A stretch of DNA of 49,061 bases, from positions 1-49,061 of IMG/VR virus record IMGVR_UViG_3300010412_000024, one strand, 5' to 3'. A program made the position numbers and the translations under genes. This stretch comes from a virus. The notes beneath the pieces were generated by a model. It was given only the letters and a program-made list of their open reading frames with translations, ran no database searches and was not told the DNA's origin. Positions 1 through 49,061 of this stretch are shown here, in pieces (within the stretch, counting starts at the first letter, position 1; the number at the start of each line of letters is the position of its first letter).

Positions 1-271
1 CTGCCCGAAGCCGCTACCATATCGGCAGCGCTAGTGAAGGAGGACGCCTTTCGGATGAGTCCCGACTTGCGTAAACTGTCCGTAGTAGCCCCCATTGTGG
101 CGGATCTCCTGCCTTTAATGGAGACAATGGGTGCCTCTGATGCCATTGTGCAACAGCGGATAGGAGTAGGATTCACACACTCGATAGATAGAATAGTTAC
201 GGACTTGGCACTGTCGCAGGTTCTACTGAAAAACCCCGGTGATGTTGCCACGGGTAGCGACCTAGACTCTG
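1..271. repeat. Left copy of imperfect terminal overlap
   Basis: These 271 bases match 48794-49061 except for seven substitutions and one 3-base indel. Both copies are read in the same frame of the same gene, and joining them gives one continuous reading frame. Six of the seven substitutions are synonymous. The indel replaces Asn-Pro by Thr. This is best explained as a circular or circularly permuted genome whose contig ends came from two co-existing variants, not as a true terminal repeat, which would be identical. Confidence 0.85.
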
Positions 272-1017
272 GTGGTACTATTAATCTACGAGGTATGGCA
301 GAACAAGTAGCAGCGGGCAAATCTGTGTATGAGAGGCCGGATCAACCTAGACCTAGAAACCAAGACGAGCGGACAGCAGGGGTTCTGATGAACCTTAGCG
401 GCACGTATAGTGGTACGATTCTACATCCAAATGTTACTCCCGAGTTGGCAATGTACGCTTTGCAAGGCACAGCACCACACATACTCGCACTTAGCAAAGA
501 CCCCAATGCGTACCACGAAGACACTATTAACACGGTACTCCCGCTTATAGCGGACAAGAACTTCATAGATACCGCGTATAAGATACGTAAGGATCTCGCT
601 ACTAGCGAGGCACAGCAGACGCTCACCCAGTATGGGGACATACTAAATGACTGGGCGTATAAACTTCCTGACAGGCGGGACGCTATGAATAAAGAGTGGG
701 GTAAGATACTTCCGTTCGTATCAAACATTAACTACTACGATGTTCAGAGTGGGAATGTTCCTAGGATCACCATTAATAGGTCGGCTATTGAAGCCAATTT
801 AAAGCGACAAGGTATTCCTGACGCCCTCCTACAGAGAAACACAGACCAACAGGCCCGGTCTATGCAACAGCGAGCTGATGACTTTGCTAAGCAGTGGATG
901 AGAGATGTGAAGTTCGTTGCCCATCTCCAGTATCTAAGAAATCCTGATGCAGAGGAGGCTCTCTATAGCATGACGGCTAACGACATAGGCTACTATAGCA
1001 TACTAAGGACTAAGTAA
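1..1017 (+). CDS. Putative internal virion protein, C-terminal part (gene continues from window end)
   Basis: This is the C-terminal 338 residues of a gene that starts at 47735 and crosses the contig junction. Reading through the overlap gives a protein of about 691 residues. The frame is open from base 1, so the GTG at 34 is only an internal codon. The sequence is helical and rich in Gln, Asp and Ala, without a recognisable catalytic motif, signal peptide or membrane segment. It lies between a 1664-residue protein and a 995-residue protein in the position where T7-like phages encode DNA-ejection (internal core) proteins. That context, not similarity, suggests a virion-internal or ejection role. 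The stop overlaps the next start (TAATG), indicating translational coupling. Confidence 0.75.
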   Translation: MPEAATISAALVKEDAFRMSPDLRKLSVVAPIVADLLPLMETMGASDAIVQQRIGVGFTHSIDRIVTDLALSQVLLKNPGDVATGSDLDSGGTINLRGMAEQVAAGKSVYERPDQPRPRNQDERTAGVLMNLSGTYSGTILHPNVTPELAMYALQGTAPHILALSKDPNAYHEDTINTVLPLIADKNFIDTAYKIRKDLATSEAQQTLTQYGDILNDWAYKLPDRRDAMNKEWGKILPFVSNINYYDVQSGNVPRITINRSAIEANLKRQGIPDALLQRNTDQQARSMQQRADDFAKQWMRDVKFVAHLQYLRNPDAEEALYSMTANDIGYYSILRTK

Positions 1018-4004
1018 TGGCGGCGTTCGTTCCTCCTACTCCAGAAGCACCTCGTCCCAACTCGCTCTTTGAGAAGCGGTGGGATATGCAGACGCAAGCT
1101 AAGCTGTTCGATCAGAGGATAACTGATGCGCTGTCCATGCAGTCCATTAAACCTCCGTCATTGCAGGATATGTCGGGGTACGAGAAGGCTAAAGTACGGC
1201 ACCACCCATCTGTGGTAGAGAACGTAATTGATATGTTATCTAGCGGGGAAGCTTGGGAGAAGGACATCATGCCAAGAGTAGGCCCTGCCCTTAAAGACGC
1301 AGCCATAGCCGCAGCAACCGGGGTACCCGGAGCGCCCTTTGATTTAGCGTACCTCCTAATGCACACCACTGACTATATGATAGATAGGTACAATGGTGGT
1401 ACTATGGAGTGGCTGGGTGATATGCCTAACTTCAGTGAGTTACAAGGTAGCTCGGATTGGCTAGCTGACCAGATCTTCGATCAGGACGTTGACTCCTTAG
1501 CCTACGCATTTGGTGGACTACTTAGCCCCGATGCGTCTAACATTGCGAACATAGCAAGCCTAATATCTAAAGGCGACCCCGCTACTCTGAAAGCAATGAT
1601 GATCGGTGCGTACGCTATACCAACGCGCAGAGCAGCAGCCAGAGCAGCAGTAGGCGGTAAGCCGGACATGGACAAGACAGGTGTGTGGTTAAGCCCCGAG
1701 ACAATGGCAAGGGAAGTCCCAGACTTACCAGAAGTAGGTAGGCGTCGTATTAAAGATTATAATACGGCTATTGAAATGGAACAGAACGGGGTGGAACCGT
1801 CCAAGATACTGGAATCTACTGGGTGGGGTAGACAAGCTGACGGTAGCTGGGGATTCTTTATTGATAGCAGTCAGGCTAAGTTCAATCCAAAGAAGGTACT
1901 TGACGCTTTGAACCGTACGTCGAGGAGGATACCGAGGAAGGAGGGCCAATCTCATGTAGAGGTCGTTTCATTAGGGGACGTACTAGAGTTTCCTGAGTTG
2001 TTTGAGAACTACCCGGAACTTAAAGACATTCCTCTACATATGTACGTAGAGACTAGAAAAGTTAATGGTATGATAGTCTGGGATATACCGGGACTAGATA
2101 GTACGACGGTGAAACCGGGTGGTAGTATGATAGCTGGTCAGTCATTGAGCGGGAATCCTTCACTATTGGGTGCCCGCATGACATTGAGGTCTCCCTATGT
2201 GGGGTCTGTAGAACCCCATGAAATGGGGATTTACGGTGAGGAACTACTAGGGAACTTGCAGGCAGACACGTTGTTGCACGAGATCCAGCATTTTATACAA
2301 AAGATAGAGGGCTGGGCTAACGGTGGACTACCTAAGGAAGTGGACTTCGGGCGTCTTGAGAAGCATCGTATCAATGCTCTGATGGTTAACCTTGACCAGT
2401 TAAATATGGGAGATGGCACTCCCTTTGAAGAAGTAGTGAATACGCTACCTGATAAAACGCTTAAAGATCTTTTAAGTATGTCTATTAAGACCCCGGACGT
2501 ATCGGATGGTGGGTTCTTTGAACTGCTGACTACTAGGTTTGGGGCTCTTAAAGATAAAGAAAAGATCAAGTTGATGGAGAAGCAGATACAGGATAGTATC
2601 AAGAACTACCAAGCGCAGGGCTATAACCTCAAGATGGCTAGAGAGCTAGGCTACCAAGATACGTGGCTACAGTTAGTACTTGATAGGTACCGAGTAGTTA
2701 AAGAAAAGAATCCCGGCAAAGAGCTACTTGACATTGCGAACATACGGGAGTCTCACGGTATTATGGAGTGGATTAAAGATACTCTGCCACATATTGCCGA
2801 GCGGCAACATAAAGCTAACCGGGGTAAAGCACGGGGAAATATACCCGACTTTGAGGCAGCTTTTAATCTACGTCTAAATGTTGATCGCCTTCAGTGGGAA
2901 TCATACGAGATGCTGGCGGGAGAGGTAGGGGCTAGGCAAGCTGGCGAGTTCATACACTACGCCAATAAATGGAAGTTTGAGTACAAGAAAGCTAACCCTA
3001 ACGCGACCGACAAGGACATAGCACAAGCTTGGGAGCGTGACAAGTTTAAGGTATGGGAACAGACAGGGAAGGGCGTGGGTCGTAATGACCGCGCAATAGT
3101 TACTGCCCCGTGGTCCAAGCAACCAGCCCCTATTGAGAACATTAGATCTGAATATGTTGGTGTAGGTCCACAGGAATTAACTCCAGAGCAACACAATGCG
3201 CGGATCGCCTCCTCTATTGGGTTCCATTCTTTGTACGACGATACTGGTATGACTGGTTTTGAGAAAGCAGCGGGAGCTAAGAGGGCCACTGAGAATGTAG
3301 ACGGCGACATTGTAGGTGAGATTACGTTCTCAACGCCGCAACCAGCGAGCCGCTATAATCCAGAAATTGTGCATGGTAACTACGTCATACCTGCGAGGAG
3401 GCCAGCTAGAACTTCCTCGCAATTACACAACGATGATATATCTTACTTTAATAAGAGGCGAAACTTCTGGAGGAAGGAGCTGGCCCGCAGACCGGATGTT
3501 GAAGATCCCGAGTTTGATGGGGATATAGATGAGTTTCTCGACGCATCAGAGGAAGAAGTGCGTGAACACGCTGTCCGTGATGTAAAGCGTAGAGAAGCGA
3601 ATCGGGAATCCATTGGGTATAAGTTGCCACACGGCCTCAATAAGGTCAAGTTACACTCTGTAATGTGGGGTACCCCCGAGCAGGTTGACCCGATAGATTT
3701 AGATATTCTCAAGAACCCTACTGAGCAGGAGTTTAAGAAATGGTCCCGCTCCAACTTCAGGGACTTCTACAAAAGGGCCGGTGTCGAGGAGTACGATGAG
3801 CCTGAGGTCCGGGTTATAACGGACGTAGAGGGTAACTTATATGTATGGGATGCAGATCAAGCCCTGCACGACGATGTTATTAAAGGACTTGGCGTGAAGT
3901 ACGACGGCGACGACGACTGGACAGACGTAGATGGTATACCTATTAAGGAGCTCTTTCCTACTCTAGAGAAAGATGGAATATACACGAGGGTCACTGAGGA
4001 ATGA
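1017..4004 (+). CDS. Large polyvalent-type virion protein with HExxH metalloprotease-like domain
   Basis: A 995-residue protein. It carries the motif LLHEIQHFIQ, with HEIQH at residues 421-425, followed by an EGWANGG segment. This is characteristic of zincin-like domains in phage large polyvalent proteins. About 150 residues earlier, a TGWGRQADGSWGFFI-like stretch resembles the LPD region that often precedes this protease-like domain. The C-terminal third is charged and aspartate-rich. Large polyvalent proteins are thought to be packaged and injected with the DNA. Here the gene follows the ejection-protein block and precedes lysis genes, so delivery into the host or cleavage of virion proteins is plausible but unproven. 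The ATG overlaps the preceding stop. The end overlaps the lysozyme start by four bases. Confidence 0.75.
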   Translation: MAAFVPPTPEAPRPNSLFEKRWDMQTQAKLFDQRITDALSMQSIKPPSLQDMSGYEKAKVRHHPSVVENVIDMLSSGEAWEKDIMPRVGPALKDAAIAAATGVPGAPFDLAYLLMHTTDYMIDRYNGGTMEWLGDMPNFSELQGSSDWLADQIFDQDVDSLAYAFGGLLSPDASNIANIASLISKGDPATLKAMMIGAYAIPTRRAAARAAVGGKPDMDKTGVWLSPETMAREVPDLPEVGRRRIKDYNTAIEMEQNGVEPSKILESTGWGRQADGSWGFFIDSSQAKFNPKKVLDALNRTSRRIPRKEGQSHVEVVSLGDVLEFPELFENYPELKDIPLHMYVETRKVNGMIVWDIPGLDSTTVKPGGSMIAGQSLSGNPSLLGARMTLRSPYVGSVEPHEMGIYGEELLGNLQADTLLHEIQHFIQKIEGWANGGLPKEVDFGRLEKHRINALMVNLDQLNMGDGTPFEEVVNTLPDKTLKDLLSMSIKTPDVSDGGFFELLTTRFGALKDKEKIKLMEKQIQDSIKNYQAQGYNLKMARELGYQDTWLQLVLDRYRVVKEKNPGKELLDIANIRESHGIMEWIKDTLPHIAERQHKANRGKARGNIPDFEAAFNLRLNVDRLQWESYEMLAGEVGARQAGEFIHYANKWKFEYKKANPNATDKDIAQAWERDKFKVWEQTGKGVGRNDRAIVTAPWSKQPAPIENIRSEYVGVGPQELTPEQHNARIASSIGFHSLYDDTGMTGFEKAAGAKRATENVDGDIVGEITFSTPQPASRYNPEIVHGNYVIPARRPARTSSQLHNDDISYFNKRRNFWRKELARRPDVEDPEFDGDIDEFLDASEEEVREHAVRDVKRREANRESIGYKLPHGLNKVKLHSVMWGTPEQVDPIDLDILKNPTEQEFKKWSRSNFRDFYKRAGVEEYDEPEVRVITDVEGNLYVWDADQALHDDVIKGLGVKYDGDDDWTDVDGIPIKELFPTLEKDGIYTRVTEE

Positions 4005-4408
4005 ATAAAGACTTCATTGATCGAGTTAAGTTACATGAGGGCTATCGTTCCAAAGCTTATCAGGACACCGAGGGCGTGTGGACTATAGGGTATGGTACTA
4101 ATTTACAAGAGTTGGAGATATGTGTAGAGCTAGCAGAAAGCTGGCTCATTAAGAAGCTGGAGGAATCTGAGTTGTACGCTCGTAGGTTCTACGAGTGGCG
4201 CTACTTGGATACGGAAGCCAGACAGAATGTATTCATTGAGATGATATATAACATGGGACCAGATAGGGTCAGCGGATTCAAGAATATGCTGGCAGCTATG
4301 CGTCTACAGGATTGGAAGTTGGTGGCAACGGAGATGCTGGATAGTAAATGGGCGCAACAAGTAGGTAAGAGAGCTGAGACTCTCGCCTCTATTATGGTAC
4401 AGGGATAA
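4001..4408 (+). CDS. Endolysin, T4-type lysozyme (muramidase, GH24)
   Basis: A 135-residue glycoside hydrolase family 24 lysozyme that cleaves the MurNAc-GlcNAc bond of peptidoglycan at lysis. The catalytic triad spacing is intact: Glu13 in HEG, Asp22 in YQDTEG and Thr28 in WTIGYGTN, matching Glu11-Asp20-Thr26 of T4 lysozyme. It is slightly shorter than T4 lysozyme (164 residues). There is no signal peptide or N-terminal membrane anchor, so it should accumulate in the cytoplasm and need a canonical holin. It overlaps the preceding gene by four bases and is followed after five bases by a small membrane protein. Confidence 0.95.
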   Translation: MNKDFIDRVKLHEGYRSKAYQDTEGVWTIGYGTNLQELEICVELAESWLIKKLEESELYARRFYEWRYLDTEARQNVFIEMIYNMGPDRVSGFKNMLAAMRLQDWKLVATEMLDSKWAQQVGKRAETLASIMVQG

Positions 4409-4413
4409 CAATA

Positions 4414-4737
4414 ATGGACGACGAGAAAGACATGAACGATGTATACGAACTATGCGCCGAGATAAGGCGCAAGGAACAGTTTTGGCAGAAGTATATCTTC
4501 CAGATAGTTACATTAGCCTTTCTTGCGGGTGGGGTATACCTTACGGTTAATAACGTACAAGCGCAAGCAGAAGAAACTAAAGCCAAGGTAGAGAAACTAG
4601 AACAAGAGGCTAGTCAGAAAGAGCTTGCTACACAGCAACGGCTGACTAGATTGGAAACCAGACAAGACACGATTATTAGTAATCAGGAGAAACAGAACCT
4701 GTTGCTTAATGAGATCCTGAAGGAGTTGAAAAAGTAA
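4414..4737 (+). CDS. Small membrane protein with coiled coil, holin candidate
   Basis: A 107-residue protein with one strongly hydrophobic segment at about residues 27-46 (a YIFQIVTLAFLAGG core), a short charged N-terminus, and a C-terminal half rich in Glu, Lys, Gln and Leu with coiled-coil periodicity. It sits directly after the endolysin, which suggests a lysis function such as a single-spanning holin or holin regulator. It is not the inner spanin, because a better Rz/Rz1 pair lies at 6279-6774. The family is not recognised by sequence. The stop overlaps the next start (TAATG). Confidence 0.7.
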   Translation: MDDEKDMNDVYELCAEIRRKEQFWQKYIFQIVTLAFLAGGVYLTVNNVQAQAEETKAKVEKLEQEASQKELATQQRLTRLETRQDTIISNQEKQNLLLNEILKELKK

Positions 4738-5684
4738 TGGCAAAGCTAACACTCACAGACATTACGGCGGGATACGGTGCCAATACTACACTCAACGCCA
4801 ACAATGCTCTGATTGAAACCGCCCTAGAGAACACGCTATCGAGGGATGGTACCGCACCCAATACGATGGGCGCTAACTTGGATATGAACAGCAACAAGAT
4901 AGTGAACCTTACGGATGGGGAGAACAATCAGGACGCCGTGACAGTGGCTCAGCTTAATGCTGCCCGTGTCTACGGTGTGGTGGGGGACGCATCCTCCGTC
5001 AACATAACAGACTCAGGTGCTAAGTATGACGCCACCACAGTAGAGGGCGCGTTCGCGGAGCTTGCCTCTACTACGGCAGGGCAGGGTGCATCAATCATAG
5101 GTATCAATGATGCCGGTGGTAAGCTGGCCGCTACCGATGTGGAGGCCGCACTCCAAGAGATAGCCACAGAAGTAGATACTAACGCCGCAAACATAGCGAC
5201 CAACGTTACGGGTATCTCCGATAATGCCGCAGCTATCGCCGTGCTGCAAGCTAACCCCATAACCAAAGTTAAGTCAGCCTCACAGAGCGTAGCCTCAAGT
5301 ACTACTCTAGTAGATGATAACCATCTAAATAATTTCGTTCTGGCCGCTAACTCTACGTATATTATAGACGGTCAGCTTAGTTATACGCAGAACATAGGTG
5401 ATCTCAAGTTCGGCTTTACCTTTGATCAGACAGTGGCAAGTCGAGCCTACATGGTATTTGCGGTGGCGGAGGACGGGACCACTGATGAGGACACTGATAA
5501 TGCGGGGCTGGATCTGGTTCTTACCGCTCTTACTGATGGACAGGACATCTGTGCGCGCATTACTGGTATACTAAAGACCAGCACTAATGCTCCAACTGCT
5601 AAGCTTCAGTGGGCGCAGAATACTTCGGATGCTAACAATACCACACTATACGAGAACTCATGGATATCTTTCCGAAAGGTATAA
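4737..5684 (+). CDS. Tail fibre / receptor-binding protein
   Basis: A 315-residue protein. The N-terminal part has a fibre-repeat signature common in podovirus tail fibres: LDMNSNKIVNLTDG, then QDAVTVAQLNAARV at about residues 50-78. The central part repeats segments of the type TTVEGAFAEL and TDVEAALQEI followed by NAANIATN heptads, consistent with a trimeric fibrous shaft. The C-terminal 130 residues are a beta-rich domain of the kind found on many phage fibre tips, probably the receptor-binding head. It probably attaches to the tail through the N-terminus. It is encoded inside the lysis module, with its last 25 bases overlapping the next gene. Confidence 0.8.
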   Translation: MAKLTLTDITAGYGANTTLNANNALIETALENTLSRDGTAPNTMGANLDMNSNKIVNLTDGENNQDAVTVAQLNAARVYGVVGDASSVNITDSGAKYDATTVEGAFAELASTTAGQGASIIGINDAGGKLAATDVEAALQEIATEVDTNAANIATNVTGISDNAAAIAVLQANPITKVKSASQSVASSTTLVDDNHLNNFVLAANSTYIIDGQLSYTQNIGDLKFGFTFDQTVASRAYMVFAVAEDGTTDEDTDNAGLDLVLTALTDGQDICARITGILKTSTNAPTAKLQWAQNTSDANNTTLYENSWISFRKV

Positions 5685-5974
5685 AGATTATATACAACTG
5701 GAAGTTGATGTCCCGTAAGTACTACGGGTTCGTCCTCTATCCTTTTATATTCTTCAGGCTCCCGAAGGAGGAGGTAGTGAGCTATATGTACAAGCACGAG
5801 CTACACCACGTTCACCAGATCAGGGAGATGGGAGTACTGAGATTCTATTGGGAGTACTTAATCCAAACGCTTAAGTACGGGTATATCTGTAATAAGTTTG
5901 AGGTCGAGGCGAGGCTGGCACAAGCCGTAGCTTTGACCGAGGAAGAACTGGAGATTATTAATGAAGCCACCTAG
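5660..5974 (+). CDS. Small HExxH zincin-like protein
   Basis: A 104-residue protein. It contains HELHH at residues 46-50 (context YMYKHELHHVHQIREMG), a zinc-metalloprotease-type HExxH motif. FEVEARLAQA follows about 35 residues later and could supply a third metal ligand (Glu), as in gluzincins. Residues 20-34 are aromatic and hydrophobic, but this is too short for a confident membrane helix. The function is unknown. Its place among lysis genes suggests peptidoglycan or virion processing, or that it is a cargo enzyme. The start ATG lies within the end of the fibre gene (25-base overlap). Confidence 0.65.
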   Translation: MDIFPKGIKIIYNWKLMSRKYYGFVLYPFIFFRLPKEEVVSYMYKHELHHVHQIREMGVLRFYWEYLIQTLKYGYICNKFEVEARLAQAVALTEEELEIINEAT

Positions 5975-6089
5975 GCGAGTAAAGATGCCATCTATCAAGA
6001 GTAGTCGTCCGGCTAACGCCAAGACTACCGATGAACTTCTTAAAAAGAAAGCGGGTCGTAAGAAGAAGAAGAAAGCAAATGGATACTAA
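5961..6089 (+). CDS. Very short, highly basic protein (42 residues)
   Basis: Open from an ATG at 5961, starting MKPPRRVKMPSIKSS and ending in a run of Lys (AGRKKKKKANGY). It has no hydrophobic segment. It overlaps the upstream zincin gene by 14 bases and the downstream holin start by 11, so it fits the head-to-tail spacing of the operon. The purine-rich Lys codons at 6060-6074 also provide the ribosome binding site for the holin, so the frame may be partly shaped by that role. Function unknown; possibly a nucleic-acid-binding or regulatory peptide. Confidence 0.45.
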   Translation: MKPPRRVKMPSIKSSRPANAKTTDELLKKKAGRKKKKKANGY

Positions 6090-6282
6090 ACCTTGGTACA
6101 AATCTAAGACCATGTGGTTCAACATAGCTACTGTCGTAGCTGCTGGTACTGCGTTCGTATCTACTAATCCCGCGCAGTTCCTGCCGTTCTTACCGGAGCA
6201 GAGCGCTCCGGTAATACTGGCAGTCGTTGGGGTAATCAACGTGATGCTGAGAGCAGTAACTACTACGGGTGTTAGCAAGTGA
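6079..6282 (+). CDS. Holin, two membrane segments
   Basis: A 67-residue protein starting MDTKPWYKSKTMWFNIATVV. It has one hydrophobic helix at about residues 12-28 and a second at about 40-58 (VILAVVGVINVMLRAVTT). The layout of Trp-x-x-Ser-Lys-Thr near the start and Asn-x-x-x-Arg-x-x-Thr near the end is typical of a common family of small phage holins that open the inner membrane for the endolysin. The ATG at 6079 was preferred to an in-frame upstream ATG at 6031 because of the purine-rich Shine-Dalgarno stretch just before it. A 9-bp inverted repeat with a 5-base loop lies within the gene at 6191-6213. Confidence 0.75.
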   Translation: MDTKPWYKSKTMWFNIATVVAAGTAFVSTNPAQFLPFLPEQSAPVILAVVGVINVMLRAVTTTGVSK

Positions 6283-6560
6283 TATGGTTAAAGAGTAAGG
6301 CAGCACTCGTAGGCGCTGCCTTACTTTACGTTCTTGCTTTACTTACTAGACTTCAGTACTTGAAGAACAAAGCGAACAAACAAGAACAACGAGCTAATCT
6401 CTTGGATGCTCGTTTAACTCTATCGAAAGTACAAAAGAAAATATCGAAAGAGGTATCCAAGGATACCGAAAAGAAAAAAGAAGAGATAAAGAAGGAGGTT
6501 GGGAAAGATGCTCAGGACTTCAAAGGTCTGGACAATCTCAGCGATCCTAATAATTACTAG
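6279..6560 (+). CDS. Inner-membrane spanin (Rz-like)
   Basis: A 93-residue protein with an N-terminal membrane anchor (about residues 8-23) followed by a long Lys/Glu-rich helical region predicted to form a coiled coil. This is the usual design of the i-spanin, which spans the periplasm and pairs with an outer-membrane lipoprotein to fuse the membranes in the last step of lysis. The GTG start overlaps the holin stop (GTGA). The Rz1-like gene begins inside this gene in another frame, the classic nested arrangement. Confidence 0.75.
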   Translation: MIWLKSKAALVGAALLYVLALLTRLQYLKNKANKQEQRANLLDARLTLSKVQKKISKEVSKDTEKKKEEIKKEVGKDAQDFKGLDNLSDPNNY

Positions 6561-6774
6561 CGGGTGCTGCACAATCCCGGTCGAACCCCCTATCTGTCTG
6601 CCGGATAGGCCGGTCCTTGAACCTATAACCAGAGAGGAGCAGCTGCTTATTAAGAACATTGACGAAGATCTGTTAAGGAGGATAGGTAGTAACGATGCCG
6701 CGCTCAAAGGGTACATCAAGGAAGTTGAAGGGTACGTCCAAGCCCACGATGCTATACTGGGAGAGTGTACCTAA
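6508..6774 (+). CDS. Outer-membrane spanin lipoprotein (Rz1-like)
   Basis: An 88-residue protein with a lipoprotein signal peptide: a basic start (MLRTSK), a hydrophobic core (AILIITSG) and a lipidated Cys at residue 20 or 21. A short proline-containing region follows (PVEPPICLPDRPVLEP), as in Rz1 proteins. It begins within the Rz-like gene in a different frame, so the two form an overlapping spanin pair. The ATG at 6508 was chosen because an AAGGAGG ribosome binding site lies nine bases upstream. An in-frame TTG at 6499 is too close to that site. Confidence 0.8.
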   Translation: MLRTSKVWTISAILIITSGCCTIPVEPPICLPDRPVLEPITREEQLLIKNIDEDLLRRIGSNDAALKGYIKEVEGYVQAHDAILGECT

Positions 6775-7060
6775 AGAGTTCCAGTTACTACACCACCACA
6801 TACAGGTAAAAGAAATCCCCGTACCTGACGTAGGCAAGTACGGGGATACAGACTTCAACACTCAGATAGTCAGGGTCTTCCGTGACCCTGATACATCAGA
6901 TGATACTATGCTTCATACGTACTTTCACGAGTTAGTACATCTTCTTTTAGAATACGCAGGGTATCCTGAAGACTCAAAAGACGAGACAAAAGTTGATGTT
7001 CTCGGTGGGCTTCTCGCGCAGTGGTATAAAACCGGGCGGGATTTACCCAAGTCTTCTTAA
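6695..7060 (+). CDS. Small HExxH metalloprotease-like protein
   Basis: A 121-residue protein with HELVH at residues 78-82 (context TYFHELVHLLLEYAGYPED), a zincin signature similar to small ImmA/IrrE-like or phage metallopeptidase proteins. An acidic residue cluster 10-15 residues later (DSKDETKVD) might provide a third ligand. The N-terminal 18 residues are basic and overlap the Rz1 gene by 80 bases. An alternative ATG at 6749 would shorten the overlap but has a poorer ribosome binding site. It is the last gene of the rightward arm, followed by a terminator. Confidence 0.65.
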   Translation: MPRSKGTSRKLKGTSKPTMLYWESVPKEFQLLHHHIQVKEIPVPDVGKYGDTDFNTQIVRVFRDPDTSDDTMLHTYFHELVHLLLEYAGYPEDSKDETKVDVLGGLLAQWYKTGRDLPKSS

Positions 7061-7205
7061 GTAATCTGTAGTTGTTCATCTTCTTATTGACTGCCATATA
7101 ACGTTCTCGTCCGTCCCATGTTGGGGCTCTTACATACCCGTCCATAGCGACGGGTTTTTTTATGCCCAAGAAATAGCGACAACGTTTGGCTACCTTGCCG
7201 TTCAA
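6906..7205 (-). CDS. Doubtful hypothetical protein at the convergence
   Basis: A 99-residue frame starting with TTG at 7205, whose start overlaps the stop of the upstream gene (TTGA). Residues 1-48 lie in the intergenic space and look protein-like (a WDGRERYMAVNKKMNNYRLL region). The rest is antisense to the HExxH gene at 6695-7060, and the plus-strand terminator lies within it. TTG starts are used elsewhere in this operon, which supports it. The long antisense overlap argues against it. The function cannot be told. Confidence 0.25.
   Translation of the reverse strand: MNGKVAKRCRYFLGIKKPVAMDGYVRAPTWDGRERYMAVNKKMNNYRLLKKTWVNPARFYTTAREAHREHQLLSRLLSLQDTLRILKEDVLTRESTYEA
7136..7161 (+). terminator. 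Rho-independent terminator ending the structural/lysis arm
   Basis: The stem ACCCGTC/GACGGGT encloses a 6-base loop and is followed directly by seven T. It lies 75 bases after the last plus-strand gene, at the convergence of the two arms. There is no T run on the minus strand, so it acts only on rightward transcripts. Confidence 0.85.
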
Positions 7206-7447
7206 TTTACTACCGTGAGATTGGGTGGCTCACGCTCCTCTGTGCTTATGATAATATCCACTCGCCGTGCGGTGTGTGAACCAGTACGTAGCATCAGTGT
7301 AGTCTGATACTCCATATCAGGTCCAGTCTCCTCGCTTAGTTCCTCACACTTGTTCAGCATATCCATTAGCACATCGTACAACTTGCCATAGTACTCGTCA
7401 TTCGTTGGGCACTGGCCTATTCGTTTCCATTCGTGGTCGTCATTCAT
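7202..7447 (-). CDS. Hypothetical protein, late end of replication operon
   Basis: An 81-residue acidic protein, not recognised. The N-terminal half is helical (YYGKLYDVLMDMLNKCEEL) and the C-terminal half beta-like. It starts with ATG overlapping the stop of the zinc-ribbon gene upstream (ATGA), so it is probably translationally coupled. It is the last confident gene of the leftward arm. Confidence 0.65.
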   Translation of the reverse strand: MNDDHEWKRIGQCPTNDEYYGKLYDVLMDMLNKCEELSEETGPDMEYQTTLMLRTGSHTARRVDIIISTEEREPPNLTVVN

Positions 7448-7695
7448 GTAGTGTCTTTGCCTCCTCGGCGTCTGTCATTAGCGAAACTCTTTATTGGTTT
7501 AGATTCGGGAATCCTTCCGTCCAAGTAATCATAGGGATCCTTGGCCTTACGTAGTACACTACTACCTAGCAGAGTACGTGTATCATATGACCCACACTTG
7601 GGGCACTCACCAGCGGGCTCACTATAGGGCTTTCGTTCCTCCCATATCTCACCGCACTGTCCGCACTTACAATCAAACAAGGGATCAAAGTTCAC
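7444..7695 (-). CDS. Small zinc-ribbon protein
   Basis: An 83-residue protein with two Cys-x-x-Cys knuckles, CGQC (residues 11-14) and CPKC (31-34), the pattern of a rubredoxin-like or FmdB-like zinc ribbon. A longer frame opens at 7809, but it would overlap the reductase by 125 bases. The GTG at 7695 has a GGAGG ribosome binding site five bases upstream and leaves an 11-base overlap, typical of this operon, so it was preferred. The C-terminal half is basic and proline-rich. It may bind nucleic acid or serve as a redox or metal accessory to the reductase upstream, but this is only suggested by position. Confidence 0.65.
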   Translation of the reverse strand: MNFDPLFDCKCGQCGEIWEERKPYSEPAGECPKCGSYDTRTLLGSSVLRKAKDPYDYLDGRIPESKPIKSFANDRRRGGKDTT

Positions 7696-9601
7696 AGGCT
7701 CCTCCGGCACAAGCAAGTTCTTGGGAACTGGTGGTATTGTCGATCCGTTCGCGTCCCAGCTCCAGTCCCATGACATCTGGAAACGCGGCGGCTCTTTCTT
7801 TGTACTCATCTTCGGTTATCTCCTCATAGGGAGCTTGCTTATATACGTGGTCATCTGAGGGGAAGAAGGATATACCTGATAGATCATCGAAGTTCTTGTA
7901 TACCCAATCCGCTACCTCTATCCACTCGTGCTCCTTAACATATATAGATACGCTGGGCTTGTGCTCACACCAGATCCTATTATAAATAGACCATAGTTGT
8001 AACTGTTGCAATGCCGTGAGATCCTTTATCGTTATGGAACCTGCCGGTGATCGCATTGGGAAGCTAAAGACGTACGCTCCGGGGTTCATAACATCTACCT
8101 CACATGGTACCCCGGCATCCTTGAGAGCAATGGATACAGGATCCTTAATGTCTCCCCGCACTCGGCGTATGTAGAACTCAGCGTACCTCGGATGGATACC
8201 AGAGGAAGATCCTACTAGCTGGGACACGGTACCACTAGGCTTTACACAGGTAATAGCCGCGCTCCTAGGTATCTTGAGCTTGGCTGCCCATGTTTTGTTT
8301 ACAGATATTGCTTCGTTCTTGAGTTCAGATAGCCTGTCGGCTAGGGTCATCCCATCAAATAGCTCGTCCCACAGGTCATACAGCAGCGGACAATCCATGA
8401 TACCGGTCAGGCTCACACCCAGTAGCCGCTCTTCCTCACAGTTTGCCTTCCACTTCTTAGAGATATACTTGAAGTCAGTAAGTGTAGACTGGAACGTACC
8501 CAGTATGGTAGCTAGTCGCACCTTATCTACAAGGGACGCTAGGGTATCGTGTGGTCTAGCTACTACCTCGGTCAGGTTACAGAACTGCCGTGGCCTGAGT
8601 ATTATCTCGGAGCAGGGGTTTGTCCCAAATTCAAAGTCTCGATCCCGTCTATCAGGCACTTGCCGTTTAGCTGCAACACGGGAAAAGATTCCCCGCTCCC
8701 CGGATTTAGAGGCGTAGAGATTACCCCACTCATTAAGAAACATTCCAATGTCAGGTCGTTCTGTGTACGCAACTGAGTTATTTGCGAGCGCACGTTGAGG
8801 TTCAGCAACATACCATTGGCCCGTCTTAGCTCCTGCCATACGGCTATCTGTAAGGTTACTAAGAGAAATAAGAGCAGAGCGGCGAACCCCACCGCATACG
8901 ATGGCCTCCGCGATCTTACATACGATGTCGTGGCACTCAATGGAAGTGAGTCGTCGTCCCGCTGCTCGCTTGAAGATTGATATTGTGTAGTCACATAGTT
9001 CCTTTAATGGTTCGGGACCACTAGCCCTGCCTCCAAAGGTCTTGAGAGGTGCTCCATGTGGTCGGATTCTGGAATAGTCCAGTGTTGGTATACATCCACT
9101 GTATAACAGGGACACCAGTTTGCGGTAGCCAGCAGCCCACCCCTTCTTGGAATCAAGGAAAGTAATGTGGGCCTCATCTTCCTCGGCTGGATAGAGAGTC
9201 TCCGCTACTGTAGGCAGCGCCTCTATGTACTTGCGCTCTACTGAGAACCCTACTCCAGTACCACACAGCAGTATGTACATGATCTCGTCAAAGACTTTGG
9301 GATCGTCCACGGGTACATACGCACAGTTGTACCCAGCTACGTGATCCCGTTCCAATGCAGGGCCAGCAGTCATCAGCGCCCGCATAGATGGCATGACTTC
9401 CTTATTCTCTATGGCATCAGACAGTTCCTTGTATAGCTTGTCCGGTATAGTGTAGTCATACTTATTCTTGAGGTGTTCGTACATAAACTCCATGTACCTA
9501 TCCACTGTCTCGGTCCACTCCTCACGCCTCCCCTTATCGGGGAGGTAGCGAGCGTACCGGGACTTATGGATATAGTCCTCATATAGGGTTTCAATACTCA
9601 A
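7685..9601 (-). CDS. nrdJ: Adenosylcobalamin-dependent (class II) ribonucleotide reductase, monomeric type
   Basis: A 638-residue enzyme making deoxyribonucleotides for phage replication. The radical-site segment TNPCSEI (Asn328, Cys330, Glu332) and a second Cys at 341 keep the 11-residue spacing of Cys408/Cys419 in the Lactobacillus leichmannii triphosphate reductase. Cys93 in YNCAYV is the likely partner of Cys341. The C-terminal CAGGAC pair matches the swinging redox cysteines of that enzyme. No NrdB-like subunit or NrdG activase is present, consistent with class II. The TTG at 9601 was chosen because AGGAGG lies six bases upstream. Upstream in-frame ATGs (9634, 9616-9622) would overlap the preceding gene more and lack a site. 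It needs vitamin B12 from the host. Confidence 0.95.
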   Translation of the reverse strand: MSIETLYEDYIHKSRYARYLPDKGRREEWTETVDRYMEFMYEHLKNKYDYTIPDKLYKELSDAIENKEVMPSMRALMTAGPALERDHVAGYNCAYVPVDDPKVFDEIMYILLCGTGVGFSVERKYIEALPTVAETLYPAEEDEAHITFLDSKKGWAAGYRKLVSLLYSGCIPTLDYSRIRPHGAPLKTFGGRASGPEPLKELCDYTISIFKRAAGRRLTSIECHDIVCKIAEAIVCGGVRRSALISLSNLTDSRMAGAKTGQWYVAEPQRALANNSVAYTERPDIGMFLNEWGNLYASKSGERGIFSRVAAKRQVPDRRDRDFEFGTNPCSEIILRPRQFCNLTEVVARPHDTLASLVDKVRLATILGTFQSTLTDFKYISKKWKANCEEERLLGVSLTGIMDCPLLYDLWDELFDGMTLADRLSELKNEAISVNKTWAAKLKIPRSAAITCVKPSGTVSQLVGSSSGIHPRYAEFYIRRVRGDIKDPVSIALKDAGVPCEVDVMNPGAYVFSFPMRSPAGSITIKDLTALQQLQLWSIYNRIWCEHKPSVSIYVKEHEWIEVADWVYKNFDDLSGISFFPSDDHVYKQAPYEEITEDEYKERAAAFPDVMGLELGRERIDNTTSSQELACAGGACEL

Positions 9602-9779
9602 GTTCGTCCTCCTCATCATCATAGGACCAGTCACCGAAATTGTCCTGTATGTACTTGTCTACGTGGTATCCGAACCTGTCAATGATCTCGTCGGTAGTAA
9701 TACCTAGCTCCAGCACCAGCTCATCCGGGTCCATTTCACGCAGGGTTTCAAGGTGGAACTCAAAGTCGTAGTCTTTCAT
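9591..9779 (-). CDS. Small acidic phage protein of unknown function
   Basis: A 62-residue acidic, helical protein. The segment DPDELVLELGITTDEIIDRFG resembles small proteins of unknown role often encoded next to nucleotide-metabolism genes in phages. The C-terminus is a run of Asp/Glu/Tyr. It overlaps its neighbours by a few bases on each side: the exonuclease stop overlaps its ATG (ATGA), and its own last 11 bases overlap the reductase start. Confidence 0.7.
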   Translation of the reverse strand: MKDYDFEFHLETLREMDPDELVLELGITTDEIIDRFGYHVDKYIQDNFGDWSYDDEEDELEY

Positions 9780-10519
9780 TGGCTTAACAATCCTTCACTT
9801 GTTGGTAGTGCCTTGCGTCCACGGGAATACGAACCGCAGTCTTGGCACTGGTACTGTTGATAGGTCATTGTCTTGGTACGTCGTACCTTGTGCTTTGTTA
9901 CGTGCTTGCTGCCACAGGTAGGGCAGATTGGATCGTCATCCATAATGTACTGTCCCCAATTAGGATGGCTATCTATCCACGGTAGCAGGTACTCATAGAG
10001 TTCAACCGTACTACGTACGTCCTGTATATTGTACTTACGCATACGGTCCATACACTTACTATCACCGGCTGCACACCCTATCCATAGGCCCATGTTGGAA
10101 TTGTCCTCCAACTTAGGACTGAGTCCTAGCTTCTTAAGTATGTACTTTAACCTATGGCTAGTCCAACCGAACTGCTTATTGCATACCTTGTACAGGTCAA
10201 GGTGTTGGTATGGGCTAGGTGGTGCGTACCCATGCTCAACAAACAAGGCATTAAGTTTGCGACAATCAAACTTCTTGCTATTGAATCCCAGCACTACGTC
10301 GGCGTCATCCAGAAGATTCCACATCCAGTCAATGAACTCCAACGGGTTGGTTTCGTCATACCATTTGAAATCTATACGCTTAGTACCATACCACTGTGCC
10401 GCACAGCACAGTATCGTACCCTCCTTGAGTGTATTCTCAGGAGGTATGAACAAGTTCTTCCTACCGAAATGGTAGGATAACTCAGGTAGATTCTCTATAT
10501 CAAGAGCGAGTATTTTCAA
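9776..10519 (-). CDS. DEDD-type 3'-5' exonuclease (RNase H-like fold) with C-terminal zinc ribbon
   Basis: A 247-residue protein. Exo I is LALDIEN (Asp7, Glu9), Exo II is GFNSKKFD (Asp85), and a late YNIQDV segment fits the Exo III Asp. The C-terminal 50 residues contain CPTCGSK and CQDCGSY, a four-Cys zinc ribbon. Such phage exonucleases act on DNA ends during replication or recombination, or on RNA. The substrate cannot be told here. The TTG at 10519 overlaps the upstream stop (TTGA) and has an AAAGGAG site ten bases upstream. An in-frame ATG at 10576 would overlap endonuclease I by 61 bases. Confidence 0.8.
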   Translation of the reverse strand: MKILALDIENLPELSYHFGRKNLFIPPENTLKEGTILCCAAQWYGTKRIDFKWYDETNPLEFIDWMWNLLDDADVVLGFNSKKFDCRKLNALFVEHGYAPPSPYQHLDLYKVCNKQFGWTSHRLKYILKKLGLSPKLEDNSNMGLWIGCAAGDSKCMDRMRKYNIQDVRSTVELYEYLLPWIDSHPNWGQYIMDDDPICPTCGSKHVTKHKVRRTKTMTYQQYQCQDCGSYSRGRKALPTSEGLLSQ

Positions 10520-10935
10520 CTTAACCAATCTCCTTTGATTGTTCCTACTGAGTAATCTATTCCGTTGGCCTGACACCAGTCAGAGTACTTGGTACTAGAC
10601 CTACGATCTATCTTGTTATCACGCATGAAGCACATAACGAACCGTTCCTTAGGATGCTGTGCTATAACAGCCAGCATCTTACGCCGGTCAGCAGCAGAGA
10701 ACTTTCCTTTAGCTTCAATGATTGTGCCGTTGGGTAGGAAGAAGTCGGGAGTATACCAACCCAACCTAGTCAGGTTGGTACTCCCGCAATCACCACACTT
10801 GGCCTTGTTCTTACGTAGTGGTTCCTCGTACTGGTACGAGTACTGTTCATACTGGAACTTAACGCCAAGCTCCTTGAGCTGTCTAGCTACAGTCTCCTCC
10901 CACCCAGATCTAAAACGGTTTTTCGCCGTGGACAT
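10516..10935 (-). CDS. Endonuclease I, Holliday-junction resolvase (T7 gp3-like)
   Basis: A 139-residue protein clearly related to T7 endonuclease I, which resolves branched DNA before packaging and helps degrade host DNA. The active-site pattern is conserved: FRSGWE (Glu13), KFQYE (Glu30), YTPDFFLPNG (Asp64) and IIEAKG (Glu74, Lys76), corresponding to Glu20, Glu35, Asp55, Glu65 and Lys67 of T7. Between Glu30 and Asp64 there is an extra segment with a Cys-x-x-Cys pair (KCGDCGSTN) that T7 gp3 lacks. It overlaps the upstream DUF3310 gene by 26 bases. Confidence 0.9.
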   Translation of the reverse strand: MSTAKNRFRSGWEETVARQLKELGVKFQYEQYSYQYEEPLRKNKAKCGDCGSTNLTRLGWYTPDFFLPNGTIIEAKGKFSAADRRKMLAVIAQHPKERFVMCFMRDNKIDRRSSTKYSDWCQANGIDYSVGTIKGDWLS

Positions 10936-11227
10936 ATGCCCGTTCCAACATCTGGTCCACCGTACTTGCAGGTTGCTTACTACAAGTACCTACCCCATAC
11001 TCCCACTCAAGTAGAAGTTCCAGATAGTGGATGGCTTTCTCAATGTCATGCTTACCGTGCTTCTGTCTATGTCGGCAGATATACTTAACGGCGTTGCCTT
11101 CCAACCAGTTCAGTCCATTCCTATGTATAAACTCTGACGGCTGGATGTTCAGGGATTTGTAATGGTCCCCTCCTACCTGCAAGTCAGAGGCTTTTATACC
11201 ATTAACCTTCACTTCAAAGTCAGGCAT
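10910..11227 (-). CDS. DUF3310 protein (T7 gp1.7-like nucleotide kinase family)
   Basis: A 105-residue protein with the DUF3310 signature: VGGDHYK near residue 18, then IQPSEFIHRNGLNWLEGNAV and KYICRHRQKHGKHDIEKAIH. T7 gp1.7, of this family, is a nucleotide kinase. Together with the ribonucleotide reductase in the same operon it probably helps supply dNTPs. It overlaps the exonuclease gene upstream by eight bases and endonuclease I downstream by 26. Confidence 0.85.
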   Translation of the reverse strand: MPDFEVKVNGIKASDLQVGGDHYKSLNIQPSEFIHRNGLNWLEGNAVKYICRHRQKHGKHDIEKAIHYLELLLEWEYGVGTCSKQPASTVDQMLERAYVHGEKPF

Positions 11228-12134
11228 TGACTATCTCCTCGTATACGTTGGGAACTTTAGTAACGTCGGTCAACCAAACAGGACCGTTGGAATATACAAA
11301 CTTACGTAGCCCTGTGCCACCATTGGCATCCTTCCAACAGGATACCTTGTAGTCACAGTATGAGCAGTTAGTACACAGCTTCATGTTAGGACTAGTACCG
11401 GACTGAGGTACTGGGTTGAACTTCTTGTCCCTTTCCGGTACAGTCTTGCTATGTATAGCTTTGTACACATCCTTTACTCTTTTCTCAACTTCCTCTTTAG
11501 TGTACAGATTTGTTGTTGCATTATCCCAATAGATCTCTCCACGATCCCTGTCTACCCAGAGGAATCCAGCACCATCGTAAGCAATGTCAGAGAAGTGGTG
11601 GTAGAAAGATAACTGCCACAAGTACCCGAACTTATCTGTACCCTTGGTCAGTCCGTTACTGCTCATTACTTCTTTGAATCCATAGGTGGAACTACTCTTA
11701 ACATCAACCAAGAATCCATCTATCTCTGCGTCTATCCTGCCGGATACTAGTACGAAGTGCCCATCGTCCATAACAAAGGACTCCTCTACCCTGCGCTGGA
11801 GGTGGTCTACCTTGTGCCCCGCCTCCTCCACCAAGTAGAGGGCAGCGTCCTCTATTATGTTACCATAGAGGAACTTAAAGGTAGTCGGACCAGACAGTGG
11901 ATCAGGCTCATGGTCCTCATGCAAGTTGAAGTAATGCTTACGCATACAGTCCTTGCCTAAGTCAGAGGCCCACAGTTTGTAGGGATCACGAGGATCCCCA
12001 CGGTACTGTGTAGCTTTAGCTAAGTTAGCTCCGATACTCATGGAGTACTTAGTTGCTAACTCGGGATCAGCTTCGTGCTTGGTATCCCTATTAAGCAAAG
12101 CGTATACGTCTTGCCGTATACTACTCGGAAACAT
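11220..12134 (-). CDS. Cas4/RecB-like PD-(D/E)XK exonuclease with iron-sulfur cysteines
   Basis: A 304-residue protein. Nuclease motifs: Glu95 in YGNIIED, SGRIDAEIDG (Asp135), VDVKSSS (Asp144, Lys146) and the RecB-family QxxxY at Gln174-Tyr178. Cys63, together with the cluster CTNCSYCDYKVSC (254-266), fits the [4Fe-4S] cluster of Cas4/AddB-type nucleases. In phages this family usually acts as a DNA end-resecting exonuclease for recombination or host-DNA breakdown. No CRISPR array or other cas gene is near. An AGGAG site lies just upstream of the ATG, which overlaps the upstream gene by 14 bases. Confidence 0.85.
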   Translation of the reverse strand: MFPSSIRQDVYALLNRDTKHEADPELATKYSMSIGANLAKATQYRGDPRDPYKLWASDLGKDCMRKHYFNLHEDHEPDPLSGPTTFKFLYGNIIEDAALYLVEEAGHKVDHLQRRVEESFVMDDGHFVLVSGRIDAEIDGFLVDVKSSSTYGFKEVMSSNGLTKGTDKFGYLWQLSFYHHFSDIAYDGAGFLWVDRDRGEIYWDNATTNLYTKEEVEKRVKDVYKAIHSKTVPERDKKFNPVPQSGTSPNMKLCTNCSYCDYKVSCWKDANGGTGLRKFVYSNGPVWLTDVTKVPNVYEEIVNA

Positions 12135-12633
12135 TCACCTGCTCCTCGGAATTGTAGTACTTAAGGAAGAACTCGTCATTCTGTCCTGTTACCAGATCGG
12201 TAAACAGCAGGGTCATCTTAACAACGTATGTCTCATAGTCTTCCATTGAATCAAAAAACCCTCTATTCATCAAGGAATCTGCCGCATCAATAGCAGCCTT
12301 GAGGGAGGACTGCCGACATATGGACATACCCTTATCTGTCTTGGGTACCGGGAAATCAGTTCGGACAGTAGGCGCGAACGCGGGAGTTGGTGCCGCTTTA
12401 GGAGCAGCTCCAGTCTGCGCTTGTCCCAAACCCTTGAACTCCAGTTGCTTGTACTTGTTCTCCTCTACGTTCATAGCAACGTACTGTCCCTGTTCCAGTT
12501 GAGGAGCACGGCTCTTAAAGCCACAGTTCACATCCTCTCCAGCTACCCGTGCCCATACTACCTCAGCGGCACCACGCTTGGTATTAACAGTCTTGGTCCA
12601 TACATCATCAACTAATCCAGTAATCGTTCTCAT
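12121..12633 (-). CDS. Putative single-stranded DNA-binding protein
   Basis: A 170-residue protein. The N-terminal 75 residues are beta-rich and could form an OB fold (MRTITGLVDDVWTKTV through a VAMNVEENKYKQLEF strand). A flexible Ala/Pro/Thr linker at about 78-92 follows, then a helical C-terminal half (SICRQSSLKAAIDAADSLMN) and an acidic tail. It is encoded between DNA polymerase and an exonuclease, where phages commonly keep their SSB. No other SSB candidate is visible. The assignment rests on architecture and place, and the family is not recognised with certainty. The ATG overlaps the polymerase stop. Confidence 0.5.
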   Translation of the reverse strand: MRTITGLVDDVWTKTVNTKRGAAEVVWARVAGEDVNCGFKSRAPQLEQGQYVAMNVEENKYKQLEFKGLGQAQTGAAPKAAPTPAFAPTVRTDFPVPKTDKGMSICRQSSLKAAIDAADSLMNRGFFDSMEDYETYVVKMTLLFTDLVTGQNDEFFLKYYNSEEQVNVSE

Positions 12634-14564
12634 TTGAAACTCCAGTTATATCCAACTTTGTGATCTATTTTGAGGGGGACTGACACTTTCAACTGCTGCT
12701 CTGTTGCCTTAATTAGTTTGTTCATTCTGATAAGTATATTATCGTGGTCTAATTGGTTTAATTCAGGGAAGGACAGTAGTATAGAATCATGCACCATCAT
12801 GTGCAGAAGCATCCCCTTCTTACGTAGGTCGCTATCACTACCTACTTTGTACAGCCAGTTAGGAACCACTCGCTCCCCTGCCCATCCTTGTATAGGATAG
12901 TTGTACACTTTAGTAGGGGAGAAGTCTTGCCGTCCATTGGGTCCGAGCCACGGTACTACATCAGTAAAGATAGTGTGCTTCACACCACCACAAGTAAACG
13001 TACTACTATATCTCTGCTCTCCACCTACAAATCCATTGGGTTCTTTGTTATCCCGTACCATCTGGAGGTTCGCTTGTTGCCATTGACGTACTCCGGGGTA
13101 CCTGTCATAGAATCCCTTTACTAATTTCTTTGTCTCCTCCTTACTTAGACCAGTATTCTTTGAGATAGTTCCAATTCCAGCACCATAAAGTATGCTAAAG
13201 TTTACACCTTTAACCTGCCTACGAGTCTTGTCTGTCATCTCAGTGGGTGACTTCCATCCCATAGTAGTGCGCCCTGTCTCGTAGTGTATATCCCTCTTAT
13301 GCTGGATGTCCTCTATCATCGTAGGATCTTGGGACAACTCAGCAGCACCACACATCTCCAGTTGTGAAAGATCAAACTCGTAGAACTTTCTTCCGTTTTC
13401 GTATCCTATACACTCCTTTGCATCAGGAGGAAAGTTCTGTCCGTTTGGATTGGAAGAACTTGTGCGTCCCGTTGCAGTTACGGTGGTGTTGATGCTTGGA
13501 AACAAACAACACGGCGGTGTATTTGGATTATTTACTACCTCTGACATACCCCTAAGGTACGTAGAGTGTAGCTTCTCAATCTGTTTATACCGTGAATACA
13601 TAGATACCAGCTCAGATACTCCGGGTATCTCCAGTTGTTCCAGTGCATGGACACTCTCCTCCGCTAACGAGTACCCTAAGGTAGCACTGGGAGGCTTGCT
13701 ACCCCATACGTGCACGATGTCTGAGTATTTCAACAGGGGCTTGGGAAACTGTAGGTTCACATCTAACCGGCTAGTTTTAATAACACCGGTTGGCATACCA
13801 GTTAGTACCTTGCTTATAACCCTACCAGTTACCCAATCAAACTTTGTTACTTGGGCGGGATTTGTAACAGATAGGTTTGGTTTACCATGTCGATCTACTA
13901 TAGTAACACCAGTCTGTACCATCTCAACCAACTTACTAAGTATATTCACCTGCTCTGGTAGCAACGACAGAAGTTTATTCTGTAGTGTAGTCTTGTTGAT
14001 GGGCAGCCCAGTGAGTTCCATTTCTGCTAGGAATATCAAGTGCTTATGAGCATCCATCATACTCTCAAGACTACGCACCTTTAGTTGCTTCTCATGTATC
14101 AACCGTGTGACATTACAATCAGCATCACAATAGTCCATCAGATCTTGTATTGGAATGTCCTCCATTAAATGTCCCGTACTTAAATACGAAGCAAGATCTA
14201 TACTCTTTTCATAGGGAATGTTATACAGTTGAGCGGTATCTTCTAGAGACATATTATTAAGGGTATGCCCTGATTGCAAGTACACCTCATACATAGTATC
14301 TATTACCGTGAGCTTGTCCCACCATTCTAGATCGGGATAGTTCTCTTTAATGTATCTAAGAAGATACTTAATGTCAAACATTACATTATGTCCAACAACG
14401 ACTACCGGCCCAAGGTCTAGCTGTTTGACTATAACATCCCAGTGTCTGTATGAACCCCCGTTTATAGAGATAACTAGTTCCCTATTATCTGGATACTCAG
14501 CGCCGGGGCTACGATAGGGGCCGTTAACTGTAGTCTCAATGTCTACTACAAATTTACTTGGCAT
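12630..14564 (-). CDS. DNA polymerase, family A, with 3'-5' proofreading domain
   Basis: A 644-residue replicative polymerase of the Pol I/T7 gp5 family. Exo domain: VVDIE (Asp8, Glu10), GHNVMFD (Asp64), and Tyr145/Asp149 in DYCDAD. Polymerase domain: motif A FDLSQLE (Asp398, Glu403), motif B RRQVKGVNFSILYG (Arg448, Lys452, Phe456, Tyr460) and motif C VHDS (His592, Asp593). All catalytic residues are present. The position equivalent to E. coli Phe762 is Phe. The 644 length is a little shorter than T7 gp5 (704). The ATG at 14564 has an AGGAAG site seven bases upstream. An ATG at 14594 would overlap the helicase by 41 bases. Confidence 0.95.
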   Translation of the reverse strand: MPSKFVVDIETTVNGPYRSPGAEYPDNRELVISINGGSYRHWDVIVKQLDLGPVVVVGHNVMFDIKYLLRYIKENYPDLEWWDKLTVIDTMYEVYLQSGHTLNNMSLEDTAQLYNIPYEKSIDLASYLSTGHLMEDIPIQDLMDYCDADCNVTRLIHEKQLKVRSLESMMDAHKHLIFLAEMELTGLPINKTTLQNKLLSLLPEQVNILSKLVEMVQTGVTIVDRHGKPNLSVTNPAQVTKFDWVTGRVISKVLTGMPTGVIKTSRLDVNLQFPKPLLKYSDIVHVWGSKPPSATLGYSLAEESVHALEQLEIPGVSELVSMYSRYKQIEKLHSTYLRGMSEVVNNPNTPPCCLFPSINTTVTATGRTSSSNPNGQNFPPDAKECIGYENGRKFYEFDLSQLEMCGAAELSQDPTMIEDIQHKRDIHYETGRTTMGWKSPTEMTDKTRRQVKGVNFSILYGAGIGTISKNTGLSKEETKKLVKGFYDRYPGVRQWQQANLQMVRDNKEPNGFVGGEQRYSSTFTCGGVKHTIFTDVVPWLGPNGRQDFSPTKVYNYPIQGWAGERVVPNWLYKVGSDSDLRKKGMLLHMMVHDSILLSFPELNQLDHDNILIRMNKLIKATEQQLKVSVPLKIDHKVGYNWSFK

Positions 14565-15819
14565 AACTGTGCTTCCTAAAGTTAATGGATTCAAATCTTC
14601 CAGTATCTATATCGAATCTCACCTCACACTTAATATGTTTAAGTGACGTATCAACACAGGGAGCAGGGGGTATCTTGTTCTTAGCTACGTGCAGTCCACG
14701 TATACTAGGAGGATCATCCTCACCCTTACCTATGAACAACAGTACGTCAGCCTCACCTTGTAATGCGGTACGACTCTTGTATATATGAGCCAGTGTCGGC
14801 CATCTGATACCATCAGCACTATCACCAGCCTGTACTACTGCTAGTACTACCACGTTGTAGTCCAGTGCTATGCGTCGTAGTTCCTCACCCAAAGACTGGA
14901 GCTTATCGTGGTCCTCCATCTTACCAGTGCCGTCCACCTTGAGCAGGACATTGATAGCTATTACTTTGTATGGTATCTCGGCAATGCGAAGTTCGTTATG
15001 TATACTAGCCAGTGACATATGGGTGTCCTGTACTATGTGGAACTTACGACCGTTAAGCCACTGGTCCATGAGTTCATCGGCCTTGTCTTTGTCAGCCATA
15101 AGATCCCGATAGTTAATGTTAAGCGCGCACCCACCGACACGGCCCCATAGTTTAGTAGGTTCCTCCTCGTTATTGAACAGGCACACCCTACCATCTGGTC
15201 CCATCTGGTCCAGCATGAATGTCATCTCGCTAGTAATAAAGGAGGTGCCCCCTATCTCAGGACGCTTGGCTATAATGATAACGTCACCCCCTGCCACCGG
15301 ACCGACTGACTTGTTAAGATCCTCTACTCTCCAGTAGTACCCGGTACCACTACGATCAGGCATATCCTTGAAGGATAGATTGATTACCTTACTAACTCGG
15401 GCGTCATCAGCATCGTCCAGTGCCCTAGTTACTTTAGTTCTGAAGTCATCCCACTGTAGTTTATTTGCATTGAGATCATCCAATGACTGTTGTAGATCTG
15501 CAACAGCAGCAGTCCTGTTAAGTATAGTAAGTACATTAGCTGGTGCCTTGTGCTTCAGTACGTTGTCTAGTATCGTAGAGTACTCAGCAAGTTTCTCCAT
15601 CTTCCAGTCGGGGTGTGCTGTAGTCCTGTACCATACTACAAATGAGGTGTGGTCTACCTCATTCACAGTAGGGAACGCCTCGTAATACTTGCCAATGTCT
15701 TGTACTAAAGTCCAAGACTCAGGTATGCACATACCTTTTTTGATATGTCTATGGTGTTGATTGTAGCCAGCCCTAGTGGTAAGGACAGATAGTAATGTAA
15801 GATCAATGTCGTCAATCAT
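14554..15819 (-). CDS. DnaB/T7 gp4-type replicative helicase with altered nucleotide-binding motifs
   Basis: A 421-residue protein. The N-terminal 140 residues are helical and the C-terminal part is a RecA-like helicase core. The Walker A region reads AKRPEIGGTSF: the position of the invariant Lys is Gly191. The Walker B strand KVIAINVLLKVD has Asn290 where Asp is usual. Other family features remain: LFNNEEE after the core helix, and VVQAGDSADG, which carries the motif 3 Gln. As the only helicase in the operon, between primase and polymerase, it should unwind the fork, but ATPase activity is questionable. The ATG at 15819 overlaps the primase stop (ATGA). An ATG at 15831 would add four residues. 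Confidence 0.85.
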   Translation of the reverse strand: MIDDIDLTLLSVLTTRAGYNQHHRHIKKGMCIPESWTLVQDIGKYYEAFPTVNEVDHTSFVVWYRTTAHPDWKMEKLAEYSTILDNVLKHKAPANVLTILNRTAAVADLQQSLDDLNANKLQWDDFRTKVTRALDDADDARVSKVINLSFKDMPDRSGTGYYWRVEDLNKSVGPVAGGDVIIIAKRPEIGGTSFITSEMTFMLDQMGPDGRVCLFNNEEEPTKLWGRVGGCALNINYRDLMADKDKADELMDQWLNGRKFHIVQDTHMSLASIHNELRIAEIPYKVIAINVLLKVDGTGKMEDHDKLQSLGEELRRIALDYNVVVLAVVQAGDSADGIRWPTLAHIYKSRTALQGEADVLLFIGKGEDDPPSIRGLHVAKNKIPPAPCVDTSLKHIKCEVRFDIDTGRFESINFRKHSYAK

Positions 15820-16664
15820 TCTGGTTTCCAACTAAGAACGGATTTGATTTCAGTTTTACTTAGATGTTTGGGTTCGCTGGATTCTCTACTCCTTCTAATA
15901 GATCTAGTAGGGCATATCATTTTTAGTGTACGGAAAATAGTATCTGCGTGTTTGTCCACAGTATCGTTGTCATTATCCAGCCACACTATTATAGCATCAG
16001 AGGTATCCAACCAGAACAGTTTATCAGAAGAACAATGCGTACCATATAGTACCACCGCATTAAACCCTGCCTCGCAACAAGCCACGCCTGATATGTAGTC
16101 CTCTACTATAACAGTAGTACGACAATCAGAACTAGCAGGTATAAAGGTGCATATTGGTTGGGTCTTATTAAACATGGAGGTCTTATACTTAGACCCTACG
16201 TTATGTATATTACGAGACTGGTACCCTACCACTAGTGGTGCGCTATAGGTACCACGTATAGGTATAATGATTTCATCATGCTCATCATTCCATCTAACTC
16301 CGTACTTATTAAGTGTCGGGGCATCAACCATAATCTTCTTGTTGGTCAGCCACACCTCAGCTTGTAGCCCTAGTAAGCAGGGGAACCGAGGGTCAGCTTC
16401 CCAATCCTCTGGATTTATATCCGCTGAGTTCACCGATACTTGCTCATTAGCAGGTGCTGTTACCCGGTACCTGTTAGTAGGTACCACCGTTCCCTCACCA
16501 CAGTTATGACAGTAAGCTAAGACACTATGAGGGCAAGCATCAGACATGGTTATATACAACCGACCCCTTGTATCCGTACCAGCGGGACACTCCGCATGAT
16601 TATACCGTAGTGTCTGGCCCGGAGCAGTGGGTAGTGCATACAATAAAATTTCACTTGGTTTCAT
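15816..16664 (-). CDS. DNA primase, zinc-binding plus Toprim domain
   Basis: A 282-residue primase that makes RNA primers for lagging-strand synthesis, equivalent to the primase half of T7 gp4 but encoded separately. The N-terminal zinc-binding region has Cys26, Cys44 and a Cys52-x-x-Cys55 pair (YCHNCGEG). The Toprim core has VIVEDYISG (Glu188) and IIVWLDNDND (Asp230, Asp232) for metal binding. The ATG at 16664 overlaps the preceding gene by 14 bases, and its stop overlaps the helicase start, so primase and helicase are translationally coupled. Confidence 0.9.
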   Translation of the reverse strand: MKPSEILLYALPTAPGQTLRYNHAECPAGTDTRGRLYITMSDACPHSVLAYCHNCGEGTVVPTNRYRVTAPANEQVSVNSADINPEDWEADPRFPCLLGLQAEVWLTNKKIMVDAPTLNKYGVRWNDEHDEIIIPIRGTYSAPLVVGYQSRNIHNVGSKYKTSMFNKTQPICTFIPASSDCRTTVIVEDYISGVACCEAGFNAVVLYGTHCSSDKLFWLDTSDAIIVWLDNDNDTVDKHADTIFRTLKMICPTRSIRRSRESSEPKHLSKTEIKSVLSWKPE

Positions 16665-17040
16665 ACGCCACCTTCAGTTCCTCTATCTCTGCCAGTTGTT
16701 CTCGGAGGGCTTGGGCTGCTTCGCGCCTCAAAGCGAAGCTCGTTAGAGCATCGTAATACGGTCCAGACGAATCACCCTCCAGCCGCTCGATCAGTTCCTC
16801 GATGAATTTCGCGTCAGTGAAGGGGTCGAATGGCTTCCCGTCTTCTGTCCTGACCGGGTATATATTCATCGCCTCTGCGACGAATCGAGTGATACGTACT
16901 TGAGAGGTACGTAACCGCTCTATCTCTTTGCGAAGGCGCTCGATCTCTTCCTGCTGCTCGCGTAGGACTACGATTGCCTCGCCCCGCGCATAGGGGTGAT
17001 CTTTATTTCTAAGCCGCTCGAGTAGTTCGTCGATGTTCAT
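16651..17040 (-). CDS. Coiled-coil protein of unknown function
   Basis: A 129-residue, charged, helical protein. Residues 22-48 (VVLREQQEEIERLRKEIERL) form a clear coiled coil, and a second Glu/Arg-rich helix lies near the C-terminus. The middle (YPVRTEDGKPFDPFTD) may be a turn. The DNA reads differently from its neighbours: it has few of the CTA, GTA and TAC words that dominate this arm and more CTCG/TTCG, which suggests recent acquisition. It contains a 7-bp inverted repeat at 16718-16739. The start overlaps the upstream stop (ATGA) and the end overlaps primase. Function unknown. Confidence 0.65.
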   Translation of the reverse strand: MNIDELLERLRNKDHPYARGEAIVVLREQQEEIERLRKEIERLRTSQVRITRFVAEAMNIYPVRTEDGKPFDPFTDAKFIEELIERLEGDSSGPYYDALTSFALRREAAQALREQLAEIEELKVAYETK

Positions 17041-17231
17041 AATGCGTCACCCTTTTTAGGATATATTAGTCCAGTGCGGTCAGTATTAACACGGACATCA
17101 CCAGACTCTGAGTCGTAAGTCATTGATGTATAGTACGCTTCGTGAAAGAAGCGCCTCACTTCCTCCTCAGAAGGAGGTGGCTTACTATGTTTAGACAAAT
17201 GTTTGAAGGGAAAGTTCCGTTTAACTCGCAT
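17037..17231 (-). CDS. Hypothetical small basic protein
   Basis: A 64-residue protein with a basic N-terminus (MRVKRNFPFKHLSKHSKPPP) and a polar C-terminal half. It is not recognised. It overlaps the CobT-like gene by 11 bases and its stop overlaps the next start, so it is firmly part of the operon. Confidence 0.65.
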   Translation of the reverse strand: MRVKRNFPFKHLSKHSKPPPSEEEVRRFFHEAYYTSMTYDSESGDVRVNTDRTGLIYPKKGDAL

Positions 17232-19134
17232 GGATTCTACCTCCCAATAGAGTCAACAACTTATGCTCCAACTCATTTACTGAGCGCAAGTGGATGCTCT
17301 TAGTATAGTACCTATTAACATCCTGTGACTCTATCCCTATACCGTACAGTTCACAGCGTTTGTCCTTCTCTATTATGGTAGTCACCCCCTTCAGAGCAGA
17401 GCTACCACTGCCAACGTAAGCATCAGTAGGAGCACCATCGCTTAACACTATGATTATCTTACGCTTTTCCCTACGACTGAGGGCCTCGTGATACGCCCAC
17501 CATAGGGAGTCCGCATCGTTGTTAGAGGACACCATCCAGTCACACATATTAAACCGAGTCGCCAGTTCTTTGGTACTTATCCTAGCGTCATACTTCTTAA
17601 GCAACCCTATATCTGTGAAGTGTATCCTATTACTAAAGGTAGCTATCTGGGTAGGTATACGCAGCTTGTCATTGAACAGGGTGTTCATAATGTTAGCCGC
17701 TTGCCCCGCCATGTTACGCTTCTTACCATCCATTGAACCAGACCAGTCTACTAGTAGAGTGATACACGTATTAAAGTCTCGCCGTTCTCTGGGTGTATAG
17801 AAGATCTTCTTATTCCAATTACCTCCATCAATAGGGGGCAGCGCCAACCGTGTGAGGTTACGCTTATCTAACTTACCATACTCCTGATCGTACTGTGCAT
17901 GGCTACGCTTCTCTGACAGTAGGTGTATCCGTATCTTATTAGCCAATGCGTTGTTCACACTAGGAGGCATATACCTCTTACCACCTTGACTATAGTTAGC
18001 TACGGCTACTGCGGTACCATCACCCAATACATCTAGCTTGCTAGTTTTCTGCCAGTAGTGGTGCTCTGAATTGGGTATCTCCACCCTCTTACTAGACATA
18101 TCAACAACGCACCGCTTAGTACTAGTCAACGGTGCCAGTGCATAGCCACCACTTATCTTATACTTGGGACCAATACTACCAGTACGTACTCTGGGATCAT
18201 CGTTGTTATGGTCGGACAATACTGCATCCTTCCAAGTAAAGTCTACCGTACTACCTTCCCCTTCTTCTTGGTTCTCCTTGTTCTGTTTCTGAGTTGGCTT
18301 AGTAAATGCTGCCGATTGGTTAGTGCTAGTCTTATCTGCTTCTGCCCCTGTCTTTGGCTTCGCTTCCTCACGCTCACCATTAGCAGCAGCGCTGGCTGCA
18401 CCAGCTTCCATTTGTTGCTGTACTTCTTGTGGTTCGGGCAGTTCCATATCAGGATACAGTATCTTATGTAGATCATACGTGATCTTATACGTATCCATTA
18501 CACTAGGTATAGGACGCAGCTTACTAGCTAGATCAAACGCAGCTATCGTATCTGCTATGCCTTTAGCCTCGGGTGGCAGCGCATTATACAACTGAGTACT
18601 GATACCAACCGCTCGATAGTCCCAATCAGTACGAGATCTCTGCAACTCTACCATCGTAGCCATTGGAGTCCAGTCAGTAGGCGTAATCTTTCCTTGTTCC
18701 AACTGACTTATAATACGAGTGAGGATGTCCTCATTAATATAGATGAGTGCCTGTCTATCACCCGGATACAAGCGTCCAGTGTGGCGCTCCATCACATCAT
18801 CCTCTGTCATATTAAACAGGAAGGACAAGGACTCTGGTGCTTGTAGTTTATTGAGGGCTATCAGTACATCAAATGCTAGTGCTCTAAGGTGGTGCCCACA
18901 CTCATGGCTAACCCACCCCATGAGTGTAAGCAGCTCCTCCTTAGTAGGCTGTGCCCCTATAATAGGGAACTCCATAGTAGTAGCATTAGTCTGAGGAGCA
19001 GCCACTCTCTTAAAGGCCACGGTCATACCAACTGATCCACATCTACGAGCTACAATATTGTACAGTTTCTCCACATCTAGAATAAGATAGGGATTAACTG
19101 GCTCTGGAAGTGGAGCTTTTCTTAGTAGTGACAT
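17221..19134 (-). CDS. CobT-like VWA-domain protein with N-terminal HExxH motif
   Basis: A 637-residue protein. The N-terminal domain carries MGWVSHECGHHLRAL (HECGH at 77-81), with NMTEDDVMERH about 30 residues later, a possible zincin site. A low-complexity Gln/Glu/Ala/Lys linker spans about 237-295. The C-terminal domain is a von Willebrand A fold with the MIDAS motif VDWSGSMDG (Asp463, Ser465, Ser467) and a later IVLSDGAPTDA. Together with the CobS-like ATPase ending three bases upstream, this is the AAA+/VWA pair layout of aerobic cobaltochelatase and of MoxR-type chaperones. A role in cobalamin supply for the phage class II reductase is attractive. Chaperone-like remodelling of virion or replication proteins is the alternative. 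Confidence 0.8.
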   Translation of the reverse strand: MSLLRKAPLPEPVNPYLILDVEKLYNIVARRCGSVGMTVAFKRVAAPQTNATTMEFPIIGAQPTKEELLTLMGWVSHECGHHLRALAFDVLIALNKLQAPESLSFLFNMTEDDVMERHTGRLYPGDRQALIYINEDILTRIISQLEQGKITPTDWTPMATMVELQRSRTDWDYRAVGISTQLYNALPPEAKGIADTIAAFDLASKLRPIPSVMDTYKITYDLHKILYPDMELPEPQEVQQQMEAGAASAAANGEREEAKPKTGAEADKTSTNQSAAFTKPTQKQNKENQEEGEGSTVDFTWKDAVLSDHNNDDPRVRTGSIGPKYKISGGYALAPLTSTKRCVVDMSSKRVEIPNSEHHYWQKTSKLDVLGDGTAVAVANYSQGGKRYMPPSVNNALANKIRIHLLSEKRSHAQYDQEYGKLDKRNLTRLALPPIDGGNWNKKIFYTPRERRDFNTCITLLVDWSGSMDGKKRNMAGQAANIMNTLFNDKLRIPTQIATFSNRIHFTDIGLLKKYDARISTKELATRFNMCDWMVSSNNDADSLWWAYHEALSRREKRKIIIVLSDGAPTDAYVGSGSSALKGVTTIIEKDKRCELYGIGIESQDVNRYYTKSIHLRSVNELEHKLLTLLGGRIHAS

Positions 19135-19137
19135 TAC

Positions 19138-20232
19138 TTAATCCTCTATTGTAGTACCAGTGACTTGGAAGAACAGGTCTTTAGCTATGGCTTGGTCATC
19201 CCGTGTCTGTTTATTATACCACGCAGACTGGAAGGCACGGCCCAAGCTACCCAACTGCTCAGCTTTCTGTACCCATGACAGTACACCACGGGTAGACATG
19301 GTACCTACCATAGTACCACTCTTCACAGCTTGGCGGATAGACTTGGCAACCTTAGCTATCTTGCCTAGTATATCAGGGTCCAGCTTACTTACCTTCTTCA
19401 ACATCGTTACCTCTTGCGATTCATTAAGGTAATCACATTCTATCGTAGTATCTATACGATCCAACGTAGATATGTCCTGTATCTCGGCATCAAATGTACC
19501 AGTCTCATCGCCAAGACCACAGGTATTATCTGTCATCACATACCACCACCTACCAGCGGGTGCCTTGAGCTTACGATCCTCAGATGACATACCCGGAGCA
19601 TCATTAAGCAGCAGGTATCGGCTACTCTTTTCACGTAAGGACTGGAGCACAAGCGCAGAGCTATGGCGAAACGCCTCGTCCTCACAGAACAACCCACCAT
19701 AACGCAAGCTATCAGTAAGCGGAGTGAACTCTTGCTTAATAAACATCTGACCCTTATCGTTGTACGTAAGGCCAGCACTACCAAGGAAGTGAGACTCACG
19801 AGTGTCCCGGTTACAGTTGATACGCCAGAAGGGAGCACGTACAGTAGCACACCACTCCTTAGCTAGGCATGACTTACCTGTACCCTGCCTACCCCACAGT
19901 AGAATGGTATCGCCATTGTATATACCAAGGGCGAACGCTTCCAGTTCTTTACGTGACCACACCCAGTTAGGATCAGGGTCCGGTATCATTACACGCGCAG
20001 GTTCAGGCCAATCAGTATCTTCAAACACCTGCACAGGTAGGTCAGGTATAGTGGTTGGCTTCCAAAACAAACTACTAAACAGTACTGAATTGTCTTTCTT
20101 TTCAAAGACATACTCAGGCAGGGTGGTGGTAGTAGCGGGAGCCTCACCCTCAGTAGTAACAGTAGGCTCATCACTCTCATTAATCATACGCCGCATTACT
20201 TCCACATCATACGCATCAGATAACTTAGGCAA
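19138..20232 (-). CDS. CobS/MoxR-like AAA+ ATPase
   Basis: A 364-residue AAA+ protein. Walker A is GRQGTGKS (Lys120), Walker B is GGLFCEDEAF (Asp185, Glu186), and sensor 1 is VMTDNT (Asn236), followed by CGLGDETGTFD. The stretch after sensor 1 matches the arrangement of CobS, the ATPase of aerobic cobaltochelatase (TANTVGLGDTTG type). The N-terminal 90 residues are a flexible Thr/Glu-rich region and linker. The TTG start at 20232 has GAGGAG seven bases upstream and overlaps the preceding stop. The VWA partner follows three bases after its stop, as in cobST operons. CobN, the large subunit, is absent and would have to come from the host. Confidence 0.85.
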   Translation of the reverse strand: MPKLSDAYDVEVMRRMINESDEPTVTTEGEAPATTTTLPEYVFEKKDNSVLFSSLFWKPTTIPDLPVQVFEDTDWPEPARVMIPDPDPNWVWSRKELEAFALGIYNGDTILLWGRQGTGKSCLAKEWCATVRAPFWRINCNRDTRESHFLGSAGLTYNDKGQMFIKQEFTPLTDSLRYGGLFCEDEAFRHSSALVLQSLREKSSRYLLLNDAPGMSSEDRKLKAPAGRWWYVMTDNTCGLGDETGTFDAEIQDISTLDRIDTTIECDYLNESQEVTMLKKVSKLDPDILGKIAKVAKSIRQAVKSGTMVGTMSTRGVLSWVQKAEQLGSLGRAFQSAWYNKQTRDDQAIAKDLFFQVTGTTIED

Positions 20233-20407
20233 CTTCGTTCTCCTCTATCTCTATTACTTTAAACAATAGGGATACCTCTGCTAATATCTTGTCTTTTGAA
20301 CCCTGTCCTGTTAGTTCTACTCGATAGATAATGTCTTGTTCGTCCTTAGTTAGGAACATATCAACTAGGTCTATGACTAGTTTTTCCTCTAACTTAGACA
20401 GCGTCAT
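20225..20407 (-). CDS. Hypothetical small protein
   Basis: A 60-residue protein starting MTLSKLEEKLVIDLVDMFLT, mostly helical with a beta-like end rich in Glu and Val. It is not recognised. The ATG at 20407 has a perfect AAGGAGG site six bases upstream. A longer frame from 20485 would overlap the previous gene almost fully. It ends overlapping the CobS-like start by eight bases. Confidence 0.65.
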   Translation of the reverse strand: MTLSKLEEKLVIDLVDMFLTKDEQDIIYRVELTGQGSKDKILAEVSLLFKVIEIEENEVA

Positions 20408-20585
20408 TGGTTTCCTCCTTATTAAGCAGCCAACTAGAATCCCATACGTCCCCGTCTGGGAACGTGTAACATCCATCGCTATCACGTAACGAGTGATAGT
20501 CTAACAGGAAGTTGACCTTGCTAACAAGATCAAACAGTTCTATCTCTAGTTCTTTTAGATAGGACGCGCGCTCTTTATACTTCAC
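20394..20585 (-). CDS. Hypothetical small acidic protein
   Basis: A 63-residue protein starting with GTG overlapping the upstream stop (GTGA). The first half is a Leu/Glu-rich helix, the second half has DGDVWDSSWLLNKEE. It is not recognised. The last 14 bases contain the ribosome binding site and start of the next gene. Confidence 0.6.
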   Translation of the reverse strand: MKYKERASYLKELEIELFDLVSKVNFLLDYHSLRDSDGCYTFPDGDVWDSSWLLNKEETNDAV

Positions 20586-20779
20586 TCGATTACCTCCAGT
20601 TCAATGAACTCTGTGATACCATAGTCACGGTCTAGTATTGGATTACCAGACAAGGTATCTGTCTTGTTAGCAGGGGGCAGTGCCCATAACTCAACTCGTG
20701 TCACCTTCCATGTATCATGCTCAACTAGGAAAGGCAGAGCACTACTATCTATTGGAACTCTCTTTACTGTTATAGCCAT
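20582..20779 (-). CDS. Hypothetical small protein
   Basis: A 65-residue beta-rich protein starting MAITVKRVPIDSSALPFLVE. It is not recognised. The ATG at 20779 follows a long GGAGGAGGAGGA ribosome binding stretch and, further upstream, an 18-position hairpin (20797-20843). A GTG at 20809 lies inside that hairpin and is unlikely to be used. Confidence 0.6.
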   Translation of the reverse strand: MAITVKRVPIDSSALPFLVEHDTWKVTRVELWALPPANKTDTLSGNPILDRDYGITEFIELEVIE

Positions 20780-20796
20780 CGCTGTCCGTCCTCCTC

Positions 20797-20843
20797 CTCC
20801 CCTCTCCACGGGGGTCGCTTCGCTCCCCCCGTGGATAGGGGAG
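20797..20843 (-). promoter_or_regulatory. Long intergenic hairpin upstream of an early gene
   Basis: An inverted repeat of 18 positions (20797-20814 with 20826-20843) with a single mismatch and an 11-base loop TCGCTTCGCTC. In the leftward transcript it ends directly at the ribosome binding site of the gene at 20582-20779. No U run follows, so it is not a simple terminator. An RNase III processing site or a stability element is likely. It resembles the hairpins at 22946 and 23684 (a GGGGTCG...CTCCCCC core). Confidence 0.75.
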
Positions 20844-20847
20844 ACTC

Positions 20848-21117
20848 TTAGTTAGGGTCTGTCTCATGCAGGTATGCCGTCATCTTAGCTGCGGTACAGT
20901 CTACTATTAGTGACACCTGCTCCTTATTATATGTACGTCGGCACTGATCTAAGAACAGATCATACATCTTAGTATCCTTGTCAGGGTATAGGTATATGTA
21001 CTCTAACTTCTGCTTAGCATAGTGCTGATCCCTGATAAGATCAAGGAAAAGAGAATAGAAATAAAAGAGTACTGCTAACAAGGATACAAAGATAACTTCT
21101 CGTATACTAATCGTCAC
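20848..21117 (-). CDS. Small membrane protein, early region
   Basis: An 89-residue protein with an N-terminal hydrophobic helix (about residues 7-24, VIFVSLLAVLFYFYSLFL). It is followed by a polar, basic/aromatic cytoplasmic part (RDQHYAKQKLEYIYLYPDKD) with two Cys. It starts at GTG 21117 with a GGAGG site eight bases upstream. An ATG at 21132 overlaps that site. It is paired with another membrane protein directly upstream. Possible roles are superinfection exclusion or membrane anchoring of a host-takeover complex. This is a guess from early position only. Confidence 0.6.
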   Translation of the reverse strand: MTISIREVIFVSLLAVLFYFYSLFLDLIRDQHYAKQKLEYIYLYPDKDTKMYDLFLDQCRRTYNKEQVSLIVDCTAAKMTAYLHETDPN

Positions 21118-21391
21118 TAGTAGTACCTCCATTACGTTCTTGTTCCATCCTATAGATAGTGTTTACCATCCTATCAAAGATACCTTGGTACCTTACTGTC
21201 TCTTGCCTAATAAAGAGGAGCAGCATACGTATCATTATCCATTGGAATAGCAGCACACCCAGTAGAGCGCACGTTATAAAGGCACCTTGAATACCTAACG
21301 CAACCGCACAAGCCACGCACAATAGCATTAGGAACCAGTCCCATCCATCCAACTGCGCCAGTGTAGCGTGTATGTTTCGCCATGTTATCAT
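21107..21391 (-). CDS. Two-helix membrane protein, early region
   Basis: A 94-residue protein with two strongly hydrophobic segments at about residues 18-38 (WDWFLMLLCVACAVALGIQG) and 40-62. It ends in a polar tail (RYQGIFDRMVNTIYRMEQE). A ribosome binding site AAGGAAA precedes the ATG. It overlaps the next membrane-protein gene by 11 bases. The family is not recognised. It could affect the host membrane early in infection or serve as an additional holin-like protein, but it is far from the lysis genes. Confidence 0.65.
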   Translation of the reverse strand: MITWRNIHATLAQLDGWDWFLMLLCVACAVALGIQGAFITCALLGVLLFQWIMIRMLLLFIRQETVRYQGIFDRMVNTIYRMEQERNGGTTSDD

Positions 21392-21493
21392 ATTAATTTC
21401 CTTTCGTTCGGACTATCGTTCGGACTTCAATAAACCGGGGCGCGCACACACACACGCACCCTACCTGTACACTTTACATAAGGTAAGCCCCGC
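21392..21493 (-). promoter_or_regulatory. Spacer with short direct repeats, upstream of membrane protein genes
   Basis: About 100 bases without a gene. It contains an 11-base direct repeat TCGTTCGGACT twice (21404-21414 and 21416-21426) and an alternating CA/GT tract around 21442-21455. Overlapping its upper end is an 8-bp hairpin GCCCCGCC-TATT-GGCGGGGC (21487-21506) that spans the stop of the preceding gene. No convincing -10/-35 pair was found. It may be an mRNA processing or regulatory segment. Confidence 0.45.
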
Positions 21494-21676
21494 CTATTGG
21501 CGGGGCCTCCAAGTTAGGCCCTGCTCACGTATGAACACGAACCTTTCAATACCTAGGTCTTTAATAAAGACCACTAGCTGGGTCGATAGTACCGAGGACA
21601 CGGTGGCTTTTAGCCACCGGTCCTCTACCTGTACCTCTATTAGCCGAGGTATCTTAGCTTGTCCACGGGCAGTCAC
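21494..21676 (-). CDS. Hypothetical small protein
   Basis: A 60-residue basic beta-rich protein (IPRLIEVQVEDRWLKATVSS). It starts with GTG at 21676 and has a GAGGAA site seven bases upstream within the previous gene. It contains two strong inverted repeats, at 21556-21572 and 21594-21625. It is not recognised. Confidence 0.5.
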   Translation of the reverse strand: MTARGQAKIPRLIEVQVEDRWLKATVSSVLSTQLVVFIKDLGIERFVFIREQGLTWRPRQ

Positions 21677-21947
21677 CGTCCAGTTCCTCCCATTTAATGT
21701 CGGCTAGTTTAACAGCCTCCAGTTCCTCTCCCTTATAAAGGGAGTCCAATACAATCCAGTCACTCTCTTTGAGAGTGAACCGAGCCAGATCACTGGTATC
21801 AACCCAGCCTACTAGGCCCACGTTACTAGTGGACCCCCAGCCTATTGGGCTGGGGGTCGGCTTAATAGACCGCTTAATGACGGGCACTGACCACGTATTA
21901 TCACGGGTCAGAAACGCACCGTCATTACACCTACGTATCACGTACAT
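21654..21947 (-). CDS. Hypothetical early protein
   Basis: A 97-residue protein with several Trp (DNTWSVPVIKR, VGWVDTSDL, KWEELDGDCPW). It is not recognised. Its ATG overlaps the upstream stop (TAATG). Within the gene lie hairpins of 7, 7 and 9 bp (21728-21744, 21761-21777, 21834-21856), unusual for coding sequence. Confidence 0.65.
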   Translation of the reverse strand: MYVIRRCNDGAFLTRDNTWSVPVIKRSIKPTPSPIGWGSTSNVGLVGWVDTSDLARFTLKESDWIVLDSLYKGEELEAVKLADIKWEELDGDCPWTS

Positions 21948-22150
21948 TAGTAGTCCTCCCCTAAGTACTCATCCCATGCTTCCGGGGTGATGCCGGTCAT
22001 TATATACTCCCGGTCCTCCGGTGATAAGTGGGGCATAGCTTCCTGTATTAACATTCCCATTTCCCACGCGTCATACTGGGACTGGTCAATGTCCATGTCC
22101 CGGTGATGAATAGCCCCAGTAAACGGGCAGACACGAGTGATAGTAATCAT
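21947..22150 (-). CDS. Small conserved-type phage protein of unknown function
   Basis: A 67-residue protein of the pattern MITITRVCPFTGAIHHRDM, then LIQEAMPHLSPEDREYIMTG and ITPEAWDEYLG. This arrangement recurs in early regions of many podoviruses and siphoviruses of Gram-negative bacteria, without a known role. An AAGGAA ribosome binding site precedes it. The stop overlaps the next start. Confidence 0.75.
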   Translation of the reverse strand: MITITRVCPFTGAIHHRDMDIDQSQYDAWEMGMLIQEAMPHLSPEDREYIMTGITPEAWDEYLGEDY

Positions 22151-22184
22151 AACGTCGTTCCTTATAGCGCCACTAGATAAAAGA

Positions 22185-22222
22185 GTACAGCATAGCCGAT
22201 GGCACTAACAGCTATGCTGTAC
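22185..22222 (-). promoter_or_regulatory. 12-bp intergenic hairpin
   Basis: A perfect inverted repeat GTACAGCATAGC/GCTATGCTGTAC with a 14-base loop, within the 105-base gap upstream of the gene at 21947-22150. No T run follows. A second 6-bp hairpin (22244-22259) covers the stop codon of the preceding gene. Likely an RNA processing or stability element. Confidence 0.65.
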
Positions 22223-22255
22223 ATACCGCAGTTAGTTCTGACGCTAGCCTTAGGG

Positions 22256-22477
22256 CTAGTCCTCAGTTCGCTGCGATCTCTCAATGATACCTGCCTGATA
22301 GCGTACACTGGACCACGCCTTAGCTAACGTGCCAGCGAATCCCAAGCGCTCGCCCGCTAGGTCAGTGACCTTAAAGCGTCCGCCTTTAGCCGCTACATCC
22401 TGCCATATACGGAACACCTTGCCATGCTGGGTCACTAGTTGACCCGCAAACTGCCAGTCATCTGCGTTATTACGCAT
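22256..22477 (-). CDS. Hypothetical early protein
   Basis: A 73-residue, moderately basic protein starting MRNNADDWQFAGQLVTQHGK with a C-terminal helix (LAKAWSSVRYQAGIIERSQR). The ATG at 22477 has a GGAGG site five bases upstream. An ATG at 22489 is too close to that site. It is not recognised. Confidence 0.6.
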   Translation of the reverse strand: MRNNADDWQFAGQLVTQHGKVFRIWQDVAAKGGRFKVTDLAGERLGFAGTLAKAWSSVRYQAGIIERSQRTED

Positions 22478-22494
22478 ACATACCTCCATTAAGC

Positions 22495-22524
22495 CAAAGA
22501 AAAGGGGAGGCTATTAGCCTCCCC
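22495..22524 (-). terminator. Rho-independent terminator or attenuator in early operon
   Basis: A 9-bp perfect stem GGGGAGGCT/AGCCTCCCC with a 3-base loop, followed in the leftward direction by CCTTTTCTTT-type U-rich sequence. It sits between two early genes, so it probably reduces readthrough rather than ending the operon. Confidence 0.65.
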
Positions 22525-22532
22525 TCCGTGGG

Positions 22533-22892
22533 TCAAGCGGCCTTAATCAGCTTGACGTTACCAATGTAGCCACGATCCTTCAGGCTACCCATTTGGCTCG
22601 CCTTACGGTAGGCCAGCTTGGTCTCGCCATACTGGTTTTTCCGAGCATAGAGGACGTAGTCCTCTCCGTCAAGCTTAGCTCGCTTGGTTACGGTCGCTAC
22701 CATATGCTTCAGGTAGCCAGCCTCAACGGCGGGCCTGCTAGCGGGCAGCGGGTCCGCTATCTGAGCCGGAGCCTCCGTAATAACGGGGGCCTGCGTCACT
22801 GGCTTCTGTTCCACCAGTGTCATTACTGCCGTCGTCAGGCTATTAATAGCCTCCAGTACGTCCTTCATGCTAGTGCGCTGAGCACCCATAAT
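22533..22892 (-). CDS. Hypothetical early protein with Pro/Ala linker
   Basis: A 119-residue protein: an N-terminal helix (MGAQRTSMKDVLEAINSLTT), a Pro/Ala/Thr-rich linker (residues ~30-55) and a basic C-terminal domain (KRAKLDGEDYVLYARKNQYG, then KASQMGSLKDRGYIG). The basic domain could bind nucleic acid. The ATG at 22892 has GGAGG six bases upstream. A longer frame to 22958 would enter a hairpin. Several inverted repeats fall inside the gene, including 7 bp at 22649-22665 and a 16-base palindrome at 22837-22852. Confidence 0.65.
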   Translation of the reverse strand: MMGAQRTSMKDVLEAINSLTTAVMTLVEQKPVTQAPVITEAPAQIADPLPASRPAVEAGYLKHMVATVTKRAKLDGEDYVLYARKNQYGETKLAYRKASQMGSLKDRGYIGNVKLIKAA

Positions 22893-22945
22893 ACACCTCC
22901 GAGTCACACAAGCCAGCAAACTAGGGTGCTGGCATCCCTTCGTTC

Positions 22946-23004
22946 CTCCCCCTCTCACGCATCAGGGGGTCGTAAGACTCCCCCCTGATGCGAGAGAGGG
23001 GGAG
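22946..23004 (-). promoter_or_regulatory. 24-position intergenic hairpin
   Basis: Arms at 22946-22969 and 22981-23004 are complementary at 23 of 24 positions (one A-A mismatch), with an 11-base loop. The loop and closing bases (22966-22984) are identical over 19 bases to 23699-23717 in the next hairpin. It lies between the zinc-ribbon gene and the gene at 22533-22892, upstream of the latter's ribosome binding site. No U tract follows. It is a strong candidate for RNase III cleavage of the early transcript. Confidence 0.85.
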
Positions 23005-23012
23005 AATCCCGA

Positions 23013-23267
23013 TCATGGAATCCGATCGTCAGGGTACAAAGTACCCTGCCCGTCGGCCTTAGTATACGCACAGCCCGCACAGATAGCGTAGCTATCGCCA
23101 TCCTCATCGACCACTAGCTCTGCTAGTGGTTCATGGCAGAAGATACAGTGCTCCTCCCAGTCCCCCTCACTGAGGAGTGCAAAGCACTCCACGCAGGTGA
23201 GTCCGTCATCCGTAAGCTCCGAAGGAGCCACGACCGTCATACACTCATAGCAGTACGCTTCACTCAT
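23013..23267 (-). CDS. Double zinc-ribbon early protein
   Basis: An 84-residue acidic protein with four Cys-x-x-Cys knuckles: Cys6/9, 25/28, 41/44 and 63/66 (CYEC, CVEC, CIFC, CAGC). They probably form two zinc ribbons. Small zinc proteins in early phage regions often bind host transcription or nuclease complexes; no target can be named here. The ATG at 23267 has GGGGAG six bases upstream. A GTG at 23306 would overlap the upstream gene and a hairpin. Three perfect hairpins (23031, 23111, 23174) fall inside the gene. Confidence 0.7.
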   Translation of the reverse strand: MSEAYCYECMTVVAPSELTDDGLTCVECFALLSEGDWEEHCIFCHEPLAELVVDEDGDSYAICAGCAYTKADGQGTLYPDDRIP

Positions 23268-23290
23268 TTCACTCTCCCCGAGGGGGTGGC

Positions 23291-23671
23291 TCAAAGAGCC
23301 ACCCACTCGCCGTCGTCGTCCATCTCAATGGGTAATCCTTCCAAAGGAAGGATTACATCGCCAGTCTCTGGGTCAATCTCCCAATCGAACTCGTCATCAA
23401 AGATGACGGAGTCCAGATCCCCCATATTGATATTATCAATATGGTCCACGGAATCCTCTCGCCAAGCCCAAGTCCGTGGCATAGTGGGCGCTTGACCGTA
23501 CATCCAGCACTCATGCCAGAGATCTTCCTGCCCCGCATCCCCTGAGTAATACTCAGGGTATGCCTGTCGCTCCATTCTGGCCTCGGCCTCCTCGGCTACG
23601 CCGAGCCAGTAGCGTATCACGGCGTCAATGCCGAAGGCATCAATAGCAGCTTGCATCATCAGGTCGTTCAT
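23291..23671 (-). CDS. Strongly acidic early protein
   Basis: A 126-residue protein. The N-terminal half is helical with many Ala and Trp. Residues 72-126 are very acidic (IFDDEFDWEIDPETGDVI, then IEMDDDGEWVAL). This charge pattern is seen in DNA-mimic anti-restriction or host-inhibitor proteins, but no specific family is recognised. An AAGGAG site precedes the ATG. Six inverted repeats with stems of 6-11 bp lie inside the gene, the best at 23332-23356 (11 bp, AAA loop) and 23422-23444 (10 bp). Confidence 0.65.
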   Translation of the reverse strand: MNDLMMQAAIDAFGIDAVIRYWLGVAEEAEARMERQAYPEYYSGDAGQEDLWHECWMYGQAPTMPRTWAWREDSVDHIDNINMGDLDSVIFDDEFDWEIDPETGDVILPLEGLPIEMDDDGEWVAL

Positions 23672-23683
23672 CGGTTTCTCCTT

Positions 23684-23732
23684 TTACCCTCTCTAGCTGG
23701 GGTCGTAAGACTCCCCCAGCGTAAGAGGGTAA
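23684..23732 (-). promoter_or_regulatory. Two-block intergenic hairpin with shared core
   Basis: Outer stem TTACCCTCT/AGAGGGTAA (9 bp), a 3x3 internal loop, and inner stem GCTGGGG/CCCCAGC (7 bp), closed by TCGTAAGACT(C). Bases 23699-23717 are identical to 22966-22984. It lies directly upstream of the acidic early gene. There is no U run. Probable RNA processing or stability element. Confidence 0.75.
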
Positions 23733-23748
23733 GTGTCGGTTGTCAAGC

Positions 23749-23985
23749 TCAGATATCCACCTCAAAGAGGTGGATCAGTTTGGCTTCGCCGTAGCAGTCC
23801 AGCCAGTCCATCCACTCTGGATCCCAAGGATCCAGATCGTGCAGGTAAGCCGTGATCGCGGTACGGAGCGAAGCTCCGTCAACGTCCATGTAGCCAGCTT
23901 CGCTGGCCCAGCGGATGGCTTTGCCATCCAGTTCGGCTCTTTTAGAGCCAGCGAAAGCCCGGAGCCTTGCCATTTCTGTTGCCAT
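23749..23985 (-). CDS. First gene of leftward operon, hypothetical
   Basis: A 78-residue protein starting MATEMARLRAFAGSKRAELD, helical, with a Trp/Asp-rich second half (YLHDLDPWDPEWMDWLDCYG). It is not recognised. As the first translated gene after the early promoter it probably acts immediately after infection. The GAGGAG ribosome binding site overlaps the base of the 27-bp compound hairpin at 23991-24052, so its translation may depend on that structure. Six inverted repeats with 3-base loops lie inside it (stems of 6-9 bp). Confidence 0.65.
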   Translation of the reverse strand: MATEMARLRAFAGSKRAELDGKAIRWASEAGYMDVDGASLRTAITAYLHDLDPWDPEWMDWLDCYGEAKLIHLFEVDI

Positions 23986-24360
23986 TTCTCTCTCCTCTGA
24001 GGGGACAATCCCCTTTCACAAATGAAAGGGGTTGTCCCCGAATCAGAGGAGAGAACCCCGGAGCCTAGCGCAAACCCCCAAAGGGGGTTTGCATCTGCGC
24101 GTACACACCTGCACACACGCTTAACATAGACCCCTTTGGGGTCTATGTCAAACGGGAGGTTAGACCGTTTGGTTATAAGGATCAAAGATCCTTATAAGCT
24201 TAGCGAAATCAGCCACTTGGTCAATCGACCGGCCTTTGGCCGGTACCTGCGGGTGCGCGCGCAGATCCGGGTGCGCGTTAGGTGAGGCCGACCGACGGCC
24301 CCGGAGGGGCCGGGGACCGGGGGTACCGCCTTCGGCGGGGAAAGCCACCTAAAAACTTTC
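23986..24360 (-). other. Untranslated early leader with seven or more consecutive hairpins
   Basis: About 375 bases between the likely early promoter and the first gene. In order of transcription the hairpins are 24326-24338 (5 bp), 24296-24312 (7 bp), 24228-24244 (7 bp), 24173-24197 (11 bp), 24149-24171 (7 bp, 9-base loop), 24124-24148 (11 bp), 24070-24092 (10 bp) and 23991-24052 (27 bp). Most have loops of three bases. The only frame (24160-24348) has no ribosome binding site and its composition is set by the hairpins, so this is better read as structured RNA. It is similar in design to phage antitermination or stability leaders, but the sequence matches none I know. Confidence 0.7.
23991..24052 (-). 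promoter_or_regulatory. 27-bp compound hairpin over first ribosome binding site
   Basis: Three stacked stems: TCTCCTCTGA/TCAGAGGAGA (10 bp), GGGGACAA/TTGTCCCC (8 bp) and CCCCTTTCA/TGAAAGGGG (9 bp). They are separated by small bulges and closed by CAAA. In the leftward RNA the 3' arm contains the GAGGAG of the first early gene, so the folded form could block translation until it is opened or cut. Confidence 0.8.
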
Positions 24361-24368
24361 TCAGAGAA

Positions 24369-24396
24369 ATTATAGGATGTTGATAACCTTGATAAA
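24369..24396 (-). promoter_or_regulatory. Likely early promoter of the leftward arm
   Basis: On the minus strand a perfect TATAAT (24374 to 24369) precedes the hairpin leader by about ten bases. It sits in the most AT-rich part of the window. The -35 region is weak (TTTATC at 16-base spacing). It is compatible with host sigma70 RNA polymerase, which this phage needs because it encodes no polymerase of its own. Inferred from sequence only. Confidence 0.5.
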
Positions 24397-24407
24397 CTTA
24401 AAATAAA

Positions 24408-24437
24408 TTGAACTTTTTCACTTTAAATTTGTCTAAT
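24408..24437 (+). promoter_or_regulatory. Possible promoter of the rightward arm
   Basis: TTGAAC (24408-24413) and TCTAAT (24432-24437) are separated by 18 bases, giving a sigma70-like pair. Another TTGATA occurs at 24380 and 24389. The transcript would start about 24444 and carry a leader of roughly 90 bases before the first structural gene. Tentative. Confidence 0.35.
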
Positions 24438-24535
24438 AATGGAAGACATTAAGAAAATAAAGTCTTCCCTTCTGACCCTTAGGGAAGAAGGTAGTAGTCT
24501 TCTCATTATTATTTTATTGGGGCTCTATCTTTTAT
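24438..24535 (+). promoter_or_regulatory. Rightward leader with competing hairpins
   Basis: The arm GTCTTCC (24462-24468) can pair with GGAAGAC (24441-24447). The overlapping CTTCCCT (24464-24470) can pair with AGGGAAG (24481-24487), and AGAAG near 24486 with CTTCT near 24499. These stems exclude one another, as in attenuators. The rest of this AT-rich stretch holds no other signal that I can see. Confidence 0.4.
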
Positions 24536-25159
24536 ATGACTATTTCAAATGAAACTAATATGAATACTGCTCAACCCGAAGGGGTTGAGTGGGTCAACTC
24601 CTCGGAGTCAGGGGTATCGGACTCCGAGGTACATACCATAGTACAGGATCTAACAGATCCTGAGGACGTATTCTCTCCTATGAAGGATAGGTTAGGGCGG
24701 TTCAGGACCGCCTCCCTGTTCTGGGAATCCAGAACTGGGGACTATCCTTGTTTCTTTACCCTTAAGCCTTATGACCATAAGGGGTGTATCAGCCTGTACC
24801 GTAAGTACATGGAGATAGGCGACCCGACCGAGTATCGGTTCGCCATAGGGTGTTTTGGCTCGTGGAAGCACTGGCAAGTGCTCACAAAGCTGCAATGGTT
24901 TCAGCCGCACCACGAAGAGTGGAAGAAAGAGCTGGAACTCAAGCTCATCTCGGACCAGTACGACCGTATGGAGGATATAGCCAAGACGGCCCCCAAGGGG
25001 AGCCCGTCGCACATAGCGGCAGTCAAGTGGCTTGCCGAGTTCAACCAGCCCAAGAAACGGGGCCGACCCTCCAAGGCGGAAAGAGCGCAACTCCTAAAGG
25101 AGGAGCGTATAGCCAAGACTACCGTTAACGAAGACGCACAACTTCTCGGACTCAACTAA
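24536..25159 (+). CDS. Putative terminase small subunit
   Basis: A 207-residue protein. The N-terminal 35 residues are Ser/Glu-rich and probably disordered. The middle (LYRKYMEIGDPTEYRFAIGC, then WKHWQVLTKLQWFQPHHEEW) is a helical region of a type seen in small terminases or DNA-packaging proteins of podoviruses. The C-terminus has KKRGRPSKAE, an AT-hook-like DNA-binding tail common at the end of such proteins. The large terminase is 5.7 kb downstream in the same operon. The ribosome binding site is weak; an in-frame ATG at 24560 is possible. Several hairpins lie in the first 350 bases. Confidence 0.6.
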   Translation: MTISNETNMNTAQPEGVEWVNSSESGVSDSEVHTIVQDLTDPEDVFSPMKDRLGRFRTASLFWESRTGDYPCFFTLKPYDHKGCISLYRKYMEIGDPTEYRFAIGCFGSWKHWQVLTKLQWFQPHHEEWKKELELKLISDQYDRMEDIAKTAPKGSPSHIAAVKWLAEFNQPKKRGRPSKAERAQLLKEERIAKTTVNEDAQLLGLN

Positions 25160-25494
25160 TGACGAAACCAGTTTTACCCGTTGACCAGTACGGTCGATCT
25201 ATCCAAGCCCTTGAGCCCTCCGGCCCCACAGCCGGAACCCTCAAGCTCAACATAGGCGCAGGGTCTGTGTCAGGGGCCTATCCCTCAAACGTCATCCCCG
25301 GCACTTCGCTGGTCAGGATCGCGTCCGTGGGAGATTGTTACATGAAATTCGGAGATAGCGGTGTAACAGCCACCGCTAACGATATGCTCTTCCCCTCCGG
25401 GGTAGAGTACTTACGTGCCCCTAGGGGTACTACGCACGTAGCCGTACTTCAGGTATCGGCCACGGGCGTTTTTACATTAACCGAGGTATCGTAA
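25159..25494 (+). CDS. Small beta-rich virion protein
   Basis: A 111-residue protein with the segment TSLVRIASVGDCYMKFGDSG followed by DMLFPSGVEYLRAPRGTTHV, a pattern found in small structural or decoration proteins of many phages. No catalytic motif is present. The ATG overlaps the upstream stop (TAATG). Probably part of the head or tail surface. Confidence 0.6.
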   Translation: MTKPVLPVDQYGRSIQALEPSGPTAGTLKLNIGAGSVSGAYPSNVIPGTSLVRIASVGDCYMKFGDSGVTATANDMLFPSGVEYLRAPRGTTHVAVLQVSATGVFTLTEVS

Positions 25495-25673
25495 TGTTCA
25501 GAAGGTTGATTGAGAAGTTCCGTGCGTGGATGCGTGGGGAACGTCGCATAGCCCCCGCAAAGGTACGGGGCCGGGTCTACGAAAAGAAGGCTCGTCCCGC
25601 AGACTCGGGGAACAATATAATAAGCGGGCGCGGAAGCGCCTCTATGAAAATGAAGGTAATTAGAAATGGCTGA
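25494..25673 (+). CDS. Short basic protein (59 residues)
   Basis: Starts MFRRLIEKFRAWMRGERRIA, overlapping the upstream stop (TAATG), and ends eight bases into the next gene. It is strongly basic, with an amphipathic N-terminal helix and no membrane segment. Start and stop overlaps on both sides support a real gene. Function unknown; nucleic-acid or membrane-surface binding is possible. Confidence 0.6.
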   Translation: MFRRLIEKFRAWMRGERRIAPAKVRGRVYEKKARPADSGNNIISGRGSASMKMKVIRNG

Positions 25674-26028
25674 TATTTTTACGGATGTGGGTGAAACCCT
25701 CGTAGCGGACTACGTCGATGGTACGGCAAGTGCCCCGGCTAACTGGTACGTCGGTTGGGGTACGGGCGCTGGTACAGCGGCCAAGGGTGACACGACGCTC
25801 TTCACGGAAGCCACCGAAGCGCGGGTAGCCCTGACGGAGGCGCAACCTAGCGCCAACATCAACCGGCTCACCGGCACGATCACGGCGGACGGAACCAAGA
25901 CGATCACGAACGCGGGAGTATTCGACGCAAGCACGGGCGGCAATATGCTGCTCAAGTCGGACTTTACGGGCGTGGCCGTTAACGCATCAGACTCGATTCA
26001 GTTCCAGTTTGATCTGACTTGGTCGTAA
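25666..26028 (+). CDS. Small structural protein
   Basis: A 120-residue beta-rich protein (NWYVGWGTGAGTAAKGDTTL, then GTITADGTKTITNAGVFDAS). This type recurs in structural modules of podoviruses and siphoviruses, without a defined role. It is likely a virion surface or tail-associated protein. The ATG at 25666 lies within the end of the preceding short gene. Confidence 0.65.
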   Translation: MADIFTDVGETLVADYVDGTASAPANWYVGWGTGAGTAAKGDTTLFTEATEARVALTEAQPSANINRLTGTITADGTKTITNAGVFDASTGGNMLLKSDFTGVAVNASDSIQFQFDLTWS

Positions 26029-26033
26029 GCAAA

Positions 26034-26414
26034 ATGCGATGGGCCACTCTTCTGGTCCTCGTCGCAGCGTCCTCGGTATTCGCCCAAAGCGAATATCCGA
26101 GGGACGTTGCTTACTGTTGGACCAACCCGACTCAGTACGAAGACCTGACGCCCATTGAACCGGGCGATCTCAGGGGCACCATCATACAGGTGCGTAGGAA
26201 CGACGGCACGGTAGTAATCGAACAGGAGATTCCGATAGGCACCGCGCTCCCCGGATCGCGCCAGTGCTACACCTTCGTCAACATGATACCGCAACCGGGC
26301 ACGTACTCCGCGTTCGCGTACGCGGTGACGGTTCAGCTCACTATGAGTGGACCCTCCAACGAATCCATCAAGAAGTTCATAGGCAAACCACAACCACCGA
26401 CGGTGCTTGAATAA
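26034..26414 (+). CDS. Exported protein with Sec signal peptide
   Basis: A 126-residue protein starting MRWATLLVLVAASSVFAQSE: a short basic start, a hydrophobic core and a VFA cleavage site before Gln18, a good type I signal peptide. The mature part is beta-rich (IIQVRRNDGTVVIEQEIPIG, then TYSAFAYAVTVQLTMSGPSN) and may be an Ig/fibronectin-like domain with two Cys. A secreted protein inside a virion module is unusual. It could coat the host surface or block superinfection. A 13-bp hairpin with one bulge (26071-26102) covers the signal-peptide codons. Confidence 0.65.
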   Translation: MRWATLLVLVAASSVFAQSEYPRDVAYCWTNPTQYEDLTPIEPGDLRGTIIQVRRNDGTVVIEQEIPIGTALPGSRQCYTFVNMIPQPGTYSAFAYAVTVQLTMSGPSNESIKKFIGKPQPPTVLE

Positions 26415-26818
26415 TGGCTGACGTACTCAACAGAACAGACGGGGCAACGTTTCCGTATAGTAAGACGTTGCTCTTCTCCGTTAACGAACCAGACTATCCG
26501 CAGGTAGACTGGATCTGGAATCCAGATCTGTCGGCTGTGCAGGGCTTCAACTCGATTTACTGGGACATTACGGGGGACAGTGTGGTGCTGGTCGATCAGG
26601 CAACCCGAGATGCTCGGGATGCCGAACTAGCGGCGGCGGCACTTACCAATAAACGAGAATCCCTTAAAGCCCGGTACGATACCGAGGATCTGCTCAAGGC
26701 GTTCGCGGACGTAATGATCGACGAGATCAACGTCCTGCGCCAGCAACACGCGCTCTCGGATCGTACGGCAGCGCAGCTACGTACGGCGCTGCGTAACAGA
26801 CTGGATCAGGTGACGTAA
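26414..26818 (+). CDS. Hypothetical virion-associated protein
   Basis: A 134-residue protein. The N-terminal 55 residues are beta-like with many Trp/Tyr, then an Ala-rich helical half (DAELAAAALTNKRESLKARY, DEINVLRQQHALSDRT). This layout occurs in small proteins near tail-fibre or head-fibre genes of podoviruses. Start and stop overlap with neighbours. Function unknown. Confidence 0.6.
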   Translation: MADVLNRTDGATFPYSKTLLFSVNEPDYPQVDWIWNPDLSAVQGFNSIYWDITGDSVVLVDQATRDARDAELAAAALTNKRESLKARYDTEDLLKAFADVMIDEINVLRQQHALSDRTAAQLRTALRNRLDQVT

Positions 26819-27300
26819 TGGCAACCGCGAACTTATTGCTCCCCATCCCGGCACATCAGGCGGATCCCACTAATCCGCCCGCGCTGTTGTTCACGGCGTC
26901 GAATCGTCCGTATTTGGCGTTCGATGGTACCACGGATGAACTGGTTATCTGGCAATTCAAGATGCCGGGGGACTACGCCAGTGGCCTGACGGTCAAGGTG
27001 GTGTATTCAATGGCGAGCGCCACTGCCAACAATATCGCCATACGGACAAACCTGATGGCTATTGCAGACGGCGAGACCATAGATACGGATGGCTGGTCCA
27101 CTACGGAATCATCGGCGGATCAGACCGTACCCGGTACGGCTGGACTGATGAAGACCGTTAGTGATGCCATCACTACAGTAACTATCGCGGCAAACGACTA
27201 TATAGCATTTCGGCTTGGCCGTGAGAACGGTACGTCGGGAACCAATGCGACGGGCGACATGGAGGTGTGGGCCGTATCGCTTGAGTACACGACGACCTAA
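26818..27300 (+). CDS. Beta-rich structural protein
   Basis: A 160-residue protein (RPYLAFDGTTDELVIWQFKM, then GDYASGLTVKVVYSMASATA). It probably forms a jelly-roll domain like the small capsid or appendage proteins found in many environmental phages. No enzyme motif is present. The ATG overlaps the upstream stop. Confidence 0.6.
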   Translation: MATANLLLPIPAHQADPTNPPALLFTASNRPYLAFDGTTDELVIWQFKMPGDYASGLTVKVVYSMASATANNIAIRTNLMAIADGETIDTDGWSTTESSADQTVPGTAGLMKTVSDAITTVTIAANDYIAFRLGRENGTSGTNATGDMEVWAVSLEYTTT

Positions 27301-27303
27301 GTC

Positions 27304-28113
27304 ATGGCAATTAATTTCGGTAATGCAATAAACACCAGTACTCATTACTACTACTGGAGTTCCGTGCCAGTCTCCGCATTTCCGGTCACTTGTGCGGCAT
27401 GGTGCTACCCCGACAATACGAATAACAATGACTGGAATATCCTGCAAATTCAGGACTCAGCCTCGTCAACTAACTATCTTCGGTTCGGTATCGGTGACAG
27501 CGCGGATACCGGAGCAGTCGGGCGTATTCAAGCGTATCTGAACCCTGCTGCTGGAGGTGGTTCTAACTCTGTTGCTTGGACTAGTGCTTCTGTAACTTAC
27601 AATGCGTGGAATCACGCGGCCTGTAAATTCACATCAGCAACCGACCGTAGTGCTTATTTGAATGGTGGTAATAAAGGGACGGACGCTGACAGCATGACAC
27701 CGACTTGGGGATCGTTGGACACGATCTCTATAGCCTCTGAGCGTGACAGCTCCCCTGACGATGGCTGGTCGGGCCGACTTGCTCACGTTGCGGTGTGGGC
27801 AGCAGACCTGACCGATGCTGAGATATTGCTCTTGTCCAAGGGCTATCCTCCGTACCTGATGCGGACTTCCTCGCTGGTATTCTACGCACCGTTGAACAAC
27901 ACAACGACGGTCAAGGATCTAATTTCTAACGCGACAGCGACTACCGGGGGAACTCCTACCAATGCGGAGGGGCCTCATGTGATGTGGTACAACAGCATAA
28001 TGAGTCCGGTATATGCTACGGCCACTAACCCGATCATCACTGACGTAAATACAACTGAATCGTGGACCGATGGGGATACAGGACTAGTAATCGCCGGTTC
28101 TAACTTTGTATAG
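27304..28113 (+). CDS. LamG/concanavalin-like domain protein, possible adhesin
   Basis: A 269-residue protein. Residues ~15-180 fit a LamG-type jelly roll: AAWCYPDNTNNNDWNILQIQ near the start, YNAWNHAACKFTSATDRSAY in the middle, then WSGRLAHVAVWAADLTDAEI, which is diagnostic for LamG_3-type domains. These domains bind glycans or proteins. In the phage it is probably exposed on the virion. The C-terminal 60 residues are a separate short domain (PIITDVNTTESWTDGDTGLV). Confidence 0.7.
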   Translation: MAINFGNAINTSTHYYYWSSVPVSAFPVTCAAWCYPDNTNNNDWNILQIQDSASSTNYLRFGIGDSADTGAVGRIQAYLNPAAGGGSNSVAWTSASVTYNAWNHAACKFTSATDRSAYLNGGNKGTDADSMTPTWGSLDTISIASERDSSPDDGWSGRLAHVAVWAADLTDAEILLLSKGYPPYLMRTSSLVFYAPLNNTTTVKDLISNATATTGGTPTNAEGPHVMWYNSIMSPVYATATNPIITDVNTTESWTDGDTGLVIAGSNFV

Positions 28114-28123
28114 GAGATAGCCC

Positions 28124-30319
28124 GTGGCTCAGTCAATGCGCCCAATTTCGCAAGTGACGGCCACAAACGGCGCGCCGACAACGAACGTTCACCTGAACCT
28201 CGACGGCACGGCTCCTGACTCTGGTGACTACTACGCTGGCAATGACAACGCGACCGGCGTCTGCGAAGTCCTGCTAACGGACCTGTCCGGCTCCGTGCCG
28301 GATACCGGTACGTGTACCGTCATCATCTACCAAGCGCAGTGCGACGGCAACGTCGCCCCAAGCTCGGGAGGATCGGCCCCTACGTTTGACCTAGAGGTCT
28401 ACGAGGGGGCCACGCAGCGAGCCTCGGTGACTGGCGTAACGCCTACCGAGAGCACGTTCACGATCTACAACACGCTGACGTTCAGCTCCTCGGCCATTAC
28501 GGACTGGTCCGATGTCCGGGTACGGTTCACCTCGAACGGTACCGGTGGTACACCCTCAGGTCGTCGCGGTGCTGCGGTCTCGTACGTCGAGATCAGTACG
28601 CCGGATGCCGGACCAATTCAGAAGAATCTGAGCTATTCCGGCGTAGGCACCGCCGCACTAACGAAGGTGTCTAGCCGCAAGAAGACCTTAGCCCATTCAG
28701 GAGTAGGCTCACTAGGGCTGCTCAAGTACATCAAACCACGGGTCTGGTTGAATACTACCCAGACCAAGTCTGGGGCAACCCAGATGACGGTAACGTCGTG
28801 GTCTACCGACGGCACCTCCATAACGTTCACGGATCCGTCGGGGGCACCAACTGGCTCGCTGTACTTAGGTGTGGAGCGGGTCAGTGACGGGGCGCTGGGC
28901 TGGATAGCGGTAACTGTATCCGCGTCCGGCACTACCCAGAAGAACCTCACCTTTACGGCAGTGGGCACTGCGGCTCTTACCAAGTTTGTAGCCTACGACA
29001 GAGCCTTCTCCTATTCGGGTGTGGGAACGAGTACGGTATCTAAGCTAACGACTTTGCTCAAAGCAATGACGGCTCTGGGTACCAGCGTACTGACTAAAGG
29101 CAAGACCTTTATACGTTCGTTCTCGTACGGCGGTGTCGGAACACTGGCGTTCAGCAAAGCTGCCACCTTTGTCCGGTCATTCGCATACGGGGGAGTAGGC
29201 ACCCTCGCGTTTACTAAGGTAGCCCAGTTTGTACGCAGCTTTGCGTACAGTGGGGTAGGAACCTCGGTACTTACCAAAGCGGCTACTTTCATAAGAAACT
29301 TGTCCTTCTCTGGTATAGGTACGGCAGTACTGACCAAGGGTAAGACCTTCATAAGGGCCTTCTCTGCCAGCGGAATAGGAACAAGCGTTCTTACCAAGGC
29401 CACTACATTCGCCCGCAGTTTCGCGTATGGTGGTCTCGGTACGAGCGTACTGACCAAGGTAGGTCAGTTTGTACGATCATTTAATTATTCGGGCGTCGGG
29501 GCTGCGAGTCTAACTAAAGCAGCAACGTTCCTCAAGAGCCTAGCATACTCAGGACTCGGGGCCTCGACCCTCGTCAAAGCCGCTACCTTTGTGAAGAACC
29601 TTGCGTACTCCGGCGTGGGTACGATGGTAGCTACGGTAGAGCAGATCGTACTCAAAGCGTTCTCCTACACAGCGGTAGGCACAGCCTCCCTAGTAGATAC
29701 GCTACAAGCGGTGCGCTCCTTCAATTACTCGGGAGTAGGTACCAGCGCACTCACCAAGGCGACGACGTTTGTAAAGAGTCTTAGCTATTCCGCCTTGGGG
29801 TCACTGGCCCTTATAAAGAGCACCAGCCTTTATAAGGCCATGAGTGCGGTGGGTACATCGGTACTATCGGTTACACAAGTAACCCTTAAGTTCCTCAGCT
29901 TCTCGGGCGTAGGAACAGCGGTAACTACCAACGTTACCACGTTCTTCCAGTCGGTAAGCGCCTCGGGCATAGGTACTTCCACCTTCAGTAAGGTGAGCGT
30001 CTTTGTCCGGTCCTTCTCGTTCTCGGGCGTTGGCACGGCAGTACGCACCTCGGTTACTCAGTACGTACGGAACTATAACTATACGGCACTGGGAACAGCC
30101 CTGCTATCTGAGCAGGGACAGTTTAACATTCAGTCAGCGTACACAGGAACGGGTACCCTGACACTGGCGGAAGTAGCCACGTTCCTAAAGAACGTAGCGC
30201 ATAACGCGATAGGAACCCTCGGGTTCTCCAAGATATATACTCCGGGTACACCACCCGGCCCCTCATTAGGTGCCCAGTTACGGCGCGGATTGACACGACT
30301 ACTAGGACGAAGATGGTAA
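28124..30319 (+). CDS. Virion protein with about 24 copies of a 20-residue repeat
   Basis: A 731-residue protein. The N-terminal 160 residues form a beta-rich domain. Two repeats follow (residues ~167-205), then a 60-residue insert, then 22 tandem repeats from residue 273 to about 708. The consensus is R/K-S-F-x-Y-S-G-V-G-T-x-x-L-T-K-x-x-T-F-V, with two 18-residue variants (KAMTALGTSV and KAMSAVGTSV). Such regular Gly-containing repeats suggest a beta-solenoid or fibrous structure. The C-terminus is basic and amphipathic (LGAQLRRGLTRLLGRRW). GTG start with a GGAGAT site. Probably an elongated virion appendage. The DNA of the repeats has diverged strongly, so the array is old. Confidence 0.7.
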   Translation: MAQSMRPISQVTATNGAPTTNVHLNLDGTAPDSGDYYAGNDNATGVCEVLLTDLSGSVPDTGTCTVIIYQAQCDGNVAPSSGGSAPTFDLEVYEGATQRASVTGVTPTESTFTIYNTLTFSSSAITDWSDVRVRFTSNGTGGTPSGRRGAAVSYVEISTPDAGPIQKNLSYSGVGTAALTKVSSRKKTLAHSGVGSLGLLKYIKPRVWLNTTQTKSGATQMTVTSWSTDGTSITFTDPSGAPTGSLYLGVERVSDGALGWIAVTVSASGTTQKNLTFTAVGTAALTKFVAYDRAFSYSGVGTSTVSKLTTLLKAMTALGTSVLTKGKTFIRSFSYGGVGTLAFSKAATFVRSFAYGGVGTLAFTKVAQFVRSFAYSGVGTSVLTKAATFIRNLSFSGIGTAVLTKGKTFIRAFSASGIGTSVLTKATTFARSFAYGGLGTSVLTKVGQFVRSFNYSGVGAASLTKAATFLKSLAYSGLGASTLVKAATFVKNLAYSGVGTMVATVEQIVLKAFSYTAVGTASLVDTLQAVRSFNYSGVGTSALTKATTFVKSLSYSALGSLALIKSTSLYKAMSAVGTSVLSVTQVTLKFLSFSGVGTAVTTNVTTFFQSVSASGIGTSTFSKVSVFVRSFSFSGVGTAVRTSVTQYVRNYNYTALGTALLSEQGQFNIQSAYTGTGTLTLAEVATFLKNVAHNAIGTLGFSKIYTPGTPPGPSLGAQLRRGLTRLLGRRW
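28940..30247 (+). repeat. Tandem array of 60-base coding repeats
   Basis: Twenty-two in-frame units of 60 bases (two of 54), encoding the 20-residue repeat of the virion protein. Two further units lie at about 28622-28740. Units share protein pattern much more than DNA sequence, so they are kept by selection on the protein and are not a recent slippage product. Confidence 0.8.
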
Positions 30320-30639
30320 TGTGGGAACGTTTTAAAGAGTGGACCAAGACACGTAAGCACACGGACATATGGAGGGCAGTAGCAGGAGTGGTTATACTCT
30401 TTGTACTGCTCTGGTTTCTCACTGGTTGCGCTGGTGGTCCAAGTCTTGGTTTGGGCGTTAGCAACAGTCTTGACGGCGTTATACAACTTAAACAGCCGCT
30501 TTACGAAAAGGGGCCGCATAAAGTATCCGTCGATTACCTTCACCACTCGGAGATAGATAAAGAACATGACGAAGTCGTCTACGACAGGGCGCACATCTGG
30601 TACGAGTACCAGTTCGACAACTGGCGGTGGAAAAAGTGA
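30319..30639 (+). CDS. Putative lipoprotein
   Basis: A 106-residue protein with a long basic N-region (MWERFKEWTKTRKHTD), a hydrophobic core (AVAGVVILFVLLWFL) and the lipobox LTGC-A-G-G (Cys near residue 37). The mature part is short and polar, ending in aromatic residues (YEYQFDNWRWKK). The ATG at 30319 overlaps the upstream stop (TAATG). Phage lipoproteins outside the lysis cassette often block superinfection. Here that is inference only. Confidence 0.6.
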   Translation: MWERFKEWTKTRKHTDIWRAVAGVVILFVLLWFLTGCAGGPSLGLGVSNSLDGVIQLKQPLYEKGPHKVSVDYLHHSEIDKEHDEVVYDRAHIWYEYQFDNWRWKK

Positions 30640-30884
30640 GCGCGTTCCTGTTAGGGTGGCTCTTGGGTATCCTCACGGTTATCCTGTATGGCGCATATCG
30701 AGCTACCCGAAGTGACGGGTGGGACGACTCAAACGTACTCAACTGGTTGCGATTACTCAGCCAAGTCTACATCCACCCCGAAGACTTTGGACGTATGTAC
30801 TACGAGGATGGCTCCAAGCCCTTCTGGTATATAAGCGGGGATGAGTTCGCGGACAACGTAAAGACACGACCGCCCAATGGCTAG
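30636..30884 (+). CDS. Small membrane-anchored protein
   Basis: An 82-residue protein with an N-terminal hydrophobic helix (AFLLGWLLGILTVILYGAY), then a polar tail. The GTG at 30636 overlaps the previous stop (GTGA). A GTG at 30627 is an alternative. The end overlaps the large terminase start by eight bases. Not recognised. With the lipoprotein upstream it may form an envelope-associated pair. Confidence 0.6.
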   Translation: MSAFLLGWLLGILTVILYGAYRATRSDGWDDSNVLNWLRLLSQVYIHPEDFGRMYYEDGSKPFWYISGDEFADNVKTRPPNG

Positions 30885-32424
30885 AGTAAGTAAAGACGTA
30901 ATAAGACAAGCTGCCGAAGACGATCTGTACTCGTTCATACGGCTGGTAGCCCCTCACAGGGTACTGGGAGCTTGTCACAGGGACGTTATCAAATGGTGGA
31001 CCCGTGAGGATGCGGGAACCCACCAGATGTTGCTCTACCCACGAGACCACCAGAAGTCTGCCATGCTGGCATACAGGTGCGCGTGGGAGATTACCCGGAA
31101 CCCGACGGTGACTATACTCTACATCTCCTCTACGTCTAACCTAGCGGAGAAGCAGTTGAAGTTCATTAAGGACATTCTCACATCCCCACGGTACCGACGG
31201 TACTGGCCGGAGATGGTTAACGAGGATGAGGGTAAGCGGGAGAAGTGGACTAACTCGGAGATCTCGGTGGACCACCCACTCCGCGCAGCGGAAGGGATCA
31301 GGGAACCGACGGTCTTTACGGCAGGGTTGACAACTTCTATAACGGGACTCCACTGTAACATAGCGTGTCTTGACGACGTAGTCGTTAACGAGAACGCTTA
31401 TACTAAGGAAGGCCGGGATAAAGTACAGAGCCAGTATTCACTGCTGGCTAGTATTGAAACCACGGATGCCAGAGAGTGGGTAGTAGGTACCCGCTATCAT
31501 CCGAAGGATCTGTACGGTACTCTCGCGGAGATTACCGAAGACATATACAACGAGGATGGTGAGATCATAGATAGCCGTCCGGTATACGAAGTTCTGGACA
31601 GAACTGTAGAGGACATGGGGGACGGAACCGGAGTGTTCCTGTGGCCCCGGATGCAACGAGGCGATGGCAAGTGGTTCGGCTTTAACCAGCGCATACTGGC
31701 ACGGAAGCGAGCACAGTACCTAGACAAGTCTCAGTTCTACGCCCAGTACTACAACAATCCGAACAGTCCTACGGAGGACGCAATAGATCGTGAGTACTTC
31801 CAGTACTATAACAGAGACTTCCTTAAACGAGGCGACGGAGTCTGGCAATACAACGGAAAACCATTGTCCATCTTTGCAGCCATCGACTTCGCTTTTAGCC
31901 TTAGCAGTTCGGCTGACTACACTGCCCTCGCAGTTATTGGAGTTGATTGGGATGGGCATATATACGTACTTGACCTACAACGTGTTAAGACGAACAAGGT
32001 CGGGGCTTACTATCAAATGATATACGACGCCCATATAAAGTGGGGGTTCAAGAAGGTCAGGGCAGAGGTGACGGCAGCTCAGCGTATAATAGTTGAGCAC
32101 GTACGAGATGAGATCCGAAAGGATGGATTGATGCTCACAGTTGACGACTTCAACCCCACACGTACTATGGGTACCAAAGAAGAGAGGATCATAGCGGCAC
32201 TGAAGCATCGCTATGAGAACAGGTCTATCTGGCACTACTATGGTGGTATGTGCGAAGAGCTGGAGTTTGAACTCATAAGTGAGCGCCCGCCTAATGATGA
32301 CCTTAAAGATGCCCTCCATAGCGCAATGGGTATTATGAAGATACCGCAGAAGAGGTTTATGGACAAGGGAGAATCAAACATTGTGACACATAGCAGATTT
32401 GGTGGAGTAGCGTTCGGTGGCTAG
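30877..32424 (+). CDS. terL: Terminase large subunit
   Basis: A 515-residue DNA-packaging motor. The ATPase domain has the deviant Walker A YPRDHQKSAM (Lys60, Ser61), common in T7-like terminases, and Walker B NIACLDDVV (Asp166, Asp167). The C-terminal nuclease has AAIDFAFSLSSSADYTAL (Asp337, Asp347) and later an Asp-containing strand LTVDDFNP. It cuts and translocates DNA into the prohead with the portal encoded next. The ATG overlaps the upstream gene by eight bases, and the end overlaps the portal start likewise. Confidence 0.9.
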   Translation: MARVSKDVIRQAAEDDLYSFIRLVAPHRVLGACHRDVIKWWTREDAGTHQMLLYPRDHQKSAMLAYRCAWEITRNPTVTILYISSTSNLAEKQLKFIKDILTSPRYRRYWPEMVNEDEGKREKWTNSEISVDHPLRAAEGIREPTVFTAGLTTSITGLHCNIACLDDVVVNENAYTKEGRDKVQSQYSLLASIETTDAREWVVGTRYHPKDLYGTLAEITEDIYNEDGEIIDSRPVYEVLDRTVEDMGDGTGVFLWPRMQRGDGKWFGFNQRILARKRAQYLDKSQFYAQYYNNPNSPTEDAIDREYFQYYNRDFLKRGDGVWQYNGKPLSIFAAIDFAFSLSSSADYTALAVIGVDWDGHIYVLDLQRVKTNKVGAYYQMIYDAHIKWGFKKVRAEVTAAQRIIVEHVRDEIRKDGLMLTVDDFNPTRTMGTKEERIIAALKHRYENRSIWHYYGGMCEELEFELISERPPNDDLKDALHSAMGIMKIPQKRFMDKGESNIVTHSRFGGVAFGG

Positions 32425-34240
32425 AGTATCCAAGAGTGTACAAGAAATCAAAGGTATCCTGCAACCTGATACGCTAAGTGACTACATCGTTAACAGGTAC
32501 GATGAGTGGACTTCGGCAAACAGGAAGTGGAAAGAACTTCATAAGGAGCTACGCTCCTACATATTCCAGACGGACACTACGCAGACTACTAATGCTAAGT
32601 TGCCGTGGAAGAACAAGACATCCATACCCAAGCTGTGTCAGATAAGGGACAATCTCCATGCCAACTATATGGCGGCACTGTTCCCTCACGATGACTGGTT
32701 CAAGTGGGAAGCGGCAGCGGACGAGGCGGATACCCGCGAAGCTGCCTTGATGATTGAAGCGTACATGAAGCAGAAGATCAGGGAGTCTGGATTTAAGCAG
32801 ACTATCTCCGATCTTCTTTACGATTACATCGATGCTGGCAATGCGTTTGCGGAAGTCTCCTACGTTAACGAGTATACGGACCTACCTGACGGGCGCATCA
32901 TCACCACCTATAAAGGTCCACGGGTTTATCGAATCAGTCCTTACGACATAGTATTCGACCTCACCGCGCCAACCTTCGCAGACTCGGCAAAGATCACGCG
33001 GCAAGTTGTCAGCATCGGTGCTCTTGTAGACGCCTCGGAAAGTCTTCCGGGGTTTGAGTGGGTTAAGGGTTGTCTCCCCGAGATAATCAACGTACGCAAG
33101 GGACTTAGCGCCTATAACAATTCGGATATAGATAAGTCAACCGGTGTTGAGATAGAAGGGTTTGGGGCGCTTAGCCGCTACTACTCTTCGGATATGGTAG
33201 AGCTACTCACCTTTGAGGGCAACCTGTTCAACCCGGACTCAGGCACCCTGCTGAAGAACCACCGTATCGTAGTGGTAGACAGACGCAAGGTAGTCTTTAA
33301 CGAACCAACCAGTTCATGGTTGGGACGCTCCTCCAAGGAGCACGTAGGCTGGAGGACTCGACCGGATAACCTGTGGGCTATGGGTCCGCTCGATAATCTG
33401 GTGGGACTACAGTACCGCATAGACCACCTTGAGAATCTCAAGGCGGACGTATTCGATCAGATCGCCCACCCGATCCAGAAGATCCGGGGACTGGTAGAGA
33501 AGTACAACTTCGGGCCGGGGGCCGAGATCCACTGTGATCTTGAGGGTGACGTAGAGTTCATGCGCCCGGATACCACGGCGCTTAACGCAGACTTCCAGAT
33601 CGACCGGTACATGGAGGTCATGGAGGAGATGGCTGGTGCTCCCCGACAGGCTATGGGTATACGAACTCCGGGCGAGAAGACCGCCTTTGAAGTATCCACA
33701 TTGGAGAACGCCGCAGGGCGTATCTTCCAGCAGAAGATCATAAACTTTGAGGAGCGGTTCATAGAGCCGCTCCTTAACCAGATGCTGGCACAGGCCAGAC
33801 AGAACCTCGATGGAGTCGAGATAGTTAAGGCTATTGACGATGACTACGCGGTGTCTGAGTTCCTGAAGATAGGGCCGGAACACCTGAACGCCAAGGGCAA
33901 GCTCTACCCCATAGGAGCACGGCACTTTGCCAAACAGGCGCAACTTACCCAGAACCTTTCGGGTCTGGTTAACTCCGGGGCCTATATGGATCCGGGGGTA
34001 CAGGCCCATATCTCTGGTCTCAAGATTGCCAAGCTGTACGAGGATAACCTCGGACTCAGGAAGCACGAGCTTGTCGTTCCCAATATCCGCGTAGCGGAGC
34101 AGATGGAGACACAGCAAGCGGCTGCTACTGCCCAGCAGGGCGTAGCTGAGACTATGCAGAACGCCGCCATCTCTGCCGATATGGACGCAGCACAGGCCGA
34201 GGAAGGTCTGGCGATGCTCCAAGAAGCAGGGGTAGGTTAA
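32417..34240 (+). CDS. Portal (head-tail connector) protein
   Basis: A 607-residue protein of the podovirus portal type. Recognisable stretches are QIRDNLHANYMAALFPHDDW, then YIDAGNAFAEVSYV and a later PRQAMGIRTPGEKTAFEV segment, followed by a Gln/Ala-rich C-terminus. It forms the dodecameric ring for DNA entry. It starts with GTG overlapping the terminase end. Its first six residues (MARVSK) are the same as those of the large terminase. It is followed directly by a small unknown gene (TAATG). Confidence 0.85.
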   Translation: MARVSKSVQEIKGILQPDTLSDYIVNRYDEWTSANRKWKELHKELRSYIFQTDTTQTTNAKLPWKNKTSIPKLCQIRDNLHANYMAALFPHDDWFKWEAAADEADTREAALMIEAYMKQKIRESGFKQTISDLLYDYIDAGNAFAEVSYVNEYTDLPDGRIITTYKGPRVYRISPYDIVFDLTAPTFADSAKITRQVVSIGALVDASESLPGFEWVKGCLPEIINVRKGLSAYNNSDIDKSTGVEIEGFGALSRYYSSDMVELLTFEGNLFNPDSGTLLKNHRIVVVDRRKVVFNEPTSSWLGRSSKEHVGWRTRPDNLWAMGPLDNLVGLQYRIDHLENLKADVFDQIAHPIQKIRGLVEKYNFGPGAEIHCDLEGDVEFMRPDTTALNADFQIDRYMEVMEEMAGAPRQAMGIRTPGEKTAFEVSTLENAAGRIFQQKIINFEERFIEPLLNQMLAQARQNLDGVEIVKAIDDDYAVSEFLKIGPEHLNAKGKLYPIGARHFAKQAQLTQNLSGLVNSGAYMDPGVQAHISGLKIAKLYEDNLGLRKHELVVPNIRVAEQMETQQAAATAQQGVAETMQNAAISADMDAAQAEEGLAMLQEAGVG

Positions 34241-34491
34241 TGGACCAGAGATGGTTTAAGGAAGACCGAGGTCTTCCCAACGCACAAGAAGAGATGGAGC
34301 TTACAGAAAAAGCTCTACGAAACTCCAGTATTATCCGTGAACGCTTAGGGCGCATCCTTAAAGAGGAGATGGATAAACTGGATCTTAAAGAGGAACACTT
34401 GAGCGGTCCCGATTGGGAGCGGCAGGTGATTGCTTGTATATCACGGAGAGCGACCCTCCGTGAGGTATTAAATCTTATTACATTTGATTGA
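34240..34491 (+). CDS. Hypothetical protein between portal and scaffold
   Basis: An 83-residue charged helical protein (MDQRWFKEDRGLPNAQEEME, then LGRILKEEMDKLDLKEEHLS). It is not recognised. Its location between portal and scaffold suggests a head-assembly factor. The ATG overlaps the portal stop. Confidence 0.6.
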   Translation: MDQRWFKEDRGLPNAQEEMELTEKALRNSSIIRERLGRILKEEMDKLDLKEEHLSGPDWERQVIACISRRATLREVLNLITFD

Positions 34492-34500
34492 GGATAGACC

Positions 34501-35244
34501 ATGTCCGATACTACCCAGACCACGGGTGATGCCAACAACGATCCGGTTTCGGCTCTAGTTGGTCCCGGCAAGAAGTTTGAAACACTGACAGAACTAGCCA
34601 TTGGCAAACTCAAAGCTGACGAGTTTATCGAAGTTCTCAAGCAAGAGAAGGCTGAACTGGAGGCTCGGTATAACGAGGCGAAGGAGAAGCAGAACGAGGA
34701 AAGTCGAATTGAGGAGGTACTGAAAGTGCTAAAGCAACAGGCCGGGAAAGGATCAGAGGATGTCAAGAACCGACCCGAGGGGAATGATACTGATCTTGCT
34801 GCAACGGTACGTGCTATTATGAAAGGAGAGACCGAAGCTGAGACCCGGCGACGGAATCGTGACGAAGGACTGAAGCTAGTGCAGGAACGGGTAGACGGCA
34901 ACGCTGATGCCGTAGATCAATACCTGACATCCAAAGCGCAGGAGCTTGGTACCACCAAGGACTTACTACTTCGGATGAGCGAGGAAGCCCCTATCGCCTT
35001 TGCCAAACTAATAGACGCTAACCACAAACCTAACGCCCAGTCGCCTACAACGCTCAAAGGCAATAATACCCAAGCTCTTGGACACGGTGGATCTGTCATG
35101 GAAATAGACGGCCATAAGACCAAGGCATGGTATGATGCCCAGAGGAAGGAAATGGGGACATTCAAGTTCCTAAATAGTTCGGACCTTCAGGTCCGCCTTC
35201 TTCGTGACGCCGAAGCGCTGGGGAGTAAATTCTATGCCAAGTGA
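34501..35244 (+). CDS. Capsid scaffolding protein
   Basis: A 247-residue, highly charged helical protein with a long coiled coil at about residues 35-85 (FIEVLKQEKAELEARYNEAK), a flexible middle and a basic C-terminus (SDLQVRLLRDAEALGSKFYA). Place directly before the major capsid protein and composition fit the scaffolding protein that guides procapsid assembly and is then removed. No protease signature is visible. Confidence 0.75.
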   Translation: MSDTTQTTGDANNDPVSALVGPGKKFETLTELAIGKLKADEFIEVLKQEKAELEARYNEAKEKQNEESRIEEVLKVLKQQAGKGSEDVKNRPEGNDTDLAATVRAIMKGETEAETRRRNRDEGLKLVQERVDGNADAVDQYLTSKAQELGTTKDLLLRMSEEAPIAFAKLIDANHKPNAQSPTTLKGNNTQALGHGGSVMEIDGHKTKAWYDAQRKEMGTFKFLNSSDLQVRLLRDAEALGSKFYAK

Positions 35245-35261
35245 TAAAGGAAAAATAACAT

Positions 35262-36215
35262 ATGTCTATGACGACAGGCAATATGTCCATCCTGACGCGC
35301 TCGGAGATTTGGAGTTCTACACTCAAGGAAGTAATACAGGATAACCTTGAAGCGAACCAGTGGGTCAATTGGCTCTCTGAGTTCCCTGATGGGGATCAGT
35401 TTACGATTCCTTCGATTGGTGAAAGCACCGTACGTAGCTACACCGAAGACACCGATGTTGTTTTCGATGCTATAGATCAGGGTGAGTTCACCTTCCAGAT
35501 CACCGAGTATCTCAGCTCTGGACATTATATTACGAAGAAGGCCCGACAGGATGCTTACTACGCTGCGAAGCTGGAAGCTGCGTTCCTGCCGAGCCAGTCC
35601 CGCGCTCTCCAAGAAAAGCTGGAGACCGACATCCTTGCCCTCGCGGCTGGTGGTGCTTCGGGCGGGCAGACTGCTAGCAACGTTAACGCTATCAACGGGG
35701 CGGACCACCGCTTCATTGGTACGGGCACGGGTGAGCAGATGGCACTGGCTGACTTTGCAAAGGCTCTTTACGGGCTAAAGCGGGCGAACATCCCGCAGTC
35801 TAATCTGATCGCTATTGTCGATCCGAGCGTGGAGTACACGTTCAATACGCTGACGAACCTCGTTAACGTATCGAACAACCCGCGTTGGGAAGGCATCGTC
35901 GGTGAAGGCTTCGCAAACGATATGAAGTTTATGAAGAATGTCTTCGGCTTCGACGTTTATGTCTCTAACTATTTGCCAGATGCTAACGAAACGATTACGT
36001 TGACGACGACTGCGGGCAAAGCTAATATCTTCTTCTCGGCTGCGGGTGGCGATCTGCTCCCGTTCATGGGCGCTTGGCGTCAGATGCCGGAGGTTGATGG
36101 TGGCTGGAACCGTAACAAGCAGCGTGAAGAGTACGTTACGACCTGCCGGTATGGCCTCAAGGTATACCGTCCTGAAAATCTGGTATGTGTCCTTACCGAC
36201 ACTGACAACATCTAA
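35262..36215 (+). CDS. Major capsid protein (HK97-fold)
   Basis: A 317-residue protein. Features consistent with a podovirus HK97-fold capsid protein are an N-terminal arm (LTRSEIWSSTLKEVIQDNLE), a long spine helix with ITKKARQDAYYAAKLEAAFL at about residues 93-112, NLIAIVDPSVEYTF in the A domain, and a C-terminal REEYVTTCRYGLKVYRPENL. It forms the icosahedral shell. It lies directly after the scaffold. The codon use is more regular, with fewer CTA, ATA and AGG codons than the neighbours, as expected for the most expressed gene. Confidence 0.85.
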   Translation: MSMTTGNMSILTRSEIWSSTLKEVIQDNLEANQWVNWLSEFPDGDQFTIPSIGESTVRSYTEDTDVVFDAIDQGEFTFQITEYLSSGHYITKKARQDAYYAAKLEAAFLPSQSRALQEKLETDILALAAGGASGGQTASNVNAINGADHRFIGTGTGEQMALADFAKALYGLKRANIPQSNLIAIVDPSVEYTFNTLTNLVNVSNNPRWEGIVGEGFANDMKFMKNVFGFDVYVSNYLPDANETITLTTTAGKANIFFSAAGGDLLPFMGAWRQMPEVDGGWNRNKQREEYVTTCRYGLKVYRPENLVCVLTDTDNI

Positions 36216-36229
36216 AGGAGGATTAGCAC

Positions 36230-36781
36230 ATGGCTAGAGATGCAACATGGACTAATTCCGACGGTCTGGTGGTTGGGTTCGGTACGCACACGGTAGATGA
36301 TGATGTCCAAGCGGTCATCGCGGGTACGGGTGGGAACACTCAGGTAGTGGTCGTTGAGATTGATCTCACGACTCTTCCTAATACGTTTGCTGCTGCTAAC
36401 CGCAAACCGCAGGATGTTGTTATTCCCCGTGGTTCTGTAATCAAAAGTGCAGTTCTGCACACTCTCGTCGCCCCGGTTTCCGGTGGTGGCGGAACGCTTG
36501 ACATCGGTACTTGGGGTGTCACGGACGTAGTTGACGTAGCGGACGGTATCGTAGCCGATGCCACCGTTGCGGAGATGGGTGCTGTAGGTGCAGCCATTCG
36601 ATTGGATGGTGCTATGATTGTAGACGGCCCCACTGCAAGTGCAGCGGTCGGCGCTACCTCAAACAGCGACTGCGTAATCGCTCCTTCGTATGAAACGGCT
36701 GTGTTTACGGCTGGAAAAGTTCGGCTTTATGTCGAATATATCCCGCCCGCGCAGAGTTCTGGTCGTACGATAGCGGCGTAA
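36230..36781 (+). CDS. Putative head decoration protein
   Basis: A 183-residue Gly/Val/Ala-rich beta protein (DGLVVGFGTHTVDDDVQAVI, then RLYVEYIPPAQSSGRTIAA at the end). It follows the capsid gene after a GGAGG site and precedes a strong terminator-like hairpin. This is a common position and composition for decoration proteins that stabilise the capsid. Confidence 0.6.
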   Translation: MARDATWTNSDGLVVGFGTHTVDDDVQAVIAGTGGNTQVVVVEIDLTTLPNTFAAANRKPQDVVIPRGSVIKSAVLHTLVAPVSGGGGTLDIGTWGVTDVVDVADGIVADATVAEMGAVGAAIRLDGAMIVDGPTASAAVGATSNSDCVIAPSYETAVFTAGKVRLYVEYIPPAQSSGRTIAA

Positions 36782-36787
36782 CCTAGT

Positions 36788-36812
36788 GGGGGAGGGCAAC
36801 CTCCCCCTCTTT
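36788..36812 (+). terminator. Rho-independent terminator after capsid genes
   Basis: An 8-bp stem GGGGGAGG/CCTCCCCC with a GCAA (GNRA) tetraloop followed by TCTTT. Short U tract, so partial termination is likely. It reduces transcription of downstream genes relative to capsid. Confidence 0.75.
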
Positions 36813-36826
36813 AACGAGGAAATAGT

Positions 36827-37009
36827 ATGGCACAACCCGCAGCACAGTCGTCTAAGCTCGCTGATAAGGACGGCAACCCTCAGGTTGCTGACCGACAAGC
36901 GGCTATTACGGCACCGACTGGTGGTGCTACTGTGGACGCAGAATCTCGGACGGCGATTAACGCAATTATCTCCGCTCTGGAAGCTCACGGACTGGTAGCA
37001 GACAACTAA
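36827..37009 (+). CDS. Small head-fibre-like protein
   Basis: A 60-residue protein: a polar N-terminal part (MAQPAAQSSKLADKDGNPQV), then the conserved motif GGATVDAESRTAINAIISAL and EAHGLVADN. This motif is typical of head-fibre or decoration proteins in phages, where it forms a trimeric coiled coil. It is the only gene between two terminators, so it may be separately controlled. Confidence 0.65.
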   Translation: MAQPAAQSSKLADKDGNPQVADRQAAITAPTGGATVDAESRTAINAIISALEAHGLVADN

Positions 37010-37015
37010 CCGGAT

Positions 37016-37042
37016 GGGGATTCTTCGGAATCCCCGTTCTTT
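37016..37042 (+). terminator. Rho-independent terminator with UUCG loop
   Basis: An 8-bp stem GGGGATTC/GAATCCCC closed by the very stable tetraloop TTCG and followed by GTTCTTT. It is the second terminator within 230 bases and sets the border between head and tail genes. Confidence 0.8.
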
Positions 37043-37055
37043 ATAAGAGACTACA

Positions 37056-37823
37056 ATGGCTAAACCCTCTTTGTTAGAACTTGTACAAGAGATTCTATCG
37101 GACGCAGATGCGGACCAAGTCGATTCCATACTGGACACGGTCGAGTCCGACCAGTGCGCCAGAGTGATTCGCACAGTATTTGAGAACATGGTGGATGAGT
37201 TCGATCTCTCACACCACAGGACGCTTAAGCGACTGGACGCTACCTCGTCTGCTACGCCTACGATAATGACTAGGCCAGAGGGACTAGTAGACATTGAGTG
37301 GGTACAGTACGATAAGAAGCTGTCCGCTGGGGGAGACCAGCAGTATAAGCCAGTATATTGGATGGAACCGGGAGACTTTATTCTCCGTACGTCAGCACGT
37401 ACGTTAAGTGATTCCACCGTAGCTGCCATGACAGCACCAGACTCCGGGCACGTAGTCCTTATCAGGAACGATAAAGCTCCTGATTGGTGGACTATACTTG
37501 AAGGATACGATCAGATCGTATTCGACTCGTACGATTCGGCCCTAGAAACGAATCTACAACAGAGTAAGACGCTAGTATATGGCGTAGTTAGACCCACTCT
37601 TTCCTTAACGGACGCAGCTATACCGGATCTACCGGAGCACCTGATGTCCACTCTTAAGGCCAAGAGTCGGGTCTTATTTTTTGATCTGTACAAAGACGGC
37701 GCACCACTGGAAGTACAACGCTTAGCCAGACGCGCTGAGGTACGGGCAATGAGACACAGAGATATGACGCGCCGTGTGCGCGATGAAGTGGATGTAAACA
37801 GGCCAGACTATGGCCGGAAATAA
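37056..37823 (+). CDS. Tail tubular protein A-like adaptor (T7 gp11 type)
   Basis: A 255-residue protein (CARVIRTVFENMVDEFDLSH near the start, and KAKSRVLFFDLYKDGAPLEV near the end). This is the usual pattern of the podovirus adaptor that joins portal and nozzle. Its place between head genes and the large nozzle gene supports this. It has a basic Arg-rich C-terminus (RHRDMTRRVRDEVDVNRPDY). Confidence 0.75.
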   Translation: MAKPSLLELVQEILSDADADQVDSILDTVESDQCARVIRTVFENMVDEFDLSHHRTLKRLDATSSATPTIMTRPEGLVDIEWVQYDKKLSAGGDQQYKPVYWMEPGDFILRTSARTLSDSTVAAMTAPDSGHVVLIRNDKAPDWWTILEGYDQIVFDSYDSALETNLQQSKTLVYGVVRPTLSLTDAAIPDLPEHLMSTLKAKSRVLFFDLYKDGAPLEVQRLARRAEVRAMRHRDMTRRVRDEVDVNRPDYGRK

Positions 37824-38145
37824 ATTGGAGTTGACCATGACCCATGAAGACTTTTCTTTGGATAGAGCAGAGAGTATCGCCAATAACGTGGATCCGTTCG
37901 GTAAGAAGTGGGTTATCACGAAAGTTAGCCGAGGTACGTCGATGTTTCACGCGGTACCTGAACCGAATACGGGCAACTGGAGACCTCCCCATGAGTTCGC
38001 CGGTATGTGGACAAAGATTGAACGATTGCAAACCCAAATCGAAAAGTATCTTAACCGCGCTTGGGACGAAGCCGAACAGGCCCAGAAGAAACTCGCCGGT
38101 AAACAAAGGCAAGCTAAAGCTAGAACTGAGGAAGAGGCAGCTTAG
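37810..38145 (+). CDS. Hypothetical tail-module protein
   Basis: A 111-residue protein: an N-terminal beta domain (KWVITKVSRGTSMFHAVPEP, GMWTKIERLQTQIEKYL) and a C-terminal Ala/Gln/Lys/Glu-rich helix. It overlaps the adaptor gene by 14 bases. This small gene recurs between gp11-like and gp12-like genes in related podoviruses. The role is unknown. Confidence 0.6.
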   Translation: MAGNKLELTMTHEDFSLDRAESIANNVDPFGKKWVITKVSRGTSMFHAVPEPNTGNWRPPHEFAGMWTKIERLQTQIEKYLNRAWDEAEQAQKKLAGKQRQAKARTEEEAA

Positions 38146-38147
38146 GA

Positions 38148-41100
38148 ATGGAACCAACCACCACTAAGAATTACTTTCAGTTGAACAAGGGACTCAACAC
38201 GGAGTCCAGTGAACTGGAGTTTCCTGACGGGTACACTACTGACGAATTGAACTACGAGCTTTTGCGCGATGGTTCCCGTCGTCGTAGAAAAGGACTCGAT
38301 CAGGAATCTGGTGGTGCGGACCTGACCATTCCAACTATAACTACTACTCAAAAATATAAAGCGTACAAGTGGCGGGCTGTAGGAGGTGATCCACTAGAGA
38401 ACCAGATCGTGGTTCAAGTAGGGAACCGCTTGTACTTCATGGACGATGTAGAGACTCCCTCGTCTACGTGGAAGTCTAGCTATATCAACATGACCTCGCT
38501 GGCAGCTCCTAGTGCTACCAGCGCTCTTATCGCTAATAACCCCGTATCATTTGCGGTACACCGGGGCTACCTATTGGTAGCCGGGCGCTACGTAGAACCA
38601 TTCTATGTAGAGTATATTCCGGGCACTGACTCCTATCAGAGTACGATCTTCTCTCTGGTAATGAGAGACTTTGAGGGAGTAGATGATGGTGTACCAATTA
38701 CGAAGAAACCCGCAGGAACTATAACAGATAGCCACTACTATAATCTACTTAATAGGGGCTGGAAGGACGCGGACATTACCGCGTATAAGTCCTCACAGTC
38801 TGTTAATCCGGCAAAGAACCAGATCTGGTGGAAAGGGTACAAGCGTACATATGGTACTAACGTTAATCCCGCAGATGGAGATCACGCCTTTAATGCCACT
38901 AAGATGGCGGCAGAACGGGTAGGCGGCGGGGATGCTCCACAGGGATCCCTTAGATTAAATGTATTTGATACTAACCAGTCAGAGGCTAGCTTTGACCAGC
39001 CTAATAATCTTATATCAACGTGGAGTGAGTCTGATAATGGGGATGGCACTTGGGATGTAACTATAGATACTGACGAGGTTCACGGGCTTACACATCCAGC
39101 TACAGTAGAGATCCGTAATTTCACGGATAAGTACTATGACGGCGTTGCGAATATATTCTCAAACTGGCTTAATGGCATCTATACGACCAAATCAGTTTCG
39201 GATACAGATACATTTGTGATAACAGTAGATGCACCACCTAACTTTGTATCGTGGACTACCAAGTATCTAGAGAATGGGTATGTGCTGGCGTCTACTTTCC
39301 TTACTAATCCAGATGGAGTGGCGTATGATGAACGCCCATCTGTAGTGGCCTCACATGATGGGCACGTTTTCTGGGCAGGTATCAACAATTCTGCGTACGC
39401 AGACACGGTATTCTTTGGACAGCTCGGCACTAAGCCCTCTGTGTGGGGCCGGTGCTACCAGCAGAATGATCCTACTGACCCGGACCTTAACGAGATCGGT
39501 CCAGCAGATGGTGGTGTCATAATAATCCCGAATATGGGTACGGTAACGGAGGCCCTGTCCACTCGTAGTGGGCTGTTATTGTTCACTGACCACGGTGTTT
39601 GGGAGATTAGTGGTGGACGCAGGGGCGTCTTTACCGCAGACGGGTACTCTGTCCGTAAGATAACGGACGCTGAAGCCAACTCCCCGTATTCTATAGTAGA
39701 GGTAGATCAGTCTGTCTTATATACTGGGCCTAAGGGTATACATATGCTTAGTCCCAATCAGTACACCGACGAACTGGAAGAGACCAACATAAGTGATCCG
39801 CTGATACGGACACTATGGAATAATATACACCACCACAACAAGGCCCGAGTACAAGCGTGTTACGATGACGCGCAGAAGCGGGTCATATTCCTGTACGACG
39901 ATGACAACTGTACCAATGCTAACCAGTATAACCGAGCCATTATACTAGACATGGTCTCTGGTGGGTACTTTAGGTACGGATTCAATACCGATGCTACTAA
40001 AGGTATAGTAGCGTGTCTGGCTATAACGGATGCAGACAATCCTAATACCAACTCCAAGGTCAAGTACTTCACACCGTACACCGCTACGTCGTTACGAGTA
40101 TGCGATATGTATCAAGGGGACTACATAGACTTTGATGGTGCTGAGATGCCGTCGGCTTATATGCTTACCGGGTACGGATACATAGGAGATCACCAGCGTA
40201 GACGACAGGCTCCCATAGTTACTTGCTATAGCAAGAGGACCGAGACTGGGTACACGTTTAATGACGGCTTCCAAGGGTTCGTATCTGCCGGTGCTGATGG
40301 AATCAGTAGTGTGTGGGTAGAGGGTAAAGATCTAAGTATTAATGGTAATGAGGCATTTAATGGTTTTACTATGAAGCCGGACGGTACCAAGTTTTACCTG
40401 CACGACCTCTTTTTTGATTCTTTTAAAGAGTACACTATGAGTACTCCGTGGGATGTTGAAACGGCGTCGTTAACCTATACAGCCCCCGAAACGTCGGGGT
40501 CTCCCCCCGGAGGCGGATTCTACTCCGAAGATATAGCGTTTAGTTCTGATGGTACTAAATTCTACGCATTTCAAGTTGATCCAGTAAAACAGGTTCGGGT
40601 GTTTAATCTAAGTACTCCGTGGGATCTATCTACATTGGCGTGGAGCCATGATTTCGCGGGCACGGCATTCGCTGTAGCAACCAACTGGGAGAATATGCAC
40701 TGGTCCCATGATGGAAAACATCTATTTTTAGGAGTAATTGATGGAAGTTTGTACCGGTATACCCCGGTAACTCCGTGGGAGCTGCCTACCACCGTAAATT
40801 CGTTTGATGCCGGACAAATTTGGTCGGGTGGTGGACTGGACTGGGGAACTTTTAGAAACTGGCTCTTTACGGAGAACGGTACACGGTGCTTTGTCTTTAC
40901 GCGCCACCCGACTATAGGTAATGGGCGCTTAATAAAATCCTATAGTTTCTCCATTCCGTACGATCTCAGTGGCGCTTCTGTTAAAACTTATGAGGGTTCG
41001 TTTGGAACCACGTACGATGTCGGTGGTATGAAGATGTACTATAATGGTGATAATATGCCGGGACGGATGTTCTTCGGACCACTTGGTAGAGAAGTACGTT

Positions 41101-42305
41101 CTATACCACAGCAGCGGCCAGACGATGTGCTTGACAAAGGTATGCCCAATGTAGAATATGCTGAACTACCCCTTCCACTTTATACTACCTTTTCTAATTC
41201 GGGAGATCTTCCGACAACAGTAGACAAGTTCCTTGGGTATAGTTTAACTGGGGATAGAACCTTCTTCGGAAGTTCTAGTACGGGAGGTTTGGATGAGCGT
41301 ACTAATGATGTAGCCGACTACTGGGCTAGGTTTACGACAAGTACGGCTACTGCTACACTTGCCTCTGGGTTTGACTCCGCCTCTTTGCTGGCACTAAACA
41401 CTAAGTTAGGTACTTATAAGAAATCTACCTCAGTGCTTCGGATGTACGCCCTTCCTACTGCGGATACTATCAGTGGTCTTACGGACTCTGATATAACCAG
41501 CACTATAGACATAAGTTCGACTCATGCGGTGGGCACCATTACCGATGTTTCTTTCCACGAAGACGGCACGGGATTCTTAGTATGCGGTGCCACTACGGTT
41601 ACGCGGTGGGTATGCAGTGTACCGTATGATCTAACTACGGCTACTCTGCACAGTACCAGTCCGTCAATAACTTCTCTGACAACCGCACTAGGATCACCTC
41701 CTTCTCAGTTTGTAGGGGCGTTGATGTCTAGTGATCTTACCCAGTTCCTTGGGTGTAGTACTGGAAACCTGTATTGGTGTACCATGTCAACTCCCGGCGA
41801 CTTGTCTACTCTGGTAGCAGAGCAAAAAGAACAGGCTCCACTATCCGTTAGCTTCGGCACTGTAAAAAATATGAGGTTCAATACCTCACGTAATAGGTAC
41901 GAACTTGTTATAATGTACAATAGTGGGAGTGGAGAGGGTAGAATAGTAACTACTGGAGTACCTTCTCTGGACTGGGACGTATCCTCATTTACGGCGGCAG
42001 AATACTCCGCAGTAAACTCCTCCAGTACTCTTATGTACGCACTATGGGATTGGGTAGGAGATCCTGCTATTGATCCTAACGAAGCGGATACTGGAAAGAA
42101 GACCCAAGGCTGGGAGATATATCGTAATGTACGTATGTTTACGCCAGATGCTACCACTGATCTGGATGGATACCCCGTAGTAGTCACGCGCAATAAGGTA
42201 CGCGGGAGAGGACGGGCACTACAGTTAAAGTTTGAGGCGGGCTCTTTGAAGGATTCGCACATCCTAGGGTACACCGTGAACTACAAAGTAAGTAGGAGAA
42301 TATAA
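38148..42305 (+). CDS. Tail nozzle (T7 gp12-like tail tubular protein B) with beta-propeller-like insert
   Basis: A 1385-residue protein, much larger than T7 gp12 (794). The N-terminal ~700 residues match the nozzle type: FQLNKGLNTESSELEFPDGY near the start, and ALSTRSGLLLFTDHGVWEIS around residue 470. From about residue 720 to 1240, six motifs recur: STPWDV, STPWDL, TPWELP, IPYDLS, VPYDLT and STPGDL. They alternate with strands such as IAFSSDGTKFYAF, as in a beta-propeller. The last ~120 residues return to the nozzle type (GWEIYRNVRMFTPDATTDLD). The insert could contact the host surface. A GGAAG/AGGA site precedes the ATG. Confidence 0.75.
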   Translation: MEPTTTKNYFQLNKGLNTESSELEFPDGYTTDELNYELLRDGSRRRRKGLDQESGGADLTIPTITTTQKYKAYKWRAVGGDPLENQIVVQVGNRLYFMDDVETPSSTWKSSYINMTSLAAPSATSALIANNPVSFAVHRGYLLVAGRYVEPFYVEYIPGTDSYQSTIFSLVMRDFEGVDDGVPITKKPAGTITDSHYYNLLNRGWKDADITAYKSSQSVNPAKNQIWWKGYKRTYGTNVNPADGDHAFNATKMAAERVGGGDAPQGSLRLNVFDTNQSEASFDQPNNLISTWSESDNGDGTWDVTIDTDEVHGLTHPATVEIRNFTDKYYDGVANIFSNWLNGIYTTKSVSDTDTFVITVDAPPNFVSWTTKYLENGYVLASTFLTNPDGVAYDERPSVVASHDGHVFWAGINNSAYADTVFFGQLGTKPSVWGRCYQQNDPTDPDLNEIGPADGGVIIIPNMGTVTEALSTRSGLLLFTDHGVWEISGGRRGVFTADGYSVRKITDAEANSPYSIVEVDQSVLYTGPKGIHMLSPNQYTDELEETNISDPLIRTLWNNIHHHNKARVQACYDDAQKRVIFLYDDDNCTNANQYNRAIILDMVSGGYFRYGFNTDATKGIVACLAITDADNPNTNSKVKYFTPYTATSLRVCDMYQGDYIDFDGAEMPSAYMLTGYGYIGDHQRRRQAPIVTCYSKRTETGYTFNDGFQGFVSAGADGISSVWVEGKDLSINGNEAFNGFTMKPDGTKFYLHDLFFDSFKEYTMSTPWDVETASLTYTAPETSGSPPGGGFYSEDIAFSSDGTKFYAFQVDPVKQVRVFNLSTPWDLSTLAWSHDFAGTAFAVATNWENMHWSHDGKHLFLGVIDGSLYRYTPVTPWELPTTVNSFDAGQIWSGGGLDWGTFRNWLFTENGTRCFVFTRHPTIGNGRLIKSYSFSIPYDLSGASVKTYEGSFGTTYDVGGMKMYYNGDNMPGRMFFGPLGREVRSIPQQRPDDVLDKGMPNVEYAELPLPLYTTFSNSGDLPTTVDKFLGYSLTGDRTFFGSSSTGGLDERTNDVADYWARFTTSTATATLASGFDSASLLALNTKLGTYKKSTSVLRMYALPTADTISGLTDSDITSTIDISSTHAVGTITDVSFHEDGTGFLVCGATTVTRWVCSVPYDLTTATLHSTSPSITSLTTALGSPPSQFVGALMSSDLTQFLGCSTGNLYWCTMSTPGDLSTLVAEQKEQAPLSVSFGTVKNMRFNTSRNRYELVIMYNSGSGEGRIVTTGVPSLDWDVSSFTAAEYSAVNSSSTLMYALWDWVGDPAIDPNEADTGKKTQGWEIYRNVRMFTPDATTDLDGYPVVVTRNKVRGRGRALQLKFEAGSLKDSHILGYTVNYKVSRRI

Positions 42306-42306
42306 G

Positions 42307-42741
42307 ATGTCTGAACTAGGTGACGCATTAAAAGCCGCTAACCCGTACGTAGCCATAGGCTCTGCTATCCTTGGAGGGGTAGGGGCCGCTAGAAAGAGCC
42401 GCGCTATGAAGTTGGCTAAGGTATGGGAAGGTCGTATACAGCGCCTTAAAAATAGACAGGCTCTGTCCGCCTTTGCCCGAGACTTCGCTACCGCACAGCA
42501 GACGAATCTTGCGGCGGGAGTAGGCATGGGTGCAGACATAACGTCCTCCGCAGTACAAGGCCAGATAGCCTCTACTACGTCTTCGTTCAGGCGCGGTATA
42601 ACGGACACCCAAGAGATAGATTATATGTCTGGTAAGATGAACAGGCAGCTACGTAAAGCAGGGCGCGGAGAACAACTAGTCGCAACAGCGGGTGCTGTTG
42701 GTGCAGGGTTTGACGCACTCACATACATAGGCAACGCATAA
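42307..42741 (+). CDS. Internal virion protein (T7 gp14-like ejection protein)
   Basis: A 144-residue protein with an N-terminal Ala/Gly-rich hydrophobic segment (YVAIGSAILGGVGAARKSRA), a basic middle and the stretch TNLAAGVGMGADITSSAVQG. It ends in a Gly/Ala-rich hydrophobic region. Size, composition and place before the giant ejection gene fit the small internal core protein that inserts into the outer membrane during DNA ejection. Confidence 0.65.
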   Translation: MSELGDALKAANPYVAIGSAILGGVGAARKSRAMKLAKVWEGRIQRLKNRQALSAFARDFATAQQTNLAAGVGMGADITSSAVQGQIASTTSSFRRGITDTQEIDYMSGKMNRQLRKAGRGEQLVATAGAVGAGFDALTYIGNA

Positions 42742-45700
42742 TGGGTTGGGCAGACAAGCCAAGAGAACTATATCAAGCACCAGATAGTGCTGATGGTACC
42801 GTTCCGGTAGCGGAAGGGGACAGTCCCACTATGGTGGGGAGCCTGACCTTTGACGAGTTCATGGCTCTGGGTCAGGAGGGTATGGAAGAATACCAGTATG
42901 GTCCAGAGATGGAGGCTATGTACGGCGAACCGGTGTCGCTAATAGACGAGCCGGAAGAACCGAAGTCTCTTTTCCAGAAAGAACCTCTGGTAAAGAAAAG
43001 TATACTACCCGTTAAGCCTAAGGGCCTAGTGCCTAACATACGGGCTAACAACGCCATAGCAGAGACCATACTTACCGGGGATCCCGGTGCGTTTGACCGT
43101 ACGTATAACGATTCCTTAAATGGTACCGTTATGTCCGAGACCGCTAAGGCACTATTGGCACAGGACTCTGACGGTTTCTTAGCGGCTGTCCTTAAGAACC
43201 CCGATATGTCCGTAGACCAGAAGATTGAGGCCATGAAGTTTGAGGTACAGCGGTCAGATTGGACTAAGCTGTCCCCGTACACTACGCTATTGTTCCAGTA
43301 TATGCTACAGGATGGGGGAGAACTGGTACCAGCTTCCCGTGTAGACGCTACCGCCCGTACGATCAACCCTATGGAACTACGGGATATGGTACGTGCTCAC
43401 CGAGCCGGACTAATGAACCGTGGTCGCAGGATAGTGGACGACTGGGCAGCGGAGCAAGGCTTTGAGAACTATGGGCATATGTTCGCTGACGTACTGGTAC
43501 AGGATTTCATACCGGTATTTAATGTACTGTCCCGCCTAGGTATTAATCAGGCTATGCTTGAAGCCTCTGGTGCCAAGATAGAGGGAGGCTGGAGGAATCT
43601 GTTCCCCGGCGAGATACGCCAGACTATACGTAACCACCTCCTAGCTAACCCAGCGGACTTTGAGAGTATCGTTCAGGATATGAAGGACGCAATGACCGAC
43701 CTTCAGAAGGACGAGCTGTATGGCCCGCTCCTTACGCAGTACGGAGTACTGGAATTATGGGAAAACATCTTTACTGAGGATCTCCTGACTGGCAGGAGTT
43801 CCCTTAATACTATAGATCGGTGGATGGGAAACCTAGAAGTAGGCTTAGAGGCGCTTCTGCTCCTCCCGGTAGTGGGTACGTACACTGGGGTAGCCGGAAG
43901 GGGGCTCTTTAGGGCAGTAGATCGGGTCATGCCTAGGGCTGTGGCTAGGTCCGCTCGTAATGCCAAGCTGACGGCCAAGCTTGACTCGGCTATAGCCAGT
44001 GATGTAAGGGCTAGTAAGTTCCAAGTACTCCCAGACGAGGCTACAGTAGCCCGCCTACCGCGTCCAGCGGCTCTGGCTGACGATCTAGACCGCCTCCCAG
44101 AGGGGGCAGAGCAGATTCTGGAGCGCAATGAGGCGCTCCGTGCAGATGTAATGGACATAGCGGGTCGTCTTACGGGCAGAGGACTGACCATACAGGACAA
44201 AGCAGACACTACGCTCGGTCTTATTAACGACATCCACCTCAATGACAGGGTACAGATACATACACCTATGTCCACAATACGCCCGTTGGAGGGGGATGCG
44301 GGTGTAGAGGTAGTAGCTACCGTAGGAAGGACAGCCGACGAGGGCTGGACGGATATAGAGGAGCTACTGAAGGAGCTTGTAGATCTGGATCCAGCCGTTA
44401 AGGACTGGAAAGTAGTGCGGACTACCGCAGACGGTACCTTGGAAGAGATACTAGACGGGGATACCCTCTACGAACTGATCTATCGTAGGACCATTAGCCC
44501 CAATAAGGCGGGGGATCTGTTTAAAGAGGGCGAGTTCTTCTTACAATACCGGCACCAGAGGTACTGGCACCCCACGGATGCCAAGCATCTGCCCGGTAAG
44601 GGCCTTAGCTCGGGAGTTTTCTGGCTTAGGAAGATGCTTAACCCCAACGCCCGGTTCACTAAGGACTTTGTAAAGAACGTCAACACCGCCTACCTTGACG
44701 AACAGGTACTATCGTCCAAGATTGGAGCCCTGTTTCAGGAGTTCCATAGCCTTAACAAGACCGATAAGCAGCGGGTAGCTACCCTCTATGAGTGGGGTGA
44801 GCAGTTTGGTAAGGACACCGGCAGGGCACCTACCCTAGCGGAGTACGCGGCCCATGTGCCGGACGCTACGGCTAAGGATCTTAACGCCGTAATCAGTCTA
44901 AGGACGGGTATGGATACCCTGTACGACGTATTCAACCAGCGCCTGTACCGGGAGTGGGCAGCTAAGGGATTCAAAACCATCAAGGGAACGGACCCAAGTC
45001 TCAAACTTCCCCAGCTCAGTGGCAAGATTTTAGACAAAGCTGAGGTAAAGCCGTGGATGATGTACGATCCCGTGCAAGCTAAGAACGTACAGTTCAATAA
45101 GAAGCAGCTTAAGAAGATGCTGGAAGACGGGCGCTACGTGGTTATGAAACTGGATATGCCCATAGATGCGGGCAAGTCTACCGTCAAGGCTGAGTATATT
45201 CTGGTAGATACCTTCCACTATAACGTAGGGGATCTCACTATGCAGCCCCTTAAGTACCATCCCGGCTACAGCTTCCGCTTCTACGACGATCCCTACTACA
45301 TAGTAAAAGAGGGGACCGCCTATGTCAATGGGAAGAAGACCGTTACTACCGAGGCAATACGGACTGCTGGTACTTTAGAGGAGGCCACTCGTTGGAGAGA
45401 TCGGGCTAACTACGCTAACACCAAGCGGAATCGTAAGGACACCTTCAAGGTAGTGCGGGCAAGAGATCTCTCTCAAGAGGAGAGTTCCTTGTTTATGAAG
45501 GAGACTCTCAATAGAGAGGGTCGGTTGTTCTGGGACGAACGTATGGCTGAGCGGTTGCCCGATGTGAACGGGAACAGGGCTGAGCTTATGGATCCCGGCA
45601 TGGCTTTGGAGAAAGGCATAGCCCTAGCTTCTCGCCAGTTGTCCCAAGAAGACGTAGTACGATCTCTCAAAGAGGTACTGTTAAAGCAGTACAAGACACA

Positions 45701-47735
45701 GCTAGACGCTATAGGCGGCAAGCTAAGTAACAATCTTAACAGTATGAAAGAACTTAGCGACAGGTTTGGGGATGCTATTAATAACACCGCAGACGTTACA
45801 GAGAAGGCTAAGTTACGTGCTGCTAGAGAACTGCTGGACTACATAAGGTTCATACAGGGTACCAATGGTAAGCTAGTACCGGCTATCAGGTCTACGCTAA
45901 TTGACCTAGGTACCTCCATACACCGTATGATGAACAGGAAGGTGGGGCGTAAGGGCAAGGTTAAGGGCGCGAGAGCGTTCCGAAGGTACGAGCAATGGGC
46001 CGAAAGTACTAACCCCTTCTCGTTTATGAATACGGTAGCCTACAATGTGTTCATGGTATTCCGCCCTCTCAGACAGATCGCTATGCAGGCAGCGCAGATA
46101 GGCTTACTAGCTGGACAGGACGCTGCGTATATGGCTACTGGCCGTATATTCAGGGAAGGAATGGCTCTGCGGTATGGATTCCACGCGAAGCGTGGATTCA
46201 TTGACGATGTTATTAAGCGCCAGAAAATGGCGTCTACTATGCACATGACTGTTAAAGAGTACGATAAGCTGGTACATCAGTTCGATAGGGCGGGCCTAAT
46301 AGACGCGGTTGACGTTCACTCTTTTGCCGGTAATACTAAGAAGGGTCGTGAGAAAAAGACACAGCTAGGTACTTACGCCGAGCAAGCGCGACAGTATGTA
46401 CAGAACATAGGCTTTAACGCGGGTGAATCCGCTAACCAGTACATGACCTACTTGGTGGCGACACGTAAGTTTATGCGTTTGAACAATCTCAAGTCCGTGC
46501 TGGATATATCAGACGAAGGCTGGGAGGCTATCCGATGGCATAGTACCAATATGTCCCTCGGTATGAACAGGGTTAACTCTTTTGGATACCAGAGCGGTAT
46601 GTTCCAAACAATGACCCAGTTCCTGTCCTTTACCCACAAGTCTGCCCTTACTATGATGGGACTCAATCCCTCTATTAAGGGCGCTGATGTTCTTAAGTTG
46701 TGGGCTGCGTCCACTCTACTGTACGGTGGGAACTTCTTTGGTATACGGGACTATGTATACGAGACCCTTAAATCGTCTGGTCTTGAGGAGTACGGTGATC
46801 GTGTAGTACCCGGACTAGGGGGCACGATAGTAGATATTATATCCGCTGGTCTTATTGATAAGACCTTTAATACTATCGGTTCTTTTGTAGACGATGACTG
46901 GAAGGATCTGGACTTCTCGTTCCTAGCTCCCGGTATCGACTTTAGGAGAATGTGGGATATGCAGCTAGGCGCTATACTAGAGCAGCCTATAGGTAAGTCA
47001 TACTTCGGAGCCTTCGGTAATATATTCTCCTCGACTTCACAAGCACTGGATATGGCAAGCAACATGGTGAAGTATCCAGATACAGCCGAAGGCAAGCTTG
47101 AGATGGCTACTAAGGTAATACTGAGCGGTGCGTTCCCCGTATTCAGGGACGCCATGCAAGCCCATCTAGCCTACAAGTACAAGAGGTGGTTCACTAACGC
47201 GGGCGAGCCCCTGCCTATAGACGCCACCATGAATGAGATCATAGCCCGAGCCACACTGGGTATCCGCTCTAAGGAGCAGTGGGCCGCTCTTGAAACGTCC
47301 AATGACGTATGGGAGAACGACGAGGAGGTGGATGATTTCATTAAGCAGACCCGTACGCATCTCCGTAAGTACGTCCTGATGTTTAAGAACAACGAGATAC
47401 GGGCACAGGATCTTAGGGATCAGATGCAGTTTGTAGCACTTATGCTAGAGGACGCGCCGGAAGGGCGGGGTAACGAGATACTACAACGTATCTTCTTTAC
47501 TGAGGTAGATCCGGGCGCACAGAACATGGCCGATATACTCCTAGAGGCTATGCCTAGGGGAGCGGTAACACCGGAGATGATACAGCGTATAGACCTGTTC
47601 CCCGATATACCCGAAACTGAAAGAGAGATACTAAAGCAAATGGCTACCGAGGCGTGGGACTCTAGGCTAGAGTTCGATGAACAAATACCAGCAAGATTAG
47701 AGGAAGAAGCAACCCTTATTGAGGATGACCAGTAA
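42741..47735 (+). CDS. Giant internal virion / ejection protein
   Basis: A 1664-residue protein, the largest here. No transglycosylase or protease motif is evident. The N-terminal 100 residues are Pro/Glu-rich. The middle is helical and charged. Residues ~1090-1500 include amphipathic and Met/Phe-rich stretches (FMNTVAYNVFMVFRPLRQIA, then SGMFQTMTQFLSFTHKSALT) resembling the C-terminal part of large phage polyvalent and ejection proteins, which form the trans-envelope channel. The gene is bracketed by a gp14-like protein and another large virion protein. Start and stop overlap with neighbours (TAATG both times). Confidence 0.75.
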   Translation: MGWADKPRELYQAPDSADGTVPVAEGDSPTMVGSLTFDEFMALGQEGMEEYQYGPEMEAMYGEPVSLIDEPEEPKSLFQKEPLVKKSILPVKPKGLVPNIRANNAIAETILTGDPGAFDRTYNDSLNGTVMSETAKALLAQDSDGFLAAVLKNPDMSVDQKIEAMKFEVQRSDWTKLSPYTTLLFQYMLQDGGELVPASRVDATARTINPMELRDMVRAHRAGLMNRGRRIVDDWAAEQGFENYGHMFADVLVQDFIPVFNVLSRLGINQAMLEASGAKIEGGWRNLFPGEIRQTIRNHLLANPADFESIVQDMKDAMTDLQKDELYGPLLTQYGVLELWENIFTEDLLTGRSSLNTIDRWMGNLEVGLEALLLLPVVGTYTGVAGRGLFRAVDRVMPRAVARSARNAKLTAKLDSAIASDVRASKFQVLPDEATVARLPRPAALADDLDRLPEGAEQILERNEALRADVMDIAGRLTGRGLTIQDKADTTLGLINDIHLNDRVQIHTPMSTIRPLEGDAGVEVVATVGRTADEGWTDIEELLKELVDLDPAVKDWKVVRTTADGTLEEILDGDTLYELIYRRTISPNKAGDLFKEGEFFLQYRHQRYWHPTDAKHLPGKGLSSGVFWLRKMLNPNARFTKDFVKNVNTAYLDEQVLSSKIGALFQEFHSLNKTDKQRVATLYEWGEQFGKDTGRAPTLAEYAAHVPDATAKDLNAVISLRTGMDTLYDVFNQRLYREWAAKGFKTIKGTDPSLKLPQLSGKILDKAEVKPWMMYDPVQAKNVQFNKKQLKKMLEDGRYVVMKLDMPIDAGKSTVKAEYILVDTFHYNVGDLTMQPLKYHPGYSFRFYDDPYYIVKEGTAYVNGKKTVTTEAIRTAGTLEEATRWRDRANYANTKRNRKDTFKVVRARDLSQEESSLFMKETLNREGRLFWDERMAERLPDVNGNRAELMDPGMALEKGIALASRQLSQEDVVRSLKEVLLKQYKTQLDAIGGKLSNNLNSMKELSDRFGDAINNTADVTEKAKLRAARELLDYIRFIQGTNGKLVPAIRSTLIDLGTSIHRMMNRKVGRKGKVKGARAFRRYEQWAESTNPFSFMNTVAYNVFMVFRPLRQIAMQAAQIGLLAGQDAAYMATGRIFREGMALRYGFHAKRGFIDDVIKRQKMASTMHMTVKEYDKLVHQFDRAGLIDAVDVHSFAGNTKKGREKKTQLGTYAEQARQYVQNIGFNAGESANQYMTYLVATRKFMRLNNLKSVLDISDEGWEAIRWHSTNMSLGMNRVNSFGYQSGMFQTMTQFLSFTHKSALTMMGLNPSIKGADVLKLWAASTLLYGGNFFGIRDYVYETLKSSGLEEYGDRVVPGLGGTIVDIISAGLIDKTFNTIGSFVDDDWKDLDFSFLAPGIDFRRMWDMQLGAILEQPIGKSYFGAFGNIFSSTSQALDMASNMVKYPDTAEGKLEMATKVILSGAFPVFRDAMQAHLAYKYKRWFTNAGEPLPIDATMNEIIARATLGIRSKEQWAALETSNDVWENDEEVDDFIKQTRTHLRKYVLMFKNNEIRAQDLRDQMQFVALMLEDAPEGRGNEILQRIFFTEVDPGAQNMADILLEAMPRGAVTPEMIQRIDLFPDIPETEREILKQMATEAWDSRLEFDEQIPARLEEEATLIEDDQ

Positions 47736-49061
47736 TGCCGTATATGCAACCCCCTGATTATAGACCTATTGTTACCGAGACTGGTACCTCTGAGAAGTCT
47801 CCTCTTATAGACAGTCTCGTAGGTGTCAGTGAGATATTTAAGAACTCGATGATAGAGCGGAAGGTAGAGAACTTCCGTGGATCACTAGACGCAGTACTAG
47901 ACGAAGCCTCGCAAGTAGCGGGAGAAGACACTTTAGAAGAAGTAGAGATTGACTTCTCTAAAGAAGAACGAGTCTATGATAATGGACTAGGGGTTGATCC
48001 TACCGCGCAGTTCTTCCACGATAAGATGCGTAAGATCTCCAAGATGCGGGCTAAGGGTAACTCCTCTACACAGGCGCTGGCTGACTTGCAGATGAAGCAG
48101 GTACTAGCCGAGGCTAAAGTAAAGAACCCTCGCCTGTATGACGAGCTTGAGGCTGAGTATGTACGGACTGTAAGGTACGATCCCAGATACGAGGCGCTCG
48201 GTCTGCTTGATGAGATGAACAAAGAGCAGAGCTTATCTATGGATAAGCAGATGCAAGCCTATATAGATCACGGTTATAAGCGGGTACAAGACGGTGGTCT
48301 TGGAATACCCCGAACAATCCCGTCGGATTCACTGGCCTTCCATGATCTATACGTACAGAACCAGAGGATGCGTACTCAGGAGCAGAGTAATACGCTGTGG
48401 CTGCAAGCCAACTTGGCTAGTAATGAGCGGTCTGCGTACGAGAAGTACGCGGTACTACATGATACACTAGTTGGGGAATACTCTGTATTCAACGAGGAGT
48501 GGAATGAGATAATGCGGGACGCTTCTAGGGCTAACACCGCTGCTAGGAACATAGCATCAAACAAGGCATCCCAAGAGGATCTTGAGATCATGGGTCAGTG
48601 GGACGGTGGTGTTAGAGCAGAGGCCGAGGCTCGGTTGATGTCCCAGATACAGCAGAATGAGAGCATCAAAGCTAGGATCTCCCCCAATGACCGCAACACA
48701 GATGCGGGTAAAGCTATGATACAACTGTTGGATGATAAGACAGCGGAGCTTAAAGCATCTATTGAATCCTTTAAAGCACTGGGTAAGACTACTCTGCCCG
48801 AAGCCGCTACCATATCGGCAGCGTTAGTGAAAGAGGACGCCTTTAGGATGAGTCCCGACTTGCGTAAACTGTCCGTAGTAGCCCCCATTGTGGCGGATCT
48901 TCTGCCTTTAATGGAGACAATGGGTGCCTCTGATGCCATCGTGCAACAGAGGATAGGAGTAGGATTCACACACTCGATAGATAGAATAGTTACGGACTTG
49001 GCACTGTCGCAGGTTCTACTGAAAACCGGTGATGTTGCCACGGGTAGCAACCTAGACTCTG
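47735..49061 (+). CDS. Putative internal virion protein, N-terminal part (continues at window start)
   Basis: The ATG at 47735 overlaps the preceding stop. The frame is open to the window end (442 codons) and continues in the same frame at base 1, giving about 691 residues in all. It starts MPYMQPPDYRPIVTETGTSE and is helical and charged, with many Gln, Glu and Lys, e.g. QADLQMKQ-like and YDELEAEYVRTVRYDPRYEA segments. No enzyme motif is seen. Its place among ejection proteins suggests an internal core protein. The last 268 bases are a variant of bases 1-271. Confidence 0.75.
   Translation, partial: MPYMQPPDYRPIVTETGTSEKSPLIDSLVGVSEIFKNSMIERKVENFRGSLDAVLDEASQVAGEDTLEEVEIDFSKEERVYDNGLGVDPTAQFFHDKMRKISKMRAKGNSSTQALADLQMKQVLAEAKVKNPRLYDELEAEYVRTVRYDPRYEALGLLDEMNKEQSLSMDKQMQAYIDHGYKRVQDGGLGIPRTIPSDSLAFHDLYVQNQRMRTQEQSNTLWLQANLASNERSAYEKYAVLHDTLVGEYSVFNEEWNEIMRDASRANTAARNIASNKASQEDLEIMGQWDGGVRAEAEARLMSQIQQNESIKARISPNDRNTDAGKAMIQLLDDKTAELKASIESFKALGKTTLPEAATISAALVKEDAFRMSPDLRKLSVVAPIVADLLPLMETMGASDAIVQQRIGVGFTHSIDRIVTDLALSQVLLKTGDVATGSNLDS
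48794..49061. repeat. Right copy of imperfect terminal overlap
   Basis: Matches 1-271 with seven substitutions (six synonymous, one Asp/Asn) and an in-frame 3-base deletion (Lys-Asn-Pro-Gly versus Lys-Thr-Gly). This pattern of silent changes shows two natural variants, not sequencing error. The unique genome length is about 48.8 kb. Confidence 0.85.

Follow-up and report, generated by a model that had tools for sequence, protein, structure and literature searches.

The window analysed here, 49,061 nt of viral DNA (positions 1 to 49,061 of IMG/VR record IMGVR_UViG_3300010412_000024), raises the question of why the early genes of a podovirus should be crowded with short perfect palindromes. Between 21556 and 24662, a stretch that covers the promoter-proximal early genes of the minus strand, we found 24 perfect hairpins with a 3-nt loop and a stem of at least 7 bp (7-11), plus several with 6-bp stems (Table 1). 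They sit inside as well as between these genes, which are the first to be expressed. The original prediction had counted 22 such stems; exactly 22 were recovered between 21728 and 24662, with the three 11-bp stems at the positions claimed, and there are two more at 21556 and 21601. Its random expectation of about 0.2 also agreed with ours, since 200 dinucleotide shuffles of 21487-24700 gave 0.21 triloop hairpins (maximum 2). Within the listed ORFs we found 15, against a mean of 0.46 (maximum 3) in 300 codon-preserving shuffles; selection on protein is insufficient, as had been argued, and a nucleotide-level constraint is needed. The remaining 45.8 kb of the window contains only seven triloop hairpins with stems of at least 7 bp. 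Loops of 4 and 6 nt were barely enriched in the window (3 each vs about 0.2), and the 16 apparent 5-nt loops were mostly triloops whose innermost pair had been counted into the loop.

The zone had also been thought to include the first structural gene on the plus strand and to reach 26.5 kb. It does occupy the early minus-strand genes; the plus-strand gene has one hairpin only, with an atypical loop, which may be a chance occurrence. The hairpin at 26512-26528 lies at background density, so the zone ends before 26.5 kb. Transposed or repeated elements were ruled out, the stem sequences being unrelated to one another. We found no description of such an early-region hairpin pattern in the literature.

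Table 1. Features of the hairpin zone, in window coordinates.
Feature	Positions	Strand	Basis
Minihairpin GGTCTTT-AAT-AAAGACC	21556..21572	.	hairpin listing
Minihairpin CGGTGGCT-TTT-AGCCACCG	21601..21619	.	hairpin listing
Minihairpin CTCCCTT-ATA-AAGGGAG	21728..21744	.	hairpin listing
Minihairpin TCACTCTC-TTT-GAGAGTGA	21760..21778	.	hairpin listing
10-bp hairpin, then T-rich tail on minus strand; probable intrinsic terminator	22503..22525	-	
Early gene, family A3: N-terminal helix, Ala/Pro linker, C-terminal alpha/beta domain	22536..22889	-	
Minihairpin AGAGGAC-GTA-GTCCTCT	22649..22665	.	
Long leader hairpin upstream of early gene; apex GGA-GTC-TTAC-GAC in gene sense	22946..23004	-	
Minihairpin, AAA loop	23030..23048	.	
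Minihairpin, TCT loop	23110..23130	.	
Minihairpin, AAA loop	23174..23190	.	
Minihairpin, AAA loop	23284..23304	.	
Minihairpin, 11 bp, AAA loop	23332..23356	.	
Minihairpin, AAA loop	23392..23408	.	
Minihairpin, 10 bp, ATT loop	23422..23444	.	
Minihairpin, AAT loop	23540..23558	.	
Leader hairpin, apex as in 22946-23004; just upstream of RBS of gene 23291-23671	23685..23731	-	
Minihairpin, AAA loop	23755..23775	.	
Minihairpin, CAA loop	23816..23836	.	
Minihairpin, GAA loop	23863..23879	.	
Minihairpin, TTT loop	23913..23929	.	
Long leader hairpin, apex differs; upstream of gene 23749-23985	23990..24053	-	
Minihairpin, 10 bp, AAA loop	24070..24092	.	
Sigma70-like promoter TTGACA-17-TATGTT, 10/12	24123..24151	-	consensus match only
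Minihairpin, 11 bp, TTT loop; between -35 and -10 of promoter-like site	24124..24148	.	
Minihairpin, 11 bp, AAA loop	24173..24197	.	
Minihairpin, TTT loop	24228..24244	.	
Minihairpin, GGA loop; early-side unit closest to divergent intergenic region	24296..24312	.	
Minihairpin, AAC loop (atypical), first plus-strand gene	24644..24662	.	

Seven further uncultured phages of the same Zobellviridae-like clade (G001, G002, G004, G005, G006, G009 and L141) have such a zone in the corresponding position, next to the divergent promoter in early genes of the minus strand, and so does the unrelated 65-kb phage L193, also uncultured. Since it is replicated across independent phages, the zone is not an assembly quirk. 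In every positive genome the hairpins are confined to the early zone. The window phage itself appears to belong to Zobellviridae, judging from its TerL (51-58% to Cobavirinae, ICP2 and relatives) and shared core genes. We did not find the zone in the close relative G003, whose polymerase, helicase and primase are the same as those of the window phage, nor in the other Zobellviridae examined, N4 or T7. Scanning IMG/VR with a single DNA polymerase sequence gave no match.

Pooling nine zones provided a common anatomy of the hairpins. Perfect triloops of at least 7 bp numbered 135 (1.8 expected) and tetraloops 20 (0.8 expected), and loops of 5-7 nt showed no excess; the “tetraloops” of ctOsX528 were TA repeats, a low-complexity artefact, and were discarded. 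Stem length in triloop hairpins is unimodal with a peak at 7 bp (22, 52, 67, 32 and 11 stems of 5, 6, 7, 8 and 9 bp), whereas hairpins with other loop sizes become monotonically rarer as the stem lengthens. The closing pair is 5'-Y…R-3' in 190 of 198 hairpins, C-G in 167, and 175 have a loop of the class RNA or its complement TNY (R, N and Y in IUPAC code). The strand ratio of this class is nearly symmetric (94:81), with a sense excess only where the loop is exactly one codon (48:25; otherwise 46:56). The hairpins had been said to occur in all codon phases; these are in fact unequal, with the loop centre at codon positions 2, 1 and 3 in 90, 45 and 20 cases. Zones hold about 20-30 hairpins per 2-3 kb, one every ~45 bp in both orientations, and the spacing is more even than random in a test that leaves out gaps >150 nt by design and is thus slightly biased towards evenness. 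The stem sequence is free: the feature is conserved, its sequences are not. Arm co-variation in related phages, proposed earlier as a check, was indeed seen: homologous hairpins kept pairing through double changes, with 7 independent compensated pairs, 4 of them of transversion type, and about one internal uncompensated change among conserved hairpins. At the protein site E-D-x-V-L-Y of hairpin 22649-22665, L141 also has a hairpin, and G005 has one in a shifted position.

Tentatively, and at somewhat less than an even chance, we read the zone as an array of ~17-nt minihairpins that selection maintains in the DNA duplex itself, along the promoter-proximal early operon. The uniform size, strand symmetry, compensated changes and even spacing speak for selection on DNA structure rather than for mRNA structure or for template switching by itself. 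Its unit would be a perfect ~7-bp stem with a Y-R closing pair, mostly C-G, and a triloop reading RNA or TNY on opposite strands. These units may form as DNA hairpins or mini-cruciforms, since the hairpins of N4 early promoters owe their extrusion under physiological supercoiling to a loop of this class; in N4, a loop with 5' G and 3' A plus a C:G closing pair is required for extrusion (PMC4496689). In the role that we prefer, the entering DNA would be relaxed and the early operon freely transcribed, gyrase or outward transcription would then make the region negatively supercoiled, and the extruded hairpins would take up superhelicity and impede both initiation and elongation, as an early-off switch. 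In the N4 study, placing a hairpin between -35 and -10 silenced the promoter, and inhibiting gyrase lifted this block (PMC4496689). The best early promoter match of the window has an 11-bp hairpin exactly between -35 and -10, a single case, and overlaps of hairpins with promoter-like matches are also common elsewhere, given the number of hairpins. Foremost among other uses for such a structure would be the binding of a structure-specific protein, either host SSB or a phage protein.

Several points count against the DNA reading. Palindromes of 7 bp are not expected to extrude unless the loop is special, and the parallel with N4 loops covers GNA only, while ~40% of the loops are ANA/TNT. The zone coincides with an early transcription unit, for which mRNA structure is an equally natural explanation; moreover, the apex of the leader hairpins follows gene orientation, as RNA would. 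It is possible, at a confidence clearly below even, that these unrelated phages share an undescribed genome feature, in which an early operon under protein constraint also forms a regular series of DNA minihairpins of standard size. Supercoiling would extrude these minihairpins, which would serve the early DNA as a structural switch or shield.

Template switching had been suggested as a cause, and we consider it unlikely. The nascent strand would fold back at CRNAG sites and one arm would be copied onto the other (quasipalindrome correction), leaving useless stems that persist where the proteins tolerate them. This process creates and maintains hairpins (PMC8794818), and has been put forward to explain the palindromes in coding genes of Nematomorpha mtDNA (PMC6649704). 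It would account for the perfect pairing with few signs of G-U tolerance, the fast turnover of the hairpins, their strand symmetry, the double changes of transversion type and a loop class able to seed fold-back. However, the hairpins are limited to one region of ~2-3 kb and are absent from the neighbouring ORFan genes of the window (20.2-21.4 kb); G003 is zone-free with the same replication genes; and neither the stem length peak nor the even spacing fits. In comparison with homologues, which are distant, both arms have diverged, and loop class did not predict which arm was the derived one; this may also count against arm copying. Template switching is therefore unsupported as the sole cause, and may still help by correcting arms.

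The other proposed cause, structured early RNA, seems rather improbable. Local hairpins would shield early transcripts from ribonucleases, Rho or RNA-targeting defence, and each gene would also have a protective leader hairpin. Consistent with this, the zone spans the promoter-proximal early operon, and leader hairpins with a conserved apex, oriented with the gene, closely precede ribosome-binding sites. RNA folding of the zones, in line with earlier advice to fold the early mRNAs, gave extreme values (z about -4; zones -2.7 to -4.7, controls -0.3 to -1.6), but the sense strand was not consistently more stable than the antisense. GNA/UNU loops have a slight sense excess (104:71), but the sense excess of the loop class is restricted to loops that equal a codon. 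G-U pairs are symmetric between sense and antisense, both at the first mismatch beyond the stem (38 vs 37) and inside stems (8 vs 4), and loops of 5-8 nt, acceptable in RNA, are not enriched. Given these symmetries and the inconsistent sense stability, structured RNA lacks support as the main cause. Intrinsic terminators were rejected as an explanation: terminator-like sites in 21400-24700 number 3, with 2.4 expected by chance, and only the minihairpin 22503-22525 is clearly one (a stem, then a T run). Rfam gave no match at the gathering score, and its weak microRNA-precursor matches fell mostly on leader hairpins. Scanning GTDB contigs for the apex pattern gave matches that look like chance, except for short GAGTCTTACGACTC palindromes; no cultured relative turned up in searches with the zone or with the leader apex.

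It is more doubtful still that the hairpins are sites for a hairpin-recognising protein, be they promoters of an N4-type virion RNA polymerase, primase start sites or targets of an unknown phage protein. The 7-bp stem, triloop and loop class do resemble N4 virion-RNAP promoters, such as GTTGC-TTC-GCAAC and AAGAAGC-TCC-GCTTCTT at the N4 left end: such promoters have a stem of 5-7 bp, a 3-nt loop, a C-G closing pair and purine/A loop ends on the recognised strand, and the zone hairpins are triloops with a stem mode of 7 bp that agree in closing pair and loop class in the proportions given above. Nevertheless, the orientation of the zone hairpins is random rather than fixed upstream of early genes, many lie inside genes, and their density is far beyond promoter needs. 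Family searches of the main window proteins revealed no RNA polymerase; a 1664-aa protein matches the internal virion protein family phrog_12003. N4-type promoters were rejected on the missing polymerase and the random orientation. We also looked for a hairpin-specific gene and identified none. The A3 gene is conserved in the hairpin-bearing clade, and was discarded as a specific partner because a similar protein seems present in the hairpin-free G003; its model (pLDDT 66) had no significant Foldseek match. Evasion of CRISPR spacers stays speculative, as by our estimate about one third of 32-nt protospacers would hold a whole hairpin at the observed spacing.

To our knowledge, few natural coding regions keep dozens of one-size perfect palindromes alongside a protein sequence. 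If the DNA reading is true, the lesson of N4, that small DNA hairpins work in early phage DNA, would widen from a few promoters to entire operons; if the mutational reading is true, a localised hairpin-writing mutation process would be revealed. Synonymous recoding offers a direct test of either reading, and any genome can be searched for the motif, a Y-[RNA/TNY]-R triloop on a stem of at least 6 bp.

Among known systems, template-switch (quasipalindrome) mutations share with the zone perfect stems and double compensatory changes (PMC8794818), but as a general mechanism they give no reason for one 2-3 kb zone, a loop class or a stem length. The mitochondrial coding palindromes of Nematomorpha are likewise perfect inverted repeats within coding genes, gained and lost between species, all-or-none in identity and unequal in codon phase, with one phase disfavoured (PMC6649704). 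They differ in being long (up to 284 bp) and in lying in respiratory genes, whereas the phage hairpins are uniform in size and loop class, and occur in the early region only. The palindromes of Streptomyces telomeres have small purine-rich loops. They are DNA palindromes that, as in the zone, are tightly packed (PMC4513846); they form terminal 3' overhangs of linear replicons, whereas the phage zone is an internal coding region of a contig. The early-promoter hairpins of N4 (Schitoviridae), which extrude from supercoiled DNA (PMC4496689), resemble those of the zone in having a short stem with a C-G closing pair, a loop of 3 nt that is GNA-type on one strand, and an early location. They are few and oriented, with conserved stem bases, and are read by a 3,500-aa virion RNAP, whereas the zone, with no such RNAP found, packs its ~20-30 hairpins per 2-3 kb into genes, in random orientation and with free stem sequence.

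An exhaustive scan of the window returned the 22 perfect stems of at least 7 bp with 3-nt loops that the original prediction had counted between 21728 and 24662, and added two perfect triloop stems at 21556 and 21601. Dinucleotide shuffles of the zone gave an expectation of 0.21. The predicted excess also held against codon-preserving shuffles of the zone ORFs (15 observed, 0.46 expected), the ORFs here not coming from a trained gene finder. Density is unequal across the window, as had been proposed: 22 (+2) hairpins in the zone, versus only seven in the 45.8 kb outside 21487-24700. The zone stems pair perfectly and stop abruptly; only a few contain internal mismatches. The sole near copy of the window, L001, is 99.7% identical over 8.7 kb, and none of its 26 differences falls within a zone hairpin.

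We pooled nine zones (19.3 kb), oriented by their early genes. Perfect triloops of at least 7 bp numbered 135 (1.8 expected) and tetraloops 20 (0.8 expected), while loops of 5-7 were not in excess. Closing pairs were C-G in 167 cases, T-A in 23, and A-T and G-C in four each; in the window, 24/24 stems of at least 7 bp have a Y-R closing pair (R, N and Y are IUPAC codes throughout). The most frequent sense loops, with closing bases, were CGAAG, CTTTG, CTACG, CGTAG, CATAG and CTCTG. For Y-[RNA or TNY]-R loops, stem lengths have a clear mode at 7 (3:27, 4:14, 5:22, 6:52, 7:67, 8:32, 9:11, 10:4, 11:3, 12:1), whereas all other loops fall monotonically. Within most dense runs the spacing is more even than random placement (P 0.002-0.08 in 7/11 runs), although the run definition slightly biases this test. 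Codon positions 2:1:3 lie under the loop centre in the ratio 90:45:20; unequal phases are shared with the coding palindromes of Nematomorpha, in which one phase is favoured and one disfavoured (PMC6649704).

Relatives were collected by terminase-profile and early-gene-profile scans. Seven other lineages have an equivalent zone in the equivalent place (G001/L014, G002/L018, G004/L021, G005/L022 with L143, G006/L024, G009/L040 and L141). G003 (GC 40%) has none, despite common replication genes and a terminase at similar distance. Zones were also absent from G008, G010 and G011, from those parts of CRP-4, ICP2 and ctOsX528 that were retrieved, from four more database Zobellviridae, from the first 50 kb of N4 and from T7; some absences may stem from incomplete contigs. 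A zone of like kind is present in L193/L182, an unrelated 65-kb phage (GC 62%) reached via the leader-hairpin motif described below, with a DnaB helicase and a replication initiator on the opposite strand. The likewise unrelated G013 and G014 are rich in perfect triloop and tetraloop hairpins at 24-31 kb (G013, L122-L124) and 20-25.5 kb (G014, L125-L127); in these zones loop preferences are looser and tetraloops numerous. All zone-bearing genomes are uncultured. We found no description of such zones in the open-access literature, which does not prove absence.

Between homologous zones, each hairpin is either retained or wholly lost; where one is missing both arms differ, irrespective of loop orientation. 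The suggested comparison of arms for co-variation gave seven independent pairing-preserving double changes in retained hairpins (three transition-type, four transversion-type), against about one uncompensated internal change. Examples are CACTTCC-AAA-GGAAGTG / CACTACC-AAA-GGTAGTG (one side synonymous, the other a Ser/Thr swap) and CATCGTC-CTT-GACGATG / CATTGTC-GTT-GACAATG (Asp/Asn). At the protein site E-x-V-V-L-Y the window, L141 and G005 have hairpins differing in loop or stem. Correction by template switching may contribute to arm identity. We argue for selection on hairpin formation because size, loop class and spacing are uniform, because the hairpins are confined to one region, and because the zone recurs in unrelated phages and is absent from G003. 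Separately, the phages L143 and L145, near-identical elsewhere, differ by replacement or deletion of a short early-gene segment around L143:540-580 that includes a 5-bp triloop hairpin.

Selection for structured early RNA had also been proposed. The zones do fold strongly as RNA (z about -4); sense and antisense energies showed no consistent difference. On the sense strand, RNA-type loops number 94 and TNY loops 81. GNA+UNU loops are in nominal excess over UNC+ANA (104:71, p=0.015); the R:Y ratio is 48:25 where the loop is one codon and 46:56 for the remaining two phases together with non-coding DNA, the excess leaving no trace outside codon-framed loops. The first mismatch past the stem is a sense wobble in 38 cases and an antisense wobble in 37; inside stems these small counts are 8 and 4. 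A purely mRNA-level constraint is expected to give strand asymmetry, and none is clear, the in-stem counts being small. The symmetry points to DNA (or both strands), and not mRNA, as the target of selection; effects on mRNA are unavoidable, since the same sequences fold as RNA.

A second element, the leader hairpin, precedes early genes and is oriented with them; it has a long variable stem, a bulged GGA and a fixed apex.

Leader hairpins and promoter match in the window
Feature	Position	Strand	Remarks
Leader hairpin	22946-23004	-	GGA-GTC-TTAC-GAC apex
Leader hairpin	23685-23731	-	GGA-GTC-TTAC-GAC apex
Promoter match TTGACA-17-TATGTT	24123-24151	-	sigma70-like; best on early strand of window

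The apex element of the window recurs in G004, G006, G013, G014 and L182/L193, a set that includes unrelated phages; it was found by sequence, apart from gene context, in L093, and was absent from the cultured phages searched. Its natural level is RNA. Because it co-occurs with the zone in several phages, both may be parts of a single early-region strategy or share a single host range.

Several further observations stand apart. The early protein family A3 (window 22536-22889, minus strand), without known match, has an N-terminal helix, an Ala/Pro linker and an alpha/beta C-terminal domain (VLYARxNxxGETKLA); proteins of similar build occur in the early regions of L193, G009 and G003. An early-region ORF of G003 (26705-27268, minus strand of the oriented genome) resembles, by eye, an ECF-type sigma factor. 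L051 repeats GTTAAC-NNN-GTTAAC palindromes (at 4210, 6329, 6441, 7240 and 7529), probably a protein-binding site; their stem is repeated, whereas minihairpin stems are free.

The window is an IMG/VR virus record, and its terminase is 51-58% identical to those of Zobellviridae (Cobavirinae, ICP2 and relatives). Early genes run leftward from ~24.4 kb (polymerase, DnaB-type helicase, primase, Cas4-type exonuclease, ribonucleotide reductase) and structural genes rightward. Searches with the main window proteins turned up no RNA polymerase; for the 1664-aa protein the match is to a family of internal virion proteins. For a cultured member, a linear genome flanked by terminal repeats of 711 bp has been described in a paper that also discusses transcription via sigma-factor changes (PMC9960094).

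We prefer the reading in which zone hairpins would be extrudable minicruciforms, because they share the loop class of the early-promoter hairpins of N4 and because an 11-bp perfect hairpin occupies the 17-bp spacer of the promoter match. From this anatomy we infer that they could form a supercoil-dependent off-switch, or a structural array, of the early operon. For the N4 hairpins, supercoil-driven extrusion needs C:G as the closing pair and a loop with 5'G/3'A ends, and such a hairpin put between -35 and -10 left a promoter silent unless gyrase was inhibited (PMC4496689); the window promoter match has the layout of that experimentally built, supercoil-silenced construct.
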